A DNA stretch of 64,000 nucleotides, taken from contig NC_088710.1 in the NCBI RefSeq assembly GCF_963576615.1, positions 3,576,001 through 3,640,000 of the forward strand. The letters are read 5' to 3'. This document shows positions 1 to 64,000 of the stretch, in pieces. Under the pieces are notes generated by a model. That model was not told where the DNA came from. It saw only the letters and a program-made list of their open reading frames with translations, and searched no databases. Within the stretch, counting starts at the first letter, position 1. Every line of letters begins with the position of its first letter. The position numbers were made by a program, and so were the translations under genes. Origin of the DNA: Watersipora subatra. Lineage: Eukaryota > Bryozoa > Gymnolaemata > Cheilostomatida > Watersiporidae.

Positions 1-540
1 TGAGTTTACAATTATCAGAATGCAAGGAAAGGCACTTCATAAAGGCCATGTTAGCTTTAGCAATAAGTAACGAGGTTCAGTATTTGCTACTACCATTAAA
101 AATGTATAAAATGTATTATAAAGTTGTATTACAGGGAACCGCGATACGCAATCGAAAACTAACAACACTCATTAGTCATACAGACGAACATATAACAGCT
201 CCTGTACAACTGGTGTTACCATAGATGGAAAATCTACATAGCGGAAAGCGGCTACTGACTTTAACATCAAGAAGTGAACACTTTCACGTTATGTTGCCAA
301 AGCAGAGAATGCAATTGAACAGGGCCAATCTCCAGGCAGTTTGACCTATAAGCCAAGGTTTAACAATGGCAGAGTGTTCAATGGTGATCAGGAGCGACCG
401 ACTATGACTGACTCCCTTTTGACGGCATCTACGCTGTATGCTGGACTCACAAGAAAGATGAGAGAACTTGCTTCTGAATATGCGAAGATCAACCACTGCT
501 CTTATCCAACTAGTTGAGATACTAACAAACAAGCAGGTCT
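1..540. other. Unassigned sequence at left edge
   Basis: I see no recognisable gene, RNA or repeat here. A short minus-strand open frame at 284-532 has no family resemblance I can name. The missing 3' exons of UBA5 were looked for here and not found. Confidence 0.4.
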
Positions 541-555
541 GTGGTAATTTTACTT

Positions 556-556
556 C

Positions 557-589
<33 letters not shown>

Positions 590-590
590 G
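556..590. repeat. TA microsatellite, left flank of ribozyme repeat
   Basis: A run of TA dinucleotides with one TG interruption ends directly at the first copy of the 259-bp ribozyme repeat. A second, longer TA tract lies on the other side, so the repeat sits inside a TA microsatellite. Confidence 0.85.
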
Positions 591-804
591 ATGTAGCATG
601 AGTATATGCTCCCTTACTTCGGTTTGGTTGAGCACTCTGTGAGAGGTGCGGCACTATTAGCCTTTGTGCAAAGCTCATCACTTTTGTGATTTGAGCACTC
701 TGGTGCCAGCACATTGACTTTCTTAAAGTCTGTGAGGCAACTTTGTTGTTTCATGGCAGGAAGTCAACTCTCATTGGTAATGGGATTTGTGTCCCTTGCC
801 TAAG

Positions 805-861
805 CTCTGAGCTGCACTGATGAGGCTTCAATAGCCGAAACAGTACTGTCTGTAGCATGAG
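805..861 (+). ncRNA. Type I hammerhead ribozyme, copy 1
   Basis: The order is stem I strand GCTGCA (811-816), core CTGATGA, stem II GGCT/AGCC closed by TCAAT, core GAA, stem III ACAG/CTGT, then GTC with predicted cleavage after C850. The stem I partner TGTAGC is at 851-856. Stem I gives six pairs including one G-U, and extends past an internal loop with CTC (805-807) to GAG (859-861). All conserved core bases are present. Stem III is a palindrome (ACAGTACTGT) with almost no loop, as in other animal type I hammerheads that work best as dimers. Confidence 0.87.
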
Positions 862-1063
862 TATATGCTCCCTTACTTCGGTTTGGTTGAGCACTCTGTG
901 AGAGGTGCGGCACTATTAGCCTTTGTGCAAAGCTCATCACTTTTGTGATTTGAGCACTCTGGTGCCAGCACATTGACTTTCTTAAAGTCTGTGAGGCAAC
1001 TTTGTTGTTTCATGCAAGGAAGTCAACTCTCATTGGTAATGGGATTTGTGTCCCTTGCCTAAG

Positions 1064-1120
1064 CTCTGAGCTGCACTGATGAGGCTTCAATAGCCAAAAC
1101 AGTACTGTCTGTAGCATGAG
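1064..1120 (+). ncRNA. Hammerhead ribozyme, copy 2, damaged core
   Basis: This is the same motif 259 bp downstream of copy 1, but the conserved GAAA after stem II reads AAAA (AGCCAAAACAG). The change hits the invariant G12, so this copy is expected to cleave poorly or not at all. Stems I, II and III are unchanged. Confidence 0.8.
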
Positions 1121-1322
1121 TATATGCTCCCTTACTTCGGTTTGGTTGAGCACTCTGTGAGAGGTGCGGCACTATTAGCCTTTGTGCAAAGCTCATCACT
1201 TTTGTGATTTGAGCACTCTGGTGCCAGCACATTGACTTTCTTAAAGTCTGTGAGGCAACTTTGTTGTTTCATGGCAGGAAGTCAACTCTCATTGGTAATG
1301 GGATTTGTGTCCCTTGCCTAAG

Positions 1323-1379
1323 CTCTGAGCTGCACTGATGAGGCTTCAATAGCCGAAACAGAACTGTCTGTAGCATGAA
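1323..1379 (+). ncRNA. Hammerhead ribozyme, copy 3
   Basis: The core CTGATGA...GAAA...GTC is complete. Stem III reads ACAGAACTGT, so only the tiny loop differs from copy 1. The stem I partner TGTAGC is present, but the outer GAG is changed to GAA where the array runs into the TA microsatellite. The inner ribozyme should be competent and the outer tertiary contact weaker. Confidence 0.82.
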
Positions 1380-1470
1380 TATATATATATATAATATATA
1401 TATAATATTATATATATATTATATTATATATAAATATATATATATATATATAGATATATATATATGATAT
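1379..1470. repeat. TA-rich microsatellite, right flank of ribozyme repeat
   Basis: Interrupted TA repeat immediately after the last ribozyme unit. Confidence 0.85.
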
Positions 1471-1889
1471 ACTTAAAAATATTCAGAACATTTCCTAGTG
1501 GTTTGCTACTGCTACTTCATATAGCTAGTCTTCCCCTATTTTACCATGATTAATGGATATATATGCTACATATTTCTATATATAGCAAATTAAAAGCTGC
1601 AAAAGTCAGTGTTTCAAAGTGGGTGATCTGAATTTAAAAACTAAGAGGTTATTAAATTTATAAACTGCTCCTATGAACTGTTTAATAATGGCAGCGCTTT
1701 GAAATGAGGCCAACATATTAACATATTCACATTCAGCTTTTAGGTGATGATTGGCTTTATGGCTTCATGAACAGGCACAAAGAGGTGTCAATAAGCACAC
1801 CAGAGGCAACAAGTCTTAGGTGAGCTACCACTTCCAACAAAACAACAGCCAATGAATCAGTCATCCTGCTTACTAGTCCAGCTAAATGA

Positions 1890-2310
1890 TCTGAAGAAGT
1901 AAACATCAACAAAAGACAAAGATTGAGATCCCAAATTCTGAGACAAGTGATGAAGAATCGAACATTTCATTGGCACAATTGGTTGACAATGATAGCGAGT
2001 CTGAGACGGAGAAGTGCAATGAAGAAATAAGCACAGAAAATATTGTGGTGGGAATTTTGTGTTGTTGCGGTACACTTCGAAGAAGAGATTGGTTCACTAT
2101 GTTGGAATCACAGAAGAGATGAATCTACCTGAGAATATCTCAAAGTGAAGTTCTTAAATGTACAAACTGGGTAACAGTTGGTGATGCAAGATACGATGTT
2201 GATGATGACCCCATCGTAATGATCCTTCCCCCGCCTACTAGGTGCGGCAGAACTCAGAGAATGGCAGACCAGTTTTCATTTGGTGTTGATTCAATTCAAT
2301 ATACTTAGAT
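1890..2310 (+). pseudogene. Remnant of a transposon-type protein C-terminus
   Basis: The plus strand reads as protein in shifted pieces. First comes an acidic stretch (LAQLVDNDSESETEK), then a segment resembling 'GxFVLLxYxxKxxxxxYVGxI' after frame changes, then a block around 2170-2308 containing VDDDPIVMILPPP and DQFSFGVDSIQYT before a stop. This order is a pattern I have seen in C-terminal tails of invertebrate transposon-encoded proteins. Several frameshifts and stops interrupt it, so it is not a working gene. The exact element family is not identified. Confidence 0.4.
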
Positions 2311-3140
2311 GTGAACCATATAATTCCAAATGCATAGGCCTTATTATACCCATGCAACATACGGTATATATAAAAAATATCTAAAATAGAATTGTTTTGA
2401 TTGTTTCATGCTACTGTAGTTTTTAAATATTTTAATAATGTATAGTTTAAATAAAATATCCAAAATCGACTTGTGTTTATTGTCTAGTGCTACTACAGTT
2501 GTTTAATATATGTCCCAATGCACCCCGGTATCGGGGTGTGTTGGGACAGTACCGGAGATTGGGACACGTCATGCATCATATGACAGTATCATGCATTGGG
2601 ACATTAAAAGGCATTAGAAAATTGATGATAAATTCTAAAATACTTATCCCACGGTATTATGATTATAACAAAAGATGCTTAACACAATACTTCAAAATTA
2701 CCATGAGTTATATCAAAATTGCTACCGAAATAGCCAATTTGAATCAATACTGTTTGATTTTTCTCCCACTGCGCTCCCGCCTCCCCCGCATTATGGATAG
2801 TTGCTTTTGGTGGTTTCAGGTACAATCTCTGTTTAGCTATGAAGGACACGGAGATACCAATAATAGCAAACTATGCTCATTTGCATGGAAGTGACGAGGT
2901 TTGACATTTGGATTGCCGATTTGCCAGTCGGAAGGCAGAATTAATTTATCAAAGTCAAAGTATAAACTGTAACCACAAATTTTAATGAGCTCATGGAGAA
3001 GTTGCAAAACAATATTTTTGTGAATACACCATATGGTTAGCTAAACTAAAAACGTATGAACAAACCCACAACTGCATTGAAATGTGAGTGTTTTCCAATT
3101 AAGCTGAAGTTTACCACAAATTGACACTACCATAATTTAC
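2310..3140. other. Gene-free stretch left of the last visible UBA5 exon
   Basis: AT-rich sequence. A 135-codon plus-strand frame at 2487-2894 has no recognisable motif. The C-terminal UBA5 exons expected downstream of 3141 on the minus strand (with the conserved acidic NEWGI-type segment) are not visible here or further left, so they probably lie outside the window. Confidence 0.4.
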
Positions 3141-8871
<5,731 letters not shown>

Positions 8872-9430
8872 GAGTAATTGTCAAGATATTGCTCAACAAG
8901 TAAACTCGAATTCAAACTGCAATAAAAAAAGGAAACCGAAGTTGCACAAGGCAATTTTTTATGAACGGCCCGTTAACTTGACAGACGTGGAAAAGTGTAA
9001 CAGCTCGTCTACGAAGAAAAAGCGTTATGGGAGTGACTGACAACCACCCTTCTTTATTATAGCACAAGAAACAAGATCAGAGCTATGTTTATAAATTGTA
9101 GCGTGTAGGACACGCTGAAAAGCAAAGTGATCGGACGGCTGTCGTGTTTTCTCTACTATCAAGATGTTACAACTCCTTATACAGCAATGTACTCGAGATG
9201 GCCTCTACAGCAACTGTAGACCAGAGAACCAATATAATTTTGCAAGCTAGTAACTATTTATTTTACTTTATATTAGTATTGCCCCATTGTACATCCTTAA
9301 TATATATTTTATTTCAGTATTGTATAATGCATACCCTTTAGTATTACATTGTGTTACAAAAAACAATTGAAAAATACAGTGATGACAAGAACTGAAAAAG
9401 GACTGTCAAATACAACAAACTGACAGGGTC
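8872..9430. other. Intergenic stretch, UBA5 upstream and MRPL57 downstream
   Basis: This 0.55-kb stretch should hold the UBA5 promoter and the MRPL57 3' end, since both genes run leftward. No TATA box or other motif stands out. Confidence 0.4.
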
Positions 9431-12050
9431 TCACATCCAGCTTTTTCTACTGTTTAAATGTTCAAGAGCATCTAATGTTGTGAAATGTTGAGGCATCTTT
9501 GCCGCTATTCTCTTTTTGTATTTTTCCGTCTCTTGCTGTTTCCACTTTTCTTCGATCTCCTCAAGGCGGATCTGATCCTCCATCTGAAATACACCCACAT
9601 TGTAAAAAGACATCCAGTTGCAATCTCAGTTATAAATTGCAACCACACTCCAGTTCCACTAGAACAAAACAGTTCAAATTGGTTATTGAACAAGATATTT
9701 GAAGTTTCTTAAATTGCAAGGTACAAAACTAATATTTCAACACACATTCATTTAAAATTGGTAAATAAACAACGAAGAGAAATAGAAATTCATTTTAGAG
9801 CGAGTATTATAAAATAAAAATGTAAACCGTTATCTTGATAAGACACCGATAAATCATGCAGCTTAATAAGAAAAACAAAGGCTCCATTAACTCTGACACT
9901 AATAAGTAGAAAGCACCCTTCTATACAGTCAAACCTCTGCATAAAAATCTCATCCAATCCAATGTTTGCTTCATATGTCAGAGCAAATAATTTTATAAAA
10001 ATACATTAAACGTAAAAACTGAATTAATCAACTAATAATCAGTAAAAAGTCAATAAACAAGGATGAATACTTCAAGCAATTAAATATAACATTAAAGCAA
10101 GTGCACTATATATAATTATTTAAAAGACCAAATGTAAAACTAAATTCTTGAAGCAATAATCAGTCAAAAGAGGTTTTTGGTACTTCATCTTGGAGACAGG
10201 ACAATTGAAGGACAATTGAAGGTGAGTGAGTGATGGAGTAACTCAAACTAAATCATACAATCACACTGTATATGGTTTAATGACACTGAATAAAGGGTGG
10301 GGCTCAACAATTTTGAATTCAATGGTGGCGTGGATAATAGTCTAACCTGCAATAGATTTAATCTACTCTCTACTTTTTACTGTTATCCTTAATTTTAACA
10401 GCTTTTCTGTTTTGACTTAATAAACTGAAAAACTAAACTAAAAGCTTAGGCTTCTGTAAATGCTGGCAATTACTGACGGCAAAATTTCTTAAAATTTTAC
10501 ACCATATGTCATAAAGTTTGTATGCAGAGGTGATCATGAGTAGAGATTCTACAATTTTTTTCATGCATAAACTTTGCGAATGCACAGCAAACGATATCAA
10601 ATAATTATACCATCTGAATGGTACTAGGAGATAAACTTTATAGCAATTATGAAACTTAATCTTGGTAAGAAGAGAGCCATGACCAGCAATTGAAGTGATA
10701 GTTAGAATTGAATTGACCAGTTAGAATTGATGTTTTAATTGGGAACAGGTTAATTACATATAGTCTGCACAGGAGAAACAAGATGAGTTGAAACAATGTG
10801 AAGGAAAGTTATAGTAAATAGTATTTCAACTTATCATAATTGTCTGGTGCAAGTAACATTGAGCAGATACAGTTGTGAGCCAATTTTATTATAGATGACA
10901 GTTAACAGAAATTATGTCAAAGAAAAGTTTGCCAGTACTTGAATAACCAACACTTACCTCCGTTAAGTAAGGCCGAGATAGTAAGGCCATATTTTCATTT
11001 TCTCGCACCAAATCATGAGCAGCTACAAACTTTTTTTCCTTAGTTATGCGAGGCCAGACACGATACTTTCTAAAATTCAATGACAAGTAGGTCAATATCA
11101 GGTAGCCTCTTAATGGTAGGCAGGGTTAACGTAGTGTAAGGTGTTCCAAAACTGAACTACTCTATGAAAGAGTTTAGAAACACCTTTGACAGACGCATGA
11201 TCTGGAGCTTTTGGACTTTATATTAGCATTATTTGTAGAAGATTTTGGTCAAACAAGTGGATACTTTTCGTGTGGAGAATGGTGGCAAATAGTGTGTCTG
11301 ACCAAGAAAGTCCTACTCAGATCAACTTTACCCAAAAGTGCAATAGGAAGCTATATCTCAACACTTGTGACCTTCTTTAAGTGCACAAAAGTTAGCAGTA
11401 TTTTAAATATGTAGGCCAACTACTTTAATTTTATTTACAATGGTAATAGTACGTTCCAGTTATTCAAAATGTTTATAAAGCTCTTAACTTCTTTTATTCT
11501 AGACACAAGATAGTTAGGTTATCAAGTACCATAAAAACATTGAAATATTGCACGCTGTCATAATAACTTAGGATTACCCTTCCTCACTGCAACTGGTGAA
11601 CAGCAAATAGTTTACAAGATTGCATATCCTTACTAATGTAAGCAGAAAACAACGCCTGCTATGTGACCGTTAAATAAAAATATGCCTCTATAAGCATTCC
11701 TAATGAAACAACAGCTTCCCGTTGTATTAAATGATATAGGCCTATTTAGCTGTTCAATTCTTCGATTTTACCTACCTTTTCTATTAAAAATTAGTTTGTC
11801 ATTTGTTTACCACAAAAGGGGAAATACACAATTTGTTATCAGTATAAAAGTATAATACCAAAATAACCACCGTGTAACTACCAATGCTTTGTTTTCAACA
11901 TTTATGCAAAGCGCTAATCTGAGTAATCTCACTTTTTGAAGGCCTAAAATTAAGCTGGAGCTTTGGCCGGTTACAACCTTACCCTATATTTATTTTTCCA
12001 GGTATGTGCCTTCTGTGGACATAGTACAATAATTGTGCAGTTAATCGCAT
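9431..12050 (-). CDS. MRPL57: Mitochondrial ribosomal protein mL63 (MRPL57)
   Basis: A small protein of the mitochondrial large ribosomal subunit, acting in the matrix. Three minus-strand exons: 11983-12050 (ATG at 12050), 10958-11069 and 9431-9583 with stop. Lengths 68+112+153 give 110 residues; human mL63 has 102. Splice sites are GT/AG and phases agree. The family pattern is clear along the whole length: MRLTAQLL at the start, RRHIPGKINIGKYRVWPR, then an acidic helix with RENENMALLSRPYLT, a basic helix EEIEEKWKQQETEKYKKR, and the C-terminal signature LDALEHLNSRKSWM. The first exon was identified by its match to the conserved RIPG...IGK segment and by its phase. The gene lies directly behind UBA5 on the same strand, 560 bp upstream of the UBA5 start. 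Confidence 0.92.
9584..10957. other. MRPL57 intron 2
   Basis: AT-rich intron of about 1.4 kb. No repeat or exon recognised. Confidence 0.5.
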
Positions 12051-13540
12051 TGCCACCAATTAAATCTAAAATAGAAATCGCCAACCAAATCAGCGTGCTA
12101 GTATTTTGCTATTTGCTCTTTAGACAATCCGTTTCTAGCGACCGTCACTACTACCAATTTTTATTAATACAATGCTTCATACGCGAATCGCTGTATCAAT
12201 TTGTTCTTAGACTGGGATCATAAATATAGAGTACAATTACGATCTTGTCCTAATAATTACGTATGCGACTTTCGCAGTAAACAATGTAGTTAGCTAGTGC
12301 GTACTCTAAAAAAGTTACTGAATGAACAACCCGGTTTGACTCGTGCTGCGACATGGCACTTGGTTAACTGAAGATGTTGTGAACCTTTATGGACTAATTC
12401 CATTAAACGATTATCATAGTTGCATAATTTTTAATGTGGAACGGTTGATATTTTGATGTAAAAGCTCTAGGTAAAAAAACTTTCAGACTATTTAATTGAG
12501 AGCTTCTTGAAATAGTGTTTGTTATAACAATGTTCATGTTGTGTCTTCGGGCGAATTGAACAAATTTGAATATATATAATGGAGTTCAGTGGCTTTTGAT
12601 TAGCTAACCTGGTTGCTGAGTCGATAGGACTGATCTTCTCTATTCTTTAAAAGATGTTAGCCTTCTCTTTTCAGCTGATCTAGCTAGCTGGCTTGTATCT
12701 CGTCGTTTCGCTTAATATCACAGCCTTCAGAGATTTAATTTTCAATAGAAAGCTATTGATTATCTGTTATGAACGTCTTTAAGAGAACACCTATTCTTTG
12801 TTTGACCATGCTTTGATGTTCACACTTTAGTACATTCCCCATTGTTTGTGTAAGCTTGTGTGTGATGGTAAATATTCTATATGGATCGGTTAGCAGTAAT
12901 GTAAAGTAGTCATTAGTTGTAGTTTATTGTGTACTGGGTTGTAGACTGAAGTTATATTAATTATATTTTATATGTATGGTCAATCATAGAGTCATGTGCA
13001 TCAAATTTAAGAAGGATGGAGAAATTCTCATTATTCAGTATCGTAAGGATGGCCAATGATGCTTAATTTTTGTAGAAAGTGTATGGCTATTAGTAATACC
13101 TTTTATCTTTGTATTGTTTGAATATGCAATATTTTCTTACCACAGCAACCATATCGGTTGTGGATTGTCTTGGGCTGTTATAATCATCAACGAGGATCAT
13201 ATGTAACTGCAAAAGACAATTGTCGTAAGCATTAGGCTAATAGAATAACAAAGACTCGCCCTTCTTATAGAATTCAGTTTCTCACCATGGTATCACAGTA
13301 CGATGACTTTCGAAACAGATTTTTTTGCTCTAAAAATTGCATTCAGCTGTAATTGCCTTTGCGCTTCAACTGAGCACCTTGATAGCGGCTATAAATATGG
13401 AGAGGTGCGATGCCAGGTTTGGCTCCAACACTGTTAAAATGTAAGAAAAACGCAGCCATAAGTGCTAGTAAGACTCGATAGTCCTTTTTCCACATGCTTA
13501 CAAACAGTTAGGAAATGTAGTTTTATGTGAGAATAGTTGC
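12051..13540. other. Gene-free stretch between MRPL57 and a repeat element
   Basis: It contains the MRPL57 upstream region. One possible minus-strand mini-exon (13141-13206, open, with splice-like ends) could not be tied to any gene. Nothing else is recognised. Confidence 0.35.
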
Positions 13541-13544
13541 TTGG

Positions 13545-14687
13545 TTTGACTTTATTTCAAATTAAAGCCACAAGCGCTCTCTATCGTGGCAATCAATTGG
13601 CGTTCAAATACTGTAGATGGTGGCGTTGTATTTTTCAAATGGCTCATCAGAATTTTCGGAAGATAAATTTAGCTCTACTGGTGAAGTGAATGCTGCCTAT
13701 ATTTTGCCCTCTTTTTCCGGCGGAGTGATATAAAAAATTTGGCTGCAGTAAATCTGCTAACTTACTTCTAACTTTTCAAATATCTCTCAATGAATATGCA
13801 TTGAAAAACTGATAAATATATCTATCAGTTAATATATATGGTTTGCATTTACCCTGCAATCATATTATAGCCTGTGTTCTGCTTTGCAATTGGTTGTAGC
13901 TTTCAATTTTTATTTCTTTTTGAATTTGACGACAAATTTTTGTTTTATGTTCATATTTAACAACGTTGCATAAAAACTCGTTGCACTCATTGATATGTTT
14001 GCTATAGTTTGCAGCCAAAACTAGTTTTTTACGTGCAATAGAAGAGGAGGTACGAGTGTCGATCAATTGTAAGATCAGATTACTACAATGATGCTATCAA
14101 ATAATATGCTATAAATCTGCAAATATGTAAGATATATAATGATAATCTATCAAATGCTACAAATATATGTTTATGAACACGGGCCATAAACGAACCATAC
14201 TTATATTACATGTCGAAACAAAAATTAACATTTTTTAAACAAAAATATTTGCAATGTTCGCTCGGATAGCTGCATTCTGATTGTTGCTTTCAATGGAACG
14301 AACATCTTCTGATTGTCCAGTACCTTCCACAATGTCTTCTGACCGCAAACCTTCTTCACAGCTGAGCTAGTCGATATTAGCGTCCAAACAATTTTTTTGC
14401 AGAGCAAAACTTATGCACTGCATTTAGGACAAATGCAACGTGTAAAGTTTTGCTCACTAAACGTAACCTTTGGTCCAAAACTAGTCGTTCATCTATCATC
14501 ATAAATGTAAACCATTTTTTATATGCATGTAATGTAGCCTAATTCGATGTATCAAGACAGCGTTAAACAAGGAACTACTATTAGAGCTGCATTTAAATAG
14601 AGGGTGACGCTCTATTTTTCAACCCTTCTCTGATAGCGGCGGTCAAGTAGATGTGGCATTCAATTAAAAGTGGGAGGTTTTACGGTA
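13545..14687. mobile_element. TACTGTAAAACC-ended DNA element, copy 1
   Basis: This 1.1-kb block aligns with 17817-18985 plus 20240-20503. Its right end reads GAGGTTTTACGGTA, the inverted form of the left end TACTGTGAAACC of copy 2. Near each end lies the motif CTCTATTTTTCAACCCTTCT followed by TGGCGGTCAA-type sequence, also found in the 120-bp elements at 32697 and 40078. A minus-strand protein frame (13860-14066, with ARKKLVLAANYSKHIN) is conserved in copy 2, so the parent element coded for protein. The left end is eroded. TA-flanked inverted ends suggest a Tc1/mariner or pogo relative. Confidence 0.7.
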
Positions 14688-15213
14688 ACTGTAGTTCAAA
14701 GCCATGTCATGAGATCAGGAAAAATTTCATTACTATGCATGTGTTGCTTACCGCTGTATTGCTATTGTGCAAAGCTCCAGGCTCCTCCTTACGTTTTTAG
14801 ATGGCTATATAACTTAGTTTAAAAGTTAGTGACTCTGAAGGTATCCACTTGTCTAGCGCTGCACTCTAGGTAGCCAAGATTTTCTCACTTTTACTACAAT
14901 CCAGAGTACAGCTATATCACAAGTACTTTCCACCTGGTTCTTTGAAAGAAGAGTCGGTATATGTATAGGAAATCTTTCGCATCACAATGTTGTAATTTCA
15001 AAATAGTTCGTGTTACGACACTACAATAGACCACACAAATATTGTTATGCGTGTAAAAGAGCTATATTTGTCATTGGAGCTTCTAACACGCTGTCATGTC
15101 GCTACTGCCTTTTTCTAAAGGTTATTAAAGCTAATTTTCTCCTAAGGCCTTTAGATACATATATAAATGAGATATATTTTACTCTTTGCTCGAGATTCAG
15201 GTCAGTGCGCTAA
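14688..15213. other. Gene-free stretch between two elements
   Basis: No gene, RNA or repeat recognised. Confidence 0.4.
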
Positions 15214-15215
15214 TA

Positions 15216-15987
15216 CAATGGAACCTCTACCTATGAAACCAATTCGTTCCGAAAGCCATTTAGTAAATAAAAAAATGAAGTTTCTAAAGTAATGATGAAT
15301 TTTACCATATAAATGCTCTAATTCACTCCAAGCCTCACAAAACTCGGACATGATGTTTGTATAAAATGAATACATGTAATGGTTAAAACCAATAACAGTG
15401 CATGTTAGAACTATATTACTACAAAATGAATAGGAAAAGACCACATGGAAAAAGAAACAGAAAAAATGATGTTTGTTTTCTTTTGGCATTGGCCATCTTG
15501 ACGAGGCTAAGTGAAGACTGCGGAAAGTGTTAGAATGACAGTCAGAGAAGGTGGGTATTGTTGTTGTTTTGGTTTTATTCTGCTCAAAATAATTTTGTTG
15601 AAAGCGTAAGTAAAAAGTTAATTTATAGCACCACAAACTGAAAGAAATGTAATCATACACAAAAAGAAACTTACATTGCTTGAAACTGAAGTTGTCCTAC
15701 CATTCATGAGATACACGATAACTCCAAATTATACAACTAACGACACAATGCAACACTTGTTTTTTAAATTTTGCTAACAAATAAAACTGATATGCTGAAA
15801 GTGCTATGTATCATACTAACTAGGAGTCATTAAGTTATGATACGAAATAAATGAATGGGCCAATTTACCAAAGGCTTTTCGTATCAAGAAAAAATATTTC
15901 ATAAGTGAAAGCAAAATGTCTAACAAAATACGTTTCATAACTTGAAAGTTTTGTATTTAGTGTCTTTCGTAAGGAGAGGTTCCACTG
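15216..15987. mobile_element. Pogo-like non-autonomous element, TA target site
   Basis: The left end CAATGGAACCTCTACCTATG and right end (inverted) CAGTGGAACCTCTCCTTACG match at most positions. TA lies outside both ends (15214-15215 and 15988-15989). The CAGTGG start and TA duplication are typical of pogo/Tigger elements. At 772 bp with no transposase domain, it is a non-autonomous copy. The 152-codon minus-strand frame across it shows no domain. Confidence 0.7.
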
Positions 15988-15989
15988 TA

Positions 15990-17440
15990 CATAGAAGTAT
16001 CAGTGAGATTACAACAATTCATATATCTTTAAAAATTATAAATAATAGTTTAATGAAGATAGCTAAGAAGGTGGCGAAGATCAAGAACATTCTTGTTCGC
16101 TTGCATTTTAATCCGAGTCAGTTTTCATTCAGACGTTTTAAATGACAATTTTGACCAAATTTATAAAAGTTTTAGTTAACTGCTTTTGCTTAATGTATAG
16201 CTTTACTAATATTGGCGGGGTCTGTCTCGTAGTTCCATCTGGTTGTTTTAATTATATCCGCACCCTGCTTATCAGTAGACACGTACATACTTATATTATT
16301 TACGTGGTATTACTTTGCTGTTGCGTAGAGTATTTATCATATTTTACTGTGGTCGTTAATCTTGGCTAATAAATCAAAAGCACAAACTCTTGAATTTCTT
16401 GCAGATTATGTTTCTGTTAGCATACTTGTGAAATTTGCACTTTATATAATGTACAGCCAGATGAGTACAGTTTTGCATATGTACCAGAACTCTCTCAAAT
16501 CTCTTATAAAGTTTTTAAGAACTTATATTTTTGCATTTATTGGCTCATTTCCTTATACTCTGAGTTATTAATATTTCAAATCTACTAGCGGTTCCTTGAT
16601 TCTATTTGCGCATCTACTCATAAGTATATGAAGTACTACTCATAAGTATTACTTCATATACTTATTATGAATAGATGTGGTGGGGAGGAGGATTACTGAT
16701 CAATCCTATGCAATTGGCCAAATGCACTCAGATCATTTGGAAAATAACCATAACAACTGTTCAGCAAAAAATAACTGTCACATGACTTTCAGTAACATGG
16801 TCTGAGTCACCGGCCATCCTCTAAAGAACTAGATACTATATCTAGCAGCTCGCTCTAATCATCTACACTTTATTAACTTTGTTTACTACTAGATAAACGT
16901 AAACATGTCTTTTAAAGCTCTGTACATTTTTATTATCATTGGAAGTTGTCTTTCCTGACACAAAAAGTCTTCATTTTTAAATACATGTAACGCAAAATTA
17001 TTCAATGTCATCCTTTAGTTTTGGGCTAATTACACATGGATTATATCAGGTTTGATTTATAGTAACAGTGTTTTGATATATCTCTTAGATTTCGTAGCTA
17101 GAAGATTAGTTACTATGTTGAGTCAAGTTAGCGCGTCTGGTCAAAATTGGGAGTTCAATTTAGTTCTGGTCAATGCAAACTGTATGTTTGTAATTTAATA
17201 CATGTATATTCTGGACGTTTCTTCGGTTAATAGTGCAATCATTTCTCCTTTTTTTGTTTTTCAATTTATTTCGTTAAAATCATTTTGGGGGCGTTAGGGT
17301 TTAAATGCGTCACGTTGATCTGTAAACAAAACTGTAATTGTCTGAACATTTCAATGAACAATTATTTTCTCAATATGTCCCTGAGGTAAGTGACCTGGTA
17401 TGTTGTTATGAGAGGAACTGGTACTAGTTGAAGATGCACT
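15990..17440. other. Gene-free stretch upstream of WARS2
   Basis: Apart from the hairpin at 16611, no gene or repeat is recognised. The WARS2 promoter should lie at its right end, but no TATA box or clear motif is seen. Confidence 0.4.
16611..16677. repeat. Short perfect-type hairpin
   Basis: CATCTACTCATAAGTATATG is followed after a short loop by its inverted copy, with one small bulge (stem about 25 bp). The function is unknown. Confidence 0.6.
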
Positions 17441-17469
17441 GCTATTAGGAAAAGTCAACTTGCTTCAGT

Positions 17470-17541
17470 CCTGCCACACAACCTCTCATCAGACCTGCCA
17501 CACAACCTCTCATCAGACCTGCCACACAACCTCTCATCAGA
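17470..17541. repeat. Three copies of a 24-bp repeat
   Basis: CCTGCCACACAACCTCTCAT is followed by CAGA in each 24-bp unit, at 17470, 17494 and 17518. It lies just upstream of the first WARS2 exon, in its promoter or 5' leader. Confidence 0.9.
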
Positions 17542-17562
17542 CCTGTTCTCATAAGTACTAGG

Positions 17563-20500
17563 ATGCCTCTACTCATTTTAGCGGAAGTTACAAGAATGAA
17601 GGCTGGTTGTGTGAGGCATAAGCTTGGTATCTTGCTAAGAAGGCGGGAGCTCTTGTCAGCGTCCCGCAACACACGAACATGCTCAAGTCTATTCTCTACA
17701 AAGCATTCAACTGATGATACAAATAATATTTTATTCAGGTACTGGAATTGTTGTACCATTATATTAAAATATTACATGTGTTGTATATTAAAAAAGGTGC
17801 TGATTTCAAGTTGGAATACTGTGAAACCTTTATTCGAACCCTATGGCGCTATATTTTTCAACCCTTCCCTTAGAGTGGCGCTTTATTACAGGTGACTTGC
17901 AAATAAAGGGTGGCATTGTATTTTTCAAACACCTTGTCAGGATGTTGAAAAGATAAATTTAACCCTTTCACTGGCGAATCGAATGTCGCCAATATTTTGC
18001 ACTCTCCTTCGGGCGGTGAGACATTAACCCTTTTGGAAGCAAGAAATTAGGTAACTTACCTCCAACTTGTCGTAGATTTTTTTAATAAATATGCATGAGG
18101 AAGCTGAGACATGTCTCTACCAGTTAATATCTATTGCTTGCAAGTAACCAACGATGATCTTATAGCCTGCATTGCCATTTGTTAGAGCTTTTAAGCTTTA
18201 TTTCATTTCAACTTTGAAGGTATGTTTTTATTTTAAAACTATATTTAACAAGGTTGCATAAAAGCTCACAGAACTCATTGATATGTTTGTTACAGTTCGC
18301 AGCCAAAACCGGCTTTTTATGTGCAATAGAACAGGAGTTACGAGCATCGATCCATTGTAAGCTGAGTTCAGATTACTGCAATCATGCGATCAAATAGTAT
18401 GCTATAAATATACAAATTTATAAGTTTTATAATAATAATAATTTATCAAATGCTACAAATATATATTCAGAACAAGTGATGTTAACAAACCATAATTATA
18501 ATACATGAAGCAACAAAAATTAACATTTTAAAACAAATAGTACTAACATTTTTAAAACAAAATATTAGCTGCCAGCTGCGTTTTGATCATATCCTTCATT
18601 TGAAACCATTTTATATTCTTCTGGTTGTTCAATACCATCCACAGTGTTTTCTGACCTCAACTCTTCTTCTGCACAGCTGAGCTAGTTGATGTTAGCGTCC
18701 AAACAATTTTTTAGGATAGCAAAACTTTTTACCCGATGCCATTTTGAATAGAAACTTATAGCGCGAATAAAGAGAAATCGTGTGTAATCAAAACAGCCTC
18801 AAAATATGTAGTAGCATTTTCATCGTAATATTAAATGCAAAAACTTTTTCCAGTTTACATCAAAGTATCAAGACTGTTAGAAAAGTAACTACTATTAGCC
18901 TGATACAGTTACTAATTATATCTATAGTGTTGCAATCAAGGTTTCTAATGAAAATACTTAAACCCTCTGAGTTGGAAAATGCACTTTACAGTAATACTTC
19001 AACTTGCGAGTGCTCCAACGTACGAGAAACTTGAGATACGAGCCAGCTTTTAAGCAAGTTTTAGCACTAACATACGACCCATATTTGAGATACGAGCACG
19101 TGAGTCAGTTGCCAAGTATGCCCGAGGTGTTTTATGACAACAGCATCAATCTGTATTTTTCAACTGCACAGGTTATACTTTTGTACCGTGTTTTTGTGCA
19201 CGCTTTTCAGTGCAGAATTATGTGAATTAAAAGTACTGTGCGTAGACCGAATGTTTGCCAGTAAAATGAAAAATAATGCAAAGAAAAAGCAAATGATAAC
19301 AATTGATATTAAACGGAAAATTATTGAAAATTATGCGAAATGTGTATGCATGATTGAGCTAGCTCAGCAATATGACAGAAATACATCCACAATTATCAAA
19401 CAAGGATTATATTCAGGGCATTTAGCTCGCAAAAGTACTAACCGTAGTTTCTAAACGGCGCGGCGATCTTCACCACCGCTGATGGAGAGACCGCTCAGGC
19501 ATGGGATATAAGATAAACAATTGGCCGGTGACAGCGTAACTGAAACGACGCTATTTGAAAAGGCCGTTGCTATCTATCAAAACTATAAAAATAGACATTC
19601 GGACAAGTTGGCTAGTGATCGTGCATTAAACCTTTGTGACGACACCTGGGTTCGTCTTAATCGCGACATGTTGAAAGGGTGACAAAGGCAAACGTCCTTA
19701 GATAGGTTCATCTTAAAACGGCCGGCTAGTCGTGAAAGCGAAACAAAGGAAAAATTAGCTAACTAGCGAGAAACTTCAAACTATGAACGCCGAAGAAATT
19801 TTAATTACGTTAAGTTAAAAATGAAAGTTTGCTTTTAGATTTGCTTCTAAGTTTGTCTTTTTAAGACTTTGATAAAATCCAAATTTATCAAAGTCAACTG
19901 TTGTAATGAAGGATAACTTATATATCTCTCTCTGGAAAATGTTAGCGTTAGCTGCTATTGTATGTATTTAATTTTACATTTTAATTTAACACATTTCCTT
20001 ACATTATTTTTTATTTGTTGCTTTTTGAAAGCAAGTGGTAAGTTAGGACAATAACCAACATGTTCTTTCTGTTACAATATCTTGTTTTGAGTGTTTTATT
20101 TGCATTTTACAGAGTATGGAAACCAATAAATATATATTTAATTGTTCTATATATAAATAAATTGCATCAACATGCGAGTAAATTGACATACGAGCTCAGT
20201 CTCGGAATGCATTAAGCTCGTAAGTTGAAGTATGACTGTAGTACGAACAGAAACAACAAAAGAATTAATTGTTAATGATGTAGTCGAGTCAATATTAGTA
20301 CAATTTTGTGGACACTTCTACTGATCACTTGTTATTATGGGATTAAGAATGTCAAATAGTATTGGTCAAATAGATGTGGCATTCAAATAAAAGTGGCGGT
20401 CAATTAACGGGTATCGCTCTATTTTTCAACCCTTCTCCCATGGCGGCGCTCAAATAGATGTGATGTTCAAATAAAGGTGATGTTCAAATACAGGTTTTAC

Positions 20501-23500
20501 AGTCTCTGTGATTCTTGTTGAGTCAATGAATTATTTTCTTCAAAAAGTCCTTTAAGATGGTTACTTTTAGGTGTCATATCATAGCTATTATCGTCTTACT
20601 TTTAGGTGTCATATCATAGCTATTATCGTCTCACCACGTGTTTCTTTTTGAGAAGGTTTACCCTTTTGCTCATTTGTGATTTTATGGTGACTATTTGTGT
20701 ATATGTATATATACACAAATACCTATATATTTATTTATATATAAGATATACTATATATAAATATACATGTCTGTGTGTATGTAGTTCAGTTACTCCAATT
20801 ATAGCTATTAAAATATTGGAATGACGAACTCATATCACAGAAGATTTGATCTCGGAATGTCTCATTTGCTAGGCAAATGGCTTACCAATTTAGCCAAACG
20901 GGATTGATAGATTCAATCACGCGACATATGTCGCTATGCGGGCGAAAATACGCTACCGCTTTCCGTTACGGCGCCGCGTAATTTTGTGCTCGCATGCCTG
21001 TGAGAGCAAGTCGCTAGCTCTTATTTGTAACCTTATTCAAATTAGCCATTGGCATAGTGCCTGGCTAATGGCAAGTGGCAGGCAACTACATCACCTCTCA
21101 TGGTTTATAAGCTGATTTTTAATTCTCCTGCAATGCTGGGAATCCAGCTAGAATATAATATAAATATATACATACTAGCTGTGCTACCCGGCGTTGCCCG
21201 GGTAATGAAAAAGTTTGAGCAGAAAATTGATTTGTATTTAACATACAATAACATTTTCTTTTCTAACTTTCAAACTACATATCATGAGAGAAATGTTTTG
21301 TATAGTTGAAATAAATTAAGAGAGAAAATAAAAGCAACTGTAAAGGTTTTAAAACTTTGTCAAACAACTGTAATTTTCAAGCTGTTAGCCTGGCACATTG
21401 CCAATGGAAAATTGCAGTAAGCTGCTAGGCTTCTAATGGCGGTGGTACTCCATGACATTGCGTCAGCATTGTTGTCCAGCTGCAGTTATTCTAATAATAG
21501 CTATAGCCGGAATGCAGACAGACATATGAAATACACGCGGACATACTTTGAGAAATATATATAGACTAGATGAATGCCCGGGTAATAAAAAGTTTATGGA
21601 CAGAAAATTTATTTTTATTTAACATGCAACATTTACTATTCTAACTTTTAAACTTCACATCATGAGAAAAGTATTATTGTGCAGTTCGAATGAATTGAGA
21701 AAAAAAATGAAACAACTGTAAAGGTTTTCAAACTTTTTCAAACAACTAAGTTTTTAATTTCATTACTTGAAAGGAGTGTTTCGTTAAAATGAACTAAGAG
21801 GAAAAATAAAAATGTAAAGGTGTGTAAGTTTAAATGTGAAATCAATAGCAAGTAATGGCTAAGTATAGTATGTTTTGCTATGATTTTAGGGTAACGGTGC
21901 ATTTTAGGTCGGTACAACGCGCATACAACGCATGCGCAATGGACATACAAGGTACTTGCAACGCACAAACATTGTGGATACAACGCCGACACAAGTAATT
22001 AACAACGCATGCGCCACAATGTGACACTGTTAACATTAATTAACACTGCTGCATTAATATTTTTAATAATATTAATGCATAATAATAGCAGTAATAATAT
22101 TATATTATTATTCAATATTCTATTTATATTTATAGTCTGTTAATAAAACAGGTCTAAAACATTACACAAGGTATTCTATTTATTTTCTATTGACCGTTGT
22201 ATGTGCGTTGTGATGATAGTGTATGCGCGTTGTATTCCCAATGTTTGTGCGTTGCAAGTGCCTTGTATGTTCATTGCGCATGCAATGTATGCGCATTGTA
22301 CCAACTTAAGATGCACCGTTACCAATTTTAGTTCGGTTCAGTGTTGGCATGCGAACACTGGCATGCCAATTTTCGCATGCCAGTGTTGGCATGCGAAAAT
22401 ATCGTAGGCTAAAGACGTACATATAGTGGTATAGAAACCCATAATAATTATCTAATGCAATTATCTCTTGGTAAAAATCATCATTAAAGAATAGTAACAA
22501 AACAATATGTTAACCTTAGTAACTATAGGTACCTACAAGGACTTTAGTGCATTTTGTGGTTATGATCTGCAAGATAATGTAACATTACAATGTACTACGC
22601 GGAGAGTTCTTACCTTCGAGACAGGTTTGTAACATAAATGCTGAATCTTACGTAAATTAATTTAGTTTAATAAACACATACTTGAAGGAAGTTTTAGTAT
22701 GTATTTTAGTATACTTCAAACTTTCAACTATAATTTCATCATTTATCCGTTTATGAATTCATTTATACCATAACGGATATCGCTGAACTCGCTTTGGCGA
22801 GCAACGTATATCTTTTAATAACATATATAATCAGAACATAAATCGCCAAGTTTTAATTCTGAGAGATATTGTTGATATCATGTGACAGAAAAAATTCGCC
22901 CTAACGAAAAAATAACGAAAAAGCATCGTGTTTCCTAGAGTTGGGCGAAAAATATTTTATAGCAGGGCATCGTAATGCGTGGGCACAATGCTCAAATAAT
23001 ACGTTATTTAGAGTGTCCATACGCTATACCGTTTATGATAGTGTCTTTGATCATACAGTGTGTATACACTATACGGTATAAGCTACTGTCTTTGATCAAT
23101 AGGCCTTGTTTAGCTCAGTGGTAGAGGGTGTGCATTTAAACCATCTGATCAAAATCTTCGTGAGTTCGAGTCCAGGAGAATGAGGCTTTTTAATTCCAAG
23201 ACTTTACTAACTATATTTGGACAGACCCGAAGGACAGACAGACGGCAAACTTTTAGAAATATATACATGTATATAGCTATATACTAGCCAAATGCCCAGC
23301 ATTGCACAGGCATTAACTTACAGCATATAAACAGTGGCAGGTAATGTAGTTGTCATTGGCTAATTTCAGTAACCTAGTCCATGTATGTATTGCTAAACTT
23401 ACTAATAAGAGCTGTGAGAGCAAGCTTTAGTAGCATTGCGCGTAACACAGAGTTGCTATGTGCATTTTAACCCAGATAATGGCTATCTGCCTAATGAATC

Positions 23501-26500
23501 CTTTGTATCCCGCATAGCTGAATGTCCCGTTAGCTTGTCGCCTTGTGAATGGAAGATTCTGAGATCAAATCCCATGCGATACAGATTTTTATTGCTAAGC
23601 TTTAATCGCTATAACACGACATAGGGTGTACAAAAGCAAACACTGAGATTTAATTATAAAGATATATACATGTATTGTATTGTATATGTTATTGTAACAA
23701 TAAAATCTTTGTTGGTAGAGAGACCCAATACTAGCGATAATAGTTGTTTCGCTAGTCATGATATTTGTGTATTTGTGTGATTCATTCTGATGCTGTTTAA
23801 AACATGTGGATTCATTATAACTACTCAGTGCCCTAACAGTATTGCTGAATGAAGATAACTCAGTCATATGCATTCATAGATATATCAGCACCGATGTCAT
23901 ATGTGTTCATTGATATACCAGTACTGGTGGCATGCGTGTTCATAGGTATACCAGCACTCGTGTCATATGCATTCATAGATATACCAGCACTGGTGTCTGC
24001 TGTGTAATTCGTCACGGTTTTTACATACATGCACATTTATGTTTACGATGTATTTGATCATGCTTTTAAAGATAAACTGACTTTGATGTCTGCGGCGTAT
24101 TTTGTCATGATATACAAACATTGGTGTCTACTAAAAGTGTAAATAATAGTGTATTTCATTTATTTTATATCTATTGATGCGATATCACTCGATATGATAT
24201 TGTAGCATTTCTAAATGTTCGTACAGGTATTTATAATTGTTGTAGAGTAAACATTGACCGGAACTGATAGTACATATTTTCTGCTGTCTTTCTAGTGGTA
24301 TACAGCCGACAGCAGCTCCTCACTTAGGCAACTACCTTGGTGCCATCAAGAACTGGGTGGCTCTCCAAGATCAGTATAGCCAGTGCATCTTCTCTATTGT
24401 TGACCTCCATGCCCTCACTAAGGCTACTGATCCGCAGTCCAGAAGGGAAAATCTTATGAACACAGGTTCTATATTTAAATCCTGGCACTTGTTTTCTTCT
24501 TTCTTAGATTCGTATAGCCTGTATACATCTCTTTCAACTACTTAGGTGATTTTTTTAGGTTCGAATACATTTGGTGGAAGCTATAGTGTTGGGATTAGTA
24601 GAGAATCTTCGGGAGTGGATTCTTTCACATGCATGTTATTGGTTATGTGAAGGTCACCAACAGTCTGCCATATTTTATTCAGATGATGGTTCACATTAGT
24701 GATTTGTCTAATTTTATAAATGATTTACTCGCCAATCCTTAGGCTATTCCGCTGGACGTTGTAATGAAAATCAAAAGTTTTATGACCTCACCTTCCTACA
24801 CTGCTGTTTTTTAATAAAATTTCATGGCACCAGAGCGGAACAGTAGTCAATTCACATTGCATAATTAAGTTTTGTTTGGACAGATTATGACTGGCATAAA
24901 GCGTGATGCAAACTCCCACCTCGATTTTATTACAATGATCGATACATAGCTAATAAGAGATTTATGCACAGTTGAAAAGTTGTCAAAGTACATAAGGGAA
25001 GTTGTCTATACATTATTGATAAGTTTCCTCTATGTTTCCTTTATATAGTTAAGTTGTTTATGCATAGGGATGAGTTGCTACCAACCTGTTGGATGCAACT
25101 CTCTGAGTTCGACTTTTCCATAATCTCAAATAATATCAGTTTGCCTTTAAGAATCAGTTGCAGTGTGCAGCTAAGTTCTGTTATCTTGTTGAAATTTAAC
25201 AGTAGCTAGTATTTTGTGGTGATAAGGTTAACTCGAGGACCCCGGATCAATCCTCGACTTAGTATAGAAATTATTTCTCTCTGATTTTTATTGAAAGTCA
25301 TCGATATTATTTATAAACCTCAAATGATTGACATTTGCAGCTGTCACTCTCCTAGCTTGTGGTGTCGACCCAAACCGATGCATCCTCTTTCAACAGTCAG
25401 ATGTAAAAGAACACACTGAGCTCTGCTGGATGCTTACCTGCATGGTCACTGAAGCGCGTCTCAAAATGGTGAGCCCTTTTGTAGACCTCACAGTGGGTCA
25501 GGCCTTCACTGTTCCGCCCTCAGCTATTGAGATAGTGATTGCGTAAAGCCGGGTTTCCATTTATGTCGCAAAGCACCGGCGACAGCACCGCAGGCTATTG
25601 CGGTGAAATGTGAACACACGCCGGGTACCGCCGGTAATTGCCGGCGGTCAATGCAATAGTTTAGCACTGTTCAAATTTTGCAAAAAGCTGCAGGTAAAAC
25701 TTTCCCAAAATGCACTGTACAGGTGAAGGTTACCATTATCGAAACGGCGTGGTGAGCGAACATTTTATGTGATTATGCGATTACGTTTAGCAATGCAGCT
25801 TTTTATGTAAACAGAATCCGCATAGCGTCGCAAGCATTTTGCTGCGCAAGTTACCGCCAGAGTCTCGAAATCGATATGGAAACCAAGCTTAACTTTTGTA
25901 ATTACAGGTACCCCAGTGGAAGGAGAAGGCTAAACTGCAGCAGAACTTCTCCTTTGGTCTGATAGTGTACCCGCTGCTAATGGCTGCAGATATCCTTTTG
26001 TACAGGGCATCCTGGGTACCGGTCGGATCTGATCAACTTCAGCAGATACAACTCTGTAGGTGAGAGACTGTTTCTTTTCTCTGTAGTCTCGTCTGCAGTG
26101 CGTTGCAGTGCGAGTCTCGTCTGCATTGCGAGTCTCGTCTGCAGTGCGAGTCTCGTCTGCAGTGGGAGTCTCATCTGCAGTGCGAGTCTCGTCTGCAGTT
26201 GCTTTATGGATGAGGAGCTAGACAAATGAAAGTAGTCAGTCGTCAGGTGGCATAGAAGTCGTTGGTTTGTGTACTTCAGTTCAACTTAATAATTTGCTAA
26301 TATGACTGCGCTGCATTTTTGCCTCATTCATAAATGAATGACTGCGTTCATTCATTTATTTAGTCTGTCATAAATATCATCTGAATATGTTAAATAAAAC
26401 TTCACCATCTGTGGGTAGATCACAATCATGTTTTAGAAATTCTAGGTCAGCATTGCAAAATTTCCCCGTTTTAAACATTCGGGAAGCATGTAACTTTAGG

Positions 26501-29500
26501 TATCTTACGCATACATCATGCATGTTACAGTGGAGGTACATAATGCAGGTTACAGTGGAGGTACATAGTGTAGGTTACAGTGGAGGTACATAGTGTAGGT
26601 TACAATGGAGGTACATCCTGCAGGTTACAGTGGAGGTACATAGTGTAGGTTACAATGGAGGTATATAGTGTAAGTTACAATGGAGGTATATAGTGTAGGT
26701 TACAATGGAGGTACATAGTGTAGGTTACAGTGGAGGTACATAATGCAGATTACAGTGGAGGTACATAGTGTAGGTTACAGTGGAGGTACATAGTGTAGGT
26801 TACAGTGGAGTACATAGTGTAGGTTACAATGGAGGTACATAGTGTAGGTTACAATGGAGGTACATAGTGTAGGTTACAATGGAGGTATATAGTGTAAGTT
26901 ACAATGGAGGTATATAGTGTAGGTTACAATGGAGGTACATAGTGTAGGTTACAGTGGAGGTACATAGTGTAGGTTACAATGGAGGTATATAGTGTAAGTT
27001 ACAATGGAGGTATATAGTGTAGGTTACAATGGAGGTACATAGTGTAGGTTACAGTGGAGGTACATAATGCAGATTACAGTGGAGGTACATAGTGTAGGTT
27101 ACAGTGGAGGTATATAGTGTAGGTTACAATGGAGGTACATAGTGTAGGTTACAGTGGAGGTACATCATGCATGTTACAGTGGAGGTACATAATGCAGGTT
27201 ACAGTGGAGGTACATAGTGTAGGTTACAGTGGAGGTACATAGTGTAGGTTACAGTGGAGTACATAGTGTAGGTTACAATGGAGGTACATAGTGTAGGTTA
27301 CAATGGAGGTATATAGTGTAGGTTACAATGGAGGTACATAGTGTAGGTTACAGTGGAGGTACATAGTGTAGGTTACAGTGGAGGTACATAATGCAGATTA
27401 CAGTGGAGGTACATAGTGTAGGTTACAGTGGAGGTACATAGTGTAGGTTACAATGGAGGTACATAGTGTAGGTTACAGTGGAGGTACATAGTGTAGGTTA
27501 CAGTGGAGGTACATAGTGTAGGTTACAGTGGAGGTACATAGTGTAGGTTACAGTGGAGGTACATAGTGTAGGTTACAGTGGAGGTACATAGTGTAGGTTA
27601 CAGTGGAGGTACATAGTGTAGGTTACAATGGAGGTACATAGTGTAGGTTACAATGGAGGTACATAGTGTAGGTTACAGTGGAGTACATAGTGTAGGTTAC
27701 AGTGGAGGTACATAGTGTAGGTTACAGTGGAGGTACATAGTGTAGGTTACAATGGAGGTATATAGTGTAGGTTACAATGGAGGTACATAGTGTAGGTTAC
27801 AGTGGAGGTACATCATGCATGTTACAGTGGAGGTACATAATGCAGGTTACAGTGGAGGTACATAGTGTAGGTTACAGTGGAGGTACATAGTGTAGGTTAC
27901 AGTGGAGTACATAGTGTAGGTTACAATGGAGGTACATAGTGTAGGTTACAATGGAGGTATATAGTGTAGGTTACAATGGAGGTACATAGTGTAGGTTACA
28001 GTGGAGGTACATAGTGTAGGTTACAGTGGAGGTACATAATGCAGATTACAGTGGAGGTACATAGTGTAGGTTACAGTGGAGGTACATAGTGTAGGTTACA
28101 ATGGAGGTACATAGTGTAGGTTACAGTGGAGGTACATAGTGTAGGTTACAGTGGAGGTACATAGTGTAGGTTACAGTGGAGGTACATAGTGTAGGTTACA
28201 GTGGAGGTACATAGTGTAGGTTACAGTGGAGGTACATAGTGTAGGTTACAGTGGAGGTACATAGTGTAGGTTACAATGGAGGTACATAGTGTAGGTTACA
28301 ATGGAGGTACATAGTGTAGGTTACAGTGGAGTACATAGTGTAGGTTACAGTGGAGGTACATAGTGTAGGTTACAGTGGAGGTACATAGTGTAGGTTACAG
28401 TGGAGGTATATAGTGTAGGTTACAATGGAGGTACATAGTGTAGGTTACAATGGAGGTACATAGTGTAGGTTACAATGGAGGTACATAGTGTAGGTTACAG
28501 TGGAGGTACATAGTGTAGATTACAGCGGAGGTACATAATGTAGGTTACAGTGGAGGTACATAGTGTAGGTTACAATGGAGGTACATAGTGTAGATTACAG
28601 CGGAGGTACATAGTGTAGGTTACAGTGGAGGTACATAGTGTAGATTACAGCGGAGGTATATAGTGTAGGTTACAGTGGAGGTACATAGTGTAGGTTACAA
28701 TGGAGGTACATAGTGTAGGTTACAGTGGAGGTACATAGTGTAGGTTACAGTGGAGGTACATAGTGTAGGTTACAGTGGAGGTACATAGTGTAGGTTACAG
28801 TGGAGGTACATAGTGTAGGTTACAGTGGAGGTACATAGTGTAGGTTACAGTGGAGGTACATAGTGTAGGTTACAATGGAGGTACATAGTGTAGGTTACAG
28901 TGGAGGTACATAGTGTAGGTTACAGTGGAGGTACATAGTGTAGGTTACAGTGGAGGTACATAGTGTAGGTTACAGTGGAGGTACATAGTGTAGATTACAG
29001 CGGAGGTACATAGTGTAGGTTACAGTGGAGGTACATAGTGTAGGTTACAATGGAGGTACATAGTGTAGGTTACAGCGGAGGTACATAGTGTAGGTTACAG
29101 CGGAGGTACATAGTGTAGGTTACAGCGGAGGTACATAGTGTAGGTTACAATGGAGGTACATAGTGTAGGTTACAGTGGAGGTATATAGTGTAGGTTACAG
29201 TGGAGGTACATAGTGTAGATTACAGCGGAGGTACATAGTGTAGGTTACAGTGGAGGTACATAGTGTAGGTTACAGTGGAGGTACATAGTGTAGGTTACAG
29301 TGGAGGTACATAGTGTAGGTTACAGTGGAGGTATATAGTGTAGGTTACAGTGGAGGTACATAGTGTAGGTTACAATGGAGGTACATAGTGTAGGTTACAG
29401 TGGAGGTACATAGTGTAGATTACAGCGGAGGTACATAATGTAGGTTACAGTGGAGGTGCATAGTGTAGGTTACAGTGGAGGTACATAGTGTAGATTACAG

Positions 29501-32500
29501 CGGAGGTATATAGTGTAGGTTACAATGGAGGTACATAGTGTAGGTTACAATGGAGGTACATAGTGTAGGTTACAGTGGAGGTACATAGTGTAGGTTACAG
29601 TGGAGGTACATAGTGTAGGTTACAGTGGAGGTACATAGTGTAGGTTACAGTGGAGGTACATAGTGTAGGTTATAATGGTAGTGAGACACAAAAATAATTT
29701 AAAGTTATATACATTGACAACTTCTTCATGTTTGGATTTCTATCAAAACCTTTTATAGATTTGCCTCCATCGGGTGGCCGTCAGTGCGATGGGAGGTTGA
29801 AACACTAACGACCACCCATTTCAATTGCTGGCTGTGCAATACCTACTCTGTGTAAATATCACACACACTATTAGGATGTTTACATAGTTAGTGCAGCTAA
29901 AAATAGAGGATTCTGTTTGTAGCCTTTTTTACAATATTGAAATAAGTTAGTTCACAACAAAGTTTCAACTAGTACTATATTTCCTGATTTTCCAGCAAAA
30001 GTGATATAATATGCTCATGTTGATAGCCAGCAGCTAGCTGTAGACTTAAATTCCTTTGATCACTTGGAATGACATTATAAGTACCTAGAAGTATATTAGT
30101 GGAACAATTATATTGGTGGTGAAAATTGTGTTCGTTACTAATATTCCAGTATCTTGAGCAAATAGCCTCTGACAACAAATAATGACAGACAAATAATAAC
30201 TTTTCAGTCGAGTAGAGAATCGGCGAGTTAACTGTAATAACAAGACTTGCCATTCGTCATTGCATCACTCACTTTACTACAGCTCTGGTGCTAGCTTGTC
30301 ACATAATTGTTAACGAATGTGAGAGAAAACTACTCCTTATTATAGAGTGAAGTTGTCTGCCCAATTACTATCTCCACAAAATGAATGGCCCTTTGTGGCT
30401 GTCACGCATTGACTTTGCGTTATCATTCATGCAATGTCTTAATCGTTGAAGCTATTTCCCATTTTGTGGTTTTGCACAATGCCTACCATTAATGTTAGTT
30501 TCTGCAGTATGGCCTTACGTGATGTTTGTGATTGGTGTTGTTTTTCTTATGTAGTAGCTTGTTTTCACTGGTGCTGAGGCTATTGTTTTCTAGTAGCATT
30601 TCATAGCTCCTAACATCACATTCACACACAAATAGTAATATTTTTGTTAACTGCCTGAAATCACCTCAATAGTCAGGTGAGCAATTTTTTTTTTTTTCTT
30701 GTTTCCACATTTTCTAATTATTTATTTTGTTCAATTGATAACGACTTATTGTAGAGACTTGGCAAAGCTCTTCAACAATGCCTATGAGACGGATTTCCTC
30801 ATTCAGCCGAACTATTTACTGACCGCAACCGACCGAGTGCGCAGTCTAAGGAACCCTGAAGTGAAAATGAGTAAATCTGATCCAGCCGAGAAGTCTCGTA
30901 TCGATATGTCTGACGACGAGGAGACGGTGCAGGTTAGGCTGAAACAGGCTGTTACCGATTGCATTGGTGAGGTGAGTGCTTGTCTACATAGGATTTTGTG
31001 TAGACCTGTACTACCAACTCTATCAGCTTGCGTAGTTATAGTTGTTTAGTGTAGCCCCGCACTACCAACACTATCAGCTTGTGTATTTATAGCTGTGTAG
31101 TGTAGACCTGCACTACCAACACTATCAGCTTATGTATTTATAGTTGTTTAGTGTAGCCTCGCACTACTAACTCTATCAGCTTGTGTATTTATAGTTGTTT
31201 AGTGTAGCCCCGCACTACCAACTCTATCAGCTTGTGTATTTATAGTTGTTTAGTGTAGCCCCGCACTACCAACACTATCAGCTTGTGTATTTATAGTTGT
31301 TTAGTGTAGCCCCGCACTACCAACTCTATCAGCTTGTGTATTTATAGTTGTTTAGTGTAGCCCCGCACTACCAACTCTATCAGCTTGTGTATTTATAGTT
31401 GTTTAGTGTAGCCCCGCACTACCAACACTATCAGCTTGTGTATTTATAGTTGTGTAGTGTAGACCTGCACTACCAAGACTATCAGCTTATGTATTTATAG
31501 TTGTTTAGTGTAGCCTCGCACTACTAACTCTATCAGCTTATGTATTTATAGTTGTTTAGTGTAGCCTCGCACTACTAACTCTATCAGCTTGTGTATTTAT
31601 AGTTGTTTAGTGTAGCCCCGCACTACCAACTCTATCAGCTTGTGTATTTATAGTTGTTTAGTGTAGCCCCGCACTACCAACACTATCAGCTTGTGTATTT
31701 ATAGTTGTTTAGTGTAGCCCCGCACTACCAACTCTATCAGCTTGTGTATTTATAGTTGTTTAGTGTAGCCCCGCACTACCAACTCTATCAGCTTGTGTAT
31801 TTATAGTTGTTTAGTGTAGCCCCGCACTACCAACACTATCAGCTTGTGTATTTATAGCTGTGTAGTGTAGACCTGCACTACCAACACTATCAGCTTATGT
31901 ATTTATAGTTGTTTAGTGTAGCCTCGCACTACTAACTCTATCAGCTTGTGTATTTATAGTTGTTTAGTGTAGCCCCGCACTACCAACTCTATCAGCTTGT
32001 GTATTTATAGTTGTTTAGTGTAGCCCCGCACTACCAACACTATCAGCTTGTGTATTTATAGTTGTTTAGTGTAGCCCCGCACTACCAACTCTATCAGCTT
32101 GTGTATTTATAGTTGTTTAGTGTAGCCCCGCACTACCAACTCTATCAGCTTATGTATTTATAGTTGTTTAGTGTAGCCTCGCACTACTAACTCTATCAGC
32201 TTGTGTATTTATAGTTGTTTAGTGTAGCCCCGCACTACTAACACTACCAGCTTGTGTATTTATAGTGGTTTAGTGTGGCCCCGCACTACTGACACTACCA
32301 ACTCTATCAGCTTGTGTATTTATAGTTGTTTAGTGTAGCCCCGCACTACCAACACTATCAGCTTGTGTATTTATAGTTGTTTAGTGTAGCCTCGCACTAC
32401 TAACTCTATCAGCTTATGTATTTATAGTTGTTTAGTGTAGCCTCGCACTACTAACTCTATCAGCTTGTGTATTTATAGTTGTTTAGTGTAGCCCCGCACT

Positions 32501-35500
32501 ACTAACACTACCAGCTTGTGTATTTATAGTGGTTTAGTGTGGCCCCACACTACTGACACTACCAGCTTGTGTATTTATAGTGGTTTAGTGTGGCCCCGCA
32601 CTACTAACACTACCAGCTTGTGTATTTATAGTGGTTTAGTGTGGCCCCGCACTACTGACACTACCAACTCTATCAGCTTCTCTTGGCTACCAGAATTACT
32701 GTAAAACTTTTATTTTAATGCCATGGCATTCTATCTTCCAACCGTTTCTCTATAGTGGCAGTCAAATAGAGGTGGTGTTCAGATAGAGGTGGCATTCAAG
32801 TAGAGGTTTTACGGTAGTTGTACTCGAGAGATGTTTAGTAAATCCTTTCTGCAACTTGTTAAGACACGGATGAGTGATTATAACAGAAAAGCGCATCAAA
32901 CACGCTCCAATTATATATATTGAATTCTTGTTACAATAATAATGCAGTAATCTAATTTATATTGTATATTTATATATTTTATAATAATTGTTTATAATTT
33001 ACATTAATCTGGAGGTATAAATATGGTTTTATTATATATTTGTTGTATAAAAACAAGTTATTTAGGGCTACACTTGGCTGCTCCGTTAAAGGAGTTTCAT
33101 TCCCATACCCAGATCAGCATATCAGGCACCCAGATCAGCATATCAGGCACCCAGATCAGCATATCAGGCACCATTTTGTTAGATTTATTTCTCCGAAGCC
33201 TTCACAACACTCCTTAGCTATTTCTTTACCAATAGCTTTCAGTTTCTAATCCAAAAATGATCTCTGTATTGAATGAAAGCAATCTAATAGCAATTGTGTA
33301 TATTAGGGGTTGTCAAAACCCTTCCTTGAAAACTTTCTTCTAGGATTCACCTATCATCTAAACAAACATAGGCTTTCGTGTAGCAATATTGGAGTGGCTT
33401 CAATGTTTACCCGGTTATCAGCCATTGAAGACTGTAGGCCTACCCTTATTGGGATGAACTGCCATCATGGAATGATGAATCACATCCACTATCTTGCTTT
33501 GCCGGATATATCTGGCCTCGTTCAATACGATGCATCATGTCATGAGAGAGTGAGCATCTGTAATTTCCTTGTCCTTATGCAGAACTCATCCTTCCTGAAA
33601 CTAATTTAGGTGAGGTCTCTGGTGCGCTTGACTATCCCCTCTCACAGATACCACATGCATTATTAGTAACTGGGCAGCCTTCCACAATGTTTCCATCCTG
33701 ACTCTAGTTACCGCCTTTAGTTGTAATCATACAGTCTGGAGAAAAAAATAGTTGGGATATACAATCTGCAATGCTTGGCATTTCAGATTTGGACTTGAAT
33801 AACTCTCAAGTTTTTACAGATTGATCCCAAAACTATATATATTCTCATTTCTTATATCGTTAATAATCTAGTGAGTTTAATTGCATCATTTTTTGGTCAT
33901 GTTAGACACCACTTAAGGGAGCATGTCTACAAAAATCACCAGTTACATTTTTGATTAAAAAAAAATGTCCGTGATCAAACTATCTAATAATCTTCTCAGA
34001 GGTTTGAACCACTCTTTGTAATATGATGACCTTGAAGTCTAATAATAACTCTTTGTAATATGATGACCTTGAAGTCTAATAATAACTCTTTGTAATATGA
34101 TGACCTTGAAGTCTAATAATAACTCTTTGTAATATGATGACCTTGAAGTCTAATAATAACTCTTTGTAATATGATGACCTTGAAGTCTAATAATAACTCT
34201 TTGTAATATGATGACCTTGAAGTCTAATAATAACTCTTTGTAATATGATGACCTTGAAGTCTAATAATAACTCTTTGTAATATGATGACCTTGAAGTCTA
34301 ATAATAACTCTTTGTAATATGATGACCTTGAAGTCTAATAATAACTTTTTGTAATATGATGACCTTGAAGTCTAATAATAACTCTTTGTAATATGATGAC
34401 CTTGAAGTCTAATAATAACTCTTTGTAATATGATGACCTTGAAGTCTAATAATAACTCTTTGTAATATGATGACCTTGAAGTCTAATAATAACTCTTTGT
34501 AATATGATGACCTTGAAGTCGGCCATCGGAGTAAAGAAATTAGTTTTAGTATTTGGTAGGCTACTCCATCAGTAAGTTACTCCCCCAGTAAGTTACTCCC
34601 CCAGTAAGTTACTCCCCCAGTAAGTTACTCCCCCAGTAAGTTACTCCCCCAATAAGTTACTCCCCCAGTAAGTTACTCCCCCAGTAAGTTACTTTTGGGG
34701 AGTTACAAGTAAGTTACTCCCCCAGTAAGTTACTCCCCCACTAAGTTACTCCCCCAGTAAGTTACTCCCCCAGTAAGTTACTTTTGGGGAGTTACTTACA
34801 AGTAAGTTACTTATATCTTCACTTTTGAGTTACAATTAAAATTGCTCACTAAATGAAGAGGGGATTAAAATTATCTTTTAAAACTAAATTAGTTACAGTC
34901 CTTAGAGTCTAAGTAGGCCTATTCTATTGATATATAAATATTCGTAGCGTCTGGATCAGAGACAAGGAGTATGTCGAGATAACAAATTTAGTTTGATTTA
35001 GCCTATTAAATTAGTATATCCCGACTATTTTGTCTTGTTAATATTAGTTTTGTGTGTTGAAACCATGGTATGTTAGAGCAAATGCTCTTATACAGGTACA
35101 TTGTATTTACTTTAACTCGTTCTGCAGCTTCAAAACTTCATAAATTATCAAGGGAAATACGTATGACATTAAAATAAATGTCTTATATAAAGCTATATCA
35201 AAACTGAATTATTTGTAATAATTTGTATAATAAATAAATTGTGCACAGATAAAGCAAAAATGAGTTGAAAGATGTGCCTATTGCCATATGTCTTCACATT
35301 AATGATGGGTTAATTGAGGTGTAGACTAGGGGATGCAAGAGATGGACTATGGCGCCTTACAGTGCCTCGCGTTGCGCGTTCACAACTCGAGTTGTACAAC
35401 TCGAGTTGCCGTGTTGTCCAACTCGAGTTGCCGAATTGTACAACTCGGCCTGGGTTTATGACCTGGAGTTGTGTTACCTATACGCAAAACTAACACGGGT

Positions 35501-38500
35501 TCGTAAAGAAAGCAAAGTGAGTAATTGGGGTGTCTCATTTACAGAAATTTAATAATAATTTAAATATGTATACATATTTAAATTATATATATTGGCGAGA
35601 TTTGCGCATATTCATTTCTATAAATATAAAGAGACAAAAACAATTGTAGAATGTAAAAAGCAAACTAAGAACAATCTATATGAGAACCGAGCAGCGAAAT
35701 TTTTTTCCCAAACAGGTTTACATACGGCAGTAAAATTTTGGCTCATGATTGGCTTTAGTAATTGAGTTTTAGTAATCAAAACCTACATCATTACATTGAA
35801 AGTCAATAGTTATAATTAGAGAGGAACACAAAATTCCAAAATTTTATTCAAAATGGCTTTAATTAATGAGTTTTAAGTAAGCGCCTCTTACGTTTAAACA
35901 GCACTTTTTGAATGATAACATCAGTTTTGCTACGTTATTTAGAATTTTGTGTTCCTTTCTAATTATAACTATTGATTTCTAATGTAATGATGTAAGTTTT
36001 GGTTACTAAAACTCAATTACTAACGCCAATCATGAGCCAAAATTTTACTGCCGTATGTAAACCTGTTTGGGAAAAAGAAATTCGCAGCCAGCCGGGCAAC
36101 TTCTTTTTCATTTGAAAAAAGAGTCATCTCTCTAGAATCTGACAAGAAACTGAATGAACACCGAAAATGAACATAGAAATTATTTCAACGGCGTTTAATA
36201 ATGCACCAAAATAAATTCCGTATATAGAAAATATTGCTAGAGAAAATAAAATGATGAGATGTTGAACTCGAGTTGCTGTTGAAAGAACTCGGCTTGGGTT
36301 TTGATGAACTCGAGTTGTGCAACTCGAGTTGTACAACTCGAGTTATATTTACAAACTCGAGTTGTACAACTCGAGTTCTGCAACTCGAGTTGTACAACTC
36401 GAGTTGCAAACTCGGCACAGTATAATTCTAATAATTCGCTATTAGTTCTAGTTTTACAGTACACACATAGTTTAATTTCTATTAGCTAACGGGTGCCTCT
36501 TGATGTACCATCGTTAATATAACCATATCTACGGTTATGCTACCGTAATACCAATATATTGCACCTTACTTTTGAAAAGTCGTGTTGCGCGTTCACAACT
36601 CGAGTTGTGCAACTCGAGTTGATTAACTCGAGTTGCAAACACGCAACGCGAGGCACTGTAAGGCGCCATAGATGGACAGTGTTAGAGTTTGTGATAGAGA
36701 TATGGAGCTAGTCTGGCTTAGACTACTACTAGGACTCTAACTTGACAATTCTTATATATTTGCATATTACATGTTATATAATATTATATATCATTATTAC
36801 TTCCAGCCTCTGCGCTTATATTCTTTCAAGCTTCACTTTCCCCTTCACTATATAACTACTAGCATGGACAAAACTTGGCTATTATAAAGCGAGTGTTCAG
36901 TTAATCACTGTATAGCCTGAAGAAAAATTAATGTTTATGAATATTGTGGGTCCCAGCTGTTGCTGATGCATTGTCAAGCATGCGTTTATCTACTGTCAAT
37001 TGAGCCTTGGCGACTGTTATTGTGTGCGATAATAAAGGCAAAACGACCACATTTTTTCTAAAATTGCGAGTGGTAAGAGATTCTGATTTGAATGCCTCGC
37101 TTGTACCCAAATGCCTACTCTATATGCATAGGGAAATCAAAGCATCCCATATTTCACAACTTATTATAGCTGTGTAGCATAGCAGAACACAGCTACATTG
37201 CCCATTTGCTCAGCCATTCATATAGATCATGAAAAAACACGATTTAGCAGTGCTCACTTGTTGAAGGTCAATAAGTGGTACGCCCATGCAAACTTGCACT
37301 TTTGATAAAGTGAGATCAAAGAGAGAACAAGAAGCGCCTTTTTCTACCCAAAGCTAGGAAAGTTTACTTACGACACTTATATCGTAAAGCAAATCGGAAA
37401 GTTTTTTTGTTGGACCATGTTTTTAGGGAGTCTTGTCTCACGTACTCTCATGCAATAGTAGGCATGCATCGACGAGGCGATCACAGCACGTATTGGCACG
37501 AGTCGCCGATAGTGTAGGAATTTTGTGCATCGCTTGTAGTTCTCTATCGCTGCGTTGAGAATTGTGTGTAAACTAGGCCTAATCAAACGCTGGATCAGCT
37601 TTGCCTGCTGATAAAGGTACTACTCTCTCTGAAGAAGCTCTACCTTTGATATGACACTGTGACATGACACATACAGGCTTGACTGGGATACATGCTCTCG
37701 TACCATTCCTGCCAAGTTCAACATAAACATGCCGGCTGATGTTATTTTCATTGTCAATTTCAGCCGCAGGTGTGTCTGTCCTAGATGTGGCATTCCTTTG
37801 TAGAGAGCCAGTTTAGACTGAGATTTTTCGGCAGTTCTGGAATATTCTTTTTGCTGTTAGAAAAAAACATTGACTTCTTATTGACACTGTTTATCGTATG
37901 TCAACAGTTCAGCTGTCAAACGTGTCATAGGCTTGAGACCAAACGTCACCTTAGGTCAACATGGCTGCTGGGGAATGTGACATAAGATCTCCTTAAATAT
38001 TCAGGGCCGTAGCTATGATGCCGCACAACATTTTTGGTTTGTTTTCAATATTAAGCGAGGAGTATGGTGACATAGTCATCTCTTTGAAAACTACTTGTAA
38101 TAACCCAGTTGAAGGAAAATGTCCAGTTTGAAGATAACCAAAACAATTCTAAATTGCAAGAAGTGAAGTAGACATTCTGTTTGCGCCGTATTTTGAAGCT
38201 ATGATTATACATACCCTAGCCTACATTTTTTGAAAACCTCAAAATTTAGCAAGGGTCCCTCTTTGGAAACAATTGTACTATTTATTTATCAATTACTGGG
38301 AGTTTTGTTAATCACCGCTGGCTTGATGACAATAGTTATAATCAAAGGTAGGAAAGTGGCAAGTCTCTAGCCACCTGCTTTAGTGTGTCATGTGAAGCGT
38401 GTATCAATATCAGGTCAGACAGAGAAAGGTTAGAAGTAGCAAACGTTATATTTAACAGAATCACTTGCTGACTGTCTCGTTATCTAGTTATAATTGTTGG

Positions 38501-41500
38501 TATTTTCCAGGAAATTTTGAATTGAATCAAATATTTTACGGTTGGAAGTAAAAAAACAAATGGTTCGCTCACGATCACACTCATTTCGTTTCTCTAAATC
38601 TTTACAGTAGTACTTTGTATGGCTTAACAGCACAAGTCTATTCCATTAATGTTATGCACAAAGGCCAATGGAATTACCTTCATGCACAATGAAGGTACTG
38701 TTTTCTGATTGCACTGTTATCTGGCAACATGACATGCCGTGTGTGATAGCTTATGTGATACATTCAAAAACCTCATTAGAGCCAGTCCAGATGGTGTTGG
38801 TATGCATGTACAAACAAGGAATCAAAAGGAAGGAATGTTGTATTATGGGATGCCTAAAGCATGTGTCATGCCTGAGATGAAGCACTGATTTTCTTAAAAG
38901 ATAATATTTTATATTTATGCAATGACTAAACGGTCTCGTATATCTGTTGACAACAAGGCAGTTTGTCCTGATAAGGATAAAGATTTGCTCTGCCTGTACG
39001 CGGACTTTCATCAAATGAGACGTTTTATTACATGAGTTGTTTGTGAGTGTTGGTCATGTCTTTTGTTTTCTCGCTATAAATTCTGATCTATTTGCGCTGA
39101 GAGCTGGGATGCTTCAGGCCTTAGTCGATGAAGGGCAGGCCATTTGGTTGTAAACACAATGGCTCTACAAACAAATGAGTAGTTTCAGATAAGATAACGA
39201 CACTGTAAGCCCTGTTACGCCTACTTACCCTGTTGTGTGGCAATCACTTAGACATGTTGTAAATGTCATGCTACACCGTCATCCTTCTTCAAAACTTGAT
39301 AGAGTGACCAGGGCTGCCTGCAGTCAGCAGAATGTAGACAGTATTAATGCTGGTGTTTTATCATTTACCATCGCTACGGAGGTGACATATGTGAAGTACA
39401 TTTTTGTCGAATCTGTAATGGCAACCCAGCCATGATACTCATACGCCATTAGTTGGCTGGACCATGTGAGAAAATAGGTGGTGGGGATCGATACTCTGGG
39501 GTCTATAAAACACTTTAGTTGACTACCGTAATGTGGAATCATGATTGAAAGACCAAATTCTGGTAGCAGAAAGAGATAGTAGAAATATTGGTGGTTGGCC
39601 ATCACGATGGAACACGAGCTAAGGAGTATCAACCCTTCATAGCACTGCCCAATATTTATGAAGAGAGTTGCTCTACTCACTATGTTTCCATTGTGCGGGT
39701 GATGTAGATTTGGAGTTGTATGTACATTGAGTCACCGTGGGAAGTGTTTCAATAGACATTTGCGTGTTGTGCATTTACGCAGGAGCTTTGTTGAAAAAAA
39801 TAAGGATTTCTATGTCAGAGCGAACACCGGTGCCCTCGGAACTTTTCAAACCGACATAGAAACATAGAAATGAATGAAGTGTGGAAAATGTTCAAATTTT
39901 CTTACGCGTCATTCGCAAATGTCATTTCCATCTTTCGCAAACATGAAACGTTCGATAAAAACTTGTGAGTAACAAAGCTCGTTTGACTTGCGGGTTTTTG
40001 CTGTTTCCATCAGTGGGTGACACAAACTTGAAAGTTAATCACATCATGGAAATATACTCACTTAGCTCACATAAAACACTGTAAAACCTTTATTTGAACG
40101 CCATGGCGCTGTTTTTTTCAACCCTTCTTCTATAGTGGTGTTCTATTAGAGGTGGTATTCAAATAAAGGTGGCATTCAAGCATGTTATTTTTCTTAATAT
40201 GTGGCTTGCCCAGAGGTCTGCTATTTAGTGTGACCCAACTGGATCTTGTAATGCTAGTCTATGCCCTCTATGTACACCCATTCTCCGGCAATGCAAAACA
40301 GATCAGTTTTGTGGTCTCGCCCATTCTTATCCTTCTTTTGTCACCAAGTGGGTTTGTGGATGACGAAGTAGTCCAGTAGTGTCAGTCGTATTTTTTCCTC
40401 ACAACATCTCTATGGCAAGGAGGCAGTTTTATACTAACATATCTTCTACAGACATGCTAATATCTCCATTGCTAAACCACTTTGGCACGTCAAGTTTTAT
40501 CTACATAATGTCGTTCGTTATTCAGAAATGATCAGCGTGTATCACTGAATAAATTTTTTTCATATGTAGAGCAAGATGGATGCAAATCATACTAACACAT
40601 AAATTCTCTGTATCGTATTGATGTGTCCCATATTAGTTGTGACCACCAGTGAGTAGTGGTTATTGAATGATACAGATCTATTCACACCTTTTAACTTATG
40701 GATTAGGTTAGCTCTAATTTCCTCCTTGACGCAAAATGAGAATTTTAAAAAAATTAGCTACTCTCAAAAATATTCTTTAAGAAACTTATCATTCTATGCT
40801 TTGCTTTCATTAAATATGAACTTGGACAAAATGTCAGTAGGTTTCATCAGAAAGTATCGGTATTTTTCATCATTTGCGATTGTTTTTGATGTTTGAGGTG
40901 ATCTGGTTGTCGGGATGTTTCATGGTTGAAATCGAAAAAAAATTGATCGAGGTTAAAGCACTCTGAAGATAAATATGTGTCAAAATGATGTCACTAGTAT
41001 TGTCACTAGTGTCACTGTATGACTAGTCACCTGTCATGACTAGTCACCTGTCTCCCTCGTTATTGATATTGATTATTGCTTTCAAGTTGCGACCTTTTGT
41101 GTCTTTATTCTCTTGGTATCCTTGCCAAAGTGCAACTATAGATGCCACAATCGCATTTTCGCTTGAATTTTACTGTTTTAACCGTGATCCAAGTTTTGTC
41201 AATTTTAATCTTAAAACATCTTCAGTCAGATCACCTCAAAGATCTAATACAATTGCAACTGATAGAAAAATATCGACACTTTCTGATAAAATCTACTATA
41301 AAGTTTTTTTCATCCATGGACCATGATGAGGATTTTGAATGGCCAATTCTTAGATAATCCGGATTAAAAGCCATGTGATTTTAATACGATTATATAGCAT
41401 CACAGCTGTTTTTGATCGATATTCTGCAAATATTGCCAATCTTTCTGTCCATTTGTTGATCAAATTTAGTTTATTTTTACAACATACACAGGAGTATTAC

Positions 41501-44500
41501 TGTACTAGTGTCAGCATTGTGAACTGCTTTAGAAAGCATACTGGAAGCATCAGCTACTTGCCTTGTCCTTTATATGTATAGAAATCAACTTTTAAGGCGT
41601 TTATAATATTAAAATTGCGTGTTTTTGATGCTGTGTGTTTTTAATTATTTGATTTGAAAATGTCATTTGTTCAAAATTATGTGATTTTGAAACATTAAGC
41701 CCTGCTACACCAACTTACCTTAGCGTGTGACAATCACTTAGACATGTTGTAAATGTCGTGCTACACTGTCATCCATCTCCTTCAGAACTTACCAGAGTGA
41801 CCAGGGCTGCCTTGATAGTGATGAAGACAGTGACCACTGTCTTCATCCTGCTGGAGTCGGCACAATGAAGACAGTGTCAAAGGGGGCGTAGAATACATGC
41901 ATGTTTTACATGACACATGTTTTAGTTGTAAATCCAATTGCTTTCTTTCGGTACTTTCCAGTTTGCATAAGAAATCTGAATGCACTCACGGGGATTGACC
42001 TTGTGCTGTGTCACACCTGTTCTGCACCCTCACCATAATGTCAAACCTGTCCTATTTTGTAGCAAATTTTTTCATAGGAATATATTTTATGAATTTTATT
42101 CGTTCCACAGCCTCTAAACCTAGTGACAAACACTCCTGGTAATACTCGCATGTAGCATTAAAACAAATCTATTTTATAAAACTATTTAAAAGTTATGAAT
42201 GCAAAATCTAAATGATGGTTTAAACAATAAATTATTTCTAATTTTAAAGGCAGCAAGTAAAATTTGGTAAATTTCGTATAATATTTTTGGAAGTTAGTTA
42301 GAAAATTCTCAAGAAAATTGGTACAATTTTTACCATAGAGACATAAAAACAGAAGGGATGGTCAGGTTCAGAAAGGAAGTGTGTGATCAAGATATCCCGT
42401 TTGTTGTACGGGCTATAAAAAACGCTTTTGCATAGAAAATTTAATATTAATTATCAAAGTTTCTTCACCCAAAGAATATGAGTAACTTAAGCTAGTAACA
42501 TAAGCTAGTCTAAATCTTTACTATAATAAGAGCTGTTATTATAACTTAAGTCATCATTAGGAAAAATATTGTGCCTTGATCTCTCACGCAACCATGATCT
42601 TAAAGCGCGCTAGCTGCAGCATGAGTATTTTAACCAAGCGGCACCGGAGATTGACAGGTGTATTAAGTATGTGCACAACTATTCCATTGTATAGCGATGT
42701 AGTCGCTTGGCCTAGCGGTTTACTGCCTAGCGGTTTACAGCCTAGTGGTTTACAGCCTAGTGGTTTAGCACCTAGTGGTCTGCAAACCTGGAGGTTCCGC
42801 AGTGGAGGTAATGTAGTTGCCTGCCATTAGCTAGCAGCCTGGCAGATTGCCAATGGCTAATTTGAGTAAGCTTACTAATAAGAGCTAACTACTTGCTCTC
42901 AGCGCGCATAAAACGCTACGCTCTGCGTGACATTGCGTCATCACGGTTGCGGTCGTAACAGAGAGTGGTAGCGTATTTGCATCCAAATAGTGACATATAT
43001 CGCCGAAGAATCCATCAAGCTTGTGCGACTTAATTGGTAAGGGGTTGGTCTGGCTAATGGGAGGGTCCCAGCTCAAATCTTCTGCGATGCAGATTCTTTA
43101 TTGCAAGACTGTAATAGCTACTGGACAAACACACATACCAACTTTGAGATCTATATATACTTATAGATGTGCATCTCATGCTATGATTGGAGCTGCTAAT
43201 GAAGACAATATCAAGAGGCTAGAGTAGATAAATGAAATGCTTCAGAATGTGCTGTTTCTGTCCGTCTCTTTGTCTAGGTTCACCTTTATCTGTCTCACAT
43301 AGAGTTCACTTTGCAGACAGTGTGGACGAGGTAACACAATGTTCGTGATCACTATCTTTGTTCACCCTCCCGGCGCAGACAGTTCGCCTCACCAATCTTT
43401 TGACCGCATAATACTCCAGCTTGTGATGTTATTGCTTTGGGGATCGACAACCTCCACGGGAGAAGCTGATACGCATATGCCACCTACTTGGGCTCTTTGG
43501 GTCAACAACAGGAAACTGCCTGAGTTCTGAGGCAGTAAGAAATTTTGCCATAGTCGCGCGCGCCATGACTTGGCAAAGCTTGAATTGTCTTCACGAATGC
43601 CTGGCTTTATTTACCTTCCTAGCCGAAATCAGTCTCATTAAGTTGTAGTTAAAACTAGCCAAAGGCAGTCTAACCCTCATAAGCATAGGTCTTAGTGACA
43701 GTTCTTACATTTCACCTTCCTAGTTCACCCCAACCACACTTTTCAGGGCTACCTACTCTTATGATGGAGTTGTTCACTCTCATAAATCCATCCCCTTTTC
43801 TTTATCATAATATCAGAAGCTTCTTTAAACATGCATGTTTTACATATCAGTACATATGTGCAAACAGTTCTTTCTCTAGCTTAGCTCTACAGTATTCCAT
43901 TAATAGTAAATATTGTTTTCTTTTATAGTTTTAAATTCATGTCTCAAGATGACTATGTGGGTGGTGGTGAAATAGGGTGTAAGGAAATGCTTCTCTTAGC
44001 ATCTCAGCAATAGATAATATGGAAAACATGAGTAAACATTCTCCCATTTAATTCTCTAACAAATTTCTGAAGCCGTTTTAGTAGTTATTGTGAAGAGGAA
44101 AGTGGAAGTGATGCAAGCAAAGAAAGCTTGAAACAAGTAAAGCTGAGAGGCTGGTCATGATAATTAAAGATGCGATGCGAAAGGGTTTAGTAATATAATA
44201 TAATTTATGTTATTTTAAAGATTGTGTAGTTCAGGTTAGACCAGCTTAGGGCCTATATCTCTATCTCTACTACTGTACCATCTCTATCTCTACTACTGTA
44301 CCATCTCTATCATTACTACTGTACCATCTCTATCTCTACTACTGTACCATCTCTATCTCTACTACTGTACCATCTCTATCTCTACTACTGTACCATCTCT
44401 ATCTCTACTACTGTACCATCTCTATCTTTACTACTGTACCATCTCTATCTCTACTACTGTACCATCTATATCTCTACTACTGTACCATCTATATCTCTAC

Positions 44501-46532
44501 TACTGTACCATCTCTATCTCTACTACTGTACCATCTCTATCTCTACTATTGTACCATCTCTATCTCTACTATTGTACCATCTCTATCTCTACTACTGTAC
44601 CATCTCTATCTCTACTACTGTACCATCTCTATCTCTACTACTGTACCATCTCTATCTCTACTACTGTACCATCTCTATCTCTACTACTGTACCATCTCTA
44701 TCTCTACTACTGTACCATCTCTATCTCTACTACTGTACCATCTCTATCTCTACTACTGTACCATCTCTATCTCTACTACTGTACCATCTCTATCTCTACT
44801 ATTGTACCATCTCTATCTCTACTATTGTACCATCTCTATCTCTACTACTGTACCATCTCTATCTCTACTACTGTACCATCTCTATCTCTACTACTGTACC
44901 ATCTCTATCTCTACTATTGTACCATCTCTATCTCTACTACTGTACCATCTCTATCTCTACTACTGTACCATCTCTATCTCTACTACTGTACCATCTCTAT
45001 CTTTACTACTGTACCATCTCTATCTCTACTACTGTACCATCTCTATCTCTACTACTGTACCATCTCTATCTCTACTATTGTACCATCTCTATCTCTACTA
45101 CTGTACCATCTTTATCTCTACTATTGTACCATCTCTATCTCTACTACTGTACCATCTCTATCTCTACTATTGTACCATCTCTATCTCTACTACTGTACCA
45201 TCTCTATCTCTACTATTGTACCATCTCTATCTTTACTACTGTACCATCTCTATCTCTACTACTGTACCATCTCTATCTCTACTATTGTACCATCTCTATC
45301 TTTACTACTGTACCATCTCCATCTCTTCTACTGTACCATCTCTATCTTTACTACTGTACCATCTTCATCTCTACTATTGTACCATCTCTATCTTTACTAC
45401 TGTACCATCTCTATCTCTACTACTGTACCATCTCTATCTCTACTATTGTACCATCTCTATCTTTACTACTGTACCATCTCTATCTCTACTACTGTACCAT
45501 CTTTATCTTTACTACTGTACCATCTCTATCTCTACTACTGTACCATCTCTATCTTTACTACTGTACCATCTCTATCTCTACTATTGTACCATCTCTATCT
45601 CTACTATTGTACCATCTATATCTCTACTACTGCACCATCTCTATCTCTACTATTGTACCATCTCTATCTCTACTATTGTACCATCTATATCTCTACTACT
45701 GTACCATCTCTATCTCTACTATTGTACCATCTCTATCTCTACTATTGTACCATCCAGCTCATCAGTACTCCACATTTAGTTCTGTAAAGGGAAGGTTCAA
45801 TGACAGTAAAAACTGCTTTCCATTTATTGTTGGTCTATTAGTTTAGTATATAGCATATAATTTAGTTTGTGCATTATGCGTTTGTTTGATTGTTATATAC
45901 AATCACCTAAAGCATTTGTTGTTTAGATTTTTGTTATGAAATAAAATACAATGTATTTTCACAGTATTCTTTACACCAGCTTACAATAGCTTCAACACAT
46001 GAAGAAAATTATTTTGAAGGTTAAACTGTGCTTTAGTTTCATGTTTTACATAAGAATTTCATATGTTGAGGGAATCGTAACAGAAGGTTTAACTATTACT
46101 ATTATGACGTATTATTCTAGCTATCTTAACCCATATCTGATGCTGATATGTTCAACTAGTCAATAGATGTCACTGATTATATGAAGTAGTTTCGCGAGGT
46201 CGCACTCAAGGTCACACGGTGAATCTGTTTTCTAGGTCTACTATTCAAAGGACCGACCTGGTGTTTCCAATCTTATAGACATCCACTCGGCTATGACAGG
46301 TCTCAGCTATGATGATATAAAGGAGCTAGCGAAGTCTATGGACACCGGGCAATATAAACTATTCCTAGCCGAGATCGTTAATGAGCACCTCAAACCAATA
46401 CGAACCAAAATAGACGAGTTAAATAGAAACAAAGACTACGTAGAGAGTGTATTGAACACTGGCAGTATACAGGCTTCGGAAATTGCTAGTAGAAATTTAA
46501 GTACTATTAAATCTCTTATTGGATTAAAATAA
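17563..46532 (+). CDS. WARS2: Mitochondrial tryptophanyl-tRNA synthetase WARS2
   Basis: A class I aminoacyl-tRNA synthetase that charges mitochondrial tRNA-Trp. Exons: 17563-17738, 24296-24465, 25341-25468, 25908-26059, 30755-30971 and 46236-46532. All sites are GT/AG and all phases agree, giving 379 codons from the first ATG or 368 from the in-frame ATG at 17596 (human 360 residues). Exon 1 gives an Arg-rich, acid-poor leader fitting a mitochondrial presequence and ends ILFS, which continues into GIQPT in exon 2. Hallmarks: the HIGH-type motif [67 protein letters not shown], and the KMSKS loop EVKMSKSDP in exon 5. The last exon carries [14 protein letters not shown] and the helical C-terminal domain. 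Introns 1 (6.6 kb) and 5 (15.3 kb) are unusually full of arrays and transposons. No stop or frameshift is seen, so the gene appears functional. Confidence 0.96.
17817..20503. mobile_element. TACTGTAAAACC-ended DNA element, copy 2, split by Tigger
   Basis: It starts TACTGTGAAACCTTTATTCG and ends AGGTTTTACAGT in inverted form. It matches 13545-14687 over most of its length, including the minus-strand coding relic ([16 protein letters not shown] around 18240-18350, here with stops). A 1250-bp Tigger-like element is inserted at 18989-20238. It lies in WARS2 intron 1. Confidence 0.7.
18989..20238 (+). mobile_element. Tigger/pogo relic nested in copy 2 element
   Basis: The ends CAGTAATACTTCAACTTGCG and, inverted, CAGTCATACTTCAACTTACG are flanked by TA on both sides (18987-18988, 20239-20240). 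The plus strand encodes the DNA-binding part of a Tigger transposase. A psq/CENP-B-N type helix-turn-helix lies at about 19265-19410 ([29 protein letters not shown]). After a frameshift, part of the second CENP-B-like domain follows ([20 protein letters not shown], near 19517-19580). The catalytic DDE domain is absent, so the copy cannot move itself. Confidence 0.85.
20561..20630. repeat. Two copies of a 35-bp direct repeat
   Basis: TTACTTTTAGGTGTCATATC plus 15 more bases occurs twice in direct succession, starting at 20561 and 20596, without differences. Confidence 0.9.
20690..20770. repeat. TA/CA-rich microsatellite
   Basis: Interrupted TATATA/ACACAA sequence in WARS2 intron 1. Confidence 0.7.
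20793..21110 (-). repeat. SINE-like element
   Basis: On the minus strand it starts near GATGTAGTTGCCTGCC and passes through a GC-richer body. A tRNA-like segment follows (A-box-like TTGGCTAAATTGGTAAG, B-box-like GAGATCAAATCTTC), and it ends ATTCCAATATTTTAATAGCT. Copies with the same order lie at 23335-23620 and 42800-43145. Confidence 0.6.
21170..21560 (+). repeat. CCCGGCGTTGCCCGGG element, full-length
   Basis: It starts ACTAGCTGTGCTACCCGGCG then TTGCCCGGGTAATG, and ends AATAGCTATAGC, ACAGACAGACA, then ACTTTGAGAAATATATATAG before the next copy. Partial copies follow at 21561-21740 and lie reversed at 5455-5650. It looks like a SINE, or the 3' end of a LINE that mobilises SINEs. Confidence 0.6.
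21561..21740 (+). repeat. CCCGGG-type element, partial copy
   Basis: GACTAGATGAATGCCCGGGT starts a second, truncated copy directly behind the full one, covering its first 180 bp. Confidence 0.6.
21890..22323. mobile_element. Fold-back element with about 130-bp inverted arms
   Basis: GGTAACGGTGCATTTTAGGT at the left is mirrored by GCACCGTTACC at the right. The arms (about 21890-22015 and 22190-22323) are imperfect inverted copies rich in GCGCATACAACG and GCACAAACATTG blocks. ATTTTAG borders both sides (21883-21889 and 22325-22331), a probable 7-8-bp target duplication. No coding capacity. Long arms starting with G and a target duplication of this size would fit a Mutator-like or fold-back element, but the family is uncertain. 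Confidence 0.7.
22340..22400. repeat. GCATGC palindrome cluster
   Basis: GTGTTGGCATGCGAA alternates in both orientations (four GCATGC sites in about 55 bp) next to the fold-back element. Confidence 0.6.
23098..23275 (+). repeat. tRNA-derived SINE-like element
   Basis: The tRNA-like head has a perfect A box TAGCTCAGTGG (23111-23121) and a good B box GAGTTCGAGTCC (23162-23173). The tail AATTCCAAGACTTTACTAAC and GACAGACAGACGG follow. It pairs with the reversed copy at 4750-4905. Confidence 0.7.
23335..23620 (+). repeat. SINE-like element
   Basis: It begins GGCAGGTAATGTAGTTG and ends GAGATCAAATCCCATGCGAT, ACAGATTTTTATTGC and a TAATCGCTATAA tail, matching the forward copy at 42800-43145. Confidence 0.6.
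23864..24000. repeat. Imperfect tandem repeat of about 36 bp, four copies
   Basis: CATATGCATTCATAGATATA followed by CCAGCACTGGTGT recurs four times with scattered changes in WARS2 intron 1. Confidence 0.75.
25549..25890. mobile_element. GC-rich miniature element with GGTTTCCAT ends
   Basis: AAAGCCGGGTTTCCATTTAT at the left and, inverted, AAGCTTGGTTTCCATATCGA at the right bound about 340 bp of GC- and CpG-rich sequence (GCACCGGCGACAGCACCGCA and similar). It sits in the short WARS2 intron between exons 3 and 4. No coding capacity; the family is unknown. Confidence 0.5.
26091..26200. repeat. 18-bp tandem repeat behind WARS2 exon 4
   Basis: GTCTGCAGTGCGAGTCTC recurs about six times with single-base changes, starting about 30 bp after the splice donor at 26060. 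Confidence 0.85.
26512..29679. repeat. 25-bp minisatellite, about 127 copies
   Basis: The unit TAGGTTACAGTGGAGGTACA plus TAGTG fills about 3.2 kb of WARS2 intron 4. Variants include CAGTGG/CAATGG/CAGCGG, TACATA/TATATA and 24-bp units that lost one G. The marker TACATCATGCATGTTACAG occurs at 26512, 27161 and 27809, and the blocks that start at 27161 and 27809 are the same over several hundred bases. The array therefore has a higher-order period of about 648 bp. Confidence 0.97.
29680..30754. other. Rest of WARS2 intron 4
   Basis: Ordinary AT-rich intron, ending in a poly-T tract and the splice acceptor before 30755. No other feature recognised. Confidence 0.5.
30999..32676. repeat. 51-bp minisatellite, about 33 copies
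   Basis: The unit TGTAGCCCCGCACTACCAAC plus ACTATCAGCTTGTGTATTTA plus TAGTTGTTTAG recurs from 27 bp after the splice donor of WARS2 exon 5. The marker variant TGTAGACCTGCAC lies at 31101, 31458 and 31866, that is 7 and 8 units apart, so blocks of units were duplicated together. The right end breaks into shorter units. Confidence 0.97.
32697..32816. mobile_element. 120-bp MITE with TACTGTAAAAC ends
   Basis: The left end TACTGTAAAACTTTTATTTT and inverted right end TACCGTAAAACCTCTACTTG are about 25-bp inverted repeats. The interior is the terminal CTATCTTCCAACCGTTTCTC-type sequence of the larger elements at 13545 and 17817, so this is an internally deleted derivative. Confidence 0.75.
33108..33171. 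repeat. Three copies of a 21-bp repeat
   Basis: CCAGATCAGCATATCAGGCA plus C recurs three times without change in WARS2 intron 5. Confidence 0.9.
33172..34005. other. Repeat-free part of WARS2 intron 5
   Basis: A 99-codon plus-strand frame at 33310-33609 shows no domain. Nothing else recognised. Confidence 0.4.
34011..34520. repeat. 37-bp minisatellite, about 14 copies
   Basis: CTCTTTGTAATATGATGACC plus TTGAAGTCTAATAATAA repeats almost without change (one C-to-T visible), so the array is young. Confidence 0.97.
34563..34805. repeat. 16-bp minisatellite with inverted pieces
   Basis: AGTAAGTTACTCCCCC repeats about 14 times, interrupted twice by TTTTGGGGAGTTAC, the inverted form of the unit, so hairpins can form. 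Confidence 0.9.
35348..36670. mobile_element. 1.3-kb inverted-repeat element with CTCGAG palindromes
   Basis: The ends TATGGCGCCTTACAGTGCCT, continuing CGCGTTGCG, are inverted copies of each other for about 30 bp. GATGGAC occurs directly outside both ends (35341-35347 and 36671-36677), a 7-bp target duplication, or 8 bp if the border is shifted by one. Inside are 14 copies of the palindrome AACTCGAGTT: three next to the left end, eight at 36262-36415 and three next to the right end. A separate fold-back element is nested at 35691-36088. No transposase gene is seen. An 8-bp duplication would suit hAT or P-type elements; the family is not settled. Confidence 0.8.
35691..36088. mobile_element. 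Fold-back element nested in the CTCGAG element
   Basis: The arms 35691-35836 and 35942-36088 are inverted copies with only a few differences (CCCAAACAGGTTTACATACG at the outer part, AGGAACACAAAATT at the inner part), around a loop of about 105 bp. No coding capacity. Confidence 0.8.
36678..39200. other. Middle of WARS2 intron 5
   Basis: Unique-looking AT-rich sequence. Several short open frames exist, none with a recognisable domain or splice context. No RNA gene seen. Confidence 0.4.
39208..39330. repeat. Dispersed repeat, copy A
   Basis: TAAGCCCTGTTACGCCTACT ... GACATGTTGTAAATGTCATG ... AGTGACCAGGGCTGCC matches 41696-41820 with scattered substitutions. Confidence 0.75.
39660..40060. repeat. 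Dispersed 0.4-kb repeat, copy A
   Basis: Matches 58995-59395 in order and orientation: GATGTAGATTTGGAGTTGTA, then TACATTGAGTCACCGTG, later CATTCGCAAATG, TTCCATCTTTCGCAAACATG and, near the end, CATCATGGAAA. Diverged and non-coding. Confidence 0.65.
40078..40180. mobile_element. Truncated MITE of the TACTGTAAAACC family
   Basis: ACTGTAAAACCTTTATTTGA, CGCCATGGCGCT and TCAACCCTTCTTCTATAGTG match the ends of the elements at 13545, 17817 and 32697. The right terminal repeat is missing. Confidence 0.7.
40181..41695. other. WARS2 intron 5, no gene seen
   Basis: Short frames only. The part around 41060-41300 resembles 62690-62830 in short blocks (for example CTTTCTGATAAAAT), probably an old repeat shared with the element at 62270. 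Confidence 0.35.
41696..41820. repeat. Dispersed repeat, copy B
   Basis: Second copy of the repeat at 39208-39330, same orientation. Confidence 0.75.
42711..42785. repeat. 15-bp tandem repeat, five copies
   Basis: CCTAGTGGTTTACAG recurs with small changes, directly before the SINE-like element at 42800. Confidence 0.85.
42800..43145 (+). repeat. SINE-like element
   Basis: It runs from AGTGGAGGTAATGTAGTTGC through a GC-rich body (around 42900-42990) into a tRNA-like part with TTAATTGGTAAGG and GGGTCCCAGCTCAAATC. The tail is TTTATTGCAAGACTGTAATA then GCTACTGGACAAACACAC. This is the best-preserved copy of the family seen at 20793 and 23335. Confidence 0.65.
44259..45754. repeat. 23-bp minisatellite, about 65 copies
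   Basis: CTCTATCTCTACTACTGTAC plus CAT fills 1.5 kb of WARS2 intron 5, pyrimidine-rich on the plus strand. Because 23 is not a multiple of three and the unit has no stop in any forward frame, all three frames stay open for 325-424 codons. These frames are side effects of the repeat and not genes. Confidence 0.97.
45755..46235. other. End of WARS2 intron 5
   Basis: AT-rich sequence leading to the acceptor GTTTTCTAG before exon 6. No other feature recognised. Confidence 0.5.
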
Positions 46533-46533
46533 A
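46528..46533 (+). terminator. Poly(A) signal overlapping the WARS2 stop
   Basis: AATAAA overlaps the stop codon TAA (46530-46532). If used, the 3' UTR would be only some 10-30 bases. A later signal cannot be excluded. Confidence 0.45.
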
Positions 46534-47204
46534 ATTGCCTTTGTAAATATTTATTCGATTTTCCTCTCGCATCTTATCTGGTATTGAATTTTTGTATTGG
46601 GTTTCCATGTTCAGCTTACGAACATCAAAGTTATTTTACTCAATATCAGAAAACAAAGACATCGTGCCCTTGCTCTCTCTTTCTCATCCTGCAATAAGTT
46701 GGAATATTCAAATATGTTGCAAAAGTTCGGTACAGGGTTTGACAGAAGGGTTGCTGACCTTAGGCCGGTTGATGTGAACTTTGTCCATCCGTGTCATCAG
46801 CAGTAGTAGAAACTACTTGTACAGCTAGTGTCTGGAGATCGAATGTTCACCAAGGACAGCTGGTTTTACTACAAACAGGCTACGCCTAGAGAATAAACGC
46901 CAAAAGGTGGCTGCATATACAGAAATATTTTTTCTGCCAGACTTTTAGTGCGAAAATGTTTTAGACAATTTTTTTATATTGGTTGTTAATGTAATAATTT
47001 TCAACCAAAATATAAATATTGGACATGTCTAAAAGATGTTGACTGTAGCTGTCATTCATGCATTTGCTTTGCCTGGAGATTGCATCATGGTCAGCCAGGA
47101 CATAATAGGGTATGATCAAAACATATTCAAATAAAAAATCGTAGCCCGAAACTTCCGTCAACGTTCATTGGGCCTGAGAATTGAGGGTTTTGCAGAACCC
47201 TTAA
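46534..47204. other. Intergenic stretch, WARS2 to transposon
   Basis: No gene or RNA recognised. It ends in the TTAA that borders the transposon. Confidence 0.4.
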
Positions 47205-47332
47205 AGGTTGACTTGCAACAAAATTCACATTACAGTTATTTGGTATCAAAAGATTCGCCATGTTTTACTCTGTTGTGTGGTAGGTGCCAAATATGTGGAA
47301 ATGTGATTAAAAGCTCTTAAAAGCTCAAAAAC
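47205..47332 (+). repeat. Left terminal inverted repeat of the transposon
   Basis: 128 bp, starting AGGTTGACTTGC. Near its inner end it contains a direct repeat of AAAAGCTC (TTAAAAGCTCTTAAAAGCTC). Inverted partner at 51123-51250. Confidence 0.95.
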
Positions 47333-47590
47333 AAAAAGCCGCCGTAGATTGGAATCTCTTGATTTCGATGACGTATCCGCGCTGTATGGTTATCGTCTTG
47401 TCACGTGATGTTCTCGCGTGAATTGAAAGGCCAATAAAAAGCTCAATATCAAACTTATCGTAGCAATAGTTTATGATAATCACTTCGGGTTTTACCTAAG
47501 ACCCCGTATCAAATATAGATGCTCGCTACTTTACAGTTTCGGCTTGGCCATTCCGTTCGACTATTCATGTCTGAGTTGCGATCATAAAAA

Positions 47591-48211
47591 ATGTCAAATT
47601 CTGAAGAGTTAAGACCCTGGCGTTTCGAGCCTGACGCTCTATCTGAAGAAAATCCTCAACAGAATAAAACCTCCCAGCAAGTAAGCACCGCCACTAGCCA
47701 GCTCTTATGTGCCAAGCTAGCTAGTAGTAATAGTTTTAGCTTGAGAGTGATAGAACGAATATTATTATATATGATTTTAATGATGATAATTGTCGCTTCA
47801 ATATTGCAAAAAAATAATTACAGATTTTTCTCGAATGACAACATTAACAATTTTAATATTTAAATCTAGTGCTGCACTGATATACTGTTGGATAACATCG
47901 ATCTGATGTATTAGCTATGGTTGCATAGACATATCTGTTCATTTCTTTAGGAGCTAATACCACCGGCTACAGAGTGGTGTGCCTGCGAGCGTTGTCAAGA
48001 CATGCCATCTCTTCCTGAATGTTTGTGCTGCCATTATGCTGAGTTTGCGCATTGTCTCCTTCACCGAGGGGAGCATGAATGCCTGCGTATGCATCCTGGT
48101 GTAAACGAATTTGTGGCGTCTGCACCCCTTGAGTTGAGGTGGAATAATTACCTGCGATATCATAGTGAGTTGGATATTCATTTAATGCCAACAACACCAA
48201 GGTTATGCTAA
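47591..48211 (+). CDS. P2X7 ballast-like cysteine-rich protein in transposon
   Basis: Two exons, 47591-47680 and 47951-48211, join in phase 0 (donor CAA/GTAAGC, acceptor TTCTTTAG) to give 116 residues. Exon 1 encodes an N-terminal LRPWRFEPDA, like the 'RPYxFEPE' segment often seen before this domain in invertebrate proteins. Exon 2 encodes WCACERCQDMPSLPECLCC, then a Cys/His region (CLLHRGEHECLRMHPGV) and LRWNNYLRYHSE. The pattern WCxCxxCxxMPxxxECLCC...C...HPG is the zinc-coordinating part of the intracellular ballast domain of vertebrate P2X7 receptors; no channel part is present. The frame is fully open and the key cysteines intact. Its place inside the inverted repeats indicates that it belongs to the element, perhaps as an accessory protein. 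Function unknown. Confidence 0.8.
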
Positions 48212-48467
48212 TGTGTCAAGCATTATCTACAATTCTTGTGTTACACATTTAATGCATCAGTTGAACACACATATTCTGAACTCGTGGAACACAAGGAGAA
48301 CTGGTATATTTGGCTTGTACACTTACTACAGTAGAGAGTGTATTAGTTTTATGATTTTATTATATAAAGATCGAGATTATTTTGATGATCAGCAATTATT
48401 GTTTTTCAATAGATTTGGTAGATAATCTATTCCCATTTGGAGAGCCATCGCCAAATGCTCGGAAAAG

Positions 48468-48660
48468 GTTGTGTTCATACCGCAATCTTGTTTTGGTTTA
48501 TGCCGCAAATCTTGTTTGCAAGTCTGCAAACTCTTCTTCATCATTCGTTGGTGGGAAAAGAGCCCGAATCTTAGACACCAAGCATGCAGGTAGAGGCCGT
48601 CGCTCACGGCGACAAATTTGCGGCATAAGCCAAAACACAAGCTTGCAGTATGCACACAAC
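48468..48660. repeat. 45-bp inverted repeat at the broken transposase end
   Basis: The arm at 48468-48510 (GTTGTGTTCATACCGCAATC ... TTATGCCGCAAAT) is mirrored at 48615-48660 around about 105 bp. It begins exactly where the transposase loses similarity, so it may be a small insertion or the scar of a deletion. Confidence 0.65.
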
Positions 48661-50621
48661 CTTTGTAACAACATCCGTTGTAATGGACCTCACTCTCAGG
48701 CCGTGGGAAATTAGATCGGACTGGCATCGCTTGAAGCCTTCCAGCTCCATGGTGTTAGAGCTGATGGTCTCTGTTGACTGCAATGTAAAGAAAGTTACGA
48801 CCAACAATTACTTTCACATTATTTGAATGAACTATTTAGCTAGATGAGCAACTTCATGTTTATGTATTGATAACTACTAAAAAATTTGGGTTTTTGTCAG
48901 GCTGTGAAGTAAAAACTGTCAAAGTTTTACCTTGACAAGATGGCTGCTGACTATTAAACCGCAGCTCTGATCCATCATAGTGTAGGCTCTGTATAGTGCG
49001 CAATGCCCCGGACTATCGCATCTACCGTCACCTGCCAAATCAAGCTCCCAATCGATTGCTGCCATCAATCCCTCGTTATGCAGGGTGCACTGCTCAGCAA
49101 TACACTGTAAAATATTGTAAAACTTCATTATACAAGATTAATTTGTATCATTATCATTAGTCTAAGAATGTAGAATCCTCTTCCCCCTTTTTGTGCTATA
49201 TTATGATGAATCAGAATTTTGAATTATAATATATTTTGCTTGAAGGATGACATATTTTCATTTCAAAAAAAAATTGTTTCTAAATGTTGTTATTCAATTA
49301 GTGTGCCAAGCTTTTACTCACATTTTCCAAGTTTATGAGTAAATATTAACACTCACACCATGTAAGTATTCTCTTTGTTGGTAGAGGCAAACGCTGTGGC
49401 TTGGAATTGCGATGTTCAGGAGCGACAGAAAACGGAGGTTCTGCGTAAGGCATCCGCCAGAAAAGAGTGATGCAGCTGCCAGCAGGGGGTTGATGACGTG
49501 AGCTCTGTTCACCCTGGCAGTTGTTTCCCAAGTGTACGATCGGTGACAGGAGGCACATGTAACCTTGAACTCTACCCATCCGCCTTCTCGCACCATCGTG
49601 AATGAGCAGGGGAGGGCGCAGGTGTGACAGTGAAATAGTCGCTGGAGTGCTGTCACACTTACTATTATTTTCTCCTCCTTGAAGGAGGATTCGGTTCTGA
49701 AATCACAACACAATAGTTGACTTGCAATAAGATTTGTACAACATCATTTCCTGTTATTATATCATATTTGCTTGATCAGAAAAAGAATAAATATATAGCC
49801 ATGCAATCATGACACAGATTTTACAAAACCCTATCAGAATCCATGATATTGTAAACATAAAATGTGAGTAATAACTCTATGGATATTTTTTATATTTTGT
49901 CAAGTTTGGTTTAGTTCAGCTCTATCTTACATGTAATTGGAGAGCGTTTGACGCTGGCCAACATAGCGCTCAAACTCTTCCCAGTCTTCAGTGGTTGGCA
50001 CAAACTCTTCATCTAATAATAATCAACTAATAATATTAATATGCTATTAACGATGATACCAGAAAATGACAATAACTATTTTATATAACATATCTATAAG
50101 TGAGTGGGGTTAAGAAATTTGGCGAAATTAATCGTGAAACAACATTATTTTATCAATTATATATTAATATATTACGTTTTACAGATAGATATGCAGTATG
50201 AATTAGTTTTGTTATTATAATAAGAATAATACACGTAATTAAAAAGATAAAATACTAATAATATAATATTACAATTAAATGACATTAATATTGTTATATT
50301 AAATATATATTAATACAGTACTATTAGGAGAATACTAGATAATAACCCGAGTTACAACTACTAATACAAGTAGTTCATAAAATAAATTACTCACGTGCTT
50401 TGGTGATATGTGGAGTATGCAAACAGGTTAGAAAACATGTCGTCTTTGAACTGGCGAAAACAAAGGTAAGAGTAAGCAGACGAATAAATAAAGTTTGTCA
50501 CATCCAGCTTCACCCAGTTGCTCCATGCCCGGTGAAGGTCTAGTCTTTTCTCAGCTCTTGGCCAAAAAAAGGTGCTTCTCAGTTTGGCAGCTGCACAAAC
50601 ACTATGTGGCGCGTTAGACAT
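48604..50621 (-). pseudogene. THAP-like/DDE-like transposase gene, truncated
   Basis: Minus-strand exons: 50395-50621, 49931-50012, 49357-49696, 48931-49104 and 48604-48777. Exon 1 (from ATG 50621) resembles a THAP DNA-binding domain (FFWPRAEKR, HRAWSNWVK, LCFRQFKDDMF), but the usual zinc-binding His is Gln. Exons 2-5 join in phase and carry SVTALQRLF, CxxC pairs (CHTCALPC, CASCHRSYTW), NPLLAAASLFSGG, then AGDGRCDSPGHCALYRAYTM and MELEGFKRCQSDL, ending ITTDVV. I recognise this string from a widespread uncharacterised metazoan protein family with a likely RNase-H-type catalytic fold, where the last segment is usually TDRH. Here it diverges and stops about 20 codons later, at an inverted repeat. 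Exon 1 does not connect to exon 2 without a stop. The gene is therefore dead. Confidence 0.8.
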
Positions 50622-51122
50622 TATGACGAATTGAAATAAACAAGTTTAATATGAGATAGCGTGTTTGCCATTTGCGATAGATCAAACTTGAACTGAAACT
50701 AACATTATCTGATCATGTGACTTACGATTCCCGCTATATGGCGCGAAAAATTTCTACAGCATTTTTCAACCATCATAGCGGACCAAAAAGCTCATCATTT
50801 TTATCAGAGAATGATATGCAATCGTTCAAGCTAAGCTTAAAAAATTAAACATATTTTTATGCTATGTTTTGAGATATCAGTGCTCAAAGTTGCAGCATTA
50901 CGATGCCGATAAAATAGACGCGTAAGAACAATAGACATGGTTTTTATCGCAAGCGTGAAGTATATTTGTGAAAATAGTTCGACGAATAAGGATGCATGAA
51001 AGTGTAAACATAAACTATCTCGCACACATTTTAGCCGTTTTAGCACACATACGTCACATTTTAGCCGTTTTGGAAAACGAATCCAAACTAGGGCGGTCTC
51101 GTGTGGCTGCGATTTTCTGTTC

Positions 51123-51250
51123 GTTTTTGAGCTTTTAAGAGCTTGTAATCCCATTCCCACATATTTGGCACTTACAACACAATAGAGTAAGACATGGCGA
51201 ATCTTTTGATACCAAATAACTGTAATGTGAATTTTGTTGCAAGTCAACCT
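51123..51250 (-). repeat. Right terminal inverted repeat of the transposon
   Basis: Mirror of 47205-47332 with seven substitutions, all in the inner half, and no gaps. Confidence 0.95.
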
Positions 51251-51254
51251 TTAA

Positions 51255-52210
51255 GCAAATAAGAATACATTTACCTAACCTGTGGTTTGGAAGAAAGCTT
51301 CAAGCGACAAGTTCATTGAAGCAAGTTGTTTTGAAAATGGAGGATAGCACCATTTTTTTCATATTTTTAAAACTTTAGCTATTGAATCTTGTTACATAGT
51401 ACGTGCAAATATGATGGTTAAAAGAGCATTTTTAAACTAAAACTATAACATCCCTAAAGTATGCAAAATTTCCCGATTCGAGTATAAAAATGCTCACATG
51501 AGGTTGTGTTATGTTATTAATTTTAGTAATAAAAACAAATACCGATAAATAATGAATAGTTATAAGCATGGTGACTCTAAATCTATAGAAATATTTTTTA
51601 CTAGGTAGGCTTAGTCTATAGCCTCAATTGTGTTGTCTGCTCAGAAAAGCTTTTAAACTTTTAACAGCTTTATCAAAACCACAAGACCGCTTTGTAATAA
51701 AAGATGACGGAAAATGGATTTTAACCTGGCGGTAATTTTATTGGTCATCTTGTTGAGATATTCAAGTCTTTGAAATTATCAGTGATTTATTACTATTGCA
51801 TGTTTTAATAATCGTTACAAAAGTGCTTAATCTGTATAAAGTATGTTCAAGTGAACATCAAATTGCTACAACATCATGTTACAGATTATTAGTGTTTTTG
51901 CTTTTGTAACAGCAATATTGGAAAAACTAGAAGAAGCGACAAAACAGAGTTTTAAAAAGTTTGCCAGTTTTTTAGTTCCTATGTTGTTCAAATATAGCGA
52001 TATAACATTGGGACAATTTTTTAAGATTATGTCCTGTTGATAGCTTTGACACTTGCATAATACTTGCATAGTTCTCGATAAGTACGAGCGTTACTTAAGT
52101 TCCAATGTAGGATTCAGCGCGCTAAAAACTTGAATATAGATGAAACATACATGTACTGATAATTGTCAGATCAAGAAGTGTTGCCCTACCTTTGCCTTAA
52201 TCAATTATAC
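51255..52210. other. Intergenic stretch right of the transposon
   Basis: AT-rich; no gene or repeat recognised. Confidence 0.4.
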
Positions 52211-52211
52211 A

Positions 52212-52850
52212 CTAAGGTCTGTAAGTTAACTAAAGTAAATTAACAGCGCTAAGTTAATAACAGAAAGTTAACAGCAGTAAGTTAGGATCAGTAAGTTAAT
52301 AACAGCAAGTTAACAACAGTAGGTTAACAATAGTAAATTAACAGCAGTAGGTTAGCAGCGATAAGTTAGGAACAATAAGCTAACATCAGTGAGTTAACAA
52401 CAGTAAGTTAACCGCAGTAAGACAACAGCAGTAAGCTAACATCAATGAGTCTACAACAGTTAGCTAACGCTGTCAAGTTAAAAGCAGTAAGTTAACAGTA
52501 GTAAGATAACAGCAGTAAGTTAGCAGCGGCAAGTTAGGATGAGTAAGTTAGCAGCAGCAAGTTAACATCAGTAAGTTAACAACAGTAGGTTAACAATAGT
52601 GAATTAACAGCAGTAAGTTAGCAGCGATAAGTTGAGAACAATAAGCTAACATCAGTGAGTTAACCACCGTGAGTTAACCGCAGTGAGATAATAGCATTAA
52701 GTTAACAACAGTAAGTTAACAGCAGCAAGTTATCAGTAGTAAGTTAGCAGCAGTAAGTTAGAAACAGTATGTTAGCAGCAGTAAGTTAGCAACAGTGAGT
52801 TAGCAGCAGTAAGTTAGCAACAGTAAGTCAACAGCAGTAAGTTAGCCGCG
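52212..52850. repeat. Degenerate 14-bp minisatellite, about 45 copies
   Basis: GTTAACAGCAGTAA recurs with many substitutions (AACAGT, AGCAGC, AGGATC and others). The unit length is kept while the sequence drifts, so this array is old compared with the WARS2 arrays. Confidence 0.9.
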
Positions 52851-53461
52851 GTGGGAGCCAAAATGTGGCTATTTGAGCTTGTAGTTAATAATTAGGAAAT
52901 GGAATATAAAGCTAACCAATATTGGCATCGGTGTATCCTAAATTCAATGTCTTTTAAAGTCGTGCACTCATGAAAAGTAGATAAAGCAATTTTGTTTTTA
53001 CTTTTTTTGGAGTTCTATTCATAAAATTTTATTCTGTTATTCATACCCTTGGCTATGACAAAGAACAAAGATATGGGGAACTCGGCTAGTGTTACTAGTA
53101 ATACATCTATGGATAACTGGTAGTTTTACAAGGAAAGCGTCTGTGGATAACTATGGTAGTGTTGCTAGTAATACAACTATGGATAACTATGGTAGTTGTT
53201 TTGAAGAATTATCATTTTAGTTGATTATTGTCAAGTTATAATTATTTATACTTGTGTGAACCAGTTTCATATTGGCTAATACTTGACATAGGTCTACCAT
53301 TGAAGTCTGGGGACATATTCACCACTGTCTAGTTTGTGGATATATCCAGCTGAGTACTCATTGTCTAACACCTTGTAACACCCAGTCTAACACCTGTGTA
53401 AGGAAGCTATTCATGCATGTAGCCATGTATTGGTAATACCGGATGTACTCTACCCCTGTAG

Positions 53462-53782
53462 CAGTGGTTCTTAACCTTGATTTGATCAAACCATAGTGAG
53501 TGAGTCTCAGGGGTTCAGTGGAGGTCTCTCAAAGGCAACAGCAGAAGTCACACTGATTTGTAAGGTCATGCCTTTATGAAATACTATGAAATTCGTTGCG
53601 AGTTCATACACTGTATTGGTTTTGTGCTTTGAACACAGTGATGTTAATGCAGTTGATTTTGTGCACCAGTAAAACATACCTAATGCAACAAAAATCACAT
53701 TTTATTTTATCACAATCAATAACGGTTTGGTGCATACGAAACTGGTGGGGTTCAGTATGTCCAAAAGGGTTAAGAACCATTG
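53462..53782. mobile_element. hAT-like MITE
   Basis: The ends CAGTGGTTCTTAACCTT and, inverted, CAATGGTTCTTAACCCTT are the classic hAT (Charlie-type) terminal repeat. The flanks CCCTGTAG and TCCTATAG (53454-53461, 53783-53790) agree at 6 of 8 bases, as an aged 8-bp target duplication would. 321 bp, without transposase. Confidence 0.8.
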
Positions 53783-53987
53783 TCCTATAGCAAGTCTTAT
53801 GACATGTTAAGAATAAAGCAGGCAAGTTGTAATACAAATGTGATTTTTTGTTAAACTCTAGGTCAGTCACATATGGCATTAATAATGGCTCACATTCCGG
53901 TACACAAGTAAAAGGAAGACGAATATTCCTCATCAATGCAGATTCTAAGACCAAGGGCGAGCTCTCCTGTCCCAAGCTCTTTAGCGT

Positions 53988-53997
53988 TTATATATAG
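53988..53997 (+). promoter_or_regulatory. Possible TATA box of the membrane-protein gene
   Basis: TTTATATATA lies about 300 bp upstream of the ATG at 54284. The sequence between is GC-richer than its surroundings, as expected for a first exon and leader. This is position-based inference. Confidence 0.3.
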
Positions 53998-54283
53998 TAC
54001 ACGCACTTGAAAGGGCTTGCGTGTGGTCTGGGCAATTGTAGCTGAAAATCAGCCAATGACACGCAATGACACTTTAGTGAGCTCTTGGCTTGCGCTTGTG
54101 TCATTGGTTAGTCACTGAGGCGTGAGACGCGTTTGAAACCCTTATCAGTCAATATTCAGCAAGCCATTGCTAGGAGTCGCTCCCTACTGATTGGGTTAGC
54201 GTTTGGAAGTTTTTCTTTGCGCAGGTGAGCGAATCAGCGTGCAGTATCTACATTCTTCACGATTCCTCTAGATCCTGAGCATC

Positions 54284-57200
54284 ATGTCGCATAATCCAAC
54301 ATATGACCCTGAGCCTGGGTATAACTCGTACGGAGGAGATAGATCTGGACATTCAACGCCTCCACGGTTTCATAGCAACAGCACACTGCCCGTTTCGGAA
54401 CCTGCACCTTACACGAATATGGCTAGTTATAGACAAGCTACGACAGGTCCTGCCAACTACTCTGACAATTCGGCAGGTAACGGCAAAAGCTACAGGTATG
54501 CAACGGCAGAGCCCATCCCTGAAGATGATGTTGAATCACCGGTAGCTGACTCTCGCCAAGTTCAATTCACAGATTTGGGAACAGAATCAAAAATCCCACC
54601 AAAAACATCGAGAAGTGAGGGGTCTGACAAAAAGTTTCTTATACTAGCTCTTGTGGCAGCTGTATTTGCGCTTCTCTTTATCATATTCCTTGGACTGTTC
54701 ATCTGGAAGAATTCTGCTGCTGCCAATGTTAATGAAGTTGGCCAACCAGGGGATACCGGGGCTGCTGTTGACCAGGTGAGTAATCTATCTTCAAGTAACT
54801 TTTTGACTACAGCCATGACTTCGATTTATTCATAGATCACTCAAGCAGCCATGAAAAAGGGTGCTACTAGGGCCCTGTTTCAGTGTTATTTCTGTGAGAA
54901 TGTTTTCTTCTCTTCTCGCTATCCCTTGGGTGGCAGTAAACTTTCAATTGTGTAGCAGTGATTTATCAAGCACTATATATACCCTGTCAACGGAGATATA
55001 GTACACGCTTGCACTCGCTTAGGATTATCTACTGGCCAGATTTTCACCCTAATATCATGTAAGCACTTTCAAAGGCCACCTACAACTGCCTTTAGATCTA
55101 AATATTGATACAACTTGAAGCTCCCCAGAGCCAGCTATTGCCTTATTATCAGCTAATACTAGCGCTAAACTGGGTCCAATGCTTTCCGCTGCTAACAGGG
55201 ATTGGGCGCATCACTCATTGACCTACCTACAGTAGTCCTACTTAAGTAGGTCATGAATGGCGGTCACCTGCCTCGCAGAAACCGTTTGTGTTAATCACGC
55301 TATTGTGATTTGTGCCATTCGGTGTTGAATAGACCAATATTGATCGAGTAGCTAGTCATTTCATCGCCGCTCCGATCTAAGTTTACCAATGTCGCACGGC
55401 AATTGTGTTGACATAATCACAGATTCGTCGCAACGGTTACTGTATTCACTCACCCGAGTGACTCACCCAGTGTTCAAAAATTTTAATTCTTGCGTTCCGC
55501 ATATTGTTGACACACACTGTCATAGCTATATTGCGAATAACACCATGATTAATGGAAGCCAACAAAATAATAGTTCACGAAAGTTCATGACCAGAGATAT
55601 CCGGGGTAATATCGCATTTTAGATTTCTTTGCTACAAAACTAGGCCTAACGCTGTTTTTCAAGTAACTAAGTCCTGTCACAATTTCTATACTGTTGATGA
55701 ACTAGTAACTTGGCCCAAGAAGATGCCTCGCATTGTCGAAGCCCAATAAAGCTTTTTTTCTTTTGGTTTCTTGTAGCCTGGGGCATCCACAGATAGTACA
55801 CCTATTGTAAATTCTCCAGAGCAGGTACAGATTTGATCCATGTACATGTATATGTCTATCCACTCTCTTCTCAACCCGTTGGCTTCCTAGCTCTCAAGTC
55901 TTGCCTCTCATCTTTCTTTCCCTTACCACTGTTATAAACCACTCATTTCGCAGGTTTACCAGCAGTTTCAATCAAGGCTTTGTCACAAATCCTGCGATAA
56001 ATATGCATAGACATGTTGCGCTATTTTGGTGACCAGCCCTTTATCATTAATTATCCATGGCAACGGGTTTATACTCAACATCTCAAAGTGAGCAAAGTCG
56101 CCGCTACACTGTCCAGGATATGACACAATGCCTTGGTTCAGCATCGTAGAAATGGCTTTGGGTGCAATTTCCTTGCTGCATAACGAGTCAGTTGTATTTA
56201 GGAGGGTTGGTATAGGCTCAGCTTCACTCTGCACATTTTGCTTATCTTGTGTCACGCTCTGCCTTTCCAATTACATTGCTCTTTACTTTTTCATTATTAT
56301 ACGCTTTTAGCTCTAGTTTCTAAGGTTATTCGGTGCTATGTGAATGGGCCCGGTAGCACCCCACCCCATTATACCTACATAGCATGAATCCAGCATTTCC
56401 TAAACCTTGACAATAAAAATGTATTGTTGTACAACCAAGTATAAGTAAGTAGTTATTCCACGCTACGTTCAAAAGTAAATCTAGGTAAGGTAAACTCTAT
56501 ATATAACTACATACTCCATAGCTGTGTCTGGCTCGCTTGATAGCTTTTAGGGAAGCTTAGAGGCTGAGCCAGTAAATGCTGAAGTTTGACATACGCATGA
56601 ATTTCCATGAACTGTAAGGATTATCAAACACACCACTAGTTGTTGGAGTTGCTACTAGCCAATGAGAGTCTAGTCAAGGCTCTGACTCGATTAATTGTCT
56701 CCTCTTGTAGACAATTCCCCCTTCCACCGCCACTCCTAAGGTAGATATTAGCGAGGAGACAATAGGGTCATACGGAGGCACAGACGTTATGAAGTAAGTC
56801 AAGGATTCAAACTGAATCATATAACTTGCTACTAATACAGTCTCTTTGATACCAGGTAATACTAAGGCTACTTCAGGAATTCCTTCATGTAGGAAGTATA
56901 CTGATTGGACTACCCGTTCAGATTCTAATAGCGTATCTGTCACAAATGTAGAATTTCGCCGAATGTAAGAGGATTACAGCAAATTTAGGAACAGTTTTGC
57001 CATTGAGCGCACGATAACGGAGTCGGGTAGGGTAACAGTCTTTGAGCGCATGTATGGCGATGTGTTATTAAAAGCTGTATCTCAGGATTTGTATATATAC
57101 TTCAATATTTTTAGGCTACGGTAATCGCAATCCTGTGTGATAACCAATGCATTCGTTGTATGCTGCAAATATTTTAATGTTTGTGGGTCATTGATGGATT

Positions 57201-60200
57201 AATTATCGTGTCAGCTACAAATTGCTTAATGTAACGGGAGAGGATAACTCTAGTTTGTCAATACACAAGCCTTGGTCAGATATCCACAAATATTCATTGA
57301 CGAATATTCATCTGATATTTCATCACGTATTCATGGGAGTCTGAAAGCACCCTAAATGCGTGATGGATACGCATGATGTATTGTCTTCCAATCTTTGCTT
57401 GTGCCTTTACTACAAGCCAATAAAGTGTGCTTCTTGGCTTGCAGTTTAAAACAAATGTTTATCTTTGAAAAATATAACAAAGGAATGTTGCGCTGCCCTA
57501 CTTAGACCATTGGGTAACTTTCATTGGCTGCTTATCTTATCCGTTGTTGGTTGTAATGCGAGTTTGACTTATCTAGTGGTTTGCCATAACTTGGTCCATT
57601 TAGAATGCATGGTGACAAGAAAACATTGTTTGAATAGACAAAGAATGTATTTACATAGTGGCAATTGCCGCTGGCTGGCCGAGGAGTTAGCATTAGCCAG
57701 TGAACAAGCAAGCAAACAAAAGACATGACATACCATCGATTTTAAATCATGGAAATATGCCTTGTTCTTATAATTTTTAGTTTACCTTTCCTCTGTCCCG
57801 TTTCTCACAAGTCGCAATCACTAACCACAATCTTTTTAATCATCATTCGTATTACACTCAGATCTCAACTTAATCACTTCAGCATACAAATTGTTTGACA
57901 TACCGCATAATGTTCGTGTAAATATTTAACTTTATACCCATAGTAATTTCCAATATATGTTTGAAGTTTCTTGAAACATTGTAAATCAATACATATGTAC
58001 TCAGCTCGCTTACAGGGTGTTTAAAATATCAAACAGTACTTCATGCCTTCCTTTTATAGTTTTAAAATCATCGACTCGAGGAAGGCTAATAAAAAGTGGT
58101 ACTCCTGAAATAAGCGAGAAGGCTATGCGTTTCTCAAAATGAAAGCAAAATGTTATACGAAATCATGAGCAAACATCTTTGGGTCAGTTATTGAAGTAGT
58201 CTACGAAGCTGCATACAAGTTATCATTAGAATGAAAGTGATGCGGAGAAATGAAAGACTGTAATGAGTGAAAGTGGAAAGGCTAAAAGTGATTATTAAAT
58301 ATAAAGACTAAAATTATCAAATATAAAACAAAAAATATAAATTTAAAATAAGTTATGGTTGCTTTGAAGTTATATAGTTCGCTTTACCGTAGCCTCTACC
58401 TGCGTGCTGTCAGTTTGATGTATGACAAGGCAACGTCTCCATTTTTCTGTATTAACCGTAAACGCGCAGTGACAGGTTTAGCTGGTTGTTACTACCAGTT
58501 GCTACTACCAGTTGCTACTTGCTAATGTAGCTTAGCTCCCTTTTATATAATTTACTTTTCTTTATTGTTTTGATTTAGTTTTATATGATGTGTTTATTTT
58601 AGTGTCTTATATACTTGTCTGAAGTATTTATCGTCATGTTAAAGCTATAAAACATATTAAATTATGTATTTTTATGAGAATATTTGCTCGATCGTGTGAT
58701 AGTTTTGACACGGGAATAAAATCACTGAATGAGTTAGCTAGGTTTGATTGTATATAGACAAGTTGAGTGGATAGAATCTCATGATCTCTCCTGGAGGTTG
58801 CACTTATTATCGCTGCTTGCTGAAGAGATCAGTGGTTCGCTGATCACAAAGCGAGGTCAGGGAGGCAATAGAATAGGGTTCTGATTACTTCTAATTTATC
58901 TCTAGTCAGCTTTTTATAAAGTTGATGTTGTTCTGACTTAGCATTATGTCTCATGCCTTTTTAGTTGGCCATCCACACTAGACAGTCGCTAAGCTTCCAT
59001 TTTGCAGATGATGTGAATTTGGAATTGTGCGCACATTGAGTTACCGTGTAAGTCTTTCTATGGAAACTCGCATGTTGCGGATTAACACGAGCGTTCTTTT
59101 AAAAAATAGAAGAAATTCTGCGTAGAGGTCACGTAGAGGTCACAGCGGTGGATTCCTGTCTTGCTGAGCACGCTTTTGAAATAGGAACGACCAAGTGTGG
59201 GAAATGTTAAAAAAGGAATAACTTGCGCGGCGTTCATGCATCATTCGCAAGTGCCGTTTCAATCTTTCACAAGCAATGAATCATTCGGTAAAAATTTTCG
59301 AAATAACAAAACTCGCTCAATTTGTCATTTTTTGCCATTTTCATCTGGCGGATGGCGCAAACTTGTGGACTAGCCGCGTCATGGAAACAGGGGCTCTACT
59401 CTGATTTATTAAACTACCATATAGACTCACTTCATTGAGTCAAACTGTCTTTAGTCACTGCAGTTTGCTGATGTATGACAGTCTGCCCATGGGCCTAACT
59501 GGAGTTACCCCAATCCCTTTTACTTACAGATACACACTTAAAAATGAAGATGGCATGGAAGCGGACATTCTGTCAGTCGGCGCGCGGCTGAATAGGCTCA
59601 AGTTACCCAGTGCCATAATCATAGCTGAAGTTGCAGGAAATGGTTCATCACTTGATGGTACGAGTCATTAAACACCTTTGTTTGTTGTCAGCCAAACTGT
59701 CCTAACATCATTGTGAAAGTTGTGTTGAATTTCATATTTACACACTGAGCAGTTTTAGAAACCTTGACTTTCCCAGAAGTGAAGTTTTTTTCACTTTTAA
59801 TGAGCTGTTGAATTTTATGTCAATTTGCTAGTACATTAGATCTAGACATCCGAGTTATACAATGATCATGTTTCCGGATAGATATGTGTTAGTAATTGTC
59901 TGCTCTTTACATTTGCAGCTATTGTTGAAGATACAGATGGAGCGTGGCATGGACCAGTATGCAGTGAGGGCAACCCTACTTTACACAAGGTAAAATTCTT
60001 TTGGTCAATTTCTGCCATGAGAAAATAATTCTATTTTGTTCTGATTTAGCATTATGATCTTAGATTAGTGCTGTAAAAGGGCTACATGAATGTGTGCTGG
60101 GTGAAAATGCTTTACACTTTTATACAAGTCTGCTGTCATGCTGTACTTCTTTTCTACACTCGATCAATCTGGCTTGTATGTAAATATTTCACATAAGTTG

Positions 60201-63200
60201 ATTGTAAAATATGGTCCTACATATCTATAGATTTAACATACCTGTTGTCATATCCATAAAATTAACATGCCTGTTGTCGTATCCATAGAATTAACATACC
60301 TGTTGGCATATCCATAGATTTAACATACCTGTTGTCATATCCATAGATTTAACATACCTGCTGTCAATTCAGAAGCTCGACAAGTCATATTATTACTTGC
60401 TCTCGTGTGCCTAGTTTCTATGTTTCCAGCACGAACCATTAATTCATAAGGTTAGTTGTAAATTCAGAATAAACTGAAATTCATTCATTCATTTCCAAAA
60501 TAAATTCAGAATATCCGTACTCTTGGAATGAGGTTCCTCAACGTTTATACGTTGTTTAATCGAACATCTAATGTTTTTAGGAGCATTTTACAAAAGATGA
60601 AACAACCATGGACGGCAGTCTAAAACTATACAAGGAACTCAACAATATGAGGATTGAGTTCACCTTTGTTCTGGAGGAAGCTAACAAGTTGATGGTGACG
60701 ATTACAGGGGTGCCCAAAGGACCCACTTCGCAGAACATAGACATTTGTAGCAGCCACAGATTTAACTATGGTGGTGTTGAGGTAAGATTGCTCAATGTTC
60801 ATGTGAATAATCTACCATACTTTTCGGACTATAAACCGCACCCTTATATACTTTATTTTCCAAAAACGATAATAAAACAATACATAAGCCGCACCTTTGT
60901 ATAGGCCGCAGAACTCAGGACGATGCTTTGTAACGCGGCAGCAACTTTGCTGTTTAAAGCGGAACAGTGCCTAACGGCACTGTTTCGTATTAACTGACGC
61001 TTTTTAACCTAGTGCCTAACGGAACAATGCTGTTAGGCATTTGTTTCGTATTTCCTTTCACCGCTAGAGGTGCACTAACCGGAGATTCTGGTTAATGCCC
61101 CCTAGCGATGAAAGAAAAAGCCATAGAATAGCCACACCCTTATATAAGCCGCATGGCTCAAATCGTCAAAAAAAAGTAGCAGCTAATAGTCCGAAAAGTA
61201 CGGTATGTAAATTATTCAAGTTTTCAAGGGTTTTATATCTTTACAATGCCGGAGAATGTTGAATTTCTAAGCCGGTTACTCAATGATAGAAAAAGTTTTA
61301 AAAAGTTAAAAAAAAATTTCATATAGTAATATTATGACCTATTCTTTCATATCAGCACTAGTAATGGATAATTAATGCTAAAAGGTCGAAAATAACACAG
61401 CTAAAATGAAACTTGTCGGGATGATAAATGGAGTCACTATCATGAACAAACAAAAAATTTAGGTTTGTGCAAAGAGGTCAAAAGATCACCAACCAAAGAT
61501 ATTATCACTTATAATCAGATTAGATGATACAACCACCTAAATAAAGGAAGAGCACAAATACTACCCAGGTAGCATTACACTATATTATAAATCCTACACA
61601 CTGCTGGAGAAATACATAAAAAGTTTGACTATGTCGATGACTAGAGACAAGTGTGTGGAACAGTAGCTAGAACAATATATTGATGACTAGAGACAAGTGT
61701 GTGGAACAGTAGCTAGAACAATATATTGATGAGTAGAGACAAGTGTGTGGAACTGTAGCAGGAACAATATATCAATGACTAGAGACAAGTGTGTGAAACA
61801 GTAGCTAGAACAATATATCGATGACTAGAGACAAGTGTGTGGAACAGTAGCTAGAACAATAGCAGACGATGGTGAATCGGTAGACTTGATTAAACAGAGA
61901 GAGGTAATTGCTACTTGTCTGCTGGACAAGTCATTGACTCAGCTGGAGGTTATGACCTCAACCTTATAATTTCATAGCAGAGCTACTTCAACCTGTTTGT
62001 ATACCTGTGAATAATGTGACTATCCAATTTTTTACTACTGGCATATGCGAGTTGCTGTAAGTCATAACAGGTTGTCCTAAAGAGTGTCATATACCTGTGT
62101 TTCTGTTATGAGATGGCGAAATGCATCGTTTGCGTAGACAACGAGCAGGCAAAGCATTGCTGACACGTCGTGTCTAAACAAAATTGTTTGGCAATAGAGA
62201 ACAAACTGATGCTTCTGGAATTAGTCAAAAAATTTAGTTCCAAATTAATATAATTTGTATTCCTATATACAGTGAAACTTGGATAACTCGCCCTCGGATA
62301 GCTCGAACACATGGTTAACTCAAACGGGTTTGTTTGGTTCGTTCCCACGCAATGATAAATTGCTTTAGATAACTCGAACTTAACATCATTAACTCGAACA
62401 GTTTTTTTGCCCAACGGCTACTGAGACAGTTGTTATCACTTTAGAATATCACTTTATTTTAAGCTACAAAGATAAACATCAACTTTTAGTAGTTCTTAGG
62501 CGCCGTTGTTACCATCATCGGCAAAATATTTTCGTTAACGACTTTTCTAATGGTTTGCAAAAAATAGAATTTCACCAAACATCCGCTTTGCAATGGTCCT
62601 TCGATAGCAAGGAAAAGCGAGGTAACCTTATGATAAACTTGAAGTAAAATCGGCAAAATTAATCTTGGTTATAACGCTCAGGAGAAAAAGATGTCTTTTT
62701 TCTGAGCATTTTAATCGCGATCAAGTTATGCCAATTTTAACCTTAGAATGTCCTGGTAATAACATCACCTAAAATAACAAACAAATCTCAAGTGATAGTG
62801 ATATCTATACTTTCTGATAAAATTTTTCAAAATTTCACATGAGAGGCCTTTAACTTGCAACAAGCAGTCTGATTTTGATTTTTGTATAGTTTGTATATGT
62901 ACATGTATCTACTGATAAATACATGCACTTGCGACAGCGCTCTGATAACTTGAATGCTCTGATAACTCGGTCCCATGAAGTTTGAGTTATCCGAGTTTCA
63001 CTGCATTTATTTTTAGCGCAAGCTAATTTCGAGCTATCATGCATCGACAACAGGGCTTCATGCATGCAGCTATAAATGCATGAAGAAGTGTTCTCACTCG
63101 TAACATATATACTAAGGTGTAAATTGGACAATCATAAAATCTCTTGAAGCAACTCTTCAGCAGATTAAATCACTAAAGACCCAAAGTTTATATCTTCTTT

Positions 63201-63765
63201 AATTCATTTGATGAACCCCAGTTTTTACACATGGCTAATTTTTGTTAACGAGTAGTGCTTTTCCTTTGAGCAAAATACATGATCGCAAATAGTTGCATAG
63301 GCGTTATTGCAATCATAAGATGTTGATTCGTATTAGATAATAAATCTGTTGGTTATAATTTAGCAATGGTAAGGAAAAATCCGAAAATGACACCGTGGCC
63401 ATCACACAACTAAGACCAATTCTCATTTGTCAATGCAATGCTTCTGTAATAGTATCTCTGTGTTTAGTTACATCCGATGTCTACGTTTCGCCTCTACTAC
63501 ACGTGGCGTTCGATTTAGCCAGTTTCTTTATAGCTGGTTTTGCATGTTTCCTTTTTCTGTCGAAAGTCTTGCTGAGTGCATAGTGTGAGGCCAAGTTTTA
63601 TTCTGATTGGACCTCTACCGAGGATAAATGGTAACAAATTTAATATATAATTTAATATAATATTTAATTACAATCTCGGTGTAATACTTAAAACTCTCTT
63701 TATTTTGTAGAATATAGGTGTGCGCAATTCTATTCAGATTCCATCCACTTACCTTTATAAGACAA
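54284..63765 (+). CDS. Single-pass membrane protein, unknown family
   Basis: Exons: 54284-54775, 55777-55824, 56711-56793, 59530-59657, 59919-59989 and 60581-60781, all GT/AG and in phase, with a weaker candidate at 63711-63765. The gene probably continues past the window. Exon 1 gives 164 residues: a Ser/Thr/Pro/Tyr-rich, disordered N-terminal region of about 115 residues, then one hydrophobic helix (FLILALVAAVFALLFIIFLG) after a basic SDKKF. There is no signal peptide, so a type II topology with cytoplasmic N-terminus is likely. Exons 2-3 encode a PSTATP-type linker (GASTDSTPIVNSPEQ, TIPPSTATPKVDIS). Exons 4-6 encode a compact region (ADILSVGARLNRLKLP, DGAWHGPVCSEGNP, LYKELNNMRIEFTFVLEE, ITGVPKGP) with alternating hydrophobic residues that could be a beta-rich extracellular domain. 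I do not recognise the family. Confidence 0.75.
54836..55776. other. Intron 1 of the membrane-protein gene
   Basis: No exon, RNA or repeat recognised. Confidence 0.4.
56800..58990. other. Left part of intron 3 of the membrane-protein gene
   Basis: AT-rich, without recognisable genes. A short triplication of CAGTTGCTACTAC lies near 58490. Confidence 0.4.
58995..59395. repeat. Dispersed 0.4-kb repeat, copy B
   Basis: Second copy of the repeat at 39660-40060, same orientation, diverged (GATGATGTGAATTTGGAATT, then CACATTGAGTTACCGTG, later CATTCGCAAGTG and CGTCATGGAAAC). Confidence 0.65.
60220..60365. repeat. 29-bp tandem repeat, five copies
   Basis: ATATCCATAGATTTAACATA plus CCTGTTGTC recurs with a few changes in intron 5 of the membrane-protein gene. 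Confidence 0.9.
60813..61205. mobile_element. TA-flanked MITE with TTTTCGGAC ends
   Basis: TACCATACTTTTCGGACTAT at the left and, inverted, TACCGTACTTTTCGGACTAT at the right. Subterminal CCGCACCCTTATATA and CCACACCCTTATATAAGCCG also mirror each other. 393 bp including TA at both ends. GC-rich inverted blocks (GTGCCTAACGG) lie in the middle. No coding capacity. Confidence 0.75.
61636..61861. repeat. 46-bp tandem repeat, about five copies
   Basis: GATGACTAGAGACAAGTGTG plus TGGAACAGTAGCTAGAACAA plus TATATT recurs at 61636, 61682 and 61728 and onward, with few changes. Confidence 0.92.
62270..63003. mobile_element. Pogo-like non-autonomous element
   Basis: CAGTGAAACTTGGATAACTC at the left is mirrored by GAGTTATCCGAGTTTCACTG at the right (one mismatch in 20). 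TA precedes the left end, and CA follows the right end in place of the expected TA. Inside, further ATAACTCGAAC blocks repeat near both ends. 734 bp, no transposase; the 102-codon minus-strand frame at its left end shows no domain. Confidence 0.75.
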
Positions 63766-64000
63766 GTAAGTTATCCATATAGAGGTATCTTCATTCGTTA
63801 TCTTATGGAGTTGTCTCCGTTCATTATTGTTATTATTATGGAGTTGTCTTCATTCGCTCTCTTGTGGAGTTACTTGCGCAAATGATAGTGTGCCTGGCCG
63901 AATCTCTCCGTTAGAATTCTGTGCAATGCAATCTTTATCCTCTTTAACCTCTTGGCATGACTTCGGACAGACGTACACGGCTCTTATTATAGTAAAGATT
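63004..64000. other. Right edge of the window
   Basis: Apart from the possible exon at 63711-63765 (open, acceptor TTTTGTAG, donor GTAAGT, phase compatible with exon 6), nothing is recognised. Confidence 0.35.

Follow-up and report, generated by a model that had tools for sequence, protein, structure and literature searches.

A probable KolX-bearing Kolobok transposon copy with an inverted ballast gene end in the bryozoan Watersipora subatra

Introduction

Kolobok transposons of the Kol0 group encode a transposase and a second protein, KolX. KolX resembles residues 476-595 of P2X7, has the ballast fold and has been proposed as the likely origin of both the P2X7 C-terminus and Nanor; Kol0 elements with KolX are described there from diverse animals (Kojima & Bao 2022, PMC9587614). 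The same paper gives Kolobok ends as 5'-RR and YY-3', unlike those of piggyBac. Another article, PMC9319628, also mentions Kolobok and P2X7. Ballast-domain proteins occur as free-standing proteins in many animals, and the equivalents of P2X7 residues H547, R574 and K583 are reported to be absent outside deuterostomes (Rump et al. 2020, PMC7016195).

Our literature searches found no work besides PMC9587614 that links KolX or the P2X7 ballast domain with transposons, and none besides it on Kolobok transposons in Bryozoa. The name Watersipora does not occur in the main text of that paper, which names a bryozoan (Membranipora) for KolobokP. Here we describe a TTAA-flanked element with a ballast-type gene in a 64,000-nt stretch of the Watersipora subatra genome (the window).

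Results

Ends and setting of the element

The unit is 4,046 bp long (47205-51250) and is flanked by TTAA on each side (Table 1). Its terminal inverted repeats are about 134 bp each, are 94% identical and start with 5'-AGG. When the TTAA is included, the inverted repeat extends to 139 nt with 94% complementarity (arms 47200-47338 and 51117-51255). Within 46801-51700, exact inverted matches reach 64 nt, the longest such match in each of 50 resamplings under a first-order Markov model being 10-18 nt. The 24-base end, TTAA included, occurs twice in the window at up to three mismatches, where the expected number is 0. No further copy of the element or of its ends was found elsewhere within the 64,000-nt window, and the 24-base end has no exact match in viral contigs. 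An initial annotation of this DNA had placed the unit and its flanking TTAA at these same positions, and had taken the repeats, which are real, to be 128 bp long.

Two genes converge inside the repeats, a ballast-type (P2RX7_C-like) gene on the plus strand and a Mutator/Kolobok-like transposase on the minus strand. An exon of a tryptophanyl-tRNA synthetase gene of mitochondrial type precedes the element, which lies about 0.7 kb downstream of it. This open frame (46236-46532, plus strand) resembles mitochondrial tryptophan--tRNA ligase in its C-terminal part (PDB 5ekd, E 7.4e-17) and has no Pfam match at E <= 0.01. Tandem arrays are found elsewhere in the window, with a 25-bp unit in 126 copies (26524-29672) and a 51-bp unit in 32 copies (30994-32655). 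A third array, of about 65 copies of a 23-bp unit (44230-45846, plus strand), leaves all three forward frames open for 509-538 codons; these frames are a product of the repeat, not a gene. A tRNA-Asp (GTC) at 3371-3442 on the minus strand is the sole Rfam match at gathering score and the sole ARAGORN gene in the window.

Table 1. Positions of the features of the element in the window
Feature	Position	Strand	Remarks
Left TTAA, presumed target site duplication	47201..47204	.	
Left terminal inverted repeat	47205..47338	+	5' start AGGTTGAC
Ballast exon 1	47591..47680	+	ATG start, GTAAGC donor after; tblastn with P0001-P0004
Ballast exon 2, carries the zinc pattern	47951..48164	+	76-96% identity to four W. 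subatra proteins; P2RX7_C profile 64-103
Start of ballast exon 3, with arm 1	48413..48513	+	P0002 residues 102-132 (on + at 48421-48513)
Inverted ballast C-terminal part, including arm 2 (48616-48664)	48522..48665	-	P0002 residues 116-163, 85% identity
Transposase exon E, second presumed catalytic Asp (ITTD)	48666..48777	-	Ends at a break near 48665-48672; C-terminal part beyond it missing
Transposase exon D, first presumed catalytic Asp (GDGRCDSPGH)	48931..49104	-	
Transposase exon C, cysteine-rich	49357..49696	-	PF20700 match
Antisense stretch inside transposase exon C	49385..49470	+	Last exon of predicted P0001 and P0004
Possible extra transposase exon B, doubtful	49931..50012	-	Joins C in phase but not A; P0006 skips it
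Transposase exon A, probable N-terminus	50395..50621	-	No Pfam domain; in-phase join to exon C
Right terminal inverted repeat	51117..51250	-	CCT-3' end on +
Right TTAA, presumed target site duplication	51251..51254	.	

The ballast gene is split between strands

A ballast search retained 5 of 11 candidates; four of these 5 are W. subatra proteins (P0001 to P0004). A search with P0002 then retained 8 of 14 candidates, namely the same four W. subatra proteins (P0002 included) and four others. P0002 is 163 residues long and scores 37.3 bits against P2RX7_C (PF20478), over the curated cut-off of 23.5 bits. The scores of P0001 (19.8), P0003 (21.3) and P0004 (18.5 bits) are under it.

In the window, exons 1 and 2 and the start of exon 3 join in phase on the plus strand. 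The plus-strand model matches profile positions 64-103 of P2RX7_C (19.4 bits, E 0.0011), and positions 146-185 are matched on the minus strand within 48498-48689 (17.3 bits, E 0.0047). P2RX7_C is the only Pfam family found for either piece at E <= 10, and both pieces score under its cut-off. Exon 3 parts from its relatives after NLV through a 2-nt gap against arm 2 in the alignment of the two arms. Arm 2 is arm 1 in inverted orientation (arm 1 near 48464-48510), so that P0002 residues 116-132 are found twice in the window in opposite orientations, as an internal inverted repeat. Beyond 48513 the plus strand is unmatched by the relatives, and the same stretch is matched on the minus strand. The two P2RX7_C pieces on opposite strands, together with the inversion of the stretch that corresponds to the final 48 residues of P0002, indicate that the ballast gene is broken. 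The zinc pattern reported in the initial annotation does lie in exon 2, but the gene that carries it is not the intact one that had been claimed. A three-exon model with an open frame of 201 codons was rejected, since past 48513 the frame traverses the inverted segment.

P0001 and P0004 both run on from ballast exon 2 into the antisense strand of transposase exon C (96% and 89% identity, respectively, over 27 residues), so both loci keep the gene pair in the same convergent order. Joining exons 1 and 2 to this antisense stretch gives a 129-codon frame that is open in the window too. A P0001-like splice would thus yield from the window a predicted protein of 129 residues with the zinc half only. 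Separately, exon 1 read into its intron (47591-47860, plus strand) resembles P0005, on a 990-base contig, with 96% identity over 90 residues, which points to a near relative of the element on that contig.

The transposase breaks off after its second aspartate

Exons A, C, D and E, the last running from 48777 onward, are in phase on the minus strand and stay open for 304 codons, past the breakpoint. Exon C matches PF20700 (Mutator) with E 3.9e-5 and 23.2 bits, under the 26.5-bit cut-off. Of 561 candidates in a transposase search, 20 were retained, and the two best are from W. subatra. Six transposase-like proteins were scanned against Pfam; PF20700 was found in P0008 and P0015 only, and P0006, P0007, P0010 and P0017 had no family at E <= 0.01. 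In an alignment of the window with 7 of the 20 search matches, all eight rows carry the same residues in the columns around RCDSPGH and TD.

The break falls just after the second presumed catalytic Asp. The sibling P0007 matches the window at residues 1-80 of 306 only, and its 226 C-terminal residues are unmatched in the window. Beyond the matched part P0007 reads TTDRH, DAWH and later an E. The window copy holds the first two presumed catalytic D; the part with C/DxxH and E is cut off here and present in P0007 (DAWH).

This much bears out the description of a transposase relic. The THAP domain that was part of that description found no support: exon A has no Pfam THAP match at E <= 10, a search in which HMMER filters may lose weak matches, and against PDB it gave weak unrelated matches only, a result that a degenerate THAP could also give by escaping detection. 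A frameshift between exons A and B was considered and dropped because exons A and C fit together in phase, as they do in P0006. Exhaustive joining of five transposase exons produced no frame of more than 330 codons.

Relatives in the W. subatra genome

The loci of P0001, P0002, P0003 and P0004 are apparently on chromosomes 6, 2, 4 and 1 of W. subatra, and the contigs of the relatives as a whole appear to correspond to chromosomes 1, 2, 4, 6 and 8 of assembly tzWatSuba1.1. P0002 and P0007 lie on a common contig of 77.13 Mb; this shared contig suggests that they belong to one element. P0006, on a 65.55 Mb contig, agrees with the window frame at 240 of 243 residues, including the break and the read-through past the breakpoint. 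P0006 may mark another locus or another haplotype of the window locus, and so may P0001. No relative of P0002 was confirmed in viral contigs.

Similarity to P2X7

Searched against PDB as single sequences, the window ballast model and the inverted piece found nothing at E <= 1, and P0002 found two unrelated weak matches and no P2X7 at E <= 10. P2X7 was reached with profiles. A profile from eight KolX relatives retrieved four PDB sequences at E <= 10, every one of them P2X7 (best E 0.0023), and a five-row profile retrieved four at E <= 1, again P2X7 throughout (best E 0.00085). As in the P2X7 ballast and Nanor-like proteins, there is a cysteine-rich exon of zinc type, and the cAYR, W, LPxC, R and FP positions align with P2X7. 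Unlike P2X7, the gene models here have no channel part. The profile alignment keeps the equivalents of R546 and R578 and lacks those of H547, R574 and K583, in agreement with what Rump et al. (2020, PMC7016195) report outside deuterostomes. The AlphaFold model of P0002 is poor, with a mean pLDDT of 51.9 and values under 50 across residues 1-87, the zinc part included.

Classification

Taken together, these features make it very probable that the element belongs to the Koloboks of the KolX-bearing (Kol0) type, as a non-autonomous copy that has been rearranged and that was inserted into TTAA in W. subatra. The superfamily call is drawn from the TTAA, the ends, the Pfam match and the motifs. The 5'-AGG...CCT-3' ends agree with the RR/YY rule for Kolobok, as does the TTAA on both sides with its target site. 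The second gene, similar to the P2X7 ballast, is a mark of Kol0; it is supported through the siblings and split by the inversion in the window. In TTAA, RR/YY ends, a DDE transposase type with DxxH in the sibling and a ballast-like second gene, the element is like the Kol0 Koloboks of the Kolobok-1_XT type treated in PMC9587614. It is unlike them in its bryozoan host and in that the window copy has a shortened transposase and an inverted KolX 3' end. The long terminal direct repeats of KolobokP were not found, the longest direct repeat in 46801-51700 being 35 nt, nor was its His-Me finger nuclease domain in ten frames scanned at E <= 1.

TTAA on either side of the unit would also suit a piggyBac element, and a passage in PMC9587614 deals with piggyBac versions. 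We regard a piggyBac origin as extremely improbable. The AGG/CCT ends follow the very rule that separates Kolobok from piggyBac, the relic matches PF20700 Mutator and the sibling P0007 carries DxxH. Moreover, the piggyBac versions in that passage are without most of seven cysteines, whereas exon 2 here is cysteine-rich. Another explanation would make the ballast gene a free-standing host gene captured as cargo rather than the transposon's own. The spread of free-standing ballast proteins among animals is compatible with capture, and the word stem "transpos" is absent from the main text of the paper that describes them (PMC7016195). Against capture, the loci of P0001 and P0004 show the two genes again in this convergent order, and the Kol0 elements of PMC9587614 carry KolX in diverse animals. 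Cargo is thus a very improbable account. The initial proposal of a Kolobok-like transposon with the ballast gene as an accessory is supported by the TTAA, the RR/YY termini, the transposase type and this recurrence of the pair.

Within the Kol0 classification, the copy may still be an immobile relic, with P0006 representing the same locus in the other haplotype and the rearranged version never having moved. P0006 has the break too, with 3 differences from the window frame in 243 residues, and an alternate haplotype assembly of W. subatra exists, according to PMC12902671. On the other side, the copy retains its two inverted repeats over 134 bp, together with the TTAA, which makes mobility in trans possible. 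We hold the immobile reading to be a real possibility, at somewhat less than even weight.

Discussion

If still mobile, a Kol0 copy of this kind would move by cut and paste, its long inverted repeats being acted on by transposase that intact copies provide in trans. The ballast gene would be an accessory gene that belongs to the element, KolX, and not cargo. The KolX protein is most likely a small zinc-binding partner of the transposase, one that might for example bind the ends or assemble the complex. The window copy has lost the C-terminus of its transposase, and the 3' end of its KolX has become inverted with a short inverted duplication. A template switch during replication may have caused the inversion.

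The copy is defective and possibly mobilised in trans. DNA transposons commonly have short non-autonomous copies, and truncated repressors exist in other DNA transposons. By analogy, the inverted form might be a propagating subfamily whose shortened KolX, with the zinc half only and an antisense-transposase tail as predicted for P0001 and P0004, is expressed and regulates full-length copies; we consider this very improbable.

A transposon route to the P2X7 C-terminus, as suggested in the initial annotation, is already in Kojima & Bao (2022, PMC9587614) for KolX of the Kol0 lineage, and the direction of descent, from KolX to the P2X7 C-terminus, is the proposal of that paper. As far as our literature search reaches, what is new is that the copy is bryozoan and that it carries an inversion.

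Several relatives of this element appear to be present in W. subatra. Among them, P0002 and P0003 are uninverted predicted ballast proteins that could be used for tests of KolX function in transposition. That a free-standing ballast-domain gene of an invertebrate can belong to a transposon has been published, and the element gives an illustration of this claim at the level of raw sequence.
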